64,000 nucleotides of DNA from Aristophania vespae (GTDB lineage: Bacteria; Pseudomonadota; Alphaproteobacteria; Acetobacterales; Acetobacteraceae), in the NCBI RefSeq assembly GCF_009906835.1, contig NZ_CP047652.1:815001-879000 (forward strand). The letters are read 5' to 3'. Below are positions 1 through 64,000 of the stretch, piece by piece. The notes below the pieces were generated by a model. That model was not told the DNA's origin and searched no databases. It saw nothing but the letters and a program-made list of their open reading frames with translations. The number at the start of each line of letters is the position of its first letter. Within the stretch, counting starts at the first letter, position 1. Both the position numbers and the translations under genes were made by a program.

Positions 1-632
1 ATCAACATGGTTTTATTTGGTATTAATAGGTAGCACACAGCTATAAGTAGTGGAAATCTGAATGACTGTACATTTACAGCACTAAATCCCTTATTTGAAA
101 GTGATTTTGATATATATGTGCCCAGGGTCAAACTTGTTGAGGTAACAATACATACAAAACCAAGGACCAAAGCAAATATATAATTTGAGTCAAAGGGGTT
201 AGAGCGCTGTTTTTGCACAGCTAAAATCATTAAAAGTGCAACTGAAAGTAACAAAATTACAGCTGTGATAATGTTTTTCTTGTCTATAAAGTTTCTTTGA
301 CTAATTTCTATCAAAACTGAAATAATCGGACTGAGGGCGAAAATTATAGCCACCATAATAGATGGCTCGGTCCATTTTAAGCCAATAAATAATCCTGCCC
401 AAGAACCTAAAGTAGATATATTTAGCAACAGAATTAACTTACGAGACTTTATTATACTTTCTAATTTTATAGATGAAAATATAATAGTATTTAAAAAGAA
501 CCACCCCCAGGTAAATATAAAAGTCCAAAATAAGAGTACAAACAAGTTTATACTCTGTAATAAGTTAGAGAGGAACACATCTATGGTAGCTCCAAAGACG
601 CAATATCCAAGAATGTAAGCTGGGCCTTTCAC
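1..632 (-). CDS. EamA/DMT-like membrane exporter, partial
   Basis: Open frame on the minus strand that runs off the left edge; about 210 residues are visible. It begins with GTG at 632, one base after the stop of the ATP-grasp gene, so the two are probably translationally coupled. The protein is very hydrophobic, with about six membrane segments visible, for example around INLFVLLFWTFIFTWGWFF, IIFALSPIISVLI and ALVLGFVCIVTSTSL. Short charged loops and hairpin-like pairs of helices recall the ten-helix drug/metabolite transporter (EamA) superfamily. The family call is by general appearance only, since the C-terminal half is missing. Its position as last visible gene of a biosynthetic-looking operon suggests export of the product. 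It could instead be an importer or an unrelated membrane protein. Confidence 0.6.
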   Translation of the reverse strand, partial: MKGPAYILGYCVFGATIDVFLSNLLQSINLFVLLFWTFIFTWGWFFLNTIIFSSIKLESIIKSRKLILLLNISTLGSWAGLFIGLKWTEPSIMVAIIFALSPIISVLIEISQRNFIDKKNIITAVILLLSVALLMILAVQKQRSNPFDSNYIFALVLGFVCIVTSTSLTLGTYISKSLSNKGFSAVNVQSFRFPLLIAVCYLLIPNKTML

Positions 633-633
633 T

Positions 634-1890
634 TTAATAAACTTCGAACATACCTTTTTTTTCAAGCTCAACTATATATTGGTAGTCAGCATTAATTTGA
701 TGGATGTCACTATGACATAAGGCGATCCAGCCCGGCGAACTGCAAACATCTTTTGTAAGTCTGATATTCTGCCCAATGCTAGGTATGTTTGACTTTTTAT
801 AAGACGCCAAATTAAAAATAACGTCTAAATATTTAACTGATTTAACAATCCCTGACCTGGAAGATATTAGCTCTTTAATTTTTAGAAATTTTTGCGGTCT
901 GTATTCTTCTGAAATGGTTTTTAAAAAGCTTTCTGTAGAGCAGATACTCGATATAAGCTCATCGATTTGTGTTTTTTTCAATGCGAGGGATGACAATAGG
1001 GGAAAACCCGCCCCGTGTAGTCGAGCTCCTGTCTCAATTAAGGTCCATCCATCATGAGTTAAAAAAACTTCAGAATGGCCTGCTCCAAATTTGATATTAA
1101 GAGAATCCAGGCAGTTAAAAACGTAATTTTTAAGCTTTAACTGTTCCTGCTCATCTAGTGAAGTTAACTCCGTAAATTCACATACTGAGTTGGAACCATT
1201 ATGTTTGCCTTTTCCCATTTTCCATATGGCGCAGATTTTATGATGTCCATCATAACTAACGGTATCAACTACATATTCTTCACCTTCAATGAGAGGTTGC
1301 AGAATAATAACTTCATTCTTTAAATTAAGCTGATTTCTTGTTTCAAACAAATTCTTTGAGTAATTTTTTACATCCTCAATAGTGCTGCAAACAAAGACTG
1401 AGTCTGTCCCGCCGCTATCAACAGGTTTTAATATAAGTTTATTATAATTTTTAAGTAATTTTGACGCATAATCCGTAGCTTCATTTATATTCGTTATTTT
1501 ATAAGTAGGAATATGATTAATATTGTTGTTTTTTAAGCATTCCTGCATAAGATATTTATTGCGTCTGGTAGAACTTGATTTTGTTTCATTTCCTGCAAGA
1601 TCGAGAAGTTCTGCCAAATTATCGGCAAGTTCGATCCCTGTTTCACAACCAGCAATGACAGCGATAATATCATATTTTTTTAATTCTTTGACGGTATCTA
1701 GCCCTGCATATTGCAGGCTCATGAAAAAATCATCTTTTTTATAGCTGTTTGTTATTACTTGCGGTATGTCACTTCTACTTTGGATATGTAGGCATCTATA
1801 TCCTTCTTTGTTAAATGCAGGAGCGAGTTGATTTCCCGATGAATAAGCGTCAACGAGAACAACGATCTTTTTTGCGTCTTTAATGTTCAT
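634..1890 (-). CDS. ATP-grasp amino-acid/peptide ligase
   Basis: 418-residue ATP-grasp enzyme resembling the L-amino-acid ligases (BacD/RizA-like) that join two amino acids using ATP. Visible signatures: an N-terminal Rossmann-like region with AVIAGCETGIELADNLAE (about 77-94), the ATP-binding lysine in LILKPVDSGGTDSVF (K155), the segment LIEGEEYVVDTVSYDG (about 200-214), and the metal-binding C-terminal part with GAGHSEV (269-275) and ETGARLHGAG (286-295). Carbamoyl-phosphate synthase and biotin carboxylase are excluded by size and context. It lies 91 bases after the kinase-like gene and directly before the exporter, all on one strand. The likely role is condensation of an unusual amino acid, made by the upstream genes, with a second amino acid. 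The substrates cannot be read from sequence. Confidence 0.85.
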   Translation of the reverse strand: MNIKDAKKIVVLVDAYSSGNQLAPAFNKEGYRCLHIQSRSDIPQVITNSYKKDDFFMSLQYAGLDTVKELKKYDIIAVIAGCETGIELADNLAELLDLAGNETKSSSTRRNKYLMQECLKNNNINHIPTYKITNINEATDYASKLLKNYNKLILKPVDSGGTDSVFVCSTIEDVKNYSKNLFETRNQLNLKNEVIILQPLIEGEEYVVDTVSYDGHHKICAIWKMGKGKHNGSNSVCEFTELTSLDEQEQLKLKNYVFNCLDSLNIKFGAGHSEVFLTHDGWTLIETGARLHGAGFPLLSSLALKKTQIDELISSICSTESFLKTISEEYRPQKFLKIKELISSRSGIVKSVKYLDVIFNLASYKKSNIPSIGQNIRLTKDVCSSPGWIALCHSDIHQINADYQYIVELEKKGMFEVY

Positions 1891-1981
1891 ACGGCTTTAG
1901 TTACTCCATAGTATAAATAACGTATTAAATGCTCACAATTTACAACTTGTTTTACTGACAAGCTTGATAATTAGTGTTTAA

Positions 1982-2950
1982 TCATGTTTTAGCTGGAAAA
2001 ATATTGGTGAGTTCAGCAAAATCTGTATTCTGAATACTTTGAGCTGACTTCATCATTTCAAGGTATTTATCAGCCTTATTTTCGTTTGGTTGATATATTT
2101 TATATCTCCAATATCTCCATAACGACGTAAGTATGGCAGCATATTCTGTATATCTTTTTAAAACTTTTATTTCATTATTTTCTAATATTCTTGCAGAATA
2201 ATAGCCAGAAATCAGATATTTTGATTTTTCAGGCGATAATATTCCATTGACGCAACAAGTGCCGACTAAAGCCATAGCAATGTCAAAAACAGAATGGTAA
2301 ATGCATGCTAACTCAAAATCTATCATGCCAACAAATTGATCACCATTGACAAGCAAATTATCAAAGAAAAGGTCAGAGTGAATAAAAGAAGTAGGTAAGT
2401 CTTTAATTTCACTTATGGCAAGAGCTTTAAGTCTATTCTTTGCCCAGCCTTCATAATTCTTGTCAATATTTGCATTAAGAGCGGCCATGAATTTGTCCTG
2501 CTCATAAAATAATGAATTTGTTAAAAAATTAGGTGCAGGGAGGGTGTGCAACTTTGCCGTAGCAGCTCCAAGTTGCATAAGCATATTTTTACTAAAGTCA
2601 TGGCAGATTGTGCCGTCTATGTAAGTTCTTAATAGGGAGGGTTTCTCCCTTAATATAACAGAATTTCTTTTTTGTATTTTAGGCTTGATGAGTAAAGATG
2701 TCTTGTAGTGATGCGCTTCAAGCCACTCAAGGGTTTTTGCCATGAGTTCAACGTCTTCACGGCTTTGCTCTTCGATAATGCTAAAAACACAATGACCAAT
2801 ATTAGTTTCAAGGAAATAGTTCGTATTTCCCGAACCTTTTCCCAAAAAAGAACTATCTTCTACAGTTATACCGTAAAAAGCTTCTATATGCAGCACTTCG
2901 TCATCGCTTAATGTTAAAGTGCTTTCTGTTTCTTTACTCATATTGTTCAC
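1982..2950 (-). CDS. Homoserine-kinase-like phosphotransferase (APH fold)
   Basis: 322-residue protein of the aminoglycoside-phosphotransferase/choline-kinase fold, closest in appearance to type II homoserine kinase (ThrB), which is about 316 residues long. The catalytic loop is FIHSDLFFDNLL (H191, D193, N198), followed by the metal-binding MIDFELAC (D211). This pattern closely follows the HADLFRDN...IDF motif of ThrB. The N-terminal lobe has a glycine-rich loop LGKGSGNTNYFLET (about 36-49). The start overlaps the stop of the PLP-enzyme gene by 4 bases (ATGA), so the two are coupled. It probably phosphorylates the side-chain hydroxyl of homoserine or of a hydroxylated amino acid made by the neighbouring dioxygenase, creating a leaving group for the PLP enzyme. 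A drug-resistance role is possible but less likely in this setting. Confidence 0.8.
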   Translation of the reverse strand: MNNMSKETESTLTLSDDEVLHIEAFYGITVEDSSFLGKGSGNTNYFLETNIGHCVFSIIEEQSREDVELMAKTLEWLEAHHYKTSLLIKPKIQKRNSVILREKPSLLRTYIDGTICHDFSKNMLMQLGAATAKLHTLPAPNFLTNSLFYEQDKFMAALNANIDKNYEGWAKNRLKALAISEIKDLPTSFIHSDLFFDNLLVNGDQFVGMIDFELACIYHSVFDIAMALVGTCCVNGILSPEKSKYLISGYYSARILENNEIKVLKRYTEYAAILTSLWRYWRYKIYQPNENKADKYLEMMKSAQSIQNTDFAELTNIFPAKT

Positions 2951-4086
2951 TTAAGTGCCTGATGCAAATCTTCATACAAGTCATCGACATCTTCGATCCC
3001 GACTGACATTCGTATTAATTGCCGTGTAACACCTGATTTTTTTTGTTCCTGCTCGCTTAGGCTTCTAAATGAAGATGACGCCTGATAGGGAGAGTTTAAT
3101 GTCGTTTCTAGATCGCCTAAGCTATTTGAAGGAATAATTAAATTTAGCTTTTTCTGAAAGCTTGTCGTGTCAAATTTTTGAGCAATTTCAAAGCTCACTA
3201 ACCCACCAAATCCGCGCATCTGCTCGCGCGCAATTTCATGATTGTGATGGCCTGCTAGGCCAGGGTAATAGACTTTTGTAACATTTGGATTTTCATTTAA
3301 GCGGGAAGAAAGTTCCATCGCATTGTGATTAACCTTGGCCATGCGTATTGCCAAAGTGCGCAAACTTCGTTCTAGAAGATGGCATGATTGAGCATTCAGA
3401 CATCCTCCAAAATCATTCATATATTCAGTCATTAAAGAAATGGATTTTTCACTTCCTACGGCAATACCGCCTGATATATCACCGTGGCCACCTAAAAATT
3501 TTGTAGCGCTGTGCAAAACCAAGTCGATACCATATTCAAGGGGATTTTGGTTTATAGGTGTTGCTATAGTATTATCTATAACTGTAAATAAATTTTTGCT
3601 TTTAGCGAACTTCGCCAATAACTCAATATTTATAATTTTGAGCATTGGATTGGTAGGAGTTTCAATATATATTAATTTTGTATTTTGTTTTACACAATCA
3701 ATAACGCTATTTACTTCACAATTTTCTGATATGGTATAAGTTATCCCAAGTTTTGTAAGGTGGTTCTGAACAAATTTAAGGGCCCCGGAGTAAACACCAT
3801 TTTGTAAGACGATGTGATCACCCGATTTTAAATGAGCAAGCATGGCGGTGGAAAAAGCCGCCATGCCAGAACTAAATACTAAAGCAGCTTCGCCACCGCT
3901 TTCTAAGGCACACATTTTATTTGCAACAGCCCGTTGATTGGGCAAATTGCCATGTCTTGGATACACATCCTCTTTCATATCGAGGTGCTTATGCGAGCTT
4001 GCTGGAAATAATGGAGACAAAATGCCTCCATTCATCTTGTCGATAATTGTTCCGCTGTGAACCGCAATAGTTTCTTTAGATAACAC
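2947..4086 (-). CDS. Cys/Met-metabolism PLP enzyme (cystathionine gamma-synthase/lyase fold)
   Basis: 379-residue full-length member of the cystathionine gamma-synthase/gamma-lyase/methionine gamma-lyase superfamily. The PLP lysine is in VLHSATKFLGGHGD (K196). Also visible are YPRHGN (42-47) for phosphate contact, FSSGMAAFS (71-79), ETPTNPML (142-149), the cofactor-ring aspartate in VIDNTIATP (D171), and the C-terminal family signature RMSVGIEDVDDL. These enzymes catalyse gamma-elimination or gamma-replacement on amino acids activated at the gamma position; plant cystathionine gamma-synthase uses O-phosphohomoserine. The coupled kinase-like gene (4-base overlap) suggests a phospho-amino-acid substrate. 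It is 76 bases downstream of the dioxygenase gene. An ordinary role in methionine or cysteine metabolism cannot be excluded. Confidence 0.88.
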   Translation of the reverse strand: MLSKETIAVHSGTIIDKMNGGILSPLFPASSHKHLDMKEDVYPRHGNLPNQRAVANKMCALESGGEAALVFSSGMAAFSTAMLAHLKSGDHIVLQNGVYSGALKFVQNHLTKLGITYTISENCEVNSVIDCVKQNTKLIYIETPTNPMLKIINIELLAKFAKSKNLFTVIDNTIATPINQNPLEYGIDLVLHSATKFLGGHGDISGGIAVGSEKSISLMTEYMNDFGGCLNAQSCHLLERSLRTLAIRMAKVNHNAMELSSRLNENPNVTKVYYPGLAGHHNHEIAREQMRGFGGLVSFEIAQKFDTTSFQKKLNLIIPSNSLGDLETTLNSPYQASSSFRSLSEQEQKKSGVTRQLIRMSVGIEDVDDLYEDLHQALK

Positions 4087-4162
4087 TGTAACTGCCTGTT
4101 TTCTGATATTAAAAACGCGCTAGTACCATCACATTAATGATACCCGACACATAGAGTTTCGA

Positions 4163-4942
4163 TTATGAGGGACTGTTTGGCTTTGCAAACATAGGCGTAA
4201 AATCAATAAGTATAACATCGCGATAGCCGACATTTGTGTGTCCACTAACGCTTACTGGCTTTACCTGGTGCCATACCTGGTCATCGACTATGCCAATTGA
4301 ATCCAGCGGATTTAGCAGAGTATGTTCACAAAGAATATTGTCCTTGCTGTTATCTGTAATGATATTTTCACCGCCAGATAATCCTTCGCGATTGATCAAA
4401 TGTATCCAGGTGCAGGGTTCACCGTCCTTATGAAGTCGATTGGGTACAGCAACACCCGGAGATCCCGTCATTGCTTTTGTTCGAATGAAATGAATACCCA
4501 CTTCCATAGGAACAGTTGATGAATAGTGAGCTAAGGGAGAATTTTTAAAATCGTGTAAGATAAAGGATGTAATGAGATTATTTAACAAAATATCGTTAGG
4601 AACAGGCTGAAATTTTCGTGCTTCATCTATAACTTCGTCATTAAACTTTATATCCTGCTTATAGCAAGAAGCATGCTCAGTACAATGAGGGATTAAAAGA
4701 TTTAAGCAGGGTAAAAATACATATTTACTATGTTGCCGGTAACGACCAGAATCTTCACCATATGGATCGCGTTGAAGCGTATCAAAATGTTTTTGAATAA
4801 TGTCCAAGTCGGATTTTTGTGTGTCTGAAAGGCTAAAATCGTCTGAATCTAATTTGCAATATCCCAGATTTTTCATACTTAAATATGCATCTACACGGCA
4901 TGGTAATGCGTTTTCGAGTTTTTTGCTGTTTTGATTGATCAT
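4163..4942 (-). CDS. 2-oxoglutarate/Fe(II) amino-acid hydroxylase (IDO-like)
   Basis: 259-residue protein resembling the 2OG-Fe dioxygenase family typified by Bacillus L-isoleucine 4-hydroxylase, which hydroxylates free aliphatic amino acids. The iron triad is readable: H171 and D173 in NRLHKDGEPCTWIHL and H225 in DQVWHQVKPV. The likely oxoglutarate-binding arginine is R241 in GYRDVILIDFTPM. The segment INREGLSGGENIITDN (183-198) matches the family's conserved core. The aspartate of the HxD pair is present, so this should be a hydroxylase rather than a halogenase, in which that position is Gly or Ala. It is the first gene of the minus-strand cluster and is followed by the PLP enzyme. The substrate is unknown; Ile, Leu, Met or a related aliphatic amino acid is plausible from the family. 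Confidence 0.85.
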   Translation of the reverse strand: MINQNSKKLENALPCRVDAYLSMKNLGYCKLDSDDFSLSDTQKSDLDIIQKHFDTLQRDPYGEDSGRYRQHSKYVFLPCLNLLIPHCTEHASCYKQDIKFNDEVIDEARKFQPVPNDILLNNLITSFILHDFKNSPLAHYSSTVPMEVGIHFIRTKAMTGSPGVAVPNRLHKDGEPCTWIHLINREGLSGGENIITDNSKDNILCEHTLLNPLDSIGIVDDQVWHQVKPVSVSGHTNVGYRDVILIDFTPMFAKPNSPS

Positions 4943-6092
4943 TGTGTTACCCTCCCTTATTCTTCTGGCTGCAACATTTCAGGACAAAAATCCGGCTTTA
5001 TAAAAGTTAAGCGGTTCTTCCTTAGTGTCATGCAGAAGACGCGCATCAGTCACAGCAGCATTTTCGGGGTATTTATCAATTTTACATATATGAGCTGTTT
5101 TGACATGAAACGCATGAACAAGCTGATGTTTAAGGTTTATTTTAAAATATAGATATGTGCTATTTTTATTGTGACTGTTTTTTTCTTCAATATTCAAAGT
5201 AAATATACTAGAATATGAAGTGAAAGTTATAGGTAAACAAACCAACAAAAACACTACATTATAAGAACCATAAACTTCCATAAGTCATGCCTTTTATATG
5301 CACATTTTTGTTTTATTTTGTTGTCGCCACGCTTTTTTTAGAAAAGAAATAATTATTAAAACTATTCCAATAAATAAAAAAAACTTCAGTGACTTCAAAC
5401 AAAAAAAACTCTATGGAGGTAACTTAGTAAACAGGTATGAATTAATTATTAAGATGAATAAAAAAATATTTATCAAAATAAAAATTTTACTTAACATTAT
5501 GTTATTATTTTGATGAGAGCATAGAAAGTTTATTTGAGATTTTATATAATAAAGAGTAAATATTTCATTTTATGTAAAGTTATATTTAAAAAATAACCAA
5601 ATATCATCTTAATAACTGCCTTTTTTTATTAGAAAAGATAAATATTTTTTATTATTTTAATTTTAGCGTCTAATTTTCATAAATTGTCTAATATGAGTTT
5701 TGTAAAAAACGTGCAAATTCATCAAAATCTGACTTTATTGGATTACTTCGATTAAAGAGACTTGTGAAACAAGACATAATATTGGCGAGTATTAAAGCAT
5801 TTTATATATTAAAAAATAGCACTTAAGACCGTGATTTTACTATGTAAGATATGTTTCCGTAGAGGAAATATGGTGGTCAAAAAGCTATAAATATAAAAGC
5901 CACCTTTAACTGTGTAATTTTTTTGCAACCGATTGATTTTCAAACTGATAGAAATAAGCAGCGTTTTAGCTTGGACATAGTCATTACCATAAAAATGTTA
6001 GAATCCAGCTTTGATGCACATAACAAAATAATATGCAGTAAATGCGGTAACGAGAAAAAAAGAAACTCCAAATTTTTGCATAACCACAAAAA
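4943..6092. other. AT-rich non-coding stretch upstream of the biosynthetic cluster
   Basis: About 1.1 kb of very AT-rich sequence between the divergently oriented dioxygenase cluster and the slt terminator. Only short open frames occur, without convincing ribosome sites or recognisable products, including 4979-5281 on minus and 5298-5513 and 5923-6111 on plus. The last has a TTG start and a CxxC pair, but I do not believe it is a gene. The promoter of the biosynthetic cluster must lie in the left part. No operator was recognised. Confidence 0.5.
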
Positions 6093-6123
6093 AAGAAATG
6101 ACGATAGATAGTCGTCATTTCTT
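6093..6123 (-). terminator. Rho-independent terminator of slt
   Basis: Perfect 12-bp stem (AAGAAATGACGA at 6093-6104 with TCGTCATTTCTT at 6112-6123) and a 7-base loop. Read on the minus strand the stem is followed by a run of seven T bases, as expected for a terminator of the minus-strand slt gene that ends at 6186. Confidence 0.85.
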
Positions 6124-6185
6124 CATAAAAAATAGCCTAGGGCTTTGCGTTTTAAGGGTTTCGCTATGCCGTAGCAGACAAATAA

Positions 6186-8051
6186 TTACTCATAAAAAGC
6201 CACGTCAGTCATAATATGTTCAATATATAAACGCGTTTCTTTGAGTGGAAAATTAATAGTCCATGTCAGCAAATTTTCATCATCTGTCTGAGGCATTTTG
6301 GAAATGTTATCGTTGGTTACAGCTTGAGAGGCATTAAGGCGGCTTACTCTTGTGGGGCCTGCATTATAAGCTGCAAGAGTATAAGGAATAATGCCGTTAA
6401 AGCGGGTTAAAAGCTCAGAAAGATAAAAACTGCCAATTAAAAGATTAGTTTGAGGATCAAGTAATAAAGGTGCACTAACAGTTCCTACATTGTGTTTTCG
6501 GCTTACTTCTTGAGCTGTAGGTAGCCGTAACTGTGTTAGCCCATAAGCAGGAGAGGGACTTATGGCTTGTGGATCACCGCTACTCTCCTGCCTTACTAAA
6601 GCAGGTAACAAACCTTTAGGAAGTGAGACCAGCTTTTGGTTTTCAAGAGCCAGGTTCTGATTATAGGGAAGAGGATGTCCTTCTGGATATAAAATCTCAC
6701 CTGCTCTGGCTAATTTTCGAGAGGCTAAGATGGCAGCTTTAGGCACATTTAAAGATAATGAAAGATGAGCAACTGATACTTGCTCACTCAAATGAGGGGT
6801 GTGAGCATATAAGTAAGTCATAAAGATTGTTGAATTTTCCGTATCGCCTTGCGCAGCAAGTTCACGGGCAGCGTTTGACAAATCAAGTCGGCTAATAGTC
6901 GTGCCCTGAAGTGCCTTAAGCTGAGTAAGTTTACTATGTAATATTGATTTAAAGCGTGTTGAGCGTTGCTCAATTGCAAAAAAAGGAGAATGCGTTATGT
7001 GGGCCAAGGCATATTGCCCATAAAAACTAGTGGGATAGGCGGCAGCCTGATTAAAAAATGACTGGGCCTGAGAGCTATTATTTGTAAATTCAGCACATCT
7101 ACCAAGCCAATAAAATCCCTTGGCTCGTATATTAACTGACGCGTCTTGAGCCAAATGCTGAAAAAATATTTCTGCCTGAGCAGGATTTTTTAAAGAAACA
7201 AGACTGACATAACCACTCAGGAAAAATGCTTCATGCTGAATGGGCATTTTGGGAAAAGTGAGAAGTGGGGCAAGAAGATTAAGGGCTTTTTCGTTATCAG
7301 TTGTGTTATTATTGCCCATAAAATAACGCGCATAGGCCAAATTTTCAAAGGCCCATAATGTGGGATCTTTTAAAGTAGTTTTTTCAAGTTTCAGACCTTT
7401 TTCCTGCCATAGATTAAAGCCTTCATCAAATCTATTATTGCGACGCAAATAATTTAATCTAAGCCTTATAAGTGTAGGATCTTGCTGTTGTGAATCAACA
7501 ATTGCAAAAAGCTGATCTGCGTTATTAAGCGAAAAACGCTGCGAAAAACGTGCCTGAGCCAGCGTCTGCTGAGGTAAAGTTAAGCGCTTGATCTGCCTAG
7601 AAGCAGCAAGTTTCAGGCCCTTTTTTTCCAAATTCTGATAACGTATCCAGTTATCTTTAATAGTCAGGTTTGTTCGATAGGTTTTAAGAAAATTTTGCTC
7701 ATTATTATTATCGCTTAGCCCTTCACGCCAAAGCTTTCGAGCCTGATCTGCTGCATTATGCAGAAAAGGGTCACAATGGATGATGGTAGAAAGTTGCGTA
7801 AGTGGAAAAATAGGGCAGTATTTTTTTAAAACTGATGGATCAGTTTCGTGATTTAAGGCATTTTCAAAGCGCCATACTATGCGTGTCTGCAACGGCCATT
7901 CAGGCTTTATTTTTAAAAAATCTCCATATTTCTGGACAGGAAATCCTGTTGCTCCTGGAGATGTAAGAGTTAACCATTCTGTCAGGCGAGGTGAATAGGG
8001 GCTTGCTTGGGCCATAAGAGGAGGGGGGAAAGCGACTAACCCCACCCCCAA
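6186..8051 (-). CDS. slt: Soluble lytic murein transglycosylase
   Basis: Periplasmic enzyme that cleaves peptidoglycan glycan strands to give 1,6-anhydro-muropeptides. A long alpha-superhelical N-terminal region (about residues 20-470) is followed by a lysozyme-like SLT domain. The catalytic glutamate is E489 in ALVRQESSGDP, followed by the family motifs YGLTQLRLPTA and YTLAAYNAGPTRV. The open frame can start only at TTG (8051) and then lacks the beginning of a signal peptide (it reads GVGLVAFPPPLMAQAS). The true start is probably the ATG at 8098, inside the end of the TerC-family gene. It has an AAGG ribosome site, and one extra base in the six-T run (A run at 8050-8055 on plus) would join it in frame to give an intact signal peptide. 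See the finding on the frameshift. Confidence 0.9.
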   Translation of the reverse strand: MGVGLVAFPPPLMAQASPYSPRLTEWLTLTSPGATGFPVQKYGDFLKIKPEWPLQTRIVWRFENALNHETDPSVLKKYCPIFPLTQLSTIIHCDPFLHNAADQARKLWREGLSDNNNEQNFLKTYRTNLTIKDNWIRYQNLEKKGLKLAASRQIKRLTLPQQTLAQARFSQRFSLNNADQLFAIVDSQQQDPTLIRLRLNYLRRNNRFDEGFNLWQEKGLKLEKTTLKDPTLWAFENLAYARYFMGNNNTTDNEKALNLLAPLLTFPKMPIQHEAFFLSGYVSLVSLKNPAQAEIFFQHLAQDASVNIRAKGFYWLGRCAEFTNNSSQAQSFFNQAAAYPTSFYGQYALAHITHSPFFAIEQRSTRFKSILHSKLTQLKALQGTTISRLDLSNAARELAAQGDTENSTIFMTYLYAHTPHLSEQVSVAHLSLSLNVPKAAILASRKLARAGEILYPEGHPLPYNQNLALENQKLVSLPKGLLPALVRQESSGDPQAISPSPAYGLTQLRLPTAQEVSRKHNVGTVSAPLLLDPQTNLLIGSFYLSELLTRFNGIIPYTLAAYNAGPTRVSRLNASQAVTNDNISKMPQTDDENLLTWTINFPLKETRLYIEHIMTDVAFYE

Positions 8052-8075
8052 AAAACGTGCTTAGTCCGAAGAAAT

Positions 8076-8666
8076 CTAAGAAAGTTTCCAAATTTCATAA
8101 ATACCTTGCATGAATAATTTCAGCCCGACCACTAACACAATAAAGAGCCCAACCCAATTTAACCATTTAAAACGCTTTAAAAACCAGGTGGTAATATTAG
8201 CAGCTAGAGCAATGATTATGACCGAAATAATTAAGCCTATGGTCATAATAAGGGGGTGTTTTTCCGCTGCTCCTGCTACAGCAATTACATTATCAAAGCT
8301 CAAGGCTAGATCGGCTATAATAATTTGTAAAATTGCTTCGCCTACCGAAGAAGAATCCGAGATTCTTAAATTATCCTGCGAGTTTCTGAAATTTATAAAT
8401 GTTTTCCAGCATATCCAGAAAAGCAAAAGCCCACCAATTAATTTTAATCCTTCAAATTTTAAAAGGTGATTGGCGATAAGGGCCAAGGCGATGCGCAAAA
8501 CAGCGCCTGCAACTGTGCCAGATAAAATGGCGGTCCATTTTTGCTTTTCATTCAGCCGCTGAACAGAAAATGCGATAATGGCTATATTTGAACCAGCTAA
8601 GGCAAAATCTATAAGAAAAACTGCGATCAGGGCTGAAAGAGAGTTTAAAAAAGTTACAATTGTCAA
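8076..8666 (-). CDS. TerC/YjbE-family integral membrane protein
   Basis: 196-residue membrane protein of the TerC family (YjbE-type), with about six to seven hydrophobic segments. Family members are linked to metal-ion (Mn, tellurite) homeostasis. The second conserved acidic motif is intact (ADLALSFDNVIAVAGAA, about 118-134). The first is altered: IDFALAGSNIAIIA (20-33) has serine where the family usually has aspartate (DN). The gene ends at 8076, and the probable slt start (8098) lies inside it, so the two genes look co-transcribed. Transport of a specific metal cannot be inferred from the sequence alone. Confidence 0.8.
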   Translation of the reverse strand: MTIVTFLNSLSALIAVFLIDFALAGSNIAIIAFSVQRLNEKQKWTAILSGTVAGAVLRIALALIANHLLKFEGLKLIGGLLLFWICWKTFINFRNSQDNLRISDSSSVGEAILQIIIADLALSFDNVIAVAGAAEKHPLIMTIGLIISVIIIALAANITTWFLKRFKWLNWVGLFIVLVVGLKLFMQGIYEIWKLS

Positions 8667-8797
8667 AGTCGTACCTCTCCAATCAGAAAAAAACGAACCT
8701 ATATTAATATGGAGTAATATATTGCCTGACTCTGGGCAAAAGAGAGTTAATTAGCTAAGCACATCCTCAAATTTGTTTTTCTATTGGAGTTGCCCTC

Positions 8798-10132
8798 ATG
8801 GTCCCTCGTTATTCTCGTCCTCAGATGACAGCGATTTGGTCGAATGTTAACCGTTATCGCATCTGGTTCAAGATTGAGGCTTTAGCCTGCGAAGCAATGG
8901 CTGAAAAAGGCGATATTCCTTTGGAAGCAGCTAAAATTATCAGAGAAAAAGGCGATAAGGCTATGGCCGCTTTTTCTGATAAGGATGTTGCTCGCATTGA
9001 TGAAATTGAGGCCGAGACTCGCCATGACGTTATAGCATTTTTAACATGGTTGGCAGAAAAAATTGGCCCTGAGAGCCGTTTTGTTCATCTAGGCATGACC
9101 TCATCAGATGTGCTCGATACCTGCCTAGCAGTGCAGCTTACGCAAGCAGCAGACCTTTTATTAAAAGATCTTGATTCTGTTTTGGCGGCTTTAAAAAAGC
9201 GTGCGATAGAGCATAAGCAAACTGTTACAATAGGCCGTAGCCACGCTATCCACGCTGAACCAACCAGCTTTGGTCTGAAACTGGCAGGTCATTATGCTGA
9301 ATTTAAACGCAATCGTAAAAGGCTTTTAGCCGCACGTGAAGAAATTGCTATTTGTGCTATTTCCGGTGCTGTGGGGACATATGCTCATATTGATCCATCA
9401 ATTGAGGCTTATGTCGCAAAAAATCTTGGCCTTAAAGTAGAAGACGTATCAACACAGGTTATACCGCGCGATCGCCATGCAGCTTTTTTCTGCACATTGG
9501 GTGTAATTGCGAGTGGTATTGAGCGTCTCGCTACTGAAGTGCGCCATTTACAGCGTTCTGAAGTTAGAGAAGCAGAAGAGTTTTTCCATGCTGGCCAAAA
9601 AGGCAGCTCGGCCATGCCTCATAAGCGTAATCCAGTCCTGTCAGAAAATCTGACCGGTCTTGCCCGCCTTGTTCGGTCATATGTTGTGCCGGCTCTTGAA
9701 AATGTCACTCTTTGGCATGAACGTGATATCAGCCATTCTTCAGTAGAAAGAAATATTTGCCCTGATGGCACGATTGTTTTAGACTTTGCGTTAATGCGTC
9801 TTTCATCAATGATGGAAAAACTTGTTATCTATCCTGATCAGATGAACGCCAACCTTGAAAGTCTGGGTGGTGTTGTGCATTCTGGCGAAGTGCTTCTGGC
9901 GCTGGCACGCGCAGGTTATACGCGTGAAGAAGCTTATAGTGTGGTTCAAAGAGCAGCTATGGCAACCTGGACAAAACTTAATACACCAGAGGGTAAAAGC
10001 TTTAGAGAAAATCTGGAATCTGACCCTGCCGTTTCAGGACGTTTGGATAAAGAAGTCATTGAAGATGCCCTTGATCCAGCACGTCACCTCAAAGCTCTTG
10101 ATATGATTTTTGAGCGTGTATTCGCTGATTAA
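8798..10132 (+). CDS. purB: Adenylosuccinate lyase
   Basis: 444-residue fumarase/aspartase-superfamily lyase that acts twice in purine synthesis, converting SAICAR to AICAR and adenylosuccinate to AMP, with release of fumarate. Landmarks are TSSDVLDT (101-108), the catalytic-histidine region GRSHAIHAEP (146-155), and the superfamily signature GSSAMPHKRNP (269-279). Length is usual for the short bacterial form. The ATG at 8798 has GGAG about nine bases upstream. It is the first gene of a plus-strand purine gene group, separated from purC by about 100 bases that include a hairpin. Confidence 0.97.
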   Translation: MVPRYSRPQMTAIWSNVNRYRIWFKIEALACEAMAEKGDIPLEAAKIIREKGDKAMAAFSDKDVARIDEIEAETRHDVIAFLTWLAEKIGPESRFVHLGMTSSDVLDTCLAVQLTQAADLLLKDLDSVLAALKKRAIEHKQTVTIGRSHAIHAEPTSFGLKLAGHYAEFKRNRKRLLAAREEIAICAISGAVGTYAHIDPSIEAYVAKNLGLKVEDVSTQVIPRDRHAAFFCTLGVIASGIERLATEVRHLQRSEVREAEEFFHAGQKGSSAMPHKRNPVLSENLTGLARLVRSYVVPALENVTLWHERDISHSSVERNICPDGTIVLDFALMRLSSMMEKLVIYPDQMNANLESLGGVVHSGEVLLALARAGYTREEAYSVVQRAAMATWTKLNTPEGKSFRENLESDPAVSGRLDKEVIEDALDPARHLKALDMIFERVFAD

Positions 10133-10139
10133 ACTTTTT

Positions 10140-10175
10140 AAGGGAGGTAGGAACATGATAACCCTCCCTTTCTTC
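10140..10175 (+). terminator. Hairpin between purB and purC, possible weak terminator
   Basis: AAGGGAGG (10140-10147) pairs with CCTCCCTT (10163-10170) around a 15-base loop. It is followed by a short T-rich stretch (TCTTCC). This could attenuate or end purB transcription before purC. The T tract is poor, so the terminator call is tentative. Confidence 0.45.
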
Positions 10176-10234
10176 CACCTCTCTATGCTAAGAGAGACAA
10201 TTAATAGTCATTTCTCGAACAAGGATTAGATTTC

Positions 10235-10999
10235 ATGGCCCGTGGTCGGCAAATCTATGAAGGTAAAGCTAAAATACTTTACGAAGGACCAGAAGCAGGT
10301 ACCATCATCCAATATTTTAAGGATGATGCCACTGCTGGGAATGGGGCCAAAAGTGGGATTATTACAGGGAAGGGTGTCCTAAATAATCGCATTAGTGAAT
10401 ATTTAATGCTCCGTCTTAAGGAGATTAATATTCCTACCCACTTCATCCGTCGCCTCAATATGCGTGAACAGCTTGTTCGAGAAGTGGAGATTATTCCGCT
10501 TGAAGTTGTTGTTCGTAATGTTGTAGCGGGGTCTCTGGCAAAACGTTTTGGACTAGATGAGGGAGCTCGTTTACCCCGCGCTCTTATTGAGTTCTACTAT
10601 AAAAATGACGCACTTAATGATCCGCTAGTTTCAGACGAGCATATTATTACGTTTAATTGGGCCTACCCCCATGACCTAGATGAAATTAGTGCCCTTAGTC
10701 TAAGAGTGAACGATTTTCTTACAGGGCTTTTTGCCGGTATTGGCATTACGCTCGTTGATTTTAAATTAGAATTTGGTCGTTACTGGGAAGGCGACGAAAT
10801 GCGCATCGTCCTTGCCGATGAGATTTCACCTGATAATTGCCGCTTGTGGGATTCTCGCACTAACGAAAAATTAGACAAAGATCGCTTCCGGCGCGATATG
10901 GGCAAGGTTGAAGAGGCTTATCAGGAAGTTGCGCGTAGGCTTGGCATTTTGCCAGAGTCTGGAAATGGGGAAAATATGACCTCGGAGGGAATGCTGTGA
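10235..10999 (+). CDS. purC: SAICAR synthase
   Basis: 254-residue phosphoribosylaminoimidazole-succinocarboxamide synthase, which joins aspartate to CAIR using ATP. The N-terminus [17 protein letters not shown] holds the ATP-binding glycine/lysine motif. [17 protein letters not shown] and [10 protein letters not shown] are family signatures, and [12 protein letters not shown] is the nucleotide/metal-binding region. Length is typical. The stop overlaps the purS start by four bases, indicating translational coupling. Between purC and purL the genes are packed with 4-base overlaps, so they form one operon. Confidence 0.97.
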
Positions 11000-11238
11000 A
11001 AGTTCGCGTTTTTGTTTCATTAAAAGAAGGCGTTTTAGACCCTCAAGGAAAAGCTGTCGGACATGCTCTTGAAGCGCTGCATTTCAAGGGTGTCAAAGAC
11101 GTTCGTATTAGTCGCGTTGTCGACCTTGAGTTAGATACTTCTTCAGTAGAGGAAGCAAAGAAAGAGGGTGAGGCCATGGCCCATGCTTTGCTTGCCAATG
11201 AGGTGATTGAAGATTTTAATGTAGAGGTGCTTTCATGA
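10996..11238 (+). CDS. purS: FGAM synthase subunit PurS
   Basis: 80-residue small subunit of the three-part phosphoribosylformylglycinamidine synthase (PurS, PurQ, PurL). It begins [20 protein letters not shown] and contains [15 protein letters not shown], both typical. Dimers of PurS bridge the amidotransferase and synthetase subunits. The gene overlaps purC (ATGCTGTGA context) and the following secreted-protein gene by four bases. This unusual neighbour separates purS from purQ. Confidence 0.95.
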
Positions 11239-11660
11239 GAGTGTTGACATCTGCTTTATTCGCTGGGGCTCTGGCGGTGTGCTCTTTTTCTGCTTTGCCA
11301 GATTCAGCCCATGCTCAGCGCGTTTCCAAACTGACTGGTAAGGCTCTGGGGCAAATGTGCACCAGTAAAAATGGCCAAAAATTATGTAACGCTTATCTGA
11401 CAGGCATATTAGATAGCGAGGTTTGGTCACGTGACTACGCTGTTTTCAATAAAGATGCGGCACCAGTTGCTTTTTGTGTAGCTCCTCAGAAAACAATGTC
11501 TCAAATACGCGATACAGTCGTTTCATGGTTGAAAGGGAATAATGACGCTCTTTCTCAACCAGCAGGCAAGGCTGTTTATCGTGCTTTACACGAAACTTAT
11601 CCTTGCGGCGCAAAGGTGAAAACAAACACACCTTCTGCAAAAGGGGAGATGTCTAAATGA
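11235..11660 (+). CDS. Secreted Rap1a/Tai-like small protein inside the purine operon
   Basis: 141 residues with a clear signal peptide ([20 protein letters not shown], cleavage near SAHA-QR). The mature part carries four cysteines in the spacing of the Rap1a/Tai immunity-like family: [21 protein letters not shown], then AFCVAPQ, then HETYPCG near the end. Family members are periplasmic disulfide-bonded proteins, some of which neutralise type VI amidase effectors; many have no known function. It overlaps purS by four bases and purQ by four bases, so it is a genuine operon member rather than a stray insertion. Why a periplasmic protein is co-expressed with purine enzymes is unknown. No effector gene is visible nearby. 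Confidence 0.8.
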
Positions 11661-12358
11661 AAGCAGGTATTGTCGTCTTTCCCGGCACGAACCGGGAGCG
11701 CGACATGGTCCATGCCCTGACAAGTGCGTCGGGCCAGGCACCTCAGATGTTATGGCATCAGCAAGACACGATCGAAGGGCTTGACCTGGTTGTGCTTCCT
11801 GGTGGCTTTAGCTATGGAGATTACCTCCGTAGTGGGGCAATGGCAGCGCATTCTCCCATTATGAAAGCTGTTCGCTCTTTTGCAGAAAAGGGCGGTTATG
11901 TACTCGGCGTATGTAATGGTTTTCAAATTTTGACAGAAGCCCAGCTTTTGCCTGGGGCATTGCTGCGTAATGCGGGCATGCGCTTTCTTTCTCAGGATTG
12001 TCATTTAAAAGTTGAAACAAATGACAGTGCTTTTACACGCAATTGGGCAAAAGGGGATGTGTTTAGAACTCCTATGGCTCATGGCGATGGTAATTACACT
12101 GCATCATCTGAAACAATCAAACAATTAGAAGACGAAGATAGAATAGCTTTCCGTTATTGTTCTTCCGCAGGTGATGTTGACCCTAATAATCCTTCGGTCA
12201 ATCTGAATGGAAGTGCACAGGCTATTGCAGGTATTTTGAGCAAAAATAGACGCGTTTGTGGTCTTATGCCTCATCCAGAAAACTTAACTGATCCTCTAAC
12301 AGGTGGCACGGATGGTTTGCCTCTCTTTAAAGGGCTTATGGAGACGCTGAGCGTATGA
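11657..12358 (+). CDS. purQ: FGAM synthase glutaminase subunit PurQ
   Basis: 233-residue class I glutamine amidotransferase that supplies ammonia to PurL. The start [15 protein letters not shown] is typical. The catalytic cysteine is C86 in [13 protein letters not shown], and the catalytic His-Glu pair is in LMPHPENL near the C-terminus. It overlaps the upstream Rap1a-like gene and the downstream purL by four bases each. Confidence 0.97.
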
Positions 12359-14559
12359 GCGTAACTGTGGATGTTAATCTTGCTCAGTCTTTTGGATTGA
12401 CCAATGATGAATATGAAAAAGTTCTTTCCATCATGGACCGCACACCAACTCTGACAGAGTTAGGTATTTTTTCGGTAATGTGGTCAGAGCATTGCTCTTA
12501 TAAATCTTCACGCCTTCATCTAAAAACGCTTCCTACAAAAGCGCCATGGGTCATTCATGGTCCAGGTGAAAATGCAGGTGTGGTTGATATTGGCGACGGG
12601 CTTGCCGCTGTTTTTAAAATGGAAAGCCATAACCACCCCTCTTTTATTGAACCCTATCAAGGGGCTGCAACTGGTGTGGGTGGTATTTTACGCGACGTTT
12701 TTACAATGGGTGCCCGCCCTGTTGCTAACCTAAATGCTTTACGCTTTGGTGATCCCAAACATGCCGATACACGCCGCGTTGTTGACGGTGTTGTCAGAGG
12801 TATTGGCGGTTACGGAAATTGCGTTGGTGTGCCTACAGTAGGTGGGGAGGTTAATTTCCACTCTGCTTATAATGGTAACCCTCTTGTTAATGCCATGACA
12901 GTCGGTATTGCTGCGCAAGATCGTATCTTCCTTTCTGCTGCTGCTGGTGTGGGTAATCCTGTCGTTTATGTCGGATCGAAAACGGGTAGAGACGGAATTC
13001 ATGGGGCAACCATGTCTTCGGCAGAATTTGACGAAGAATCCAGCTCTAAACGTCCGACAGTTCAGGTAGGCGATCCTTTTACAGAAAAATTGCTTATTGA
13101 AGCCTGCCTTGAATTGATGGCTACCGATGCTGTGGTTGCCATTCAGGATATGGGGGCAGCAGGACTTACGTCGTCAGCTGTAGAAATGGCCAGCAAGGGT
13201 AGTGTCGGTATCGAGCTGGATCTTGATCACGTGCCTCAGCGTGAAACGAATATGACAGCCTATGAGATGATGCTGTCAGAAAGCCAGGAGCGTATGCTCA
13301 TGGTCCTTCGTCCTGACCGAACAGAAGAAGCTCGCCGCATTTTTGAGAAGTGGGAACTCGATTTTGCCGTTATAGGTCATTTAACGGATACTGGTCGCAT
13401 AACTGTGCGTCACCTCGATAAAATTGAGGCTGACATTCCTTTGGGCCCTCTGGCTGATGAAGCACCTATTTATGATAGGCCCACTCAGCGCCAAACCCCA
13501 CCTGAAAAACTTGATGTTCCAGAGTCTTCTGTTACTCTCGAAGAAGCACTGAAAACATTAATCGGTTCGCCTGATCTTGCATCTCGTGCATGGATTTGGA
13601 ACCAATATGACAGCACTGTTGGTGGTCAAACGATCAAACGCCCAGGTGGAGCTGATGCAGCCATTGTGCGTGTAGAGGGCACAAATAAGGCACTGGCGCT
13701 GACTACCGACTGTACACCGCGCTACGGCCAGGCCAATGCCTATAATGGTGGTGCACAGGCTGTTATCGAAGCTTGGCGCAACATTACGGCAACTGGTGCT
13801 ACACCTTTAGCCGTGACCGATAATCTTAATTTTGGTAGCCCGGAAAACCCTGCCATTATGGCTCAGTTTGTTGATGCCATAAAAGGTATGGGAGAGGCTT
13901 GCCGAGCATTAGATTTTCCTGTGGTTAGCGGAAATGTGTCTCTATATAACGAAACACGCTCCGAAAATGGACGGGCGCTGGCCATTCAACCCACACCTGC
14001 TATAGGTGGTCTGGGTGTTTTAGAAGATGTTACAAAAGCCATTGGACTAGCCTTTCCTGAACAGGGCGAGTTGTTTTTGGTTGGCGACACTGAAGGTGAG
14101 CTGGGTCAGTCTCTTTGGTTGCGTGAAGTTTGTGGCCGTGAAGAGGGAGCGCCTCCCACAATTGACCTAAAAGCAGAAAAACGTAACGGCGATTTTGTTC
14201 GTGAACAAATTTTGCAAGGAACTGTCAAAGCCTGCCATGACGTCTCGGATGGTGGCCTCCTTGTAGCTCTTACAGAAATGGCTCTTGCGAGTGGGCATGG
14301 TTGTGCGCTAACTGAAACGCCTAATAATGTTGCTTCACATGCTTTTTGGTTTGGTGAAGACCAAGCGCGCTATGTTGTTGTAGTCAATGAAGGGGAAGCC
14401 TTTATTAAAACAGCACAAAAAGCCAATGTTCCCGTAAGGCATTTAGGCAAAATCGAAGGTGATCATATTTCGGTCGCTTCGGAATTTTCTCTAAATATTG
14501 AGACCTTACGTAACCTCAATGAATCCTTTCTTCCTAGCTTAATGGGAGAGACGCTATAA
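12355..14559 (+). CDS. purL: FGAM synthase large subunit PurL (small type)
   Basis: 734-residue ATP-dependent phosphoribosylformylglycinamidine synthase of the short type that needs separate PurS and PurQ, both present just upstream. Recognisable pieces are [12 protein letters not shown] near the N-terminus, [20 protein letters not shown], the metal/ATP-binding region [25 protein letters not shown], and a second half-repeat with [14 protein letters not shown] and [13 protein letters not shown]. It overlaps purQ by four bases and its TAA overlaps the bolA start (TAATG). Confidence 0.97.
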
Positions 14560-14788
14560 TGCCGATGTCCGCAGAAGAGATTAAGGATATTATTCGTTCA
14601 GCTCTGCCAGACGCCCAAATAGAAATCCAGGATCTGGCTGGAGATGGGGATCATTATGCATGCCAAGTCATTAGTGAGTCTTTTCGGGGCTCACAATGGT
14701 GAAACAGCATAAGCTGGTCTATGATGCGTTTGGTGGCCGCATGGGTACAGAACTACATGCCTTGTCAGTAAAAACGAAAGTTCCGTAG
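14559..14788 (+). pseudogene. bolA: BolA-family gene broken by a one-base frameshift
   Basis: The reading frame begins at the ATG overlapping the purL stop and encodes a normal BolA N-terminus (EEIKDIIRSALPDAQIEI...). It meets TGA soon after ESFRGSQW. A shift of one base restores the rest of the protein (VKQHKLVYDAFGGRMGTE, then LHALSVKTKVP and a stop at 14786-14788). One base appears to be missing next to the GGGG run at 14686-14689, where FRGLTMVKQH would be expected. The total of 230 bases is one short of 77 codons. BolA proteins partner with the monothiol glutaredoxin encoded just downstream in Fe-S cluster handling, so loss would be notable. A sequencing error is an equally good explanation. 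Confidence 0.8.
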
Positions 14789-14899
14789 CCACTAAATAGT
14801 GTTGTGGTCTAAGGACTTGACGTTTTGCCTCAGTCACCCAATCTTTTGGCCATCATTGATACCGTGTCTCTAATGAGAGATGCATAAGGATAAAGTTAA

Positions 14900-15235
14900 A
14901 TGCCCGATACAGTTTTTCAAAACATTCAAAACATGGTCGATTCAAACGACATCATGCTTTTTATGAAAGGAGATAAGCTGTTTCCTCAATGCGGTTTTTC
15001 GGCACGCGTTGTGCAAATCCTAAACCATATTGGTGCTCCTTTTGAGACATGTAATGTTTTAGACGATCCTGCAATTCGTCAGGGAATCAAGGATTTTTCG
15101 CAATGGCCGACTGTGCCCCAGCTTTTTGTTAAAGGTGAGTTCATAGGAGGATGCGATATCGTGACTGATATGTACCAGAATGGTGAACTCGAAACTTTAT
15201 TGATTGAAAAAGAAATTTTAAAAACAAATCAGTAA
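14900..15235 (+). CDS. grxD: Monothiol glutaredoxin (Grx4 type)
   Basis: 111-residue CGFS-type glutaredoxin, a [2Fe-2S] carrier in cluster delivery and iron sensing. The active-site CGFS is at 31-34 (FPQCGFSARVVQIL). The glutathione-binding features WPTVPQLFVKGEFIGGCDI are present. It follows bolA, its usual functional partner, by about 110 bases. It is the last gene of the purine-linked group and is followed by a strong terminator. Confidence 0.96.
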   Translation: MPDTVFQNIQNMVDSNDIMLFMKGDKLFPQCGFSARVVQILNHIGAPFETCNVLDDPAIRQGIKDFSQWPTVPQLFVKGEFIGGCDIVTDMYQNGELETLLIEKEILKTNQ

Positions 15236-15255
15236 AGTAACAAAGAATTTTTGAT

Positions 15256-15282
15256 AAAAGCGGTGTCCAGCACCGCTTTTTT
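15256..15282 (+). terminator. Rho-independent terminator after grxD
   Basis: Ten-base stem AAAAGCGGTG (15256-15265) and CACCGCTTTT (15271-15280) with loop TCCAG, ending in a run of six T bases. A typical plus-strand terminator 21 bases beyond the grxD stop. Confidence 0.9.
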
Positions 15283-15404
15283 CGTAGTTAGCTGTTAAGA
15301 TTACAAAAAATTTTAATTTTATTTTCTTTTTTTTGATGTAAATCTTGCTGCTGACGCCAAAAATTTTGTAAATTTTTCAAAATTATTGGCTAGGGAGTCC
15401 TTGA

Positions 15405-15710
15405 ATGTCTCATTCGCGCTTACTAAGAGGGTTTGTACTCGTTGGGATAATGAGCATTGCTCTCTTAGCGGGAACTTCAGCTAAAGCTGCGCGCGAGATT
15501 AACGATTTTGAAGCTAGAAAGCTTACATTTAGTGCTTTGATAGCTCCTCCAGTCCGCCATCACTATAAATCACGCTCAAAATATCATCGTTCACGTCGCT
15601 CTTATGCCCTAGCCAGTCGCAAAAAGAATCGTTCAGTGATCCGTAGAGTAACGTATCGTGGTCGTGTCGTAACGCATCACAAACGCAATAGACATCATCG
15701 TCGTGGCTAA
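15405..15710 (+). CDS. Small secreted, very basic protein
   Basis: 101 residues. A signal peptide (LLRGFVLVGIMSIALLAGTS, cleavage near AKA-AR) precedes a mature part of about 70 residues that is extremely rich in Arg, Lys and His (for example HHYKSRSKYHRSRRSY and a C-terminus of THHKRNRHHRRG). There are no cysteines. I do not recognise a family. Such histidine- and arginine-rich periplasmic peptides may bind metals, nucleic acid or the anionic cell surface, but nothing here decides between these. The gene stands alone behind an AGGGAG ribosome site and faces the minus-strand yraN. Confidence 0.65.
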   Translation: MSHSRLLRGFVLVGIMSIALLAGTSAKAAREINDFEARKLTFSALIAPPVRHHYKSRSKYHRSRRSYALASRKKNRSVIRRVTYRGRVVTHHKRNRHHRRG

Positions 15711-15728
15711 GAAAATATTTTAGAACAG

Positions 15729-16037
15729 TTAAGAAAGTCGTATGGCATCTTTAATGTGTTCTATCTGGCCGGACCAATCCGTAATGATGACGTCAAAACG
15801 GATATTAGGTCTGAGCCATTCTGGTTTTAATTGTATAATATAATCGAAAGCAGCCAGTAAGCGCCGGGCTTGCTTCTTGCTAAGAGCATATGCGCCTTCA
15901 TAAAGACTGCGTCTATGCTTTACTTCAATAGCAAGAAGCCACTCGTCATTGGCAACTAAAAGGTCGATTTCGCCTAAAATTGTACGATACCGGTGGGCCA
16001 AAAGCTTATAACCCAATTTTTCCAGAAATAGAATCAC
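15729..16037 (-). CDS. yraN: YraN/UPF0102 nuclease-fold protein, N-terminus uncertain
   Basis: UPF0102 protein with the PD-(D/E)xK-like core GEIDLLVANDEWLLAIEVKHR (E, D and ExK in register). The only in-frame start on this reading is GTG at 16037 (MILFLEKLGYKLLAHRYR). The frame stays open upstream for residues that also match the family (AIAYKAGLEAEKDV) but offers no start codon there. The nearest ATG (16087-16089) is in another frame and would join if one base of the short AAA/GGGG run at 16076-16082 were removed. Either the protein starts at the GTG and is N-terminally short, or a frameshift hides the true start. It is downstream of hemB on the same strand. The family's function is not settled. 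Confidence 0.8.
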   Translation of the reverse strand: MILFLEKLGYKLLAHRYRTILGEIDLLVANDEWLLAIEVKHRRSLYEGAYALSKKQARRLLAAFDYIIQLKPEWLRPNIRFDVIITDWSGQIEHIKDAIRLS

Positions 16038-16116
16038 GTCCTTTTCCGCTTCGAGGCCAGCTTTATAAGCAATGGCCCCTTTGCGACATTTATATGTTTT
16101 TATGTGAGATAACGGG

Positions 16117-17130
<1,014 letters not shown>

Positions 17131-18603
17131 TTATTCATGAGAGGCTTTGGCAGCAGCTTTTTTAACTAGTCTGCTGTTATTCATGCCATAAAAAAAATAA
17201 ATTACAATTCCGATTAAGAGCCATATGACTAATCTTAGCCATGTTGCACCATCCATCGAAACCATGACAGCACCGCAGCATATGATGCCTAATAGCGGCA
17301 CTGTGAAACTTCCCCCTGGAACACGAAAAAGACGTGGCATTTCAGGGGCACGTATTCTTAGTACCATGACCCCCAAACAAACAATGATAAAGGCGAGTAA
17401 TGTGCCAATAGAAGTCATTTTTCCTAAAATACTGATAGGAAGGCATGCTGCTAAAATACTACTCGTAACCCAGGTAAGAATATGGGAGATTATCGGGGTA
17501 CGGGTAAGAGGGTTTAGCTTTTGAAAGGTGTTGGGAATAAGCCCATCATGTGACATTGATAATGCCACTCGGCTTTGTCCAAGTAAAAGGCCATAGAGCA
17601 CAGAAATATAGCCTAACATGATGCCAATTTTAACTAAAACACCAAACCATGTAATGTGGATTTTGTTCAAAACAGTAGCGACAGGGTTAGGGTCATTAGC
17701 CAGTAAATGATAATCTACAACCCCGACAAGCACAGAAGAGAACACGGCATAGATAATTGCTGTTACAATTAGACTTCCTAAAATACCAATAGGTATGTCT
17801 CTTTGTGGGTTGCGGGCATCTTGAGCGGCTGTCGAAACGATATCAAACCCAATATAGGCAAAAAAGATCATTCCAGCAGCACGCATTACCCCACTAAAAC
17901 CAAATTCACCATAAGTGCCCGTATTAGCAGGAATAAAAGGATGAAAATTACTGCCTTGAATATGAGGTATGCAAATAATGGTTACACTAGCGATTATGAG
18001 CAATTTGATTGCGACAATAAAAGCATTAATGCGGCTGGATTCAGCCACCCCCATCATTAATAAACCAGTGACCAAAAAAAGAATAAAAACGGCTGGAGCG
18101 TTAAACCATGCCTGTACGGTTGATCCATCAGCTAAGGTAACAGGGGAGAAAGTAGATGCTGTAAAACGTGGATCAAGCACTATGCCCCAATCACGCAAAA
18201 GAGAGGCGAAATATCCGGACCAGCTTGAAGCAACAGCAGATGCATTCACTGTATATTCTAAAAACAGATCCCAGCCTATGATCCAGGCGGCCCCTTCGCC
18301 CATCGCAACGTAAGCGTAAGAATAAGCTGATCCTGCAATAGGAATCATGCCCGCAAGCTCAGCATAGCAAAGTCCTGCAAATCCGCAGGATATAGCGGCA
18401 ATAATAAAAGATAATGTTACAGCTGGGCCGGCATGTTGGCCCGCTGCGACACCACTAAGAGAAAATAAGCCCGCACCAATTGTTACCCCTACGCCAAGAG
18501 CAATTAATTGCAATGGACCAAAGACGCGTTTTAATTCTGGGGTAGAGGTCTTTTTTGAGGCTAAAGAATGAAGCGGTTTAGTGCGCCAAAAGGGCTGTTT
18601 CAT
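17131..18603 (-). CDS. APC-family amino-acid permease (copy 1 of 3)
   Basis: 490-residue inner-membrane amino-acid transporter of the APC superfamily, close to the cationic-amino-acid-transporter/YfnA-type group. About 12 to 14 hydrophobic segments. The N-terminal consensus GVGVTIGAGLFSLSGVAAGQ and AGLCYAELAGMIPIAGSAYS line the usual substrate site of unwound helix 1. It is the most divergent of three adjacent paralogs: its loop reads IPIAGSAYSYAY where the other two read SSGG(A/S)AYSY. Genes are spaced by about 40 bases and all read leftwards. Substrate cannot be named from sequence; the differing substrate loops suggest different specificities. Confidence 0.88.
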   Translation of the reverse strand: MKQPFWRTKPLHSLASKKTSTPELKRVFGPLQLIALGVGVTIGAGLFSLSGVAAGQHAGPAVTLSFIIAAISCGFAGLCYAELAGMIPIAGSAYSYAYVAMGEGAAWIIGWDLFLEYTVNASAVASSWSGYFASLLRDWGIVLDPRFTASTFSPVTLADGSTVQAWFNAPAVFILFLVTGLLMMGVAESSRINAFIVAIKLLIIASVTIICIPHIQGSNFHPFIPANTGTYGEFGFSGVMRAAGMIFFAYIGFDIVSTAAQDARNPQRDIPIGILGSLIVTAIIYAVFSSVLVGVVDYHLLANDPNPVATVLNKIHITWFGVLVKIGIMLGYISVLYGLLLGQSRVALSMSHDGLIPNTFQKLNPLTRTPIISHILTWVTSSILAACLPISILGKMTSIGTLLAFIIVCLGVMVLRIRAPEMPRLFRVPGGSFTVPLLGIICCGAVMVSMDGATWLRLVIWLLIGIVIYFFYGMNNSRLVKKAAAKASHE

Positions 18604-18640
18604 TAATTATGCCTCCTGATATTTTGATATCATAATAAAA

Positions 18641-20101
18641 TCACTTTCGACCCGATAAGGTCTCGCGTCTTAATAAACTTTTTTTTGCTCCATAAAAAGC
18701 ATAGAAAATCATGCCAGCAACCCACCAGACAAATAGCCTGGTCCATGTTCCTATATCCATAGAAACCATAACAGCGCAGCAAGATATAATACCCAGTATA
18801 GGAATTAAAAAAGTGCCGCCAGGAACTTTAAAAGAGCGAGTAATATCAGGTTTTCTTAGACGCAAAGCCAAAACACATATACAGACTACAATAAAAGAAA
18901 ATAACGTAGCTATAGATGTTAGATTACCTAGTAAACTTATAGGAAATATACCTGCTAAAATCGCACTTACCACAAATGATATAATATGCATGTTCCATGG
19001 TGTGGCTGATTTTTGATGCACTTTACCAAAAAAACCAGGTAAGAGCTTGTCTTTGGCCATAGATAGACCAACGCGACTTTCTCCCAAAAGTATTCCATAT
19101 AAAACAGAAATATATCCTAGCGTCACACCCAATTTAACTAACGTTGCCAGCCAAGGCATGTGCGCAATATCTATGGCTGTAGCAACTGGATTAGCATCAT
19201 GTTCCATTAGGTGGTAATTAACCACACCAACCAAAACGCCTGCAAAAACCACATATATGATAGTACAAGCTATTAAAGTACCTATAACTCCAATGGGAAT
19301 ATCACGTTGAGGGTTTTTGGTATCCGCAGTCGTTGAGCACACAACGTCAAAGCCTAAATAGGCAAAAAAGGCCATACCTGCGGCTCTCATGACGCCACTA
19401 ATCCCAAACTGACCAAATTCACCGCTATTAGGCGGAATAAATGGCTGATAGTTACTCAGCTTGATATGAGGGAAACAAACAATCAGAACACTTGCAATGA
19501 CAAGCACCTTGATTGTTACAATAACAATATTAATGCGGCTAGACTGCGTCATACCGCGCATTAAAAGGAGCGTCACAAGAAATAAAATAACAACAGTGGG
19601 AAGATTGAACCACGCTTGTGCAATAGACCCATCTGATAACGTAACTTTTGTAAAAGTAGAGGCAGTAAGGCGAGGATCAATGAAAATACCCCAGCCCTTA
19701 AGAAGAGAATTGAGATAACCAGACCAGCTTGATGCGACTGTTGCGGCGGCTAATGTATATTCTAAAATTAAATTCCACCCTACAGTCCACGCAGCAATTT
19801 CTCCTAAAGCAATATAGCTGTAGCTATAGGCTGCTCCTCCTGATGAGATCATCCCAGCAAGTTCTGCGTAGCATAACCCAGAAAAACCGCAGGCTATGGG
19901 GGCAATAATAAATGATAAAATTACGGCCGGCCCTGCATGTTGTCCAGCAGCAACGCCGGTGAGAGAAAAAAGTCCCGAACCGACAGTTACCCCTACACCC
20001 AGCATAATTAAATGCCAGGGGCCAAAAATACGTTTTAAGCCCGTATCATCCTGTGACGCAAAGGACTGAAGAGGCTTTAAGCGCCCAAAAAGCTCTTTCA
20101 T
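18641..20101 (-). CDS. APC-family amino-acid permease (copy 2 of 3)
   Basis: 486-residue paralog of the two flanking permeases, similar along its whole length: GVGVTVGSGLFSLTGVAAGQ, LCYAELAGMISSGGAAYSYS, FFAYLGFDVVCSTTADTKNP, and a shared C-terminus of the form KVPGGTFLIPILGIISC...FYAFYGAKKSLL. It has the unwound-helix motif GSGLF in membrane segment 1. It lies 37 bases upstream of copy 1 and 41 bases downstream of copy 3. Tandem duplication followed by divergence is the simple reading. Import of amino acids from a nutrient-rich host setting would fit, but is inference. Confidence 0.88.
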   Translation of the reverse strand: MKELFGRLKPLQSFASQDDTGLKRIFGPWHLIMLGVGVTVGSGLFSLTGVAAGQHAGPAVILSFIIAPIACGFSGLCYAELAGMISSGGAAYSYSYIALGEIAAWTVGWNLILEYTLAAATVASSWSGYLNSLLKGWGIFIDPRLTASTFTKVTLSDGSIAQAWFNLPTVVILFLVTLLLMRGMTQSSRINIVIVTIKVLVIASVLIVCFPHIKLSNYQPFIPPNSGEFGQFGISGVMRAAGMAFFAYLGFDVVCSTTADTKNPQRDIPIGVIGTLIACTIIYVVFAGVLVGVVNYHLMEHDANPVATAIDIAHMPWLATLVKLGVTLGYISVLYGILLGESRVGLSMAKDKLLPGFFGKVHQKSATPWNMHIISFVVSAILAGIFPISLLGNLTSIATLFSFIVVCICVLALRLRKPDITRSFKVPGGTFLIPILGIISCCAVMVSMDIGTWTRLFVWWVAGMIFYAFYGAKKSLLRRETLSGRK

Positions 20102-20142
20102 TTATTTAAAACTTCCATTCAGACCTTGCTGTTATCAAATGA

Positions 20143-21612
20143 TTATGTGTCAGTTAAATTTTTAATTGCTGCATTTTTAGGGTTAAGTAAACTTTTTTTA
20201 GCCCCATAAAATGCATAAATAACCATTCCAGCAACCCACCATAGACCAAGCCTTATCCAGGTGCCTTTATCCATCGAAAGCATAATCGTTCCACAGGTAA
20301 TAATACCCAGCACCGGAACAAGAAAAGTCCCGCCCGGAACCCGAAACCAGCGCTCTAAATCAGGTTCTCTAATACGCAGGGCAATGACACCCAGGCACAC
20401 TACGATAAATGCGAATAATGTGCCGATAGAGGTCATGTTACCCAACATACCAATGGGAAGCGTTCCGGCCAGAATGGAGCAGGCGATAAAAGAGAAAATA
20501 TGAGCTGTCCAGGGGGTTTTTGTTTTTTGATGTAAGTGAGCCAGTTTTTTGGGAAGTAGCCCATCATTGGCCATGGTTAAACCTATACGGCTTTGACCAA
20601 GAAGCATGCCATATAAAACAGTGATATAACCAATAGTCACACCTAATTTTACCAGGCTTGCAAGCCATGGCATGTGAACTTTATCAATAGCCGTTGCGAC
20701 AGGGTTAGCATCATTAATCATAGTGCGGTAATCAACCACACCAATTAACACGGCTGCAAAAACAACATAAATCAAGGCGCAGGCAATAAGGGTTCCAATC
20801 ACACCTATGGGAATATTGCGCTGAGGATTTCTTGTATCTGTTGTAGCAGAAGATACGATATCAAAACCAACATAGGCAAAAAAGGCCATACCAGCCGCTC
20901 TCATAACGCCACTAAAACCAAAATGACCAAATTCTCCTGTGTTAGGTGGAATAAAAGGTTCATAATTGGTGTGCTGGATATGAGGGAAACAGACGATAAT
21001 AACGCTGGCGATAACCAGCATTTTAATTATGACAACAACAGCATTAATGCGGCTTGATTCAGTCGTTCCACGCATTAAAAGAAGTGTAATGCATAATAAA
21101 ATAAACGCGCTTGGCAGATTGAACCAGGCTTTTTCTATTGAGCCATCTGCCATTACAACATCAGTAAAACTGGCGTGTGTCAGACGAGGGTCAAGTGTAA
21201 TACCCCATCCACGAAGTAAGGATGAAAGATAACCCGACCAGCTTGAAGCTACAGCTGCGGCCCCAACTGTATATTCTAAAACCAGGCTCCACCCAACAGA
21301 CCAGGCAGCAGTCTCGCCCAATGTGACATAGGTATAAGAATAGGCAGAACCTCCAGATGAAATAACACCTGCGAGTTCAGCATAACAGAGACCAGCAAAT
21401 GCACAGGCAATAGGGGCAATGAGAAATGAAAGTATGACAGCCGGTCCGGCATGTTGTCCGGCAGCAACACCTGTGAGAGAAAATAGACCCGACCCGACGG
21501 TAATACCAACGCCAAGTATGATTAAATGCCAGGGACCAAAGATGCGCTTAAGGCCTGTTTGATTCGACGCATTACTTTCTATGGATTTCCTACGCAGGAA
21601 AGCATGGCTCAT
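20143..21612 (-). CDS. APC-family amino-acid permease (copy 3 of 3)
   Basis: 489 residues when started at the ATG at 21612 (SHAFLRRKSIESN). This start has AAGGGA seven bases upstream. A TTG at 21633 would extend the protein by seven residues but would place the ribosome site inside the gene. The protein is closest to copy 2, sharing GITVGSGLFSLTGVAAGQ and AELAGVISSGGSAYSYTY. It is first in the row of three and is separated from divergent glyA by about 115 bases, where both promoters must lie. Confidence 0.88.
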   Translation of the reverse strand: MSHAFLRRKSIESNASNQTGLKRIFGPWHLIILGVGITVGSGLFSLTGVAAGQHAGPAVILSFLIAPIACAFAGLCYAELAGVISSGGSAYSYTYVTLGETAAWSVGWSLVLEYTVGAAAVASSWSGYLSSLLRGWGITLDPRLTHASFTDVVMADGSIEKAWFNLPSAFILLCITLLLMRGTTESSRINAVVVIIKMLVIASVIIVCFPHIQHTNYEPFIPPNTGEFGHFGFSGVMRAAGMAFFAYVGFDIVSSATTDTRNPQRNIPIGVIGTLIACALIYVVFAAVLIGVVDYRTMINDANPVATAIDKVHMPWLASLVKLGVTIGYITVLYGMLLGQSRIGLTMANDGLLPKKLAHLHQKTKTPWTAHIFSFIACSILAGTLPIGMLGNMTSIGTLFAFIVVCLGVIALRIREPDLERWFRVPGGTFLVPVLGIITCGTIMLSMDKGTWIRLGLWWVAGMVIYAFYGAKKSLLNPKNAAIKNLTDT

Positions 21613-21727
21613 AAAGTGGTCCCTTGGTAACAAAACAAAATAATATTTCCTTTATAGTAGAGAATAGACTGCCTTTGCGTGTAAGCATATATAGTACGGG
21701 CCAATTTTTTCGGAGATATTAATAACA

Positions 21728-23023
21728 ATGGCTGAACATGCTGATCAGTTTGACCTAAAATCCTTCTTTCATCAGTCACTTTCTAAAAGAGATCCTGACA
21801 TAAATGCTTTACTCGGAGCTGAACTAAAACGCCAGCAAGACGGCATTGAGCTTATTGCCTCTGAAAATATGGCGTCTTTTGCAGTGATGGAAGCGCAAGG
21901 TTCCGTTCTGACGAACAAATATGCCGAAGGTCTTCCAGGGCGCCGTTATTATGGTGGCTGTGGAGAAGTCGATAAAGTTGAAGAAATCGCTATTGAGCGC
22001 CTGAAAAAACTTTTTGGTGCCGAGTTTGCTAATGTGCAACCTCATAGCGGAGCCAATGCTAACCAGGCCGCTTTTATGGCTCTTGCAAAGCCAGGAGACA
22101 CTATTTTAGGCATGAGCCTCGCAGCAGGTGGTCACCTTACTCATGGTGCTGCCCCTAATTATTCTGGGAAATGGTTTAACTCAGTTCAATATGGCGTCCG
22201 CGGCGAAGATGGCCTGCTCGATTATGAGCAAATGGAACAGCTAGCTCGTGAACATAAGCCCAAAATCATCGTAGCAGGTAGCTCAGCCTATCCACGCGTG
22301 ATTGACTTCCCCAGATTCCGTAAAATTGCTGATGAAGTCGGCGCTTATTTAATGGTTGATATGGCCCATTTTGCAGGGCTTGTGGCTGCTGGCCTTTATC
22401 CAAGCCCTGTTCCTTTTGCAGACATCACAACCACGACCACTCATAAGACATTAAGAGGGCCTCGTGGCGGTGTTATTATGACAAATAACCCCGAACTAGC
22501 CAAAAAAATTAATTCTGCTGTTTTCCCTGGGCTTCAAGGTGGCCCATTAATGCATGTTATTGCTGGTAAAGCCGTTGCTTTTGGTGAAGCCCTTCAGGCT
22601 GACTTTAAAACTTACCAACAAAATGTGCTTAATAATGCACGCGCATTAGGTGATGAGTTAAAGAAACTAGGTTTCGACATTGTTACGGGTGGCACTGACA
22701 GCCATTTGGTTCTAGTGGATCTTCGCCCCAAAAAAGTAACTGGCAAACAAGCCGAAGCTTTGCTTGAAAAAGCAGGAATTACGGCAAATAAAAATGCCAT
22801 TCCTTTTGATCCTGAAAAACCTTTTGTTACATCAGGTATTCGCCTCGGTGCTCCTGCTGCAACGGCTCGTGGCTTTGGCGAAGTTGAGTTCCGTAAAGTG
22901 GCAAACATGATCAATGATGTTCTCAGCGCTGAAGAAGGTGATGAGGCTACGATTCAGCGTGTAAGGGAAGAGGTACTGGAACTTTGCCGTCGTTTCCCAA
23001 TTTATGATCGTGCTTCAGCATAA
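21728..23023 (+). CDS. glyA: Serine hydroxymethyltransferase
   Basis: 431-residue PLP enzyme interconverting serine and glycine with tetrahydrofolate, the main source of one-carbon units, also needed by purine synthesis. The PLP lysine is K240 in the hallmark [15 protein letters not shown]. The N-terminal [12 protein letters not shown] and [13 protein letters not shown] are typical. Length is standard. A GGAG lies 12 bases before the ATG. The gene is single and is divergent from the permease row. Confidence 0.98.
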
Positions 23024-23035
23024 AATATTTTAGAA

Positions 23036-23066
23036 ACTATGTTGGGATGTAATATCCCAACATAGT
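23036..23066. terminator. Shared hairpin terminator between glyA and the DEAD-box gene
   Basis: Perfect 13-bp inverted repeat ACTATGTTGGGAT (23036-23048) and ATCCCAACATAGT (23054-23066), loop GTAAT. It sits between two convergent genes and can serve both. Neither side has a strong T run. Confidence 0.65.
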
Positions 23067-23102
23067 AATCTTGATATACTCTGATTTAGACGTGTTTAAA
23101 AA

Positions 23103-24284
23103 TTAGCGTGTTAAATCGTCAGGCGTAATAATGCGGATGCGGTGCTGAATATTTTTTTCAATATCACGCAATAAATGACGTTGGTCAAAGGTAATGAGAG
23201 AAAGAGCTTTTCCTTTTTTACCTGCCCTTGCAGAGCGTCCTATACGGTGAATATAAATTTCACTGCTTTTAGGAAGATCGAAGTTAATAACGATACTGAC
23301 ATTATCAATATCTAAGCCACGAGCAGCAATATCGGTAGTGACAAGAATAGAACATTGTTTGCCTTGAAAGTGATCCAAAACTTTTTTGCGTTCTCCCTGA
23401 GAACGTTCACTATGGAAAGATTCGGCTTTAAATCCCCAACTTCTCACTTTTTTGGCCAATTCATTGGCACTTTTTTTTGTATTAACAAAAACTATAATTC
23501 GCTCTTCTGTAGCAAATTGCGTTAAAATATTTTGAACCGTGCTTTCTTTTTCCTCATCATGAAGAAAAATGGCGCGCTGCTGTAAACGGCGCGGTGTCTT
23601 TGTTTCTTCTTCAATTTCAATTTGCACCGGGTTGCGGGTCACTTTTTTGGCAAGTGCCATGACCGTATCGGGCAATGTTGCTGAGCAAAAAATTGTTTGA
23701 GGATGATCAGCCAGATAAGGGATGAGAGCTGTCATACTCTGACTAAATTCTTCATCAAGTAAGCGATCAGCTTCATCAAGAACCAAATATTCAATATGAC
23801 TTAGATCAAGCTGGCCATTTTGCACAAAATCAAGCAATCTTCCGTGGGTGGCAATGATAATTTCAACGCCTCCCTCCAAAGAACGAAGTTGCTGTTCTCT
23901 GGAAGTGCCTCCACAAATGAGCCGTGTCTTAACACCAATGTCGCGCCCTAATTGACGACATACACCAGCTGTTTGAGTAGCCAAATCACGTGTTGGTTCC
24001 AAAATAAGAATCTGTGGGTAAGGTTGATAAAACTCACCCTCTTTTTGTTTCTTTTCTGCTAGTTTCTGTAAGGCGGCTAAAAGAAAAGTTGCTGTTTTTC
24101 CACTGCCTGTTTGGCTGGGCAAAAGAACATCTTTATTTTTAAGTAAAGCAGGAAGCCCTTTTTGCTGAATTAAAGTTGGCTTGTTAAAGCCTAGTCTCTG
24201 CACAGCTTTGCAAAGAGCTGGGAGAAGTCCTAATGCTTCAAAATTTTGGAGTGGAGCGGAAGAAAGAGCTGTATTTTGTGTCAT
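23103..24284 (-). CDS. DEAD-box RNA helicase (RhlE-like)
   Basis: 393-residue ATP-dependent RNA helicase core with almost no extension. Motifs in order: upstream phenylalanine with Q-motif PTLIQQKGLPALL, Walker A SQTGSGKT (57-64), PTRDLATQ, DEAD (170-173), SAT (201-203), and HRIGRSAR (346-353). The missing long basic tail makes it a minimal member, of the kind involved in ribosome assembly or RNA decay. It is convergent with glyA and divergent from the ELM1-like gene. Confidence 0.92.
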   Translation of the reverse strand: MTQNTALSSAPLQNFEALGLLPALCKAVQRLGFNKPTLIQQKGLPALLKNKDVLLPSQTGSGKTATFLLAALQKLAEKKQKEGEFYQPYPQILILEPTRDLATQTAGVCRQLGRDIGVKTRLICGGTSREQQLRSLEGGVEIIIATHGRLLDFVQNGQLDLSHIEYLVLDEADRLLDEEFSQSMTALIPYLADHPQTIFCSATLPDTVMALAKKVTRNPVQIEIEEETKTPRRLQQRAIFLHDEEKESTVQNILTQFATEERIIVFVNTKKSANELAKKVRSWGFKAESFHSERSQGERKKVLDHFQGKQCSILVTTDIAARGLDIDNVSIVINFDLPKSSEIYIHRIGRSARAGKKGKALSLITFDQRHLLRDIEKNIQHRIRIITPDDLTR

Positions 24285-24346
24285 AAAATTACTATTACAC
24301 TTATGATAAAGGCGTTTAAAGCATAGCCATTAAATAAAGAGTATAT

Positions 24347-25303
24347 ATGCACGCAACGCTTATAGCCGAAAATTATGCCGGTATGCTTTCTCAGGGAAGG
24401 GGTCTGCTTGAGCGGGCAGGGTTTAGCTGGGATTTCCAGCCCGTTAATTTTAAAAAAAACTCTTCTTTTTCATCCTTAAAATTTCGCTTAGGTGCTGACC
24501 CTCTAAAATATGTTAATCCACTTACAGTTAAAGCTGAAAGTGACTTCCTTGTCAGCATTGGCGGTAAAGGGGCCATTATTGGTAAGGCTTTAGGGTCTAT
24601 CTGTAAGTTACCTGTTATTCAAATACAAAATCCTCGCATATCACTTAAGAACTTTGCTTTAGTCATAGCGAACCATCACGATAAACTTAAAGGCGAAAAC
24701 GTTTTTGCTATTCGCACAGCTTTGCATGGCGTAACAGATCAGGCTCTTTCGCAAGCTCGTCATAGATGGTCTTCTCGCCTCATTGGAGGAGAGAGCAAAA
24801 TATTGGGTGTTCTTTTGGGAGGTTCAAATGGACGATATGTGTTTGGAGAAAAAGAGGCCGTTTTTATCGCACATCAAATACAGGCTTTTATAACAGCGCA
24901 TAATATGAGCTGCATTATAACGCCATCAAGGCGTACAGATCCCAAAGCTCTTAATAGGATGGAAAAAATATTAACACCTTATAATGTCAGAATTTTAAAA
25001 GGTGAGGGAGAAGATAATCCTTATCTTGGCATTCTAGCCTGCTCAGACTGCCTTGCCGTCACAGAAGATAGCGTCTCAATGATTTCGGAGGCCATAGCAA
25101 CAAGATTGCCGGTAGGGATATTGCCGTTATCAGGTCAGTCTAGCCGTCTAAAATATTTTATTAATATTTTAAAAACGGAAAATCGTGTTACGTCTTTTGG
25201 GGTCAACATGAAAATTAATCATACCGAAAAACTTGACGATACCCCTCTAGCCGTTGAAGAAATAAAAAGACGGATATTTTTATTAAGAAAGAGTTTAGCA
25301 TGA
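24347..25303 (+). CDS. Mitochondrial-fission ELM1-like protein (DUF1022)
   Basis: 318-residue protein of the ELM1/DUF1022 family, which looks like a two-domain glycosyltransferase-B fold. Family markers are IQIQNPRISLKNFALVIANH, VLLGGSNGRYVFG, ITPSRRTDPKAL, and a C-terminal EDSVSMISEAIATRLPVGIL that resembles a nucleotide-sugar binding segment. In alphaproteobacteria such genes are often near cell-envelope sugar genes. The stop overlaps the next start by four bases, so it is coupled to the unknown gene at 25.3 kb. Biochemical function is not established. Confidence 0.8.
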   Translation: MHATLIAENYAGMLSQGRGLLERAGFSWDFQPVNFKKNSSFSSLKFRLGADPLKYVNPLTVKAESDFLVSIGGKGAIIGKALGSICKLPVIQIQNPRISLKNFALVIANHHDKLKGENVFAIRTALHGVTDQALSQARHRWSSRLIGGESKILGVLLGGSNGRYVFGEKEAVFIAHQIQAFITAHNMSCIITPSRRTDPKALNRMEKILTPYNVRILKGEGEDNPYLGILACSDCLAVTEDSVSMISEAIATRLPVGILPLSGQSSRLKYFINILKTENRVTSFGVNMKINHTEKLDDTPLAVEEIKRRIFLLRKSLA

Positions 25304-27187
25304 TCAATGTTTCTACATTTGGCCCTCAAGGTGGGAACATTCTTTACAAAGCTCTTTCTCATCCTTTAGCTGTCGAACCTCTCAAAGCGTTAGAAAATTC
25401 TTTAAAAGGTAAGAAAATAGCGCTTTATGACCCAGAAAATTACTTTGACAGTTTTATTGGGCTTTATCCGAATTTCGAGATTAGTACATTTTTAACACAT
25501 GATACAGAAAAATTAGGTCAAGCGGCACCTTATGGAAAAGTGTGGCGCTCTTTATTAGATCTGCCATCTTGTGAAGAAAATCATGTCTTAGTGCTTTCTT
25601 TTGAGAAAGCAAAAATGGAAAATCGTTTCACTAATTTGCTCAATGGCCGTAGCTTATACACACTTGAAGCGGCACGCTTACCGGCAAAATTTCTTCAGGC
25701 TGGACTTCCATATTTAGATAAACGCAATTTTGCGACAAATTTCGCATTTTTTCGTGATAATGATAATTTTTCTACCCGCTTATTTACGGCTAATTATTGG
25801 TCAAATTACGGAGCGGATAAAGTTTGTTACTGGTTTCAGCTTTATGATGAAAATGGTCGGGTTATCGCCCAATGGGACCAGACTATAGAAGAAGCTGGAG
25901 CCAGTGTTACTATTGATAGTAGAGATATTCGCAAGCGTTTTTCATTGCCCGCCTTTACAGGCCAATTATTTATTCACGTTATTGGCGCGCGAGGGCATGA
26001 TGTTGTCAAATATGCGCTAGATACGACTGGGCAAGGCGATAATCCTAGTCTTTCAGTCACACATGACGCTAATGCATGGCCATCTAATCATTATGCTTCT
26101 CTTCCGGCGCCAGGTGAAAATGAAAAGCTTTGTGTATGGCTTCAAAATAGCCATGGCGTCTCAATAGCACCAAAGACATTATCTTTTAGAGTGATGGGAA
26201 CAAAAGAAGAGCGCACATTTGATCATAAGCTAGAGCCTTACCAAACTTATGGTTTAGATATGGCTGCTCTTTTTCCAGAGGTAAAATGGCCTGCCCAGTT
26301 TGAAATGAAAGCAGCCAAAACCATGGTACGGCCGCGCTATGAAATAATAGAGGGTGAGCGAACAAGAATTGCACATTTAAATGTGATGCGGTCTGATCTT
26401 GTGCCTGAACCTCAAATAAAAGATTTGCATCCCTCTTTAGGCCGTGGGTTCTTACTTCCTTTCCCAATTTTAGATCCAAAATATTTTGAAAATTTTATAC
26501 AGCCTAACCCCATGTCTGAGGCACTTGAAACAATGCCTTTACGTCTGGATTTGTTTGATCGGCAAGGTAATATTTTAGGAGCGCATTTTTTAGGAAATCT
26601 CAAGCGTGATCATAAAAAAGCTGTGGCTATTAATGAGCTGGTAGAAACCGCGGGACATGGTGAGTTAGTTTACGATTTTAGAGAAGGGGGTATTGCTGAT
26701 GGTTGGCTTCATGCCATGATGCGATATCACAATGTCTCTTCGGGTCATAAGGCTGAAACAAGCTTTGGTGCTCATATTTTCAATACACTCATGACATGGC
26801 GGTCTGAACCACAATCTTATTCTGGTCCTGCTCCAGGCTTATCAACGCGCTTATTTTTAAAATTGGGTCGGAATCTAGAAAATCAAAAGCTAAAAACATT
26901 TTGCCACCTTATCTATCCTTGCTCTGCCTCAAATAGATTTCCTTCAGTAACGGTTTTATACTTATTGGCCCAAAATGGGAGTTATGTTACCGAAAAAAAC
27001 GATTTCTGTCGTGCCCTCTGGCTCTTTGTTTTTCTATCCTAACAATATTTTTTCCAGTGATGATTTAGAAAAAGCAGGTGAGGGCGGATATATTATTATT
27101 CGTGACTTAACATGTCGCCTTTTTGGATATCATGGCGTTGAAAATGAGCAGGGTGGATTTTCTTTAGATCATATGTTTGGCTTTTAA
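25300..27187 (+). pseudogene. Unknown long protein with one-base frameshift near its end
   Basis: The first frame gives 580 residues (25300-27042), but the last ~15 (after NGSYVTEKN) look out of frame. A second frame continues to 27187 with KTISVVPSGSLFFYPN and ends LDHMFGF. Removing one A from the AAAAAAA run at 26993-26999 joins them into one protein of about 628 residues. I do not recognise a family. It has no signal peptide or membrane segment. It contains repeated beta-rich stretches such as WFQLYDENGRVIAQWDQ and VCYWF, and MRYHNVSSGHKAETSFGAH near the end, which recall carbohydrate-active or surface-associated proteins. Coupled to the ELM1-like gene by a four-base overlap, so the two may act together on an envelope glycan. 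Confidence 0.65.
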
Positions 27188-27256
27188 TGACCTTATTCAT
27201 CTCGTGGCCTATTGCCGCGAGAATAAGAAATTGTTAAAAACCTGGCTGCAAGAAAA

Positions 27257-27331
27257 GGATGCGTAGCTCAGCGGTAGAGCACTGCCTTCACACGGCAGGG
27301 GTCACAGGTTCAATCCCTGTCGCATCCACCA
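27257..27331 (+). tRNA. tRNA-Val (CAC)
   Basis: Full cloverleaf with encoded CCA: acceptor GGATGCG/CGCATCC, D arm GCTC...GAGC, anticodon stem CTGCC/GGCAG with loop TTCACAC (anticodon CAC, codon GUG), T arm ACAGG TTCAATC CCTGT. It marks the left edge of an accessory stretch; a second tRNA-Val at 41070 shares its 3' half. Confidence 0.95.
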
Positions 27332-28100
27332 TATTTTTTCTTAAAAATGGTAGTTTATAGCGGGTTGTAGTGTTTGGGGGCTGTCTCCTCTCTTGTGTAT
27401 CATTTCCCGTTTTGTCCCGTTTCTTATCATTTTTTCTCGTTCTTTCTTGTCCATTGATTTGAGGCTCAGTAAAATATGAAGCGGCGATAGCGTGCGGGTG
27501 CAGAGCCCCATTAGGTTACTTAATTGAGATATTTAGGCATTTCTTCTTGCTCTGCTTCACGTTCTCTGTCTTATTTTTTCATCACTGCGCGTGCTCTGGC
27601 CCCATCTTCTGCTGCATTTGGCCCATAATATAAAACTTCCTCATATTGTAATCCTGTCTAGACAGACAATAGAGGTATTGAAAGTTATGGGATTAGCTAA
27701 ACGGCGCTATCTTCTCATTTATGATGGTATAATAGGGAAATTCTGATAACGTGAGACTGCCGTTTTTTGAGTAAAACGGAAAACAGGAAATTGCCTAAAG
27801 AATGCCGATATAATGGTAATCTGTATACCTATGTTTAGCCCAATAAACTTATCTTCAAGGATCATATTCAGTTTTGCCTCCGTTGTTTCCAAGAGGTCGG
27901 CCGGTGTTCATTTAGGAGGATGGGCCTGGTGAAGATCAAGACGTTGGAGGAAGCGATGTTTCGGTTTTTTGAATAACCCCATAATGAAAGATGGGGTAGA
28001 GCGAGTTAGTGATTACGGAGACAGGCGCTCTTGTCAGGTAGTAAAAAGTAAGACATTTCCGCTCTTTTTTATCAAAAGATGAGAAGACTGTACGATGATC
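27332..28100. other. Decayed non-coding stretch after tRNA-Val
   Basis: No intact gene. Traces of former coding sequence appear, such as a strong AGGAGG before a short peptide MGLVKIKTLEEAMFRFFE (about 27921-27977) that stops at once. A hairpin CCCCAT...ATGGGG follows. Position directly after a tRNA suggests an old integration site, but no integrase was found. Confidence 0.4.
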
Positions 28101-29160
28101 TTAAAAATCTGTTTGAAGACGCTTCAATTGATAAAATGCCAATACGGAAAAGGATAGTGACGAAACTATCGTGGGAAAAACAATATGAAGGGTGCGGTCT
28201 CGGGTCTGTCCTAGCCACATATTGCACACACTAAGAGTTCTTCCCGTTACAGAGATCCTTACGATGGTATAGGGGCTGATGCAACCCACTTCAATCGTTA
28301 TGCTTGAGACGCGTTGGAACGGGGAAATCTCTCGCACCATTATTATATTATCATTCTGACTATCAATGCCCGAATAACCATATGAACTGTTTACAAATGC
28401 CCAAGCTGATGATTGTGCTCAGGCTGGCGCTGTCAGATGCTACATAGAGGCTATCAAAAATGTGCTGTTCTCTGTCAGCAAACTGTGCGGGGGATATATA
28501 CCAGTTCGTGGTTCCGGGATTGATGAATAAGAAGAATGTATCAAGAATATCAATGGTAGGCGAGCCGTAAAAAACAGGATTGGTTCGTGCAACCAGAGCT
28601 CTATATGCTGTCATAAAGACGGCTGTTACATCCAGTTAGGTGGCCGCATCCGGTGCTTCAGTTACGGAAGCTGAAAAGCTGAGATTAGTATAATCGTTAT
28701 TTGATGGGTTGGGGGAAGCGGAAAGGAACGTTATTCTATCTGTTATTCCCTTGTCAGTTATCTGGTAATTATATCCTCCGGCAGTAATGAAGTGCGATGA
28801 GATCGTTATGGTCTATGTATCAGAACTGACAGCTTCTGAAGGGGTGAAGTCATAGCTGGTTGAAACGCCGGCTCTATCTGCAGAGCCGGGCATGGCGTAG
28901 TAATATCCCCCATTTCTTGAACTATTTATGATAAAAAAGCATCTGCCATTATCAGAAATCCTGATAGGTCTGGCGCCAGTAGCGACGCCGCCTATTTTGT
29001 AAATCCTGCCGCATTCGCAAATATGAGCCAGAATGCCACCAGCAAAGGCAATTAGATCCCCATTACCGGCCTGATTGAGATAATCGATTGGCCCGGACAT
29101 CTGCGCATAGGCGCTGAGACCAGGCGTTAGATAATAAGTAAAACGAGCAGCTTTTTTCTC
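28101..29160 (-). pseudogene. Decayed secreted tail-fibre-like gene
   Basis: A continuous minus-strand frame from about 29130 to 28366 is interrupted by TAG (28813-28815) and TAA (about 28637), yet reads sensibly across both: QMSGPIDYLNQAGNGDLIAF, RPIRISDNGRCFFIINSS, YDFTPSEAVSSDT, DILDTFFLFINPGTTNWY. A probable signal peptide (KKLLVLLII...LTPGLSAYAQ) is split by one missing base. Further similar sequence continues to 28101 after another shift (REISPFQRVSSITIEVG). Its layout (signal peptide then beta-rich body) matches the intact gene upstream at 29.3-30.9 kb, so it is likely a broken relative or neighbour of that tail-fibre-like protein. Function otherwise unknown. Confidence 0.55.
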
Positions 29161-29265
29161 TTTTGAGGGAAGGGGTCTGCACAGAGATTAAGGCAGCGTT
29201 GCGTGGCGACTGAGGCGCCGCGCATATCATAGATTTGCCAGATAATGCGAGGTGCCGGAGAGGCA

Positions 29266-30942
29266 TTATTTTGCCATAACAGTCCAGTTTGTGCCGTTAC
29301 AGAAGGCGACAATCACGAAAGAGCCGCCGCCAGAAACGATATCGCCCCAATTATTGACAGCGCTATCATTGACGCTTTGTATCTGTCCCCCTATAGCGGC
29401 AGAGCAGGCGGGCAAAGAGGCATATTTGACGCCTTTAAGTTTCAGTCCGTCATTAAGGGTTGTAAGCCCGTTTTGCCTGTTGATCTGTAACGGAAAATCA
29501 AGGGAAGCTCCAGAATCATCTTTGCGGGCGATATAGAAATCGGAGCCGGCATTATTTCCGCTCTCAGCCGTTGAATCGGTTCCGGCTTCCCATCGTGTTG
29601 AACCGGCACTTTCGAAATTGACATAACGCCATGTTCCCGCAGCGTCGTTAACTCCTAGTGAAGTGCCGCGCACATTACCCATTTTATCGACCCAGAACAG
29701 ATTACGACCTTCTGCATCAGTGCCCCGGAAGAAATTTCCGCTTTCTCCATTTATGAACTCACCTGCCACGTAATTATCGACAGCAGCTGTGACTGACATG
29801 CCGCGTGTCCATCTTGCGCAGATATTATAACGCGCATTACTTCCAACACCATTTGTCTGGTAAACGGTTTCGCCGTTTCCGTTTTTAGCTGGTGCAGGTG
29901 CTGTTATGCTTTCAAAGGGCGTGCAGTTTATTTCAATCCCCTCAGACCATTCAGAACCAAGACCCCAAGGGCTATGACCTGCCAATATAGAGGACTGGGC
30001 GCTGCCTGTGGCATATGAGAGGATAAAATGGTCGCGTGTGATCCCGCCATCTCTTGGCGCATTAATCAGATTGACATTATCCTCAACCATAATCCCCGAG
30101 TTTGAATTGACATTAAGCGCCCTGTTTTCAAGTTCTGTGCTGATTGAAGAACCGAACCCGTTGCCAGAACTGCTGGTCTGACCATCCTGTCCTGTATCAG
30201 CGGCGAGATAGAGGCAGGCAATCCAGTTTCGGAACTTTCCATTATTGGTAAGATTATTGCTATTGGGCGACTTGTGGTTGGGCAGACATTCAATGTCCAT
30301 GCCGATATTAGTTGTACTTGGTCCTTGCCAAACACTGGCAGGATCCATGATGAACTTATAGTTTGTCGCAATCAGGCACGGTTGGGTGTAAGGGGAGAAA
30401 ATATTACCCGTGCAATGAGACGGATCTCCGATGGCAGTCCCTTGGAATCTGTTATTACCCAGAAAATAAGTGCCTATTGGAGAATAGACCTTTGTATTTG
30501 AAGGCCATGCCCAGTTATAGTTGGGATATATGCCTCCATAAAACTCACCACTATTTAACATATAGCCGGCAGATGTCTTAGGAAAAAAGATCGGAAGTGT
30601 CCCAGCTGATTTGACGGCGTCAGAGATTACAGTGCCATCATCGGTTGAACCATCGCCCACAGCGCCGTAGTCCATAACGGTTGGTACCGTTTTGAAGTGG
30701 GTGAGCGGAGACGTGAGGCTTGCTGGCGATCCCGTTCCAGAGACGCGCTGATTGCCATCAAGCATAGCGCCCTTGATTGCCGGACTATTTAGGGTTGCAT
30801 TCTGGACACCTGCCTTGACTGCAAGGGCATTTTTCAAGCCCGTGGGGCCTTCAAGAGAAGCGTGTGACGTTAATGTTGGAGCAGATTGCGCCAGTGCGAG
30901 GGAGGGAAAAAAGACACAGCCTATAATAAAAAAGCGTTTCAT
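29266..30942 (-). CDS. Secreted pectate-lyase-fold / tail-spike-like protein
   Basis: 558 residues when started at ATG 30942, which begins a good signal peptide (KRFFIIGCVFFPSLALA-QS). An upstream ATG at 30969 would put nine residues before it. The segment TVMDYGAVGDGSTDDGTVIS is the entry motif of the pectate-lyase-3/tail-spike beta-helix domain. The C-terminus (GGQIQSVNDSAVNNWGDIVS and FCNGTNWTVMAK) is typical of phage tail-fibre tips. The combination of a Sec signal and a tail-fibre tip is odd: phage tail proteins are not normally exported this way. Base composition is richer in G+C than the flanking AT-rich DNA, a sign of transfer. It could be a domesticated surface adhesin or glycan-degrading enzyme. 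Confidence 0.7.
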   Translation of the reverse strand: MKRFFIIGCVFFPSLALAQSAPTLTSHASLEGPTGLKNALAVKAGVQNATLNSPAIKGAMLDGNQRVSGTGSPASLTSPLTHFKTVPTVMDYGAVGDGSTDDGTVISDAVKSAGTLPIFFPKTSAGYMLNSGEFYGGIYPNYNWAWPSNTKVYSPIGTYFLGNNRFQGTAIGDPSHCTGNIFSPYTQPCLIATNYKFIMDPASVWQGPSTTNIGMDIECLPNHKSPNSNNLTNNGKFRNWIACLYLAADTGQDGQTSSSGNGFGSSISTELENRALNVNSNSGIMVEDNVNLINAPRDGGITRDHFILSYATGSAQSSILAGHSPWGLGSEWSEGIEINCTPFESITAPAPAKNGNGETVYQTNGVGSNARYNICARWTRGMSVTAAVDNYVAGEFINGESGNFFRGTDAEGRNLFWVDKMGNVRGTSLGVNDAAGTWRYVNFESAGSTRWEAGTDSTAESGNNAGSDFYIARKDDSGASLDFPLQINRQNGLTTLNDGLKLKGVKYASLPACSAAIGGQIQSVNDSAVNNWGDIVSGGGSFVIVAFCNGTNWTVMAK

Positions 30943-31022
30943 AGATTTTATATTTCCATAACGGGCCAATAGAGTAATTGACCTAAAAAAAAGAGAGGGG
31001 CGAAAAGGCCCATAAAGGGAAC

Positions 31023-31283
31023 TTATGTGTTGGCTGTCCTGATTATATTCAGGGCAGAAAATGAGAGAGAAACAATAAATGGCGATGCGTCCTGCTCGTT
31101 AGAAAAAGCAAGGCGCACTGTGAGACACCACATAATGGCGTCCCAATATTCAGGGGTAGAATCAGTGCATCTTCTGGTCTGAAACTGGTAAGCAAGTGTT
31201 CTTTGAACAAGCGCATTCTGGTTGCGGCGGAGCGTCAATGCCATGCAAGTGATCATTATATTATTGATGATATTTTTGGCCAT
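31023..31283 (-). CDS. Small phage-like protein
   Basis: 86 residues, upstream of the tail-spike-like gene on the same strand. The C-terminal half (TPEYWDAIMWCLTVRLAFSN and SFSALNIIRTANT) resembles the end of head-tail or tail-tubular phage proteins, in which an alpha-helical tract ends in ALxxARTxD. The N-terminal part lacks the rest of such a domain, so it is probably a truncated remnant. Confidence in the family is low. Confidence 0.4.
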   Translation of the reverse strand: MAKNIINNIMITCMALTLRRNQNALVQRTLAYQFQTRRCTDSTPEYWDAIMWCLTVRLAFSNEQDASPFIVSLSFSALNIIRTANT

Positions 31284-31757
31284 GTTATTACCTGAAAGAT
31301 CAGGGGATTAACCTCGTTTTCTGCCAGTCACGCTATAATGCTGACCGTGTGCCAGTTAGGCTCCGGAAAAAGCTAGATTTCATACCAACCACAAAATAGT
31401 AACTGAAGATTATATCATAATAAAAGAGAATAAGCAATATGATTTTCTTTGAATGATAAATCTAAAGTGTTTCATTCCACATATGAAAATTGAAAACATT
31501 ACATATAAAGGCTTAAAGCGTTTCTTTACGATAGGAAATGCAAAAGGGTTTTTGGATGATGTAACTCTTATCCGTCTTGTGCTTGTAAATCTTCAGGCGG
31601 CTTCTTTCAGGAAGATATTATCAGCCACTTAATTTCGACGTCCATTTTCTGAAAAAAGATCAGGCCAAATATTGGTTCATGACTGTTTCTAAGAACTAGT
31701 GCCTTATTTTTTTGTCGTTCATGATAAAAAATTTATTAACCGAATCTGAAAATTATT

Positions 31758-32099
31758 GTGGCTTTTAAAATGCACTCTTCCTTGGCCATGCCTGCCAGAA
31801 AGCGACAGAAGGAAGCCGTTATCACTCCTGAAAAAACATTTTTTAAAAAACTTGCTGAAAGCTTGTTTATTTTCCGCCAAGCTCTTAGTGCCGTCTTAAA
31901 TGGCCGCTCTGACTTGATTCTTTTTCTGGCATTAAGACTTGAGAAAACACAGAGTGTTAAGGCTAATGCGCTAATGAAAATACTGACCACTTATGAGATG
32001 GCAGTAGCTCGTGAGAGAAAAAAATATTTTCAGGTGAAATCATTATCTACGAGGAATAGGAGGGCCAAGATGAGGCTTTCAGTTGAGAGGCTTATATAG
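31758..32099 (+). CDS. Hypothetical basic protein
   Basis: Up to 113 residues from GTG at 31758 (an ATG at 31770 gives 109). Lysine- and arginine-rich and predicted helical (KRQKEAVITPEKTFFKKLAE, ALRLEKTQSVKANALMKIL). No family recognised and no clear ribosome site. A reverse-strand frame overlaps it, so either or neither may be real. Confidence 0.3.
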   Translation: MAFKMHSSLAMPARKRQKEAVITPEKTFFKKLAESLFIFRQALSAVLNGRSDLILFLALRLEKTQSVKANALMKILTTYEMAVARERKKYFQVKSLSTRNRRAKMRLSVERLI

Positions 32100-33879
32100 A
32101 AATATTGTGAAGTTAATGGGGTGGTTCAGCCCCGCACGTAAAAGAAGCTCATAGCCCAGAGTTTATGAGGCACGATTCATGGCTCATTTCCAATCAGTGG
32201 CTTTTTTAGACGCATTAGTAAAAGCACAAGAAAATGGTCAATTTTTTTGGTAATAATTTATTTTATTAAATGGGTAAAATAGCTTGATCTATTTTGCGTA
32301 AATTTTTCTAAATCATTGATAATTATGTATTTACTTAAAATCTCAATATAAAATTAACTTAAACTGTCTCAATCTTTTATAAGTCAAACTTTATAAATAT
32401 GTCTCTCAAAAAGCCTCATAATGAAAAATCATATTTCATCTCATCACCAGTAATGTAGCAACTTAAAATTGTGTCTGTTTTTTACGGTTTTACTAACGCT
32501 ATAACAAACTTAAGGCTCTAATCAGACTTAATTTAAAGAAAGTTAGTCACAACCTATAAGGGCATTATTACCCCATCATAAATATGCAATCACGCTTTGT
32601 TTAAAAAATTAACAAACTCTCAAAATTAAGAAATGATTGTTATAGAGAAAATTATCATCACTTAATAATTGCAACTTACTAACCCTTGACTTTACAAAAA
32701 ATAAGGGCGTGTTCATAATAAACGGGCCATAGTGGCTGCCACCACCATGGTTTTATCATAATCTAAGTCAGTCTAAGAAAGAAAACTTAGATTATGACTA
32801 TTTACGTTATGAGCATGTTAAGTCATGCAAATGCTAGTCTATTAAATTATACCAGTATGGTGGGTATCAGGCCGGTGCTTACTTTGCGTCTTGCTCTAAA
32901 AAGGCAAATTGTAAAGTTAAAATGCTGCCTCGCACGCCTATTACACAGATTTTTTATATATACATTTTCGCACAAAAGTCATAGCTTCGCAGAACCGGTG
33001 AATATAGGCAGGGGTCATTTATTGCCTTTTTATCAGGCACCCTGGCCATCAGTTCTGAAAGAGGTGACCGCCATGTTACAAGGGTAGCATAGCGTCATGA
33101 GGCCTAATACGGACTATGAGCAGTGCATCGAAGGTCACTCCGCCGCTCATAATCTAAACAAAATACACAAATTTTCTTTCTTAATCCATAGTTTTAATGT
33201 TTTTAAAATTAAAAATTAATGCCAGACTTTAACCCTAAACCAACTTATTTGTTATCAGTATAACAACCTATAGTTGTTTTTTTCATTTCGAGCTCTTACT
33301 AAAAACAGAATAAAATATTGCTTCTAATCCAATCTGATCCAAGAAAGATAATTACAACTTATAAGTGTATAAACATTTTTTATAAATTTATATTCACGTC
33401 TTATTTAAAACATTAATAAAGTCTCAATAAAAAATAAATAGCTTTGTCTCTGCACATGCTGGAAACATTGTATTTCTGTAGTCACACTCTGATAAGAGCT
33501 CAGCTCATTCTCTCATGTGCAAAAATATTTTCCACTCTGACACGTTTGGCCATAAGCAAGCGGTCCATCCATCCACTTACGCGCGAAAATTATCACGTAA
33601 AACAACTTTAGGTTGAGAACGCTGCCGACTCATCTTCGCATATGTAAAAAATATAATCTCTTAGATGTTACTCTATTTTTCTTGGCCCTTTTTATAGCCT
33701 CTTTATTGTGTTTTTTTTGGCATATTTTTTAGTCCGACTTAGTTATTTTCCTAATGTTTAGCAAATTTTTAATAATGACCGCTAAGTATAATTCTAATAA
33801 AAATAATTTAAGCTTTGTTAAGCGCAAAAGAAAAAAACGCCCTTGACGAATAGGAAATAATAGTTCTATCCAAAAAGCA
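32100..33879. other. Long AT-rich region with decayed coding traces
   Basis: About 1.8 kb with no convincing intact gene. A plus frame at 32794-33087 (97 residues, ending in SHKSHSFAEPVNIGRGHLLP and VLKEVTAMLQG) runs on in frame past its stop with DYEQCIEGHSAAHNLNK, suggesting a decayed gene of the prophage-associated type. A 13-bp inverted repeat, TCATAATCTAAGT (32756-32768) and ACTTAGATTATGA (32785-32797), precedes it. Two stretches (about 32510-32640 and 33320-33430) look like diverged copies of one another. Confidence 0.4.
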
Positions 33880-33911
33880 GGCCGCAAGAGTGTTGACGCA
33901 CTCAAGCGGCC
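33880..33911 (+). promoter_or_regulatory. Stable hairpin in the leader of the 33951 gene
   Basis: GGCCGC (33880-33885) pairs with GCGGCC (33906-33911), and GAGTG (33888-33892) with CACTC (33899-33903), separated by facing AA/AA and closed by loop TTGACG. It is GC-rich in a very AT-rich setting and ends 39 bases before the start codon of the next gene. No T run follows, so a terminator is unlikely; an RNA leader controlling that gene, or a small RNA, is more plausible. Confidence 0.5.
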
Positions 33912-33950
33912 CTAACCGCAACCGTCCTTTAAAGCAGAAAGGAACTGGCC

Positions 33951-34367
33951 ATGGCTAACCCTGGTGGTAGCATGTCTTATAGTGTCATTTCTAGTGGCTT
34001 TTCACCATTAGAGCGCTATTCATCACAATTTTACGATGCCCCTGCAAATTTATTTTCCTATTACGTAACAATTTATATTAAGACACGCATCTACTTCCGA
34101 ACGAAAAAAGAGGTTTTAGAAAGGCGCTATGGTCGCGGCGCAATCTCTTTATTTCGGTTTCTTCGGAAGTCAGACATAATCCCACATTCATCTTTTTCAA
34201 CTCATGGTTGTAAAATGGCAAGCCACTTTACCAAACTCGCTGTTCAAGCCATTAGCGCAGGCTCGTTTGGTGTTTGGCAAGACTCTTATAGAAGGCTCTA
34301 CTTCTCTAAGATTTTTGAGCCATTTAAGGCCTATGAGCAAAAAAAGATGATGAAAGGAATTTCATAA
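33951..34367 (+). CDS. Hypothetical basic protein with structured leader
   Basis: 138 residues starting at ATG 33951 (ANPGGSMSYSVIS), with AAAGGAA about eight bases upstream. Basic and aromatic-rich (RYGRGAISLFRFLRKSD, FGVWQDSYRRLYFSKIFEP). No signal peptide. I cannot assign a family; the context of leader hairpin and prophage-like debris recalls small prophage-borne regulators of the Icd/Ash type, but this is a guess. It is followed by the 145-bp repeat array. Confidence 0.5.
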   Translation: MANPGGSMSYSVISSGFSPLERYSSQFYDAPANLFSYYVTIYIKTRIYFRTKKEVLERRYGRGAISLFRFLRKSDIIPHSSFSTHGCKMASHFTKLAVQAISAGSFGVWQDSYRRLYFSKIFEPFKAYEQKKMMKGIS

Positions 34368-34489
34368 GATAAGGCGGTTATCGTAAAATTGGGCCATGAG
34401 AGATAGTCTCTCTCATGGTCTGGGTTGCTGATAAACGCCTTATCTGGACTGAAATATTATTTAAAATTAGAAAAATAATGTGAATTTTT

Positions 34490-35430
34490 AAAGAAGATTT
34501 CCGTAGGTTTGAGGTAGTTTTGAATTCCCAAAGAAATTGTCATGTTTTTAAACACAAACCAGCCTTTTAATGGAGCATCCAGTGTTTAAAGCGTATATTT
34601 CCTTGGTATGAGGTAGGCTTTTAACTACCAAATAAATAGAGGCCTTTTTTCTTAACTCAGCGTGGCCTTCTAAAAAAGCATTCTATTGTTTAAAGCAGGT
34701 TTGAATTTTGCAGAGCTTAAGCGAATAAAGGCAATATTTTAAAAGCTGTATTTCGAAAGTTTGATGCAATTCCTAGCCATAAAAAGAATTATCAAAGTCT
34801 CTTTTCAATGCGTGATAGTTTTTTGAGTAAGTGTCAGTTTTTCAAAAGCAGCTTTAATATTTGCAGAGTTTGAGCGGGCGAAAATAAAGTTCACAACCAA
34901 TATTTTCAGGCTTAAGGCAGTTTCCAAATATAAAAAAACAATTTTCTTTTTTAACGTGGAGTAGTTTCTAAAAAGAGCGTCAAATTCTCAAAATCAAGCT
35001 TAAATTTTTTAGAGCCCAAGTGGGTGAAGGCAAAGTTAGAAACATATATGTCTCAAAATTGAGATAGTTTTTAAATATGTAAAAATATTACTGTCTTTTC
35101 TAAACCGTAATGGCTTTTGAAAAAGTGTTTAGCTTTTGAGATGAGTTTGAATTTTGCGAAATTAAAGCGAATGAAAACCCGTCTCTAAAATAAATTTCAC
35201 AGGATTGAGGAAGTTCTTAGCTTTAGAAAATTCCCCCCATTTTTCAGCACGAAATAGGTTTTGAAAAGTGAGGTAGCTTTTCAAACTAGATTTGAATTTT
35301 GCAGAGATTAAGTGGATAAAATGAAATTAAAACACATATTTTGCGAGCTTTAAAATAGCTTTTGGTCATAAAAAAATTGCCATTGTTTCTTTTCTATAAA
35401 AAGCAGCCTTCTAAAAGTAGCCCGGTAGCG
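34490..35430 (+). repeat. Degenerate tandem array, period about 145-153 bp
   Basis: The core TTTGAATTTTGCAGAG recurs, exactly or with changes, at 34700, 34853, 35000, 35146 and 35291. Each core is followed at the same distance by a run resembling AAxxCATATTTxxxxxxTTTGAGGxAGTT, then TTTTC...TTTTGAAAA. Two shortened units can be seen before 34700 and the last fades near 35430, giving about seven units. Units differ by many substitutions, so the array is old or under relaxed constraint. No long frame crosses it; the sequence between 34368 and 35681 has no gene that I can see. Confidence 0.8.
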
Positions 35431-35681
35431 TGAACTTTAGAATTTATTTGTGCGCAAATTAACCAGAGTAAGGCTTATAGTATGGAGTGAAGCAAATGAA
35501 ATACTCATAAATGCTGCATATGCCCAAAATGTTAAGCAGCTATTCATTAAAAGTATCTTTTCGTTGCTTCATTTAAGACAAAAAATAATTATAAATATTA
35601 ATTTCTAAATTAGAAAAATATCTAGAAGTTAATTAGAAAGAATGATATTAAAATTTCGTTAACAGTTATTAAGGTTATATT

Positions 35682-36041
35682 ATGAAACATTTATTTGTTG
35701 GTCTTGTTCTCGCTTTTAGTTTTTGTAGTACTGCTTTTGCAAGTAAAGGTGGAAGTCTTAAATATTTTCTTATAGGATATGGCCATGATAGTTGTGAATC
35801 TTATTTAAATTCAAACGATAAAATCACTAATCTCAGTGTCAAAAATTGGGTGGCTGGTGCATTCAGTGTATTAGACTTCGCGATGGTATATCAAACAAAA
35901 AAAGAATATCTTATGAAAAAAGGATATTCAGGTAGCGAAGTATTAAGCCATTTTGAAGATACTTGTAGAAAACACCCTAAATATATTATCCATCAAGCAG
36001 TAGGAGCTACTTACAAGGAATTAATTTCAGGTATAGATTAA
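35682..36041 (+). CDS. Small secreted protein, Rap1a/HdeA-like
   Basis: 119 residues with a signal peptide (KHLFVGLVLAFSFCSTAFA-SK) and AAGGT about eight bases before ATG. The mature part has two cysteines: DSCESYLNSND, then VKNWVAGAFSVLDF, then FEDTCRKHPKYIIHQAVGA and TYKELISG. Spacing of C...YL...WV.G..S...C...P...AV...Y..L resembles the short Rap1a/Tai or HdeA-type periplasmic helical proteins. It is a stand-alone gene in an otherwise empty AT-rich region. Role unknown; periplasmic stress or immunity are family-based possibilities. Confidence 0.65.
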   Translation: MKHLFVGLVLAFSFCSTAFASKGGSLKYFLIGYGHDSCESYLNSNDKITNLSVKNWVAGAFSVLDFAMVYQTKKEYLMKKGYSGSEVLSHFEDTCRKHPKYIIHQAVGATYKELISGID

Positions 36042-37203
36042 GTAAGTAAATTTTTCTTCAATGTCTGAATTTTATTAGCAAATGTTGTACGGTTGTACAA
36101 AGGAAGAGCGTAAAGCGCTAAACTATTTAGCGTTTCTATGATACTTAATGAAGTGAACGTAGCATTTACGCTATAACTTCCTTTGTACGATTATGAATTT
36201 TTAAGTTTTTCAAGAATGGGCCAAAAGCAGATTTGTTCTGCCAGCCCGTTCTGCGTAATTAATGGTTTAGACTGTAGATTATCTATGTTTAAGCTAAGTC
36301 GATTTCTTTTTTATAGTTTTGTCTGAAAAATGTGACTGGCGCGTCATAATTATATATGGCATGTCAATTTCGTTTAATGATGTAGATGATGTGCTTGCAG
36401 ATAAAAAAGGGATTTATAACATTATTTTTTTCTAGACAGCTCTTTTATGTTTTGATTTGGAATGCCTAATCATATACTAAAAATTTATTTATTATTAGGC
36501 TTGCATATAAAGACTTTGTATATAAAAAATTAGCTAAAATAAGAGAGCTCTGACACGCAGTTGTAGGATTTTATAATTTCCTATCAGCGAGTTAGCTTTA
36601 TAAAATTTTTATATGCTTATCAATTATTACCTTGTAATCTATGGATGTTTACAATTTTAGTTATTTGTGAATTGGGAAATCTACATAATTCAATTCAGTA
36701 AAAATTTTTTGAGTATCAAATTTAATTTATTGTGCAGCTCATTTGAATTTGATGAATAAATAAAGTTATATTTGAAATTCAGAATAAAATTATTGAGTAA
36801 AAAATCGCCTCTTAATTGTATTGAGAGGTGAGGATAGTTCGATGCTCTTTCTAAACGTGCTTATTGATGCTTTTTTTTAATATGAGACTAGTTATGTAGA
36901 ACCTGCAATGTGAGATGTGGCGTCATTGACTCTTGGTTGTCATGTTGCGGGTGAGCAAATCGTTATGACTTATAATTTTAAAATAGCTGATTGATGACCA
37001 CTAGCTTTGCTCCTTTAATACTTTAAATGGTTGATGCATAAAAATATTATCGCATATGGTAGTGACGCAAGATAGAAGTTAGTGGTAATTAAGGTCAATA
37101 ATTTTTATGCATAAATAAACTGCAATCTATAGCTGAAGCTATAAAATAACAAGTATGTTATTTATTTAAAAATAATTTTTAAAATCATTTTATAACTTTA
37201 TAT
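36042..37203. other. AT-rich stretch without genes, holding a large cruciform
   Basis: No open frame of interest. The single striking feature is the inverted repeat at 36095-36188, listed separately. The rest is low-complexity AT-rich sequence. Confidence 0.5.
36095..36188. repeat. 94-bp nested inverted repeat (MITE-like or structured RNA)
   Basis: Outer arms GTACAAAGGAAG (36095-36106) and CTTCCTTTGTAC (36177-36188); next arms AGCGTAAA (36107-36114) and TTTACGCT (36165-36172); inner perfect hairpin CGCTAAA (36116-36122)/TTTAGCG (36126-36132). The arms are 20 bp with four extra bases on one side. It resembles a miniature inverted-repeat element or a large RNA fold. No target duplication was recognised beside it. 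Confidence 0.7.
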
Positions 37204-37235
37204 AAAAAAATATCCCGCAATCATTACGGGATATT
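37204..37235 (-). terminator. Terminator of the TonB-receptor gene
   Basis: ATATCCCG (37210-37217) and CGGGATAT (37227-37234) form the stem. On the minus strand it is followed by seven T bases. It lies about 30 bases past the receptor stop codon. Confidence 0.88.
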
Positions 37236-37266
37236 TAAGTAACTATGGCTACAAGATTTTTTCTAA

Positions 37267-39630
37267 TTAATAATTTGCACTCAGATTAAATAAGAATGAC
37301 CTGCCAAGTGAAGGTGTGACGCGGTTGCTAAATAAGTTGCTATAATTTAGGCGATTAGCAAGGTTATAGCCATTCATTGCAATACGCCAGTGATCTCCAA
37401 AATCGTGAGAAATTACAGCATCGAAGTCAACTGTTGCGGGCACTCTTGCCGTATTGGGGGCATTGAGCCAAACACCTTCTCTCCATGTAATGCCACCACC
37501 AAAGTTGAGATTATAGAGTGTATGAGGGGCAATAGTGTAAGTGCTCCATAATGTGGCTGAATTTTTAGGCACATATTGAATGCGCTTGCCTACATTAGCT
37601 GCCGATTTAGAGTCTGTGACGCGGCTGTCATAAAAGGCATAAGTTCCGATTATGCTCCAGTTTCTTGTAATATTGCCCGACGCACTTAATTCAATACCTT
37701 GGTTTCTTTGACTGTCTGATGATGAGCTAACATCACCTGTAGCGGGATCGGTAATTGTGGAATTGCTTTTTTCTAGTCGGAAAAAGGCTGCGGTAAAGCC
37801 CATACGGCCATTAAAGGCATTATATTTTGTACCAAATTCATAAAGGCGACTGCGCTCTGGTTTAAAGTCAGTGCTTGTCATAAAGGGCGCATTGCTGTTT
37901 GTGACATAAAGACTTGTTGGGGTCGTTGATTCTGCCCAGTTAAAATAAACCATAATATCGTCAGTTGGGGTGTACATTAGACTGACGGTTGGATTAATTG
38001 TAAATTGGTTTTGAGTAAAATGGCTGTCAGGCGTTGTTGCTACACCGCCAGTTGCGTCATATGAGCTATACCATTGATCAAGACGAAACCCACCTTTGAT
38101 AGAAAACCAGTTTGTTAACCAAACTTGGTCAGAGAAGAAAAAGCCAATATCTGTCGCATTTCCGTCTTTATAACATTTTCTGCCAACCCCACCGGGGATA
38201 TTAGCTAAGCCCCCTGGATTTTGCGCGCAAGTTAACCGTTCTAAACCCGGTACGTCTTTTGAGGGGTTTACAAGATTTGTACCGCCGCGCGTATGATTAT
38301 AGGGGTAGTTTTGGCGATGATCTTCTATATGCTCAATATCAAATCCCGAAATGACTTCATGTCTAATACTGCCAGTTTTAAAGCGGGCAATTGCCGAAAA
38401 TACATCCTGGATAGACCAGTCGCTCTGGCGATAGGGGTTAGGGCCACCTAAACCACCATTACGGGAAATTTCAGCGCTGGAAGGATTTGAAGAGAAAAAC
38501 GCTTTTTGGCATTTAACGTTACAATTAGGCTGAGAAGCAGAATAATAACGGTGATATATACCGCCTTTAGTATCGTTATAAAGCGTAAGCCAAGGGGCAA
38601 CTTTGGCGGTGAGGCGGCCCGTGATCATATCAGTACTAATATCATCATGATCAAAAGTTGTGCCATACCAGTTTTTACGATTAATACCATATTCAGTAAT
38701 GGGCTTAGCAACAGAAGCCCCAGGTTTGTTAACGACCCACACACCATAATCAGGTATGCGATTATCATTTTGATGGAAATAATCGAGTGTATAAGAGATA
38801 TCTTGTCCCATTCCAAAAGTTATGGAAGGCGCGATACCCCAGCGGTGTGAATGAACTTGATCTCTACCAACAACATTATTTTCATTGCCCATGGCAGAAA
38901 TTCTGACGGCTGTGGTTTCGTTTAATTGCCGGTTAATATCTAATGTACCGCGATAATATGAGCCAGAGCCACCAGAGAAACCTGCCTGATAACTATTTCC
39001 GGCGTGAGGGGCCTTTGTTACGATATTTATGGCGCCGCCTGTAGTGCCATTACCAAAAACTTCAGAAGAGGGGCCTTTAATGACAGAAACATGGTCATAA
39101 TAAAAGCTGTCTCGCGTATAAACGCCAAAATCTCTCAAGCCATTTTCATAAATATCATTCTGTGCCTGAAAACCACGAATAAGAAACTGATCTCCTGACA
39201 TCCCCCCTTCGCCTTCACCAACGGAGGCCGTAATGCCGGGAACATTGCGCAAAGCTTCATCTAGTGATTTGACATTTTGCTGCTTCATTAATTCTTGTGG
39301 CACAACATTGACAGCTTGCGGCGTGTGCATAGCATCTTGAGGCATGCGACTTAGCCCCATAGATTCATGCAAAATATTCATGTCACTGGGACGATGTGCC
39401 TGTACTGTCAGATGTTCTTCATGCTCTGATTTGATGGCTGTTGTTTTGTTGTTTTGAGTGGAAGTTTCTGCCTGTGTAGTCCCAGCTTGCTGAGAAGATA
39501 ATAAATTGTCCTTATCCCTATCAGAAGCCGCATCTGCTGGTTCAAACGGTAAGCCTGAACAAAGAAGAGTAATCATTCCCGTGGCAATTGGCGCAGGGCG
39601 GAGATAACGGCGGATAGGGGAGGGACTCAT
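37267..39630 (-). CDS. TonB-dependent catecholate-siderophore receptor (Fiu-like)
   Basis: 787-residue outer-membrane receptor, started at ATG 39630 (SPSPIRRYLRPAP...). A frame extension to 39702 would overlap the palindromic operator, so I reject it. After the signal sequence comes a TonB box (EEHLTVQAHR). The plug domain carries NVKSLDEALRNVPGITA and FLIRGFQAQNDIYENGLRDF, VIKGPSSEVFGNGTTGGAIN is the plug's conserved end, and a 22-strand barrel ends in aromatic FLFNLSANY. NGLRDFGVYTRD resembles E. coli Fiu, a receptor for catecholate iron complexes. Iron regulation is likely from the operator upstream. Single gene with its own terminator. Confidence 0.92.
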   Translation of the reverse strand: MSPSPIRRYLRPAPIATGMITLLCSGLPFEPADAASDRDKDNLLSSQQAGTTQAETSTQNNKTTAIKSEHEEHLTVQAHRPSDMNILHESMGLSRMPQDAMHTPQAVNVVPQELMKQQNVKSLDEALRNVPGITASVGEGEGGMSGDQFLIRGFQAQNDIYENGLRDFGVYTRDSFYYDHVSVIKGPSSEVFGNGTTGGAINIVTKAPHAGNSYQAGFSGGSGSYYRGTLDINRQLNETTAVRISAMGNENNVVGRDQVHSHRWGIAPSITFGMGQDISYTLDYFHQNDNRIPDYGVWVVNKPGASVAKPITEYGINRKNWYGTTFDHDDISTDMITGRLTAKVAPWLTLYNDTKGGIYHRYYSASQPNCNVKCQKAFFSSNPSSAEISRNGGLGGPNPYRQSDWSIQDVFSAIARFKTGSIRHEVISGFDIEHIEDHRQNYPYNHTRGGTNLVNPSKDVPGLERLTCAQNPGGLANIPGGVGRKCYKDGNATDIGFFFSDQVWLTNWFSIKGGFRLDQWYSSYDATGGVATTPDSHFTQNQFTINPTVSLMYTPTDDIMVYFNWAESTTPTSLYVTNSNAPFMTSTDFKPERSRLYEFGTKYNAFNGRMGFTAAFFRLEKSNSTITDPATGDVSSSSDSQRNQGIELSASGNITRNWSIIGTYAFYDSRVTDSKSAANVGKRIQYVPKNSATLWSTYTIAPHTLYNLNFGGGITWREGVWLNAPNTARVPATVDFDAVISHDFGDHWRIAMNGYNLANRLNYSNLFSNRVTPSLGRSFLFNLSANY

Positions 39631-39686
39631 GATTAAAATCGTTTCATATGATGAAAAACACGTCCTTTGAAGACCACAGTTGCGAA

Positions 39687-39706
39687 CAATTTGCAATTGC
39701 AAATTG
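39687..39706 (-). promoter_or_regulatory. Perfect 20-bp palindrome, probable Fur-type operator
   Basis: CAATTTGCAATTGCAAATTG is its own reverse complement and lies 57 bases before the receptor start codon. TTGCAA/TTTGCAA blocks are typical of Fur-like boxes in alphaproteobacteria, so iron-dependent repression of the receptor is likely. It may continue into the promoter. Confidence 0.65.
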
Positions 39707-40020
39707 AGATAATTTTTAGAATTATGTTGAGAGTTTGAAATATGTGACAGTGAGAAAATCTTAAATAAGAGAATTATAATGATTTTTTACCAACCGCGGT
39801 TTTAAGCGGAATTCTCTAGGAGATATCACAAGGTGGTTCTAAATTGAGCTGGTTCACGGCCTAATAAACTGGCCTATTACCCCAATAAATTTAATCATTA
39901 AATTTTGTTGCCAGCAGGAAGTTTTAGGAAGGGAGAAGCTTTTTAAGCTCGTCCCTTCAATTTACATTTTCAAGAAATAATTTGTTGCTAAATTTGCGTA
40001 ATTAAATCAGTTATCCAGCC

Positions 40021-40140
40021 TATCAGCCTATCAGCCTATCAGCCTATCAGCCTATCAGCCTATCAGCCTATCAGCCTATCAGCCTATCAGCCTATCAGCC
40101 TATCAGCCTATCAGCCTATCAGCCTATCAGCCTATCAGCC
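40021..40140. repeat. TATCAGCC octamer array, 15 perfect copies
   Basis: Fifteen uninterrupted TATCAGCC units (120 bp), preceded by one imperfect copy (TATCCAGCC). The right end reaches into surE: its TGA stop (40135-40137) is formed by the first repeat units. Copy number is not a multiple of three bases per unit, but since the stop falls in the first unit, length changes would not alter the SurE protein. They may change the length of its transcript. Confidence 0.97.
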
Positions 40141-40917
40141 TAACTGTTGTTCAATTTGTTCAAGAGTATCATGATGAGTGCGCTCAAATTGTAGCGGAGA
40201 GATTGTAATATAATTTTGCGAAAGATTATAAGCTTCTGAACTTATATTATCGTCTTTTTTGTCGTCTTTATGACGTAATTGGAGCCAGAAATAATCTTTA
40301 TTGCGTGGGTCAGTCTCGGCTTGGACATCAGCTCCGTTTAATAAACCTTTGCCTTGCGTTGTAAATTTGCGGTTTTTTACATTTTCATTTCCACAATTTG
40401 GAAAATTAACATTGAAGCAGACTTTATGTTCAAGTTTGAGTTTTAGAATTTCGCGAATAATTTGAGCACCATATTTGCGTGATGTTGCCCAGGGAATATT
40501 GTCTGGATCTGCATAGGCCTGACTTAAAGCAATAGAGGGTATATCAAGAAGCATGCCAGTCATCGCAGCCCCGACAGTGCCTGAAAAAAGCGTTTCAGTG
40601 CCTAGATTAGCGCCGGAATTAATGCCCGAAAGGATTAAATCAGGAGGATGTGTTTTCATAAGGTGCTTGGCACCCATAATGACACAGTCAGCAGGAGTGC
40701 CGGTAACAGCGTAATCTTTTTCGTCTTTTTGTATAAGACGAAGAGGATCATGAATGCTAATGCTATGTGAAACACCGCTTTGGTCACGAAAAGGCGCTAC
40801 AACCCACACTTCGCGTGCTAAAGATTGGGCAATTTCCTTCAAAATCATTAATCCGGGAGCCCCATAGCCATCGTCATTTGTCACAAGAATTCTATTAAAA
40901 ACGTAATCAGATGGCAT
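40135..40917 (-). CDS. surE: 5'-nucleotidase SurE
   Basis: 260-residue SurE, a metal-dependent phosphatase of nucleoside monophosphates and other phosphoesters, associated with stationary-phase survival. The N-terminal RILVTNDDGYGAPGL holds the paired aspartates for the metal, followed by WVVAPFRDQSGVSHSI and AVTGTPADCVIMGA. DLILSGINSGANLG and YSGTVGAAMTG-type FSGTVGAAMTGM complete the site. Length is normal. The stop codon lies within the octamer repeat. In many proteobacteria surE neighbours pcm, which is absent here. Confidence 0.95.
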   Translation of the reverse strand: MPSDYVFNRILVTNDDGYGAPGLMILKEIAQSLAREVWVVAPFRDQSGVSHSISIHDPLRLIQKDEKDYAVTGTPADCVIMGAKHLMKTHPPDLILSGINSGANLGTETLFSGTVGAAMTGMLLDIPSIALSQAYADPDNIPWATSRKYGAQIIREILKLKLEHKVCFNVNFPNCGNENVKNRKFTTQGKGLLNGADVQAETDPRNKDYFWLQLRHKDDKKDDNISSEAYNLSQNYITISPLQFERTHHDTLEQIEQQLG

Positions 40918-41069
40918 GTTTTTTTCTCCTATAAGGGGTGTGTCGTCCCTAGTTTATAGCGACAAAGGTAAAACCAAAAATTATAATCTTTTAAGAAATG
41001 TAAAAATTTGAATTTTCCCTCTTGTCATATGCCGTGGAGTTATATAGAAACTGCCTCACCAGATGGCGA

Positions 41070-41144
41070 GGGCGCATAGCTCAGCGGTAGAGCACTACCT
41101 TGACATGGTAGGGGTCACAGGTTCAATCCCTGTTGCGCCCACCA
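41070..41144 (+). tRNA. tRNA-Val (GAC)
   Basis: Complete cloverleaf with encoded CCA: acceptor GGGCGCA/TGCGCCC, D arm AGCTC...GAGC, anticodon stem CTACC/GGTAG with loop TTGACAT (anticodon GAC, codon GUC), T arm ACAGG TTCAATC CCTGT. It is the second of two tRNA-Val genes on this strand and shares the segment GGGGTCACAGGTTCAATC with the first. Confidence 0.95.
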
Positions 41145-41635
41145 TCTGTTTTCATAAAAATCGGCGGTTTAAAGCAAATTGTGGCGCTAAATAGCTGCCT
41201 TTTTCTGCGTTTTTCGTTTTGCCTCATATTTTATTGTAATTCTCCACCTTTATTTTGACTGATCTCTGTTTACTTACTTGAAGGCAAAAAATGGAAAACC
41301 CCCTACAAATTGTAAGTTACATTTACAGGTGAAGATGCAAGTCAGGTCACTAGAAAGATTTTAAAAGGACATTTCTGCTCGTTTCGGGTTTAGCCGAAAT
41401 TTTGGCACAATTTTTCTTATGTTCATTTCCGTGCGCGTGGGGAACAGTGGGGGAGTGGCACCCGCACAACGCCTACATAATTGTCTCTGAACAGCTTTAA
41501 GTGTTTTTAAAGGAAAAGCATCAGTTTTTTTCTTTATGGGGGGCGAGTAGGGTCAGTGACAAATTTACCGTTACTCAAGACAATATTGCCGCAATCAATT
41601 GTTTATGTAATAGCGGGACAAAGATAGAGCATTAA

Positions 41636-41761
41636 GAAACTGTTTTCAGACTGGCTGACGATGAAAGCGATAAAGGTGATTACGTCCGTTACTATGGATG
41701 TCCTTTTTGTGTAAGTAAATCGATCAACGAACAGGCAAGGGCGGTGCCGATCGCTGCTTAG
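41636..41761 (+). pseudogene. Fragment with CxxC zinc-ribbon-like motif
   Basis: An open stretch without a start codon, ending in TAG at 41759. It reads TVFRLADDESDKGDYVRYYG, then CPFCVSKSINEQARAVPIAA. The CPFC pair and YYG context recall zinc-ribbon heads of phage or competence-type proteins. Probably the remainder of a decayed mobile-element gene. Confidence 0.3.
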
Positions 41762-41898
41762 ATGCTTGTTTCCAGCTGGGCCAGTTTATTTTGCTTATAA
41801 AGGGTATGGAGTTTATTGCCAGCAAGTAGGGTCGCGCTGCCACTATTTTTTACGTCTTTCAGCCTTAAGCTTTTGCGTCTAGAAATCATATAATTTTA

Positions 41899-41931
41899 CC
41901 AAAGTCTCTTCACATACTTTGGAGGCTTTTT
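41899..41931 (+). terminator. Possible terminator
   Basis: CCAAAGT (41899-41905) pairs with ACTTTGG (41916-41922), followed by AGGC and a T-rich tract (TTTTTATTTT). Placed after gene debris, so what it ends is unclear. Confidence 0.45.
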
Positions 41932-42115
41932 ATTTTGGGATGATTCATCTTTAAACGCATGGGAAACACATTTGGTTTTTTAAATAATAGGATGCTGACT
42001 AAGAAAAAATTATTTGGAAAAGCTATGTAAAATAAACTTGTATATGGTAACTTTGCTCCAAACATGTTTATTAGTTAAGGTAATTAATTAGTTCACAAGC
42101 TTTTAGGAGAATGGA

Positions 42116-42961
42116 ATGTATAAGCGTGCCGTGCTGTTGATTGCTGTTTTCCTCAGCGGATGCGTAGAACATTCTGTTATTTCCAAAACCGCTACTCTAC
42201 CCAATAATGAAATTGTTGATATAGCGGGCACTAAGGCAAATATAGATGCTGGCACACTAGAAAAATTACATAATCTTTTTGCGTATCGTGCCAGCTGGCC
42301 CACTGCGCTAACTCATGGCCGTATCGTTGAGCTGGTCTCTCGAGAATTTCTTGGAACCCCTTATCTCAGCAATCACCTTATAGGTTCGCAAAATACGCCT
42401 GAGCAGTTGGTCATTGACTTGCGTGTTTTCGATTGTTTCACCTTTATTGATTATGTTGAAGCATTAAGCACCTCTCATAACGTAGATGAGTTTGTGCAAC
42501 GACTCATAAATATACGCTATGCTGACGGCGAGATTACCTTTGCCCAACGTAAACATTTTTTTACTGACTGGGCAGAGAAGAACCAGTTAGTAGCAAAAGA
42601 TATTACTGCTCAAATAAGCCCAGATGCCGTAAGCGTGGTAAAAAACCTTAATCAAAAAGCCGATGGCAGTAGTTATTTACCTGGTTTGCCTGTTATACAG
42701 CGTGATATCACATATATTCCTAGTGCCAAAATTAATGATAAACTGTTAGCCAGGTTGCGTACTGGGGATTACATTGGAATTTACACCAATTTACCTGGTT
42801 TAGATGCCTCGCACACCGGTATTTTTATCATGACCCAAAATGGTCCCGTCTTTCGCAATGCTTCTTCGCGTAAAGAAAACATGAAAGTGGTTGACTATCC
42901 ATTTATGAATTATGTCAAAACGACACCTGGTATAATCGTTATGCGATCTTTAAGTAAATAA
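42116..42961 (+). CDS. DUF1460-family lipoprotein (amidase-like)
   Basis: 281-residue predicted lipoprotein. The signal sequence ends in a lipobox LSGC with lipidated C16. The rest matches DUF1460 proteins, a branch of the NlpC/P60-like amidase fold: SREFLGTPYLSNHLIG, catalytic cysteine C107 in VFDCFTFIDYVEAL, IRYADGEITFAQRKHFFTDW, and catalytic histidine H233 in DASHTGIFIM. Members are thought to act on N-acetylmuramoyl-L-alanine or peptide bonds of cell-wall fragments. An AGGAG lies about five bases before ATG. Single gene; regulation not visible. Confidence 0.85.
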   Translation: MYKRAVLLIAVFLSGCVEHSVISKTATLPNNEIVDIAGTKANIDAGTLEKLHNLFAYRASWPTALTHGRIVELVSREFLGTPYLSNHLIGSQNTPEQLVIDLRVFDCFTFIDYVEALSTSHNVDEFVQRLINIRYADGEITFAQRKHFFTDWAEKNQLVAKDITAQISPDAVSVVKNLNQKADGSSYLPGLPVIQRDITYIPSAKINDKLLARLRTGDYIGIYTNLPGLDASHTGIFIMTQNGPVFRNASSRKENMKVVDYPFMNYVKTTPGIIVMRSLSK

Positions 42962-43727
42962 ACTGAATTGCATTTGGCAATATGTGTTTTAGTTCTGCTT
43001 TGCTAAGTCTTACAAAAGCATGTAATATTTATAACGTGTTAAATTAACAAGATGTATTTTGTTAGTTATATTTAAATTATTTTATAAATAAAATTCAATA
43101 TATTTTTTAACTATAGTTGTATAGTTGTATAGTTGTATAGTTGTATAGTTGTATAGTTGTATAGTTGTATAGTTGTATAGTTGTATAGTTGTATAGTTGT
43201 ATAGTTGTATAGTTGTATAGTTGTATATTACAATAAGGATTATACTGCTTATATTATCGTATTTTTTGTTTTAAACGCGAGCTGCTAACGGTTTTGTGGT
43301 AATATCCAGTCGAATGATTCTGGCGTTCCCTTAAGGTAATATCGACTTAACCTCTTTAGCGTATTTTTTGCTTATGCTTCTGGTGTTATTTTGATCGTGT
43401 TGGTCAGATTATTATATAAGATATAATATTTTTATATTGTTTATATTTAAGTCAATAAAACTACATAAGAGCGGCGCTATTAATATTATATCTTACTAAC
43501 GTAATTATAAATTTTGTCAGATATAATATTAAAAAGGTAGCATATTACATCAGTATGACTTAATCTCATTTAAGAGGTTTCTAAAATTTATACTTAAATA
43601 ATTTTTAAAGTATTATAATATTAAATACATACATGAATAATATTAAAAATAAAATTATTTTATTTTATGGTTAATAATTGATTAATACCTGTTGATTTCT
43701 TGAAAAACTCCCCTTATTCTTCGGTTT
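42962..43727. other. AT-rich spacer with octamer array
   Basis: Very AT-rich, no gene. It contains the ATAGTTGT array (43113-43224) and precedes the umuD-like gene; the umuDC promoter must lie at its right end. I found no clear alphaproteobacterial LexA box (GTTC-N7-GTTC). Confidence 0.5.
43113..43224. repeat. ATAGTTGT octamer array, 14 perfect copies
   Basis: Fourteen uninterrupted ATAGTTGT units (112 bp), ending in ATATTA. Intergenic, 152 bases after the DUF1460 lipoprotein and about 500 before the umuD-like gene. It has the same unit length as the two other arrays in this window but no shared sequence. Confidence 0.97.
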
Positions 43728-44126
43728 ATGGCGCAAAAATCAGGTAATGATAATTATAATGGTGATAAAACCACAGGGTTTGCATCACCAGCTCAAGACT
43801 ATGTTGAAAATACGATTGATCTTACTGACACGCTGGAGTTGCGTCGTCCGAGCCGATATCTCGTGCGTGTCACTGGTGATGAGCTAGATCATAGAGGGAT
43901 CCGACATAATGATATTATTGTCGCAGATTCTGCTCGCGCTCCTCGTGCTGGAGGGGTGGTTATTGCCTGTGTGAGTGGTGAAATGCTTGTCTGTGAAATA
44001 GGTCAGGATAAGAGGGGCTGGTATTTACGCCCTTCCAGGGCGTTAGATATGCCTGTTTATCTTTCTGAACATATAGATGCCTCTATCTGGGCTGTGGCTG
44101 TTAGTCTTGTAAGAGAAGAGCTTTAA
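43728..44126 (+). CDS. umuD: UmuD-like protein lacking the catalytic dyad
   Basis: 132-residue S24/LexA-type protein in front of umuC, as in polymerase V operons. GFASPAQDYVENTIDL matches the UmuD linker after the cleavage site (TTG-F at 15-18), and RYLVRVTGDELDHRGIRHND the catalytic core. Where UmuD has GDSM with the serine nucleophile, this protein has GDEL (E52). Where UmuD has the lysine (TVKR), this one has LVCE (C89). Both parts of the Ser-Lys dyad are therefore gone and self-cleavage seems impossible. It may act directly as a UmuD' equivalent, be cut in trans, or be inactive. The stop is one base before umuC. Confidence 0.8.
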   Translation: MAQKSGNDNYNGDKTTGFASPAQDYVENTIDLTDTLELRRPSRYLVRVTGDELDHRGIRHNDIIVADSARAPRAGGVVIACVSGEMLVCEIGQDKRGWYLRPSRALDMPVYLSEHIDASIWAVAVSLVREEL

Positions 44127-44127
44127 G

Positions 44128-45384
44128 GTGCCTGTTTTTGGTTTAATTGATGGAAACAGCTTTTACTGCTCATGTGAGCGTGCTTTTAAGCCTTCTATAC
44201 AGAAAAAGCCCGTGGTGGTGCTTAGTAACAATGATGGTTGCTCAATCGCCAGAACTGCTGAAGCCAAGGCTCTTGGTGTAAAAATGGGTGAACCTTATCA
44301 TGTTTGTAAAGAGCGTCCTGAACTTTCCGATGTGGTTTGGTTTTCTAGTAATTACGTTCTTTATGGAGATTTATCGCGGCGCTTTTATCTTAGTCTTGCA
44401 GAGAGGCTTCCAAAGGTAGAGCCTTATAGTATTGACGAGATGTTTATTGATTTAAGCGGCTTTGACGATGTAGCAGGGCTGTGCGCATTGCTTCGATCTG
44501 AGGTGATGCGTGTTGCGAAAATACCAACCTGTATAGGGTGGGGGCCAACAAAAACACTAGCAAAACTTGCTAATGCGATTGCAAAAAAACATACTGAACT
44601 AAACGGCCTTTGTGATCTGACCAACGAACAGACACGTAAGAACTGGTTGGACCGTTTGGATATTGATGAAGTATGGGGGTTGGGAAAGCAGAATTGTGCA
44701 AAATTGCACAAGCTTGGTGTCAGAACAATTGCAGATTTTGTAGCACTGCCACCAGAGCATGTTCAAAAGTTGCTTTCTGTTGTAGGAAAACGCCTCCAAT
44801 TAGAGCTTAAGGGGCAGTCATGTCTTTCTTTTGCAGATATGGAAACCAATAAGAAATCTATAGCAACAACAAAGAGTTTTGGCCGGGTTGTAACGCAATG
44901 GAAAGAAATGCGTGAAGTGATAGCCACTTATGCAACGAGAGCGGCCGAAAAATTACGTGCAGAAGGATTACAGGCAGGTTATTTGTCGGTATTTATCCAT
45001 ACAAACAGACATAGCGGAGATCCTTATTATTCCAACCAAAGAGGTGCAGTTATTGAGCCTACTTATGATACGGCAGTGCTCATTACTGAATCTATCAGGC
45101 TACTGAAACCCTTATGGAAAAATGGATATCGCTATTATAAAGCAGGTATCATCCTTAATGATTTGTCGTGTCTGTCAAATCAGTCTGACTTATTTAGCAC
45201 GTATGATAAAGAAAAAAGCGGTACGCTTATGCAGGTTTTAGATGACATTAATGCACGTTATGGGCGCGGCACATTAAGGCCCTCATCAACGGCTCTTCGC
45301 CCATCCTGGGGAGCACGCTCGGCTATGCGTTCGCCACGTTATACAACTCATTTAGACGAGATAGTGAAAGCCAGGAGCTGGTAG
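44128..45384 (+). CDS. umuC: Y-family error-prone DNA polymerase V subunit
   Basis: 418-residue UmuC. VFGLIDGNSFYCSCER carries the first metal aspartate (D8); the conserved YSIDEMFIDLSG has D103 and E104. Palm, fingers and thumb regions follow, then helix-hairpin-helix-like region (VWGLGKQNCAKLHKLGV) and the little-finger/C-terminal part ending in PRYTTHLDEIVKARSW. Starts at GTG 44128, one base after umuD. Translesion synthesis after DNA damage is the expected role. Confidence 0.95.
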   Translation: MPVFGLIDGNSFYCSCERAFKPSIQKKPVVVLSNNDGCSIARTAEAKALGVKMGEPYHVCKERPELSDVVWFSSNYVLYGDLSRRFYLSLAERLPKVEPYSIDEMFIDLSGFDDVAGLCALLRSEVMRVAKIPTCIGWGPTKTLAKLANAIAKKHTELNGLCDLTNEQTRKNWLDRLDIDEVWGLGKQNCAKLHKLGVRTIADFVALPPEHVQKLLSVVGKRLQLELKGQSCLSFADMETNKKSIATTKSFGRVVTQWKEMREVIATYATRAAEKLRAEGLQAGYLSVFIHTNRHSGDPYYSNQRGAVIEPTYDTAVLITESIRLLKPLWKNGYRYYKAGIILNDLSCLSNQSDLFSTYDKEKSGTLMQVLDDINARYGRGTLRPSSTALRPSWGARSAMRSPRYTTHLDEIVKARSW

Positions 45385-45469
45385 TAAAGTAAAGTTTGAA
45401 AAGGCCACTTAATCATCACAATGGACAAAACAATGGACAAAGTGGTGAATTATGACATGTTTTGAAACT

Positions 45470-45498
45470 AAAAAAGCCGCCTCTTTTGGAGAGGCAGC
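45470..45498 (-). terminator. Terminator of the MFS gene
   Basis: GCCGCCTC (45476-45483) and GAGGCAGC (45491-45498) form a stem with one G-T pair. On the minus strand six T bases follow. It lies 20 bases beyond the stop of the minus-strand transporter and may also end umuC transcription. Confidence 0.88.
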
Positions 45499-45517
45499 TC
45501 GTTTTAGCGGGCTGATT

Positions 45518-46825
45518 TTATTCAGCAGCTTGAACAGTTGTGATTTCTTTTTGTTGTTCTTTTAAGTGACGGCGTGCTTCAGGAGACACTGTCAGCGCCA
45601 TGGTTAGGCCAGCAGAAATCAGATAAATAATGGCAAATGCCCAAATAACGTAAGTTAAGCTGGACCCAAAAAGGACGCCGCATAGGCTCACAATAGCCGG
45701 ACCAACCCATGTTGACGCTCCAGCACCCAGGCCAAGGACAGCAAGGGCTGCGGCTTTTTCTTTTGGGCAAATCTGGGGCATAAGACCTGAAAGCGGAACA
45801 AATGAAGCAATGGCCGCACCATAAAGTACACCAACACCAGCAGCGGCCCAGAAATTTCCAGGAAACCAGAGTGGAACATAGTAGAAAAGTGGAATTGTAA
45901 TAAAGCCACCAATACCACCAAAAATTGCAATAACGTTCCTATAACCAAATTTGTCAGCCACCATACCAGAAGCAAGATTAAAAATAATATTGCTTAAAAA
46001 AACGATGGATAACAGATTAAGCCATTGCCCTAGAGAAAATCCTAAATGATCTACGAAAAATGCCGGCATGATAGCCAAAAATGCATATTCTGAGGATGTA
46101 TCAATTGTTCTAACAATACCAGCAATAAAGGTTTTTGGTTCACGCCACATAATTGAAAGTGAGCCAAAAAAGATCTGACGTGTAGGAACATGGTCAGGCA
46201 AAAGGCGTTTGGAGCCAGTAGGTTCGTGAGTGAAAAGTAGAGCAATTAAGCCGCCAATTACCACTAGGCCAAGTGAGCACCAGAAAGTGTTCAGTTCGCC
46301 AATTTCAGGAATAGCATAACGGGCAAACTGTGAGCCAAGAGTAGGGAGGCCGGCTGCAAAAGAAAACCAGAACCAGCCAGCGGCTGAACCAAGCATGCGG
46401 GCGGGTGTGGCAGCTGCAATCCAGACTAAAAAACCATAGGCGAAGAGAGGATAGGCAAACCCTCTGAGGGCGTAAAAGAAAAGGATTAATGGGCCATTAT
46501 TGGGACCAAGGCCAAAGACAAGAAAGCAAACTTCAATGGCAGCCCATAAAACAAGGCCTAACCACATGACTTTCTTGGGTCCCCATAAATCAGAAAGAGG
46601 GCCAGAGAGCCATGCGGCCAACATGACGGTAATACCATAGAAAGTGAATAATTGGTTCACAAATCCTTGAGTATGACCATTATGAAGCATATAGGTATCA
46701 AGATACCCTGCCTCAACACCATCACCAATCATAAAAAGAAGTAGACCGACGAACGCCCATAGAAGAGGTGCAGGAATCCCTATACGTTCAACCAAGGCGC
46801 GTTTTTCAGTCGTCGCGACGGACAT
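45518..46825 (-). CDS. MFS transporter, polyol permease (RbtT/DalT/CsbX) type
   Basis: 435 residues from ATG 46825 (SVATTEKRALVERIGIP), chosen because GGAGAG lies about eight bases upstream; an in-frame start at 46906 would add 27 residues unlike the family. Twelve hydrophobic segments. GVEAGYLDTYMLHNGHTQ and LSGPLSDLWGPKKVMWLGL (the MFS loop 2-3 signature) match the polyol permease subfamily, which imports ribitol, D-arabinitol and similar sugar alcohols. That would fit acetic acid bacteria, which oxidise polyols. No catabolic genes are next to it. Confidence 0.88.
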   Translation of the reverse strand: MSVATTEKRALVERIGIPAPLLWAFVGLLLFMIGDGVEAGYLDTYMLHNGHTQGFVNQLFTFYGITVMLAAWLSGPLSDLWGPKKVMWLGLVLWAAIEVCFLVFGLGPNNGPLILFFYALRGFAYPLFAYGFLVWIAAATPARMLGSAAGWFWFSFAAGLPTLGSQFARYAIPEIGELNTFWCSLGLVVIGGLIALLFTHEPTGSKRLLPDHVPTRQIFFGSLSIMWREPKTFIAGIVRTIDTSSEYAFLAIMPAFFVDHLGFSLGQWLNLLSIVFLSNIIFNLASGMVADKFGYRNVIAIFGGIGGFITIPLFYYVPLWFPGNFWAAAGVGVLYGAAIASFVPLSGLMPQICPKEKAAALAVLGLGAGASTWVGPAIVSLCGVLFGSSLTYVIWAFAIIYLISAGLTMALTVSPEARRHLKEQQKEITTVQAAE

Positions 46826-47466
46826 AAATTGTCTCTCCACCGAAGAGGGCACGTCACAGGCGGGGCTCTTTGCCTCATTGCCAAGAGAAGGCGCGGGACG
46901 TGGCATTAATAAAAGGCCCTACGAGAGTGCTCGGACCTATGTAAAAAAAGCAAACGTCAGGTGTAGAAATAAAATTCTAAAACATTCCCGTAAAAAAATT
47001 GGGAAAGACGCTGCGAAGTTGGTTAATCAGATATTACAAAAAAATAATTTTGTAAAGAGAATTTAATAAAAATTTTCTAATTATAATTTTAAGATGGTTT
47101 ACTTATTATATATAATAATTATAAATTATATATACCTATAAATTTTTTACATTATTAATAAATATTATCTGTTACTTAAAAATAAAACTATTATTATGTT
47201 TATTATCTAAAAAATATTGATCATATAGCCTTAAAAAGAATTTTATAAAAAATTTTAAAGTTTCGTTCTGCTAAGGTAATTATGCGCCGTAAGATATATC
47301 TTGGCTAAAAGTGAATTTTGGCAAAAGTTGGCAAAACTTAGGAACGTTTTGTGTCAAAAGATATATCTAAAAGTACGATTAAAGTTCAGGCACAGAAAAT
47401 GCATAACTCTTATTTTAGAAACGGGGTATCTATTAAAACTGTTAGAGGACTAATTCTGTTCGAAAA

Positions 47467-47498
47467 ATAAATAGGCTGGTTCAAACTTGCCTATTTAT
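47467..47498 (-). terminator. Hairpin with T-rich tail on the minus strand
   Basis: ATAAATAGGC (47467-47476) pairs with GCCTATTTAT (47489-47498); on the minus strand it is followed by TTTTTCG. It overlaps the stop codon of the small interrupted frame and would end its transcript. Confidence 0.6.
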
Positions 47499-47659
47499 AT
47501 TACACTTATTGACTTTTTGGGGTCGTAATAACCGGCATCCAAAATAGCTTTAGCTTTTTTAGGAGACGTTGAGACTTTAGGGGGTTTCTTTCAGAAAAGA
47601 TCAACAGGCCAATCTGTATAGTTTTGTAAGACAAGACTTTTTGGCGATAACAAACTCAT
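47495..47659 (-). pseudogene. Small frame interrupted by one TGA
   Basis: ATG at 47659 starts a 54-codon frame that reads SLLSPKSLVLQNYTDWPVDLF, then TGA, then KKPPKVSTSPKKAKA and ILDAGYYDPKKSISVI before TAA. Both halves have normal protein-like composition, and the TGA sits where TGG (Trp) would fit. A hairpin terminator follows immediately. It may be a recently broken gene or a real UGA readthrough; no family recognised. Confidence 0.3.
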
Positions 47660-47958
47660 ATTACGCAATCTTTTAACTAAAAAAACCTTATCGCATGTCT
47701 CTTCTGTAAGATGGGTATAAACTCAATCTTAACAGATGTAATTTAGGTAAAAGCGTTCTGAGCAAGATAAAATAATAATTTCATATTTTATATATTTTAA
47801 GCGTTTGCGCAGCTCATCCGAAAATAAGATTTTCGAGATTTCCAATGTCTCTAAGATAAAAAATAACCTTTTAAAGCAATTATTGATAAGATATTTAGTT
47901 ATTTAAAAGATTTTTAAAATGATAAAGTTAATTCTTTACATATTTAGTAATTTCCCCA

Positions 47959-48101
47959 AAATAGTGAAATAGTGAAATAGTGAAATAGTGAAATAGTGAA
48001 ATAGTGAAATAGTGAAATAGTGAAATAGTGAAATAGTGAAATAGTGAAATAGTGAAATAGTGAAATAGTGAAATAGTGAAATAGTGAAATAGTGAAATAG
48101 T
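47959..48101. repeat. AAATAGTG octamer array, about 18 copies
   Basis: Seventeen perfect AAATAGTG units plus seven bases of an eighteenth (143 bp). It is intergenic, about 110 bases beyond the terminator of the 48307 gene, in an AT-rich spacer. Confidence 0.97.
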
Positions 48102-48213
48102 AACTTATAATAATAATTTAAAATTGATATAATTTTATAATTTATAACATGTTTTGTTAAAATATGAGATAAAATTCTGTTTAGAAAATAACGACTATAA
48201 TTCTACTATCAGT

Positions 48214-48258
48214 GCAAAAAAAACTTCATATTTGAAAATATATCCAAATATGAAGTTT
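48214..48258 (-). terminator. Terminator of the 48307-48708 gene
   Basis: Perfect 14-bp stem AAACTTCATATTTG (48221-48234) and CAAATATGAAGTTT (48245-48258). On the minus strand the stem runs into eight T bases. About 50 bases past the stop codon. Confidence 0.92.
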
Positions 48259-48306
48259 AATCTAAGCTTGATTTTTATTTTGTAAGGTAAAATGTAGGAC
48301 AGAGTT

Positions 48307-48708
48307 TTATAGGTGACGGCCAATATGGTGTGCCTGTATTTCAACGTCTTTTTTAAGCTTATCATAAGCCATGAAAAGAGGTGACTGGGCTTCTGTACCT
48401 AAAATTGCCCAAATCGTGTCTTGATCGTGAAAATTGGGGTTGCGGTATTTTTTATCTTTTTCGCTTTCAGGCAATAATTCTTCCAAGCGATTAGGTTTTT
48501 TTATAAGTGCCGCTTCATAGGCTTTTTGTGCTTTTTGAGGAAGATTTTCAGATTCAATGAGTTCGGTAAGCTTGCTGTCAATCTTTTCACGAATTGATGC
48601 AGCATTTTCGTGAAACCATCTTATCGCTTTATTATCATTATTTTTGCGAACCTTTTCTAAAAGCTCTTTAGTTTCAACAAAAAATTGATCGTTAATCTTG
48701 TCAGCCAT
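48307..48708 (-). CDS. Hypothetical charged cytoplasmic protein
   Basis: 133 residues, start at ATG 48708 with AAGGAAAG six bases upstream, and its own strong terminator, so a real expressed gene. No signal peptide or membrane segment. Long charged helical stretches (FVETKELLEKVRKNNDNKAI, IDSKLTELIESENLPQKAQK), then a C-terminal part with FHDQDTIWAILGTEAQSPLF and AHHIGRHL. I do not recognise a family. It sits alone between the octamer array and the cytochrome bd operon, from which it diverges. Confidence 0.7.
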   Translation of the reverse strand: MADKINDQFFVETKELLEKVRKNNDNKAIRWFHENAASIREKIDSKLTELIESENLPQKAQKAYEAALIKKPNRLEELLPESEKDKKYRNPNFHDQDTIWAILGTEAQSPLFMAYDKLKKDVEIQAHHIGRHL

Positions 48709-48937
48709 AAGTTCTTTCCTTTTTATGACAAGAAAAATTATTATAAAGATTACTTTATAAAAAAGTTAAATTTTTGTTTTTATTTTTGTAGAAAAAGCTA
48801 TATTTTATAAACAAATTAAGTAATTGTTAATTATATTTATAAAATATTTTGAAAGCGTTAATATTTAATTATACTATGCAAGTCTAATTTGCTTGTTACA
48901 TAAAGTTAATTTTTTCATTCTGTGCATGTGAGGCAAT

Positions 48938-50341
48938 ATGCAACATCCTCATGAGATAGCACTTTTGTTAGCGCGCTGGCAGTTTGCGTTTACTATTGGG
49001 GTGCATATCGTTTTTCCTGCCTTTTCAATTGGTTTAGCGGTTTATCTTGCTGTGCTAGAGGGCATTTGGCTCAAAACAAAACAGCAGGTCTATCTTACTT
49101 TATATCGTTACTGGGTGAAGGCCTTCTCTCTGGTTTTTGGCATGGGGGTCGTTTCCGGTGTTGTCATGGCCTATGAATTTGGCACAAACTGGTCGGGTTT
49201 CTCCATGAAAGCGGGCCCGATAACGGGTGTGCTTTTATCATATGAAGTTCTTACAGCGTTTTTTTTAGAGGCAGGCTTTTTGGGTATCATGCTTTTTGGC
49301 ATGAATAAGGTTGGCAAAAAGTTGCATTATGTAGCCACGTGCACCGTTGCGTTAGGAACATTAATTTCTGCAACTTGGATTTTAAGTTCCAATTCCTGGA
49401 TGCAAACACCACAAGGTTATAAAATTGATCCTGTAACAGGGCGTTTTTTGCCTGAGGACTGGTTAGCAATTATCTTTAATCCTTCATTTCCATATCGTCT
49501 TGTCCATATGGGGCTTTCTGCTTTTTTGTCAGTGGCTTTTGCAGTAGGGGCTGTAGGGGCATGGCATTTATTAAAAAGTAAAAAGACAGAGCAGTCAGAT
49601 AATCATCCTGCACGTGTAATGTTTTCTATGGCACTTTGGATGATTACGTTTGTAGCCCCATTACAGCTTATTGTTGGCGATATGCATGGGTTAAATACGC
49701 TCAAATATCAGCCTGCTAAAATTGCTGCCCTTGAAGGGGACTGGGAAACAGAAAGCCGGGCCCCCGAAATATTATTTGGCATACCTGATATGAAAGAAGA
49801 ACGCACAAAATATGCCATTAAAATACCTTATGCTGGTTCTCTGATTTTAACGCATAGTCTGGATGGAAAAGTCCCAGGTTTAAAAGATTTTCCTGCTAAT
49901 GAGCGGGCTCCATCTCCAGTAGTTTTTTTCTCTTTTCGCATCATGGTCGCTTTAGGATGCTTAATGATATTAGTGGGTTTTGGCTCACTCTGGCTGAGAT
50001 GGAGAAAGAAACTTTTTAAAAGTTCATTCTTTTTAAAATTGGTACTGTGCATGGCACCTGCCGGGTTTGTGGCCATGTTATGCGGTTGGGTTACCACAGA
50101 AGTGGGGCGTCAGCCCTGGACAGTGTATGGACAGTTACGCACTGCAGATAGTGCATCGCCCGTTTTAGCATCGAGCCTGACTTTTTCCTTAATTCTGTTC
50201 GTAATCATCTATTGTTTTGTTTTTGGAACCGGGTTCGTCTTTCTTTTACGTATGCTGAGAGTGTCACCCGAAACTCCGAATAATCAAGACGGAAAGGTGC
50301 GCATTGGTATGCAACCTCACAAAGTAGATAGCTCTAAATAA
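48938..50341 (+). CDS. cydA: Cytochrome bd-type quinol oxidase subunit I (CIO type)
   Basis: 467-residue subunit I of a bd-type terminal oxidase, which oxidises ubiquinol and reduces O2 to water. Heme ligand H23 is in FTIGVHIVFPAFSIGLA; the quinol loop is of the short kind, with GDMHGLNTLKYQPAKIAALE, and the C-terminal EVGRQPWTVYGQLRTADS is diagnostic. The short Q-loop and length point to the cyanide-insensitive (CioA) branch common in acetic acid bacteria. Multiple membrane helices. It is followed by subunit II (11 bases) and a small third protein. Confidence 0.96.
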   Translation: MQHPHEIALLLARWQFAFTIGVHIVFPAFSIGLAVYLAVLEGIWLKTKQQVYLTLYRYWVKAFSLVFGMGVVSGVVMAYEFGTNWSGFSMKAGPITGVLLSYEVLTAFFLEAGFLGIMLFGMNKVGKKLHYVATCTVALGTLISATWILSSNSWMQTPQGYKIDPVTGRFLPEDWLAIIFNPSFPYRLVHMGLSAFLSVAFAVGAVGAWHLLKSKKTEQSDNHPARVMFSMALWMITFVAPLQLIVGDMHGLNTLKYQPAKIAALEGDWETESRAPEILFGIPDMKEERTKYAIKIPYAGSLILTHSLDGKVPGLKDFPANERAPSPVVFFSFRIMVALGCLMILVGFGSLWLRWRKKLFKSSFFLKLVLCMAPAGFVAMLCGWVTTEVGRQPWTVYGQLRTADSASPVLASSLTFSLILFVIIYCFVFGTGFVFLLRMLRVSPETPNNQDGKVRIGMQPHKVDSSK

Positions 50342-50352
50342 GGAAGCACAAA

Positions 50353-51372
50353 ATGCATGATTTATCATATTGGCTTCCTTTAGTTTGGGCCGCGATTGTT
50401 GTTTTTGCCATAAGTACATATGTGGTGCTTGATGGTTTTGATCTGGGAGTTGGCATGTTATTTGCCATAGAAAAAACTCCAAATCACCGAAATATAATGG
50501 TCAATACCATTGCTCCAGTATGGGATGGTAATGAAACCTGGATGGTTTTAGGGGGAGCAGTGCTTTTTGGAGTGTTTCCAGGGGGCTATTCCACATTGCT
50601 ACCAGCGTTTTATATTCCTATAACCGTTATGCTTTTATCTCTCATTTTTAGAGGCGTTTCCTTTGAATATCGCTCATTAGCTCACACAGATAGTCAGAAA
50701 AAATTCTGGAATTCTGTTTTTTGGATAGGATCAGCAATAGCTACATTCTGTCAGGGGGCGATCCTGGGTGGATATGTTCAGGGAATTTCGGTCACAAATG
50801 GTGTTTTCTCAGGTCATGCCCTGGATTGGTTGAGTCCCTTTTCTATTCTTTGTGGCCTGTCAGTTATGTGCGGTTATGCTTTATTGGGAGCAACATGGTT
50901 AGTATGGCGAACTTCAGACGAGTTGGAAGAAAAAAGTCGTAATTGGGCCAAACTGCTATCTGTAGCCATGTTTTTGTGTATTGTAGCTGTGAGTGCATGG
51001 ACACCTTTTTTACAGGCTCCATATTTACGCCGTTGGATTGTCTGGCCTAACATAATATTTGTGAGCCCAGTTCCTGTGCTCGTGCTTGTCACTGGCATTG
51101 TCATGTGGCGTTCTCTGCAAAAAGGCGGCGTAAAATCACCTTTTTTCTGCGCCATAATCTGGTTTTTACTATCTCTTTTGGGGCTTGCTATAACAATCTG
51201 GCCTTATGCCGTACCACCATCATTAAAAATCTGGGATATCGCATCTCCCGTTTCAAGCCAGATATTCGAGCTTGTGGGAACGGCTTTTTTAATCCCAATA
51301 ACCTTAGCTTACACTCTTTATTCTTATCATATTTTTCGCGGAAAAGTGACGAAATCTGATGGCTATCATTAA
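50353..51372 (+). CDS. cydB: Cytochrome bd-type quinol oxidase subunit II
   Basis: 339-residue membrane subunit II (CioB/CydB). The N-terminal LVWAAIVVFAISTYVVLDGF and DLGVGMLFAIEKTPNHRNIM, then APVWDGNETWMVLGGAVLFG, are typical. About eight to nine membrane segments. It partners the adjacent subunit I, and its stop codon lies within the start of the DUF2474 gene (14-base overlap), so all three are co-translated. Confidence 0.96.
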   Translation: MHDLSYWLPLVWAAIVVFAISTYVVLDGFDLGVGMLFAIEKTPNHRNIMVNTIAPVWDGNETWMVLGGAVLFGVFPGGYSTLLPAFYIPITVMLLSLIFRGVSFEYRSLAHTDSQKKFWNSVFWIGSAIATFCQGAILGGYVQGISVTNGVFSGHALDWLSPFSILCGLSVMCGYALLGATWLVWRTSDELEEKSRNWAKLLSVAMFLCIVAVSAWTPFLQAPYLRRWIVWPNIIFVSPVPVLVLVTGIVMWRSLQKGGVKSPFFCAIIWFLLSLLGLAITIWPYAVPPSLKIWDIASPVSSQIFELVGTAFLIPITLAYTLYSYHIFRGKVTKSDGYH

Positions 51373-51508
51373 AATTGTCCAACAGGAAGATGAAAAAACA
51401 CCTCAATCACTTTGGAAAAGATTGGGGTGGTTTGTGCTTATATGGGGCAGTGGCACAGCAACAATAATGATTATAGCCTCTTTGCTACATTTTATCATTC
51501 CTAAGTAA
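51359..51508 (+). CDS. DUF2474-like small membrane subunit of the bd oxidase
   Basis: 49-residue peptide from ATG 51359, overlapping the end of cydB. One membrane helix (WFVLIWGSGTATIMIIASLL) is preceded by WKRLG. DUF2474 proteins of this size and layout follow cioAB-type operons and play the part of CydX, a small stabilising subunit. Too short for ordinary gene calling but supported by overlap and position. Confidence 0.8.
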   Translation: MAIIKIVQQEDEKTPQSLWKRLGWFVLIWGSGTATIMIIASLLHFIIPK

Positions 51509-52788
51509 ATAATAGGAATGACTGAGTTGCGGGCATTTATTGTGATCGTCATTTGATAATATTAACCAGAATATTTTAACAAAAGAAGTTACCTAATATG
51601 TAAGTTTTAAATGACATTCATTGCTCTATAATAAAAAAGGCTATTATCTGTAGAAATTGTAGCAGATCGCGTTTGTAAGAAGATATTTTCTTGCATATTA
51701 TAATCTCACTTTCTGAAAAGGTTCTGATAAGTGAGATTATAGTAATAAAAATATCTTTATAAATTTTGTAATAAAACATAAAAAACTATTATTACTATGG
51801 TAAAACTCAAATAATTATATTATTTAACTAAAGAAAAATAAAATAATATATCTTTATATTATGATATAGAAGTTTACTATATGCAAATAAATATAGTTTT
51901 CTCAAAATGAAATACCTAAATAATTAGTTTTTTATTTATAAAAAATGTAGAAGGCTTATAATTTTCTATAAATTATGTTTCATGAGTGTGCTTAAGAGCC
52001 ATAGTGAAAAAAAATAGCTGGGTGTAAAGACACCCTTTAATCAGTTAATGTTTAAAATTCTCTAGCTCGATTATATTAACTTATGGTCCAAAGCGGTAAA
52101 GCTTACAAATAAGTTCGAAAAATTATGTGGGACAAATAACATATTAGGCGCCCCTTACATGGTTTATCTGCAATCAGTATAAATCCGAATGAATAGTTAC
52201 GTTTGATTTTGTGTTTTTACAAAACTGGTCTTCATTTATCTTTAAAATTATCCCTCATTGTTTCTAAAGAATGATTTCATCTTGATAGAAAGCCATGTGA
52301 AGCAATTCTTGTTAAAATTATATAATATTGTAAAATTTATTTTTATAAATTTGTTTTGTATAATGTATGAAGAAAGAAACATATATTATGATTTTAGATA
52401 AACATATTTTTAAATAAGATTATAAATATGATGATAAATAATTATTTTAATATACTTTACATATATATTAAAATAAATCCCATAAGTTTAATTTTTGTAT
52501 ATTATAATACTAAGTTATTCAAAATATAACTACATAACATATCCATTTTTATTTAATTTATAAGGGTTTAATAAAAGTCATATTAAAGCTTTTTTTTCGT
52601 GACTTGAACTTGTCTCGTCTTGTCATCCCATATAATCGACTATTGATTGCACAATTTGAGTTCGTCGCTTTGTTGTGGCGGTTCGGCACTGAGAGTCTAT
52701 CGATCAGCCCGCGACTGCTTTACTAGCATAAAGCAGATGGGGCTTAATCTAAGAGCCGATCAGGCTTTTACAACCAGTAATGTTATCA
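51509..52788. other. AT-rich spacer before the prophage remnant
   Basis: No gene. Contains a 13-bp inverted repeat TATAATCTCACTT (51699-51711)/AAGTGAGATTATA (51729-51741) and a small hairpin GGGTGT-AAAG-ACACCC (52020-52035) that could act as terminators. The rest is AT-rich low-complexity DNA; base composition rises from about 52600, the probable left edge of the phage DNA. Confidence 0.5.
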
Positions 52789-53025
52789 TTATGATTTTTT
52801 GTTATTAAGCCGATTTATCAGTTCTTCGGCTGTATTGGGCTTATCGGCCTCGGCTTGAGCCATGTTCTGTACCACTCTTATGGTCTGCTGAGCCAGAGAT
52901 AAAGCCTCGTCATCTGCCTTGAGCTGTGCGGCATTGCGGCCTGACCGATTGGCATACCAGATCAGCCCTCCGAGGGAGCCTATAATCAGAGACAATATTG
53001 CCAGCCCTATGTTTATGCCTACCAT
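52789..53025 (-). CDS. Small phage membrane protein (Rz-like)
   Basis: 78 residues with one N-terminal membrane helix (IGLAILSLIIGSLGGLIWYA) and a helical, charged outer part (LKADDEALSLAQQTIRVVQN). The type-II-like layout resembles inner-membrane spanins (Rz) or small holin-associated proteins. Starts three bases after the stop of the tail gene. Phage lysis role is an inference from layout and context. Confidence 0.5.
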   Translation of the reverse strand: MVGINIGLAILSLIIGSLGGLIWYANRSGRNAAQLKADDEALSLAQQTIRVVQNMAQAEADKPNTAEELINRLNNKKS

Positions 53026-53027
53026 AA

Positions 53028-53654
53028 CTAGCTCTGTCGCTCGCTTATAGCATAATTGTAAATAGGCGGGATGTTCAGAATTCCATTATTAATGATTCTA
53101 TCAAGAACACTGATTAAAGAGCTGTCCCAGTCGCCAGGCGTAATGGTAATTGCCACGATGCGCCCTTTGACCTTCACATCGACATTCTGGCAGCTATTAA
53201 AGCGCCATACTTGTCCTTCATTGCCTGTTAAAAAGCGCATAATACGTCTTTTTAGCCATGGGATAGTAAAGCTAAGGCCATCTCCCTTATAGAGGTTCCA
53301 CGTCAAAATACGTTTAAAGAGATCATCATTGATAGTTGTGCCAAGATAGTTTTTTTGAACTATAATTTCGTCAATTGCTATGCGGTTAATATCCTGATCA
53401 TTCAGGGCACCGCCATATTGTTGTAACTGCACATAGCTGATTTTATATCGAAATTGCCCGTAAAGACAGTAAGCGCAATAATCAAGAAAGCCACCAGTGA
53501 GGTAGGACCCAATATAAAGAGGGAAGGGATGCTCAGCCAGCCACGTAAGTGTTTCTGTCGCCATCTGGTTAAAGGCATCGAAAAACGCAACAATATTACT
53601 GTCATCAGTAAATTGCTGATAGGCATAGGCCGGGGCTATAAGTGTTTTTTTCAT
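53028..53654 (-). CDS. Phage tail/baseplate-like protein
   Basis: 208 residues with GAGG seven bases before ATG. Segments DDLFKRILTWNLYKGDGLSF and IPWLKRRIMRFLTGNEGQVW, and a beta-rich end (VKGRIVAITITPGDWDSSLI), resemble small tail proteins that follow baseplate J-type genes in tailed phages. Exact family not certain. Lies between the truncated baseplate-like gene and the Rz-like gene, consistent with the end of a tail module. Confidence 0.5.
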   Translation of the reverse strand: MKKTLIAPAYAYQQFTDDSNIVAFFDAFNQMATETLTWLAEHPFPLYIGSYLTGGFLDYCAYCLYGQFRYKISYVQLQQYGGALNDQDINRIAIDEIIVQKNYLGTTINDDLFKRILTWNLYKGDGLSFTIPWLKRRIMRFLTGNEGQVWRFNSCQNVDVKVKGRIVAITITPGDWDSSLISVLDRIINNGILNIPPIYNYAISERQS

Positions 53655-53662
53655 GCCGTGCC

Positions 53663-54088
53663 TCAGTTTCTTTCAAGAGAAATTTTGTCCGTAGTGGTCA
53701 CGAAGTAACTTTCTGGGTTACCATGAATGATATGACTATTTTTGAGAGGGGAACTCAGAACACCATCCAGATAGACGTCAAATGAAAGTTGAGTAATCAG
53801 GTTAGCTGGAATGAGCTGCAAGATGGCGGCCTCAAAAACGGTTCCCAACTGTAAAAGATTGATTGGTTCTCCGCACTGAATGGCGTTGATGTAATCAGCA
53901 AGCGATGGTGCACAGAGCTGTGTGGCGGCGTCATTATCAATGATATTGACCGCTGAAGTTTGCCAGTGACAGACAATTTTGACATTTTGTTGCAAGGGCC
54001 GCACCCAGGGAATGTCAATTCGTGTTGTTCCGTCCAAAAGTGTTGCGGACATGGTGCGCGGGTTGGTTTCGAGTATGCCACCACCCTT
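53663..54088 (-). pseudogene. 3' end of a baseplate/tail gene fused to a replication gene
   Basis: The frame with GGGILETNPRTMSATLLDGT, then TRIDIPWVRPLQQNVKIV and YINAIQCGEPINLLQLGTVF, reads as the C-terminal third of a phage structural gene of baseplate J type. It has no start of its own beyond the internal ATG at 54052. It overlaps, in another frame, the 3' part of the phage replication gene upstream, which points to a deletion junction near 54090. Confidence 0.55.
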
Positions 54089-54852
54089 ATAAAGAGAACT
54101 TTCTGAGCCATGGGGTCACTCTCAAACTTATCGCACCATTGCTTATCAAACCCTGCAAATGGGTTTAATGGTGGTTTGTGTTTCGTTTTAAATGAGGCAC
54201 ATTCTCTTGGTTCAAATACACCTGTCCATCCACGTTCTGTGCTGGTATCGAGGATTGAACCCACATTGTAACCCTGTTTTTGAAATTCTGAGAGTTTACG
54301 AAGAGTCAGTTCAATAGCTCTAGGGGTTAGAGGTGTTTTTTTGCGTTTGCGCATCTCCAGCCACCCATTCCAGGCATCAAGAGGAAGCCAGTCAGGAAGC
54401 TTCATTTCTAATTCTGAAGATGAAATATTTTTTGTTGTGCAAAATATAGGCGATATATTGAGGTTATTAGGCGTTATTTCAGGGTTATATAAAGCAGCGG
54501 AATTTAGTGCCGCTTTTGAGGTATTACAGTCCGGTTTATTGGCACGTGATGCCGCTAGAAAGCCGGCACCTAATTCCGTTTTTTCGTCATATCCTGCCAT
54601 TTTATTTTCAGTGATTAATTTAAAACAATTTCTGCAAAATTCGCGAGATGGCTTTATATAACCTTTCAAAGTCAGGTCATTTTTTGCTTTTCTGATTGTC
54701 CGCTCGCTCAAACCTGTCGCGTTAACTAACAATCTAGTAGAAGGCCATGCGTACCCAGCATCATTGGCAAAATTGGCTAAAACTAGGAGCAAATGTTTTT
54801 GAGTAGGGGAGGCAGGAACCTTAATAGCCCAGTTAATGGCTTTGTTACTCAT
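53797..54852 (-). CDS. Phage replication protein with HTH domain, truncated and fused
   Basis: Starts at ATG 54852 (SNKAINWAIKVPASPTQKHL), with AAGGAG eight bases upstream; an in-frame start at 54909 would add 19 residues and bury this ribosome site. The first about 100 residues are the winged-helix domain of phage O-type replication proteins: LLLVLANFANDAGYAWPSTR, then TGLSERTIRKAKNDLTLKGY. CxxC-like FCRNCF follows. Past about residue 250 (near 54090) the frame leaves the family and runs out of frame through the tail gene to a stop at 53797. The last ~95 residues are therefore an artefact of a deletion. Confidence 0.65.
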   Translation of the reverse strand: MSNKAINWAIKVPASPTQKHLLLVLANFANDAGYAWPSTRLLVNATGLSERTIRKAKNDLTLKGYIKPSREFCRNCFKLITENKMAGYDEKTELGAGFLAASRANKPDCNTSKAALNSAALYNPEITPNNLNISPIFCTTKNISSSELEMKLPDWLPLDAWNGWLEMRKRKKTPLTPRAIELTLRKLSEFQKQGYNVGSILDTSTERGWTGVFEPRECASFKTKHKPPLNPFAGFDKQWCDKFESDPMAQKVLFIRVVAYSKPTRAPCPQHFWTEQHELTFPGCGPCNKMSKLSVTGKLQRSISLIMTPPHSSVHHRLLITSTPFSAENQSIFYSWEPFLRPPSCSSFQLT

Positions 54853-54905
54853 AATACCCGCTCCTTTTTTCCTAAAAAGAGCTCGTAATCTGGCTTGGTT
54901 ACTGT

Positions 54906-55334
54906 TCAAGCATGGTTGAAACCTTCAATAAATAAAAGCTTGCCAATATGTACTGGATTTATTGAATAGATTTTAGACCATGTAATGTTTGTTATTGTTG
55001 CAATCAAAGTTGCTTTTTTCCATCTTTGAAAGAACATTATTTTGCAAAGTGTTTTTGGCGTAATGATTACGCTTTGAAATATGTTTTTTGCCCAAGCGGA
55101 AAGGAAAGTATATATATTATTTCCAGAAAAATAAGTTTTCACTTTCTCTATATAAGCGTAGCTTGATTTCAGACGATTTTTCAGGACATTAATTGCGCAA
55201 ATTTTGCTTTTATAAAGGCTTTTTTTACCGCTTAAGTCTTTGTTAATGAAAATATCAGCTATGGTCAAAAAAGCATAAAAGCTCTGTGTCAAAAGATAAG
55301 AAATCCTGAGCTCAATTATGAAAAAGGAAGTCAT
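54906..55334 (-). CDS. Hypothetical protein upstream of the phage replication gene
   Basis: 142 residues, ATG 55334. Basic and aromatic (KSLYKSKICAINVLKNRLKS, TYFSGNNIYTFLSAWAKNIF), no clear signal or membrane helix apart from the hydrophobic N-terminus. It ends 54 bases before the replication gene. No family recognised; low-GC codon use like neighbouring phage DNA. Confidence 0.4.
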   Translation of the reverse strand: MTSFFIIELRISYLLTQSFYAFLTIADIFINKDLSGKKSLYKSKICAINVLKNRLKSSYAYIEKVKTYFSGNNIYTFLSAWAKNIFQSVIITPKTLCKIMFFQRWKKATLIATITNITWSKIYSINPVHIGKLLFIEGFNHA

Positions 55335-55520
55335 AGTGAATAACTCCCAAAATTATTATGTTTACGTTTGTTTTTAACAAATAAATAAGCAGGCGCAGTT
55401 GTAAAATTAAGATGATGCTAGTGTTCTGACTGGGTTCCTTTTATAGAAGATACGTATCTATTCGGCAGATAGTGCAAATGAAAAGAAAATATATTCATCT
55501 CAGTTGCAGCTTGATATGAA

Positions 55521-55691
55521 CTAACTAATTTTTTTTCTTGTTTTATTTGGCTTTTGCTGGAAAGTCTTAAAATTTCCCCCAATTATTCTAACAATATTAT
55601 TATAGACTTCGTACTTTCCATCTAACCGCTCAATAATTGGGCGCAAATGGTCGGCTACAATTCTGCTTGTTGTTGTAGTTTCATTATTCAT
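55521..55691 (-). CDS. Small prophage protein
   Basis: 56 residues from ATG 55691: NNETTTTSRIVADHLRPIIE, then RLDGKYEVYNNIVRIIGG, ending KPNKTRKKIS. Not a known family. It faces away from a short palindrome CGCGGAA (55723-55729)/TTCCGCG (55747-55753), which could be an operator. Position before the replication gene is that of a small regulator in prophages. Confidence 0.4.
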   Translation of the reverse strand: MNNETTTTSRIVADHLRPIIERLDGKYEVYNNIVRIIGGNFKTFQQKPNKTRKKIS

Positions 55692-56299
55692 GATAAACTG
55701 ATTGCCTTCATTACATGAAGCGCGCGGAATGGGTCGCCAAACTTCGTTCCGCGTGTCTCAATTGTGATATTTTTGTTCAGTAATCATATATATTACAAAT
55801 ATAGGTATAAGAAAATTTTTTTAAAAGTTATGTTAGAATTTAAAATTAAAATTCAGTTATTAATAATTACTTGAAAACCTAAATAGTTTGGATGAATATG
55901 TTGTTTCATCATTACTCTGCCTGCCTTTAAGCGACCAATTCATGGCCGCGAATATATAATCAACAGGCGAGGAAAAGCACCAGCTTATGGTCGGTTAAGA
56001 AATTTTCCCTCTTGGTATAGGCCTTGGTGCTTAGGCAATAAGCGCTCTTTCAAATCTATTCATATTTTGCCAAATGGCTGCGTTGGTGAGGCTACCAGGA
56101 AAGAAGGTCTTTGGCACAAAACCTGCCTATTGAAAACTTTTCTTAATTGTATGTTACTGATGCGCATTAGAGCTTTTGCCACACGATAGGCATAAAATTA
56201 CCTTAATTATATACCAAAAGATGAAATAATTATAGACAAATCGTTACTTTTGCCACAAAAGCAGTTCCAAAGCGTAACGAATAGCACAGAGTTAAAAAA
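55692..56299. other. Spacer in the prophage remnant
   Basis: No gene seen. Contains the CGCGGAA/TTCCGCG palindrome near 55723-55753 between the leftward small gene and the rightward pair at 56300, so divergent promoters may lie here. Confidence 0.4.
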
Positions 56300-56437
56300 T
56301 TGAAAAAATGGACTGAAAGAATTACGGACGAAATTATTGAAAGGACCGAGACATTTGCCCTGACCTCTGTCCAGGCATTAAAGACCCGGGAAAACCAGCT
56401 TTCGTCAATTCAAAAAATTAAGGAGTTTTTGGCATGA
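56300..56437 (+). CDS. Small helical protein, first of an overlapping pair
   Basis: 45 residues from TTG 56300: KKWTERITDEIIERTETFAL, then TSVQALKTRENQLSSIQKIK, ending EFLA. Predicted helical and amphipathic. The stop overlaps the next start (ATGA) so the two are translated together; the AAGGAG of the next gene lies inside this one. No family known. Confidence 0.4.
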   Translation: MKKWTERITDEIIERTETFALTSVQALKTRENQLSSIQKIKEFLA

Positions 56438-56547
56438 ATGAGGCCAAATTAAAATCGCGCCTAGTTAATCATGCTGTGAACTTAACTTTAGGGGCGTTAG
56501 TTGCTTTATTTTCTATAGCCGCTGTCATGATACTGGGCCTAAATTAA
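56434..56547 (+). CDS. 37-residue single-span membrane peptide
   Basis: Peptide NEAKLKSRLVNHAVNLTLGA followed by a hydrophobic helix (LVALFSIAAVMILGLN) at the very C-terminus. AAGGAG lies nine bases before ATG. Size and layout resemble phage lysis accessory or type I toxin peptides. Translationally coupled to the 45-residue protein before it. Confidence 0.45.
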   Translation: MNEAKLKSRLVNHAVNLTLGALVALFSIAAVMILGLN

Positions 56548-56860
56548 GAAAATAAAGTAAGTGAAGTTTTTTTTCATATTGATGGACGCATTAGCGAAAA
56601 AACAGTGCGCAACGAAGTGCATCTTTTAAGATATATTAAGGGTTTTGGCGCACTGTTCGTAATGGCTAAAAACTAGTCAATCTCGGCAAGTTTATCATCA
56701 CTGACATTTTGGCACACCAGCAATGTTAGATGGGACTAGCAAAAAAATTTGTGGTGCATTTATATGCATCAAAATGAATAAACCTGAATAAATGCCTGCG
56801 TCAAAAACCGCAGTTAAATGCGGGTTTTGCAGCTACTTACTTCATTTTACATAAGAGATA
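56548..56860. other. Spacer between prophage remnant and tRNA-Ser
   Basis: No gene seen. Short coding-like scraps only. No second copy of the tRNA-Ser 3' end was noticed at the left side of the remnant, so an attachment-site pair is not supported. Confidence 0.4.
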
Positions 56861-56951
56861 TGGCGGAAGGAGTGGGATTCGAACCCACGGTACGCTATTA
56901 ACGTACACACGCTTTCCAAGCGTGCGCCTTAAGCCGCTCGGCCATCCTTCC
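56861..56951 (-). tRNA. tRNA-Ser (GGA)
   Basis: Class II tRNA with long variable arm. On the minus strand: acceptor GGAAGGA/TCCTTCC, anticodon stem CACGC/GCGTG with loop TTGGAAA (anticodon GGA, codons UCC/UCU), T arm GTGGG TTCGAAT CCCAC and encoded CCA. It follows trpF on the same strand. Confidence 0.95.
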
Positions 56952-56986
56952 GTATAAGGCTTGGGGAACATAGCAGGGTTTTGATA

Positions 56987-57627
56987 TCATGCAACCCCAT
57001 TAAGGGCATTTAAGACAAATTTTTCTATTTTTTCCAATGATTTGATGCCTTTGCTTGATTCAACCCCCGATGAAACATCAACAGCCTGAGCTTTGCTTAT
57101 TTTAATAGCTCGGGATACATTTTCGGGAGTTAGTCCACCTGCTAAAAGCCAAGGCGCGGGGGAGTGCCATTTTTCGGTTAATGTCCAGTCAAATGTGCGG
57201 CCCAGCCCTCCTGGTTGGCTGTCTTTGCTACTTGATGGGGCTTCTATAACGTAACCATCAATAAGTGTTTTTTGAGTTGGTAGGTCGGCTAAGGAGTCAA
57301 TACCTTTGGCCTGCCAAACTGGAATGTTGAATTGTTTCCGAAATAATTCAGCTTGCTCAGTTGAGGTATAAAGCTGCAATATATCTAAATTTACTTTTCT
57401 AAGAATTTTTTCGACATCTTCAAAGGTTGGTTTTACAAATAAGCCAACTCTTTTAGGCCCTCCTTCATGAGAGGAGGGAGCGGATTTATGTAAAATTTGA
57501 GCATGATCTGCGGAAATAGAACGCGGAGAGGGGGGTAAAATACATACCCCACCCATTGCACCTTAAGCTTTGCACAAAGCTGCATTTCTTTTGGTTGTTT
57601 TAAGCCACAAATCTTAACCTCTGCCAT
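56987..57627 (-). pseudogene. trpF: Phosphoribosylanthranilate isomerase with one-base frameshift
   Basis: TrpF converts phosphoribosylanthranilate to CdRP in tryptophan synthesis. The first frame from ATG 57627 reads AEVKICGLKQPKEMQLCAKL and WVGYVFYPP. The rest lies one base off: PPSPRSISADHAQILHKSAP, VGLFVKPTFEDVEKIL, and the C-terminal AGGLTPENVSRAI and AVDVSSGVESSKGIK, ending at 56987. One G added to the six-G run at 57530-57535 (C run on minus) restores a normal enzyme of about 214 residues with YPPSPRS as in the family. It overlaps the pyrF stop (TAATG). Real inactivation would make the strain tryptophan-dependent unless another copy exists; a sequencing error is likelier. Confidence 0.88.
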
Positions 57628-58340
57628 TATAGCTGTAACTCAGCTTTAATGGCTCTGGCTGCCTGTGCGGGGTCCGCTGCTTTGGTAATAGGGCGTCCTA
57701 CCACAATCCAGTCGGCTCCTGCTTGTGCTGCCTGTGCGGGTGTCATGACTCTCTGTTGATCGTCAGCCTGATTACCTTTAGGTCTAATTCCTGGCACAAC
57801 CAACAATGCATTCTCACCTAAAGCGTCACGCAAAGCTGTAATTTCGTGTGCAGAGCAAACAAGTCCATCCGCTCCCGCTTTAATTGCCATTTTACCAAGT
57901 CTTATGACCTGATCTAAAGGCGTATCAGCTATACCAACAGCATTTAGAGTTTGTTGGTTCATACTGGTCAATATTGTTACCGCCAACAATTTAGGTCTCG
58001 TTTGAGAGGTAGAAGTTTTTTGTTCTATCGCTTCTCGGGAGCGTTCGATCATTTCGGGTCCGCCAAGAGCGTGAACCGTCAAAAGTTCGGGTGATAGATT
58101 ATTTAAAAGAGAACGAAGTCCAGAAGCTACAGTATTAGGGATATCATGAAGCTTCAGATCTAGAAAAAGTCTCTGATTTTGCGAAAGATCTTTAACAGCT
58201 TCCAGGCCGCAGCCATACGTAAATTCAAGGCCTAATTTAATGGCATCTACTGAATCTTCTAAAGCAGAAACCCACTTTCTGGCTTGGTTGATATCAGCTG
58301 TATCAATGGCTGCGATTAATTTAGTAGAACGCGATGTCAT
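57627..58340 (-). CDS. pyrF: Orotidine-5'-phosphate decarboxylase
   Basis: 237-residue OMP decarboxylase, which produces UMP. The catalytic loop is RLFLDLKLHDIPNTV (Asp-Lys-x-x-Asp set), with ALGGPEMIERS and VVPGIRP near the phosphate site. Length is standard. It overlaps lapA by four bases upstream and trpF by one base downstream, forming a lapA-pyrF-trpF operon as in many alphaproteobacteria. Confidence 0.96.
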   Translation of the reverse strand: MTSRSTKLIAAIDTADINQARKWVSALEDSVDAIKLGLEFTYGCGLEAVKDLSQNQRLFLDLKLHDIPNTVASGLRSLLNNLSPELLTVHALGGPEMIERSREAIEQKTSTSQTRPKLLAVTILTSMNQQTLNAVGIADTPLDQVIRLGKMAIKAGADGLVCSAHEITALRDALGENALLVVPGIRPKGNQADDQQRVMTPAQAAQAGADWIVVGRPITKAADPAQAARAIKAELQL

Positions 58341-58687
58341 TTGAGAGTACTTTTATCTTGTGAAATGAATTCATGATCTACATTAGATGTAGAGTTGGGG
58401 ACAGATATTTGCAAAGAGGCAACTTTATCCTGAAGTTCGCTATTTTGTTTTTCTAAAGAACGAATTTGATTTTCAGCCCGGCGGGCACGTCTTCTTTGCT
58501 GAAATTCGCCAGCCCATCCAACGATTAGCCCTACAAATAAGAAAAAGATAGAAAGCCCAAAGGCAAGCAGACCAATTGAAATATGGAAGCCTTTAGAGAT
58601 AATCCACATCTCAGAAGGAGAGGGATTAGACAAAGAAAAAACGGTAAGAAGTGCTAAAAAACACACAATAATGAGAAGTCTGATCAT
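58337..58687 (-). CDS. lapA: LapA-family inner-membrane protein
   Basis: 116 residues, DUF1049/LapA-like: two membrane helices (LLIIVCFLALLTVFSLSNPS and IGLLAFGLSIFFLFVGLIVG) followed by a coiled-coil tail (RRARRAENQIRSLEKQNSEL). LapA acts with LapB in balancing lipopolysaccharide synthesis in E. coli. First gene of the operon with pyrF and trpF; overlap of four bases with pyrF. Confidence 0.85.
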   Translation of the reverse strand: MIRLLIIVCFLALLTVFSLSNPSPSEMWIISKGFHISIGLLAFGLSIFFLFVGLIVGWAGEFQQRRRARRAENQIRSLEKQNSELQDKVASLQISVPNSTSNVDHEFISQDKSTLK

Positions 58688-58933
58688 GTTTCATCCTAGA
58701 ATAATGATAAGAGAGTTTAACAAAAAGGAAAAAAAAAGTAATTTTTGATGTTTAAGCTTTTTTGAAATTCTTTCTCAGAAAGTGAAGTTTTTGCATAAGC
58801 TACCGTTACATAAGGCAGAGTGTTTTTTGTTTTTGTAAATATAGCATGCTTGTCCTATAAATTTCCTAAGATAATTTTGTTATTAAACTGGCTTAACTGC
58901 TCGAAAATAAGCTCATAAAGGATTTTTGCATCT

Positions 58934-61900
58934 GTGACACGATACCATAGTGAAAAGAACATGCATCCTACTGAGAAAAAAGAAATTGGCCCACCTCTTT
59001 GGTGCCAATTTGATGCAAAATGGTATTGCAGACGTTATTGCATGCTTTTGAGCGATGCCGAGAAACAGGCAGATGACCAAGCGTTAGAAGCAATTTGGCA
59101 AGAAAATGCACGGGAAAATAAACGTTCACCTAACCGTTTTTTTGATGAAGAATGGTATTTGCAACATAATGGAAATGTCTATCAGCATGTTCGTCCCGGC
59201 GGTATTTTTGAGACAGGTTTCCAACATTATATAGATATTGGGGCCAAAAGCTGTACGCCTCACTGGCTTTTTAAAGAAGAAGATTACTTCAGAAAAAATC
59301 CTGACTTAAGTTACAGAAAAATTTCATCATATGGATTTTTAAACAGCTACGATCATTATTTAAAAATTGGTGACAAAGTTGGAAAAAAAGCTAATCGTTT
59401 TTTTGATCCAAGCTTATTTATAAAAGAATGTTTAAAAGATAATATTGATATAGATCTTAATGAAGGGGCTTTTTGTCAGTTTTTATCTCTCAATAATCCA
59501 CTAGTTTCATTAGTAAGAACGTCCTGGTATTTTGATCCCAAATGGTATATTTCAGCTTATCCAGAAGTAAATACGTTAATTGAGCGTGGAATTTATGCTT
59601 TCCCGTTGCAACATTATCTCTGTAATAATGAGCCAACGCGCTTTGACCCTAATCCATATTTTAGTGAATCCTATTATCTGACGCTCTATCCTGATATTGC
59701 ACGGGCTGTAGATGAGGGACATTTCAGAAACGGCTATGAGCATTTTTTAAGGTCTGGTCTTTATGAAAGACGACGCCCCAGAGCTGAAATAGAGCTCGAT
59801 CTTTCTTTAAGCCAGGGGAAAAATGCGCACTTTTTAATTGAGCATGAAGTTGAAGATGTTTTTGCGCTTTATATAAAACAAAAAGAAGAAAATTTTTCTA
59901 TAAAGCCAGCTAGTTGCTCTATAGAGGAAGCAAAGCTGCTTTCAATTAAAAGAATTGCAGCTCTTTTACCCTCATTATATCGCGAACCTCTCTGTTTTAC
60001 TAAAACATCTCTACCTCAATTGAGCGTTATTATTATTTCAGAGGGGGACTATCTCTCAACTATTGCAACTCTCGCTTCTCTTTACCATAATTTTACTGGC
60101 AAAGAAGAAATCATAGTTGTTAGTAATGGCAATCCTACTGAAAAAGCTTTGTTAAAGCAGGCTTTTCATGGTGTTCGTTTAATTTATCCGTCAGAATGGC
60201 AAAATGATAAAGCCCTATTTAATATCGGATTAGAAAAATCTAACGCTGATAATATAGTAATGCTTTATAACGGGGTAACTTTTCATAGTGGCGCCATCTC
60301 AATTATTTTATCTGCTTTAGAAAATGATGAAATTGATGGAGGTGGCGGACAGGTTATTTCATCTAAGCATTCTGTAATTGAAGCGGGTTGTTATATAACT
60401 CGAGATAGTGCTGTTACTGTTAATGGGCTGGGAGAAAAGCCTTTTGCCCCCAAGCTCAACTTTAGACGCAGGGCTGATGCTTTTCAGCGTGGCGTATTTT
60501 TTGGCCGCAAACATGATTTACAACCAATTTTAGCTAAAATAAGCTCTTTAATTGATAAAACAGGCTTTTTAACACTTAGTGCGACTTTGAGTGCACTAGG
60601 AAAAAAGCTTGTTTATATACCGGAATTACTCGTTAATGATCTGGAAATGAGTCAAATATCATTTCCGCGGACTCAATCGCTGCCATTACATTTCAGGCAA
60701 GATTTTGCGTCTTATTTGGTGACTAAACCGCTTAATATAGAACAGGAAATAGCTGTAAATGTGCAGCAAAGCGGGAAAAAAGCTTTATTAATTTATCCTC
60801 GCTTACCTCTGAAAAAAGAAGGTGGGCATTCCCGTCGTGTTTTTGATCTTATAAAGATACTTTGTCAGAATAACTGGTCTGTAGTTTTTGTCGCTCTTAA
60901 TGATGGAAATGAAGACCGGCTGACAATTTTCTCAGATTTCCCTCAAAATGTAAGTTGTTACATTGGGAAAAACTATGTTGATGAATTTTTGGAGCAGGAA
61001 AAAGCGCCCTTTGATCTAGTCTGGGTAAATGGCGCTGATACGCTCACACTTTTAGCGCCTCAGCTAAAATCGAAAATCTCACCCACACAAGCTCTTATCT
61101 TAGATATAGCTTCATTAGAAGGTAATGGGTTGAAGGCTTCAGAAACCTATTTAAGAAGGTGTGTAGGAGCAGAATATGACAAACAACGTTTGTATGAGGA
61201 GCTGCGCAGAGAGTTATCTGAAGCATGGATTTGTCAGGCCATTTTAACTGATAATAAATGGGAGGCTGACTTAATAAAGCCACTAGGAATATCTAATGTT
61301 TTGGCTGTTCCAAATGTTTATCATGATACTTTAAGTTCATCGTTAAATAGCGAGAAAAAAGGGCTTCTTTTTCCAGTTCCTTTGTTAGCATCAGGCGATG
61401 CGGCTCATGATGGCATTGATTGGTTCTGCTTACATGTGATCCCGCATTTAAAAGAACTTTTGCCTGAAGAGATACCGATCTGGATAGGTGGATATCATCA
61501 TCCCAGTGTTAATTTAGAATTTTACGAACGATTTGCGTGGTTAAGAGGACTTACTAAATTTGTAAGCTTTGAAGATCAACTTGCACAGTCACAATTAATG
61601 ATTGTTCCGACCCGTGTTATGAATACGGTCCCACCAGAAATATTGGATGCAATCAAAGCAGGATTGCCCGGTGTTATGGGCTCATCCATTATGAAATGCC
61701 TAGAATTTGAAGATGGTAAGACCTGTCTTGATGGTGGATTTAACGATCCACAGCATTTTGCGTTAGCCATTGCAGAACTCTACACAAATGACACATTATG
61801 GAAAGAGATCAGTCAAACAGCTTCTAATAAAATAGCGGAAACACATAGTTTAAAACAGTTTGAAACGGCAATATTAAATATTATAGAGCCTTCTTCAAAT

Positions 61901-62092
61901 AGAATTCATTTTGATCATAAATCAAATCTTGTTCAAAACGAAAAGAAACGTCGCTTTAAACCTGCGCCACTTTTTTTAACCGTAAAATCTAAATCAGAAG
62001 AAAAAATAGAATCCTCTTTATTAGAAATAGAAGAGGAAAATAATCCAGATATAGCACCTAAAATTCGGCTGGGTGTCTCTCTCAATACATAA
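58934..62092 (+). CDS. Large multidomain glycosyltransferase
   Basis: 1052 residues (start GTG 58934; ATG 58961 is an alternative). N-terminal third (about 25-290) contains several copies of a repeated motif with FD.xWY...YP.V: FDAKWYCRRY, FDEEWYLQHNGNV, FDPKWYISAYPEV, FSESYYLTLYPDI, each about 40-80 residues apart and followed by HY/HF and a glycine. The middle part (about 360-600) resembles a family 2 glycosyltransferase (LSVIIISEGDYLSTIATLAS, IIVVSNG), with a weakened DxD region. The C-terminal part (about 620-990) is a family 4-like transferase with KKALLIYPRLPLKKEGGHSR and FEDQLAQSQLMIVPTR. Such proteins assemble surface polysaccharides. It is followed closely by the M20 peptidase gene. 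Confidence 0.85.
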   Translation: MTRYHSEKNMHPTEKKEIGPPLWCQFDAKWYCRRYCMLLSDAEKQADDQALEAIWQENARENKRSPNRFFDEEWYLQHNGNVYQHVRPGGIFETGFQHYIDIGAKSCTPHWLFKEEDYFRKNPDLSYRKISSYGFLNSYDHYLKIGDKVGKKANRFFDPSLFIKECLKDNIDIDLNEGAFCQFLSLNNPLVSLVRTSWYFDPKWYISAYPEVNTLIERGIYAFPLQHYLCNNEPTRFDPNPYFSESYYLTLYPDIARAVDEGHFRNGYEHFLRSGLYERRRPRAEIELDLSLSQGKNAHFLIEHEVEDVFALYIKQKEENFSIKPASCSIEEAKLLSIKRIAALLPSLYREPLCFTKTSLPQLSVIIISEGDYLSTIATLASLYHNFTGKEEIIVVSNGNPTEKALLKQAFHGVRLIYPSEWQNDKALFNIGLEKSNADNIVMLYNGVTFHSGAISIILSALENDEIDGGGGQVISSKHSVIEAGCYITRDSAVTVNGLGEKPFAPKLNFRRRADAFQRGVFFGRKHDLQPILAKISSLIDKTGFLTLSATLSALGKKLVYIPELLVNDLEMSQISFPRTQSLPLHFRQDFASYLVTKPLNIEQEIAVNVQQSGKKALLIYPRLPLKKEGGHSRRVFDLIKILCQNNWSVVFVALNDGNEDRLTIFSDFPQNVSCYIGKNYVDEFLEQEKAPFDLVWVNGADTLTLLAPQLKSKISPTQALILDIASLEGNGLKASETYLRRCVGAEYDKQRLYEELRRELSEAWICQAILTDNKWEADLIKPLGISNVLAVPNVYHDTLSSSLNSEKKGLLFPVPLLASGDAAHDGIDWFCLHVIPHLKELLPEEIPIWIGGYHHPSVNLEFYERFAWLRGLTKFVSFEDQLAQSQLMIVPTRVMNTVPPEILDAIKAGLPGVMGSSIMKCLEFEDGKTCLDGGFNDPQHFALAIAELYTNDTLWKEISQTASNKIAETHSLKQFETAILNIIEPSSNRIHFDHKSNLVQNEKKRRFKPAPLFLTVKSKSEEKIESSLLEIEEENNPDIAPKIRLGVSLNT

Positions 62093-62109
62093 TTTAGGAA
62101 TAAATCATA

Positions 62110-63518
62110 ATGTCTCATATAAATGATATTAAAGACGTTTTACATCATGTAGATGCTCAACTGGATCATGCCCTTGAGAGACTAAAAGCCCTCTTAAAAA
62201 TCCCAAGTATTTCTACCCAGCAAAAACATCGCGGTGATTGTCGTAAGGCAGCTGAATGGTTGCGTAACGAACTTGAAACATTAGGGTTTGATGCGAATTT
62301 ACGTGATGTTTCATGGGCTGCTCCAGGACATCCAATGGTGCTTGGATTTAATCATGAAAAACTGCCTCAAAAAACGCGGGTTTTATTTTACGGCCATTAT
62401 GACGTTCAGCCTATTGATCCTGAAAATTTGTGGGATACGCCCCATTCGAACCTGTAATTAAAGAGATAGATGGCAGAAAAGTGATTATCGCCAGAGGGGC
62501 AAGCGATGATAAGGGGCAGGTTATGACCTTTATTGAGGCTTGTCGTGCCTGGAAAGAGGTAAAAGGCGCCTTACCTGTAGATGTCACTATTTTACTAGAA
62601 GGAGAGGAGGAATGTGGGGGGGAAAATTTAAACCCCTTTTTAGAGGCGAATAAAAATGATTTAACGGCTGATCTTGCCTTAATTTGCGATACATCAATGG
62701 TAAATCGTACAACACCTGCTATCACAACGTCCTTACGTGGATTATTAGCAGAGGAAGTTGTTATTCGTTGTGCGAAATTAGACCTACATTCGGGCATTTA
62801 TGGCAATGCTGCTACTAATCCGATTGCGGTATTGAGCACTATTTTAGCAAAAATCAGAGATGAAGATGGTCGCGTTGTCTTGCCCGGCTTTTATGACGGT
62901 ATAAAAAAAATTACTGACCATAAACGCACTCAATGGAAAAAACTTTTTCCTAATGATGGAGCTTTATTGCATGAAGTTGGCCTTTCCACTGCCGCAGGGG
63001 AAAAGGGATATTCAGCTATAGAGCAAGTATGGGCACGGCCAACTTTTGAAATAAACGGCATATCAGGAGGTTATGAGGATGAAGGCTTTAAAACGGTTAT
63101 TCCCGCACAGGCAATGGCTAAAATATCATTTCGGTTAGTCCCTGGCCAGGACGCCCATAAAATACGCGATAGCTTCAGAAATTTTATACGTCAGAACCTA
63201 CCCCAAGACGCTGAAGCTAGTTTTACAACTTATGGTGCATCTCCCGCTTTTGCGCTTTCTGAACATAATCCCTATCTTTCCAATGCTCTTGAAGCGTTAG
63301 GAGAAGAATGGGGCACAGAAGCCGTAGAAATAGGCTCAGGCGGGTCTATTCCAGTAGCAGGCGATGTACGTCAGACTTTATCTATAGATGCATTAATGAT
63401 TGGGTTCGCTCAAAATGATGACCGTATCCACTCTCCTAATGAGCAATATGGTATAGAGTCTTTTCATAAAGGAATACGCTCATGGGTGCGAATTTTGGCA
63501 AAGTTGGCACAGAATTAA
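62110..63518 (+). pseudogene. M20-family dipeptidase with one-base frameshift
   Basis: The first frame (62110-62457) gives the N-terminus of an M20 metallopeptidase, including a zinc-binding LFYGHYDVQPIDPENL. It then goes out of frame. The second frame (from about 62444) continues with FEPVIKEIDGRKVIIARG, the metal ligands GASDDKG, and LLEGEEECGGENL, to 63518. One C added to CCCC (62440-62443) gives DTPPFEPVIKE and an intact enzyme of about 469 residues. M20 dipeptidases use two zinc ions to cut small peptides. The gene overlaps pdxA by 37 bases. Confidence 0.88.
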
Positions 63519-64000
63519 ACTTTCTCGCTCAAAAGGCACCATTAGCTCTTACAATGGGCGACCCTTCGGGGATTGGGCCATGTTTGACAATTAAAGCTTG
63601 GAAGCATTTTAGAAAAAAAGGCCCAGTATTTTTCTGGGTAGGAGATGTAGAGTTAATTGAAGGAGAAATCCCTGTAAAAATAATTAACTCTCCTTATGAG
63701 GCTTTGGAGATTTTTCCTCATGCTCTGCCTATCATTAATATTCCGTGTGCCGTTCAGGTAAAGCCTGGCCATCCTTGTTTTCGCAATGCTGGGGCAGTTA
63801 TTAAGAGCATTGATTATGCTGTTGAAGCTGTCAAAAAAGGAGAAGCACAAGCTATAGTAACTAATCCTATAGCCAAATATATTTTATCAGAGGCTGGCTT
63901 TAAATATCCTGGCCATACCGAATATCTTGCTCATTTATGCGATCTTTCAGAAAGAGAAGTGATGATGTTGGCATGTCCCTCTCTTAAGGTCGTTTTAACG
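63482..64000 (+). CDS. pdxA: 4-hydroxythreonine-4-phosphate dehydrogenase, partial
   Basis: Starts at ATG 63482 inside the end of the M20 gene and runs off the right edge; 173 residues seen. PdxA oxidises 4-phosphohydroxythreonine in pyridoxal phosphate synthesis. APLALTMGDPSGIGPCLTIK, HPCFRNAGAVIKSIDYAVEA, AIVTNPIAKYILSEAGF and GHTEYLAHLC (metal histidine) are standard. An alternative start at a later ATG (63563) would remove the N-terminal residues before MGDPSG, so the first is preferred. Confidence 0.93.
   Translation, partial: MGANFGKVGTELNFLAQKAPLALTMGDPSGIGPCLTIKAWKHFRKKGPVFFWVGDVELIEGEIPVKIINSPYEALEIFPHALPIINIPCAVQVKPGHPCFRNAGAVIKSIDYAVEAVKKGEAQAIVTNPIAKYILSEAGFKYPGHTEYLAHLCDLSEREVMMLACPSLKVVLT

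What the first reader, a model, noticed from the sequence alone, without database searches (positions are those of the whole stretch)
1..4942. Candidate new pathway: hydroxylate, phosphorylate, eliminate/replace, ligate and export an amino acid
Five minus-strand genes lie end to end: IDO-like 2OG/Fe(II) hydroxylase (H171, D173, H225), cystathionine-synthase-fold PLP enzyme (K196), ThrB-like kinase (HSDLFFDN), ATP-grasp ligase and membrane exporter. Known chemistry fits one line: a free amino acid is hydroxylated at the gamma carbon, the hydroxyl is phosphorylated as in homoserine kinase, and a gamma-PLP enzyme uses phosphate as leaving group, as plant cystathionine gamma-synthase does. The result would be an unsaturated, cyclopropane-like or substituted amino acid, then capped as a dipeptide and secreted. 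The beta-ethynylserine pathway has the same logic, with a halogen as leaving group and an ATP-grasp ligase (BesA). I know of no described pathway that uses this exact combination. The product would probably be an antimetabolite.
Basis: partly seen in the sequence, partly recalled or inferred. Interest (0 to 1): 0.85.

Follow-up and report, generated by a model that had tools for sequence, protein, structure and literature searches.

The report
Mobile five-gene amino-acid antimetabolite cassette
Five adjacent genes, found in the same order in six genomes from several bacterial families and apparently passed between them as a unit, look like a small factory that modifies an amino acid, joins it to another one and exports it, probably as an antibiotic-like compound; the exact chemistry is still a prediction.

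Summary
Five minus-strand genes (PF10014 2OG/Fe hydroxylase, CGS-fold PLP enzyme, homoserine-kinase-like kinase, L-amino-acid ligase, EamA exporter) lie end to end; the exporter runs past window base 1. (1) The genes are not usually separate: the same five, same order and strand, occur in Iodobacter, Serratia ureilytica, Photobacterium halotolerans and two Vibrio-type genomes (58-91% protein identity; DNA similarity ends at the cassette edges), and nowhere else among about 1,700 genomes sampled. A same-genus genome has the empty site. (2) The genome has its own homoserine kinase and at least three other CGS-family genes; the cassette enzymes miss the curated cut-offs for those housekeeping enzymes, and the PLP enzyme forms its own clade with altered active-site motifs but intact catalytic residues. 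So this is a horizontally moving biosynthetic cassette, most likely for a dipeptide of a non-protein amino acid. The proposed order (hydroxylate, phosphorylate, PLP gamma-elimination or replacement, ligate, export) is chemically coherent and the best of the rivals, but no substrate was shown; the kinase could instead act on homoserine or serve self-protection. No paper in the searched library describes this combination.

The parts
4163..4942 (-). 2OG/Fe(II) amino-acid hydroxylase, PF10014 (H171, D173, H225, R241)
   Evidence: Pfam 121.6 bits; nearest solved relatives IDO 6lnh, 8w8h, HrmJ 9dqp; triad invariant in 6 cassettes
2947..4086 (-). CGS-fold PLP enzyme, own clade (Y42, R44, Y99, D171, K196, R359)
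   Evidence: PF01053 364 bits; altered motifs and separate clade; 81-86% identity across cassettes
1982..2950 (-). homoserine-kinase-like (APH-fold) kinase, HSDLFFDN 191-198, D211; overlaps the PLP gene by 4 nt
   Evidence: PRK05231 124.6 bits, below its cut-off 271; only solved match is homoserine kinase 2ppq; invariant catalytic residues
634..1890 (-). ATP-grasp L-amino-acid ligase (PRK07206 subfamily, DdaF-like)
   Evidence: PRK07206 357.4 bits over cut-off 302; dapdiamide A synthase 194.7 bits, below cut-off 840; solved relatives are L-amino-acid ligases
1..671 (-). EamA/DMT-type exporter, 5' part in the window; its 3' end continues left of the window to G000:C1:814703 (322 aa in all)
   Evidence: EamA 36.9 bits for the full protein; ten hydrophobic segments; overlaps ATP-grasp gene by 38 nt
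1..6185 (.). window part of the about 9-kb insertion that carries the cassette (whole insertion about G000:C1:812146-821185)
   Evidence: in same-genus genome G061 the two flanking genes lie 55 bp apart; in G000 they are about 9 kb apart

Best explanation
A horizontally moving five-gene biosynthetic cassette makes and exports a small peptide of a non-protein amino acid. Most likely the 2OG/Fe enzyme hydroxylates a free amino acid at or near C4 (for example a branched-chain amino acid), the homoserine-kinase-like enzyme phosphorylates that hydroxyl, the CGS-fold PLP enzyme uses the gamma-phosphate as leaving group (elimination to a beta,gamma-unsaturated or ring-closed amino acid, or replacement by a nucleophile), the ATP-grasp ligase joins the product to a second amino acid, and the EamA protein exports the peptide. 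Shown: gene content, order, intact catalytic motifs, co-inheritance, horizontal transfer, distinctness from housekeeping paralogues. Inferred: every substrate, the order of steps, peptide and antimetabolite nature.
For: Same five genes in the same order in six genomes; the five distance matrices correlate at r 0.91-0.98 and DNA similarity stops at the cassette ends across genera; empty site in the same genus; rare in every group sampled: 1/200, 3/329, 1/392, 1/399, 1/398. Separate homoserine kinase in the genome, 376.6 bits over cut-off 271, while the cassette kinase has 124.6; GHMP homoserine kinases in four other hosts and a second homoserine-kinase-like match in Iodobacter. PLP enzyme in a fully supported clade on a stem of 1.82 with intact K/D/Y/R residues. 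Kinase and PLP genes overlap or nearly abut in five of six cassettes. PF10014 relatives act on free amino acids. The ligase belongs to a subfamily found beside transporters and amino-acid-modifying genes elsewhere. CGS-type enzymes work through a vinylglycine ketimine from a gamma-functionalised amino acid, and GntC does this after gamma-hydroxylation (PMC10367076).
Against: No substrate or product is known. The hydroxylase is only about 20-30% identical to characterised relatives, so C4 is an extrapolation. The kinase could act on homoserine or on the finished product. The PLP motif SNSLGD recalls sulfhydrylases as much as cystathionine synthases. GntC eliminates a gamma-hydroxyl with no phosphate, so a kinase is not strictly needed. 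The structure prediction of the kinase failed (pLDDT 38).
Confidence: 0.45

Rival explanations
1. Homoserine route: the kinase makes O-phosphohomoserine, the PLP enzyme replaces the phosphate with a sulfur, carbon or nitrogen nucleophile, and the hydroxylase acts later on the product or on the partner amino acid before ligation and export.
For: Best named match of the kinase is homoserine kinase; CGS-fold enzymes normally take activated homoserine; the sulfhydrylase-like Asn in SNSLGD.
Against: All hosts tested already have a homoserine kinase or a second homoserine-kinase-like gene, so a second, diverged enzyme kept in every cassette suggests another substrate; the kinase is far below the homoserine kinase cut-offs.
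Confidence: 0.27
2. The kinase is not part of the leaving-group chemistry: it protects the producer by phosphorylating the product, or adds a phosphate that stays in the product.
For: The APH fold includes antibiotic kinases; weak matches to APH(3') and to the guanitoxin kinase GntI; GntC shows that a PLP enzyme can use a gamma-hydroxyl directly (PMC10367076).
Against: Closest to homoserine kinase, not to resistance kinases; PLP and kinase genes overlap or nearly abut in five of six cassettes.
Confidence: 0.17
3. A degradative or resistance unit: the PLP enzyme is a gamma-lyase giving a 2-oxo acid and ammonia, and the other genes detoxify and expel an environmental amino-acid analogue.
For: Good similarity to cystathionine and methionine gamma-lyases; EamA proteins can be resistance exporters.
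Against: The L-amino-acid ligase has no obvious role in breakdown; methionine gamma-lyase Cys motif absent (YSGALKF).
Confidence: 0.08
4. Chance neighbours or duplicated met/thr housekeeping genes.
For: Family names alone could suggest it.
Against: Six genomes with identical order; housekeeping copies elsewhere in the genome; cassette proteins below housekeeping cut-offs.
Confidence: 0.01

Closest known systems
beta-ethynylserine (bes) pathway of Streptomyces cattleya (from general knowledge)
   Same: 2OG/Fe enzyme on a free amino acid, PLP enzyme, ATP-grasp ligase giving a gamma-Glu dipeptide
   Different: bes uses a halogenase and chloride as leaving group; here the oxygenase keeps the HxD hydroxylase triad and a kinase is present
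Mangotoxin (mbo) cluster and other ATP-grasp peptide antimetabolites (PMC13185094)
   Same: NRPS-free small cluster with an iron amino-acid oxidase and L-amino-acid ligases
   Different: mbo uses a haem-oxygenase-like oxidase and two ligases; no CGS-fold enzyme or homoserine-kinase-like kinase was noted in the passages read
Dapdiamide cluster, ligase DdaF
   Same: ligase of the same PRK07206 subfamily (194.7 bits to the DdaF model)
   Different: far below the DdaF cut-off of 840 bits; none of the other cassette enzymes are dapdiamide genes (general knowledge)
4-hydroxyisoleucine enzymes IDO and HilB; HrmJ and BelL (hormaomycin, belactosin)
   Same: same PF10014 family and fold, act on free amino acids (general knowledge: at C4)
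   Different: 66 bits to the HilB model (cut-off 350); about 20% identity in the fold matches; no kinase/PLP partners known to me
GntC, L-enduracididine cyclase (PMC10367076)
   Same: gamma-hydroxylation of a free amino acid followed by PLP gamma-elimination and substitution
   Different: aminotransferase-type PLP enzyme, hydroxyl itself leaves, no kinase activation of that hydroxyl
AMB cluster of Pseudomonas aeruginosa (PMC4357302)
   Same: five-gene antimetabolite cluster with 2OG/Fe enzymes and an amino-acid exporter, beta,gamma-unsaturated amino acid
   Different: built on NRPS proteins; no kinase or CGS-fold enzyme

Membership tests
Homoserine kinase type II (TIGR00938 / PRK05231) | score over the curated cut-off | tested here: not met
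   99.7 vs 255.9 and 124.6 vs 271 bits; the genome's own ThrB scores 346.4 and 376.6
Homoserine kinase type II (TIGR00938 / PRK05231) | catalytic HxDxxxDN and DF motifs | tested here: met
   H191, D193, N198, D211 invariant
Homoserine kinase type II (TIGR00938 / PRK05231) | phosphorylates homoserine | not testable with these tools
   needs an assay
Cystathionine gamma-synthase / lyase / sulfhydrylase equivalogs | score over a curated equivalog cut-off | tested here: not met
   none of the 25 best-scoring models reached its cut-off, best 331 vs 594 bits
Cys/Met metabolism PLP family PF01053 | profile match and catalytic Lys, Asp, stacking Tyr, carboxylate Arg | tested here: met
   364 bits; K196, D171, Y99, R359
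L-isoleucine 4-hydroxylase group (HilB NF042428, PF10014) | PF10014 match with HxD...H iron triad | tested here: met
   121.6 bits; H171, D173, H225 invariant
L-isoleucine 4-hydroxylase group (HilB NF042428, PF10014) | HilB curated cut-off | tested here: not met
   66.2 vs 350 bits
2OG/Fe halogenase (BesD type) | Gly or Ala in place of the iron-ligand Asp/Glu | tested here: not met
   H171-K-D173 present
ATP-grasp L-amino-acid ligase (PRK07206) | score over the subfamily cut-off | tested here: met
   357.4 vs 302 bits
Dapdiamide A synthase DdaF | score over the equivalog cut-off | tested here: not met
   194.7 vs 840 bits
EamA/DMT transporter PF00892 | score over the gathering cut-off and about ten membrane spans | tested here: met
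   36.9 vs 28.2 bits for the full protein; ten hydrophobic segments
Mobile biosynthetic gene cassette | same gene set in unrelated hosts with unrelated flanks, and an empty site | tested here: met

The most novel reading that the evidence does not exclude
A previously undescribed biosynthetic logic in which a 2OG oxygenase installs a gamma-hydroxyl on a free branched-chain amino acid, a homoserine-kinase relative turns it into a phosphate leaving group, and a new branch of the cystathionine-synthase fold converts it to an unsaturated, cyclopropane-like or gamma-substituted amino acid that is secreted as a dipeptide.
Probability: 0.38. Interest if true: 0.75.

Novelty: new variant of a known kind. 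Interest (0 to 1): 0.58.

Why it matters
If the predicted order is right, bacteria have a compact way to make inert C-H positions of ordinary amino acids into good leaving groups (oxidise, phosphorylate, PLP chemistry), without halogenation or a peptide-synthetase assembly line. That would give a new enzyme tool set for non-natural amino acids and a new class of small peptide antimetabolites, in a cassette that moves between distantly related hosts. Even if the order is different, a clade of CGS-fold enzymes and a diverged homoserine kinase with unknown substrates, fixed together in six genomes, are directly testable in vitro.

Tried and rejected
Housekeeping reading: rejected because the genome has its own ThrB in an ispH-thrB-rnhA context and other CGS-family genes. 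Halogenase reading: rejected by the HxD triad. Viral, phage, plasmid and E. coli origins: no close relative in IMG/VR (PLP query), none of the ligase in phage records, only distant relatives of the four enzymes on plasmids, no DNA match in E. coli. Distant relatives with the same combination: five plasmid neighbourhoods of PF10014 or kinase relatives examined, none had the set; a PF10014 profile search of 398 genomes of the phylum found nothing at E 1e-20 or better except this genome. Structure predictions from six-row alignments were weak (pLDDT 38 for the kinase, 56.5 for the hydroxylase); only the hydroxylase model was used, and only to confirm the fold. Ten literature searches found no paper on the combination; the library lacks most subscription journals, so this is weak negative evidence. 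Promoter and terminator scans gave about what shuffled sequence gives.

Full report
Observation. In the genome (2.02 Mb, unnamed; the window is G000:C1:815001-879000) the exporter is 322 aa long. Pfam and NCBIfam place them in PF10014, PF01053, PF01636, the PRK07206 ATP-grasp subfamily and PF00892.

The unit is real. A pattern-based scan of one genome for each of 84,980 species with the hydroxylase gave four loci: Iodobacter sp. BJB302, Serratia ureilytica, Photobacterium halotolerans and Vibrio sp. MEBiC08052. All four carry the same five genes in the same order and strand, and a family-wide search added a sixth genome (G504) whose flanks match the Vibrio locus at 83-91% DNA identity. Protein identities between cassettes run from 58-59% to 91%; nonsynonymous differences are far below synonymous ones. 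The five distance matrices correlate at 0.91-0.98, and across genera DNA similarity begins and ends at or close to the cassette edges. GC content follows a foreign unit: 48% in Serratia against 56-62% in its flanks. In the one other genome of the same genus the two genes that border the insertion lie 55 bp apart, whereas here about 9 kb separate them. The cassette is rare everywhere: 1 of 200, 3 of 329, 1 of 392, 1 of 399 and 1 of 398 genomes. This is a mobile, sporadic biosynthetic cassette.

It is not housekeeping. The genome's own homoserine kinase (G000:C1, next to ispH and rnhA) scores 376.6 bits against a cut-off of 271, the cassette kinase 124.6. Serratia, Photobacterium and both Vibrio-type hosts have a GHMP homoserine kinase; Iodobacter has a second homoserine-kinase-like match outside the cassette. 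The genome has at least three other intact CGS-family genes. In a tree with 17 family members from the host genomes, the cassette PLP enzymes form one fully supported clade on a stem of 1.82 changes per column, with only weak attachment to any named group. Their catalytic Lys, Asp, stacking Tyr, phosphate-loop Tyr/Arg and carboxylate Arg are kept, but the specificity regions differ from every paralogue compared: YPRHGNLPN with one inserted residue, YSGALKF, SNSLGDLET, and NSPYQASSSFR in place of HPxxMTH. The group names of the 17 paralogues in that comparison are my own reading of motifs and length, not database calls.

Mechanism. PF10014 proteins with known function act on free amino acids: IDO and HilB hydroxylate isoleucine or its hydroxy derivative at C4, and HrmJ and BelL carry out nitrocyclopropane formation (general knowledge); the nearest solved structures are HrmJ, IDO, 8w8h and BelL. 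The HxD triad argues for hydroxylation, not halogenation. The kinase resembles only homoserine kinase among solved structures, which points to an amino-acid side-chain hydroxyl as acceptor. CGS-fold enzymes take a gamma-activated amino acid through a vinylglycine ketimine (PMC10367076), and plant CGS uses O-phosphohomoserine (general knowledge). PLP and kinase genes overlap by 4 nt in three cassettes and lie 0-6 nt apart in two more; in Photobacterium an early stop enlarges the gap. The ligase passes the cut-off of an L-amino-acid ligase subfamily, and relatives of it sit beside a DMT transporter in Priestia and beside an MFS transporter and iron enzymes in Pantoea. Put together, hydroxylate, phosphorylate, eliminate or replace, ligate and export is the most economical reading, at about 0.45. 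That a peptide-type product is made and exported I hold at about 0.7.

What is not shown. No substrate, product or order of steps has been tested. The main rival puts the kinase on homoserine and the hydroxylase late. A second rival makes the kinase a self-protection enzyme; GntC shows that a PLP enzyme can eliminate a bare gamma-hydroxyl (PMC10367076). Sequence cannot choose between elimination and replacement: the Asn of SNSLGD recalls sulfhydrylases, while Y99 and the Ser of NSLG recall synthases and lyases.

Comparison with the known. The kind of system, a small NRPS-free cluster ending in an ATP-grasp ligase and an exporter, is known (mangotoxin, PMC13185094; bes and dapdiamide from general knowledge); a five-gene antimetabolite cluster with 2OG/Fe enzymes and an exporter but built on NRPS proteins is known for AMB (PMC4357302). 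The combination of PF10014 hydroxylase, homoserine-kinase-like kinase and a new CGS-fold clade was not found in any paper of the searched library. I therefore call it a new variant of a known kind.

Noticed in passing
L011 6873-7388, L012 about 6942-7382, L034 about 6369-6809: A divergently oriented DUF2000 gene (PF09391) lies upstream of the cassette in all three Vibrionaceae-type loci but not in the Serratia locus or in this genome's locus; a possible accessory gene.
   Followed up: partly
L012 5788-6723 (and the matching gene in L034): A GHMP kinase that fits no named kinase well (best weak matches shikimate, mevalonate and homoserine kinase) lies upstream of the cassette in both Vibrio-type loci.
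   Followed up: partly
L011 8838-9976: The Photobacterium halotolerans PLP gene has an in-frame stop 15 codons before its normal end; the catalytic residues precede it.
   Followed up: no
L009 1-923: An IS3-type OrfA-like fragment lies upstream of the cassette in Iodobacter (recognised by eye in the six-frame translation).
   Followed up: no
G000:C1:476478-477119: A second PF10014 gene (27% identity) lies near a MetZ-like gene; PF10014 relatives at 22-36% identity occur in most genomes of the family (155 of 200 have a match), with no assigned role here.
   Followed up: partly
G000:C1:314319-315430: A CGS-family gene is split into two pieces with a stop, apparently a broken paralogue.
   Followed up: no
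L013 9665-9871 and 10902-11081: Two small similar ORFs (68 and 59 aa) lie in the AT-rich, otherwise gene-poor left part of the insertion.
   Followed up: no
window 17131-21633: Three tandem, similar amino-acid-permease-like genes on the minus strand.
   Followed up: no
L064 6938-12770: A Streptomyces plasmid NRPS cluster holds a homoserine-kinase-like phosphotransferase, urease-like genes and a 2OG-Fe(II) oxygenase.
   Followed up: no
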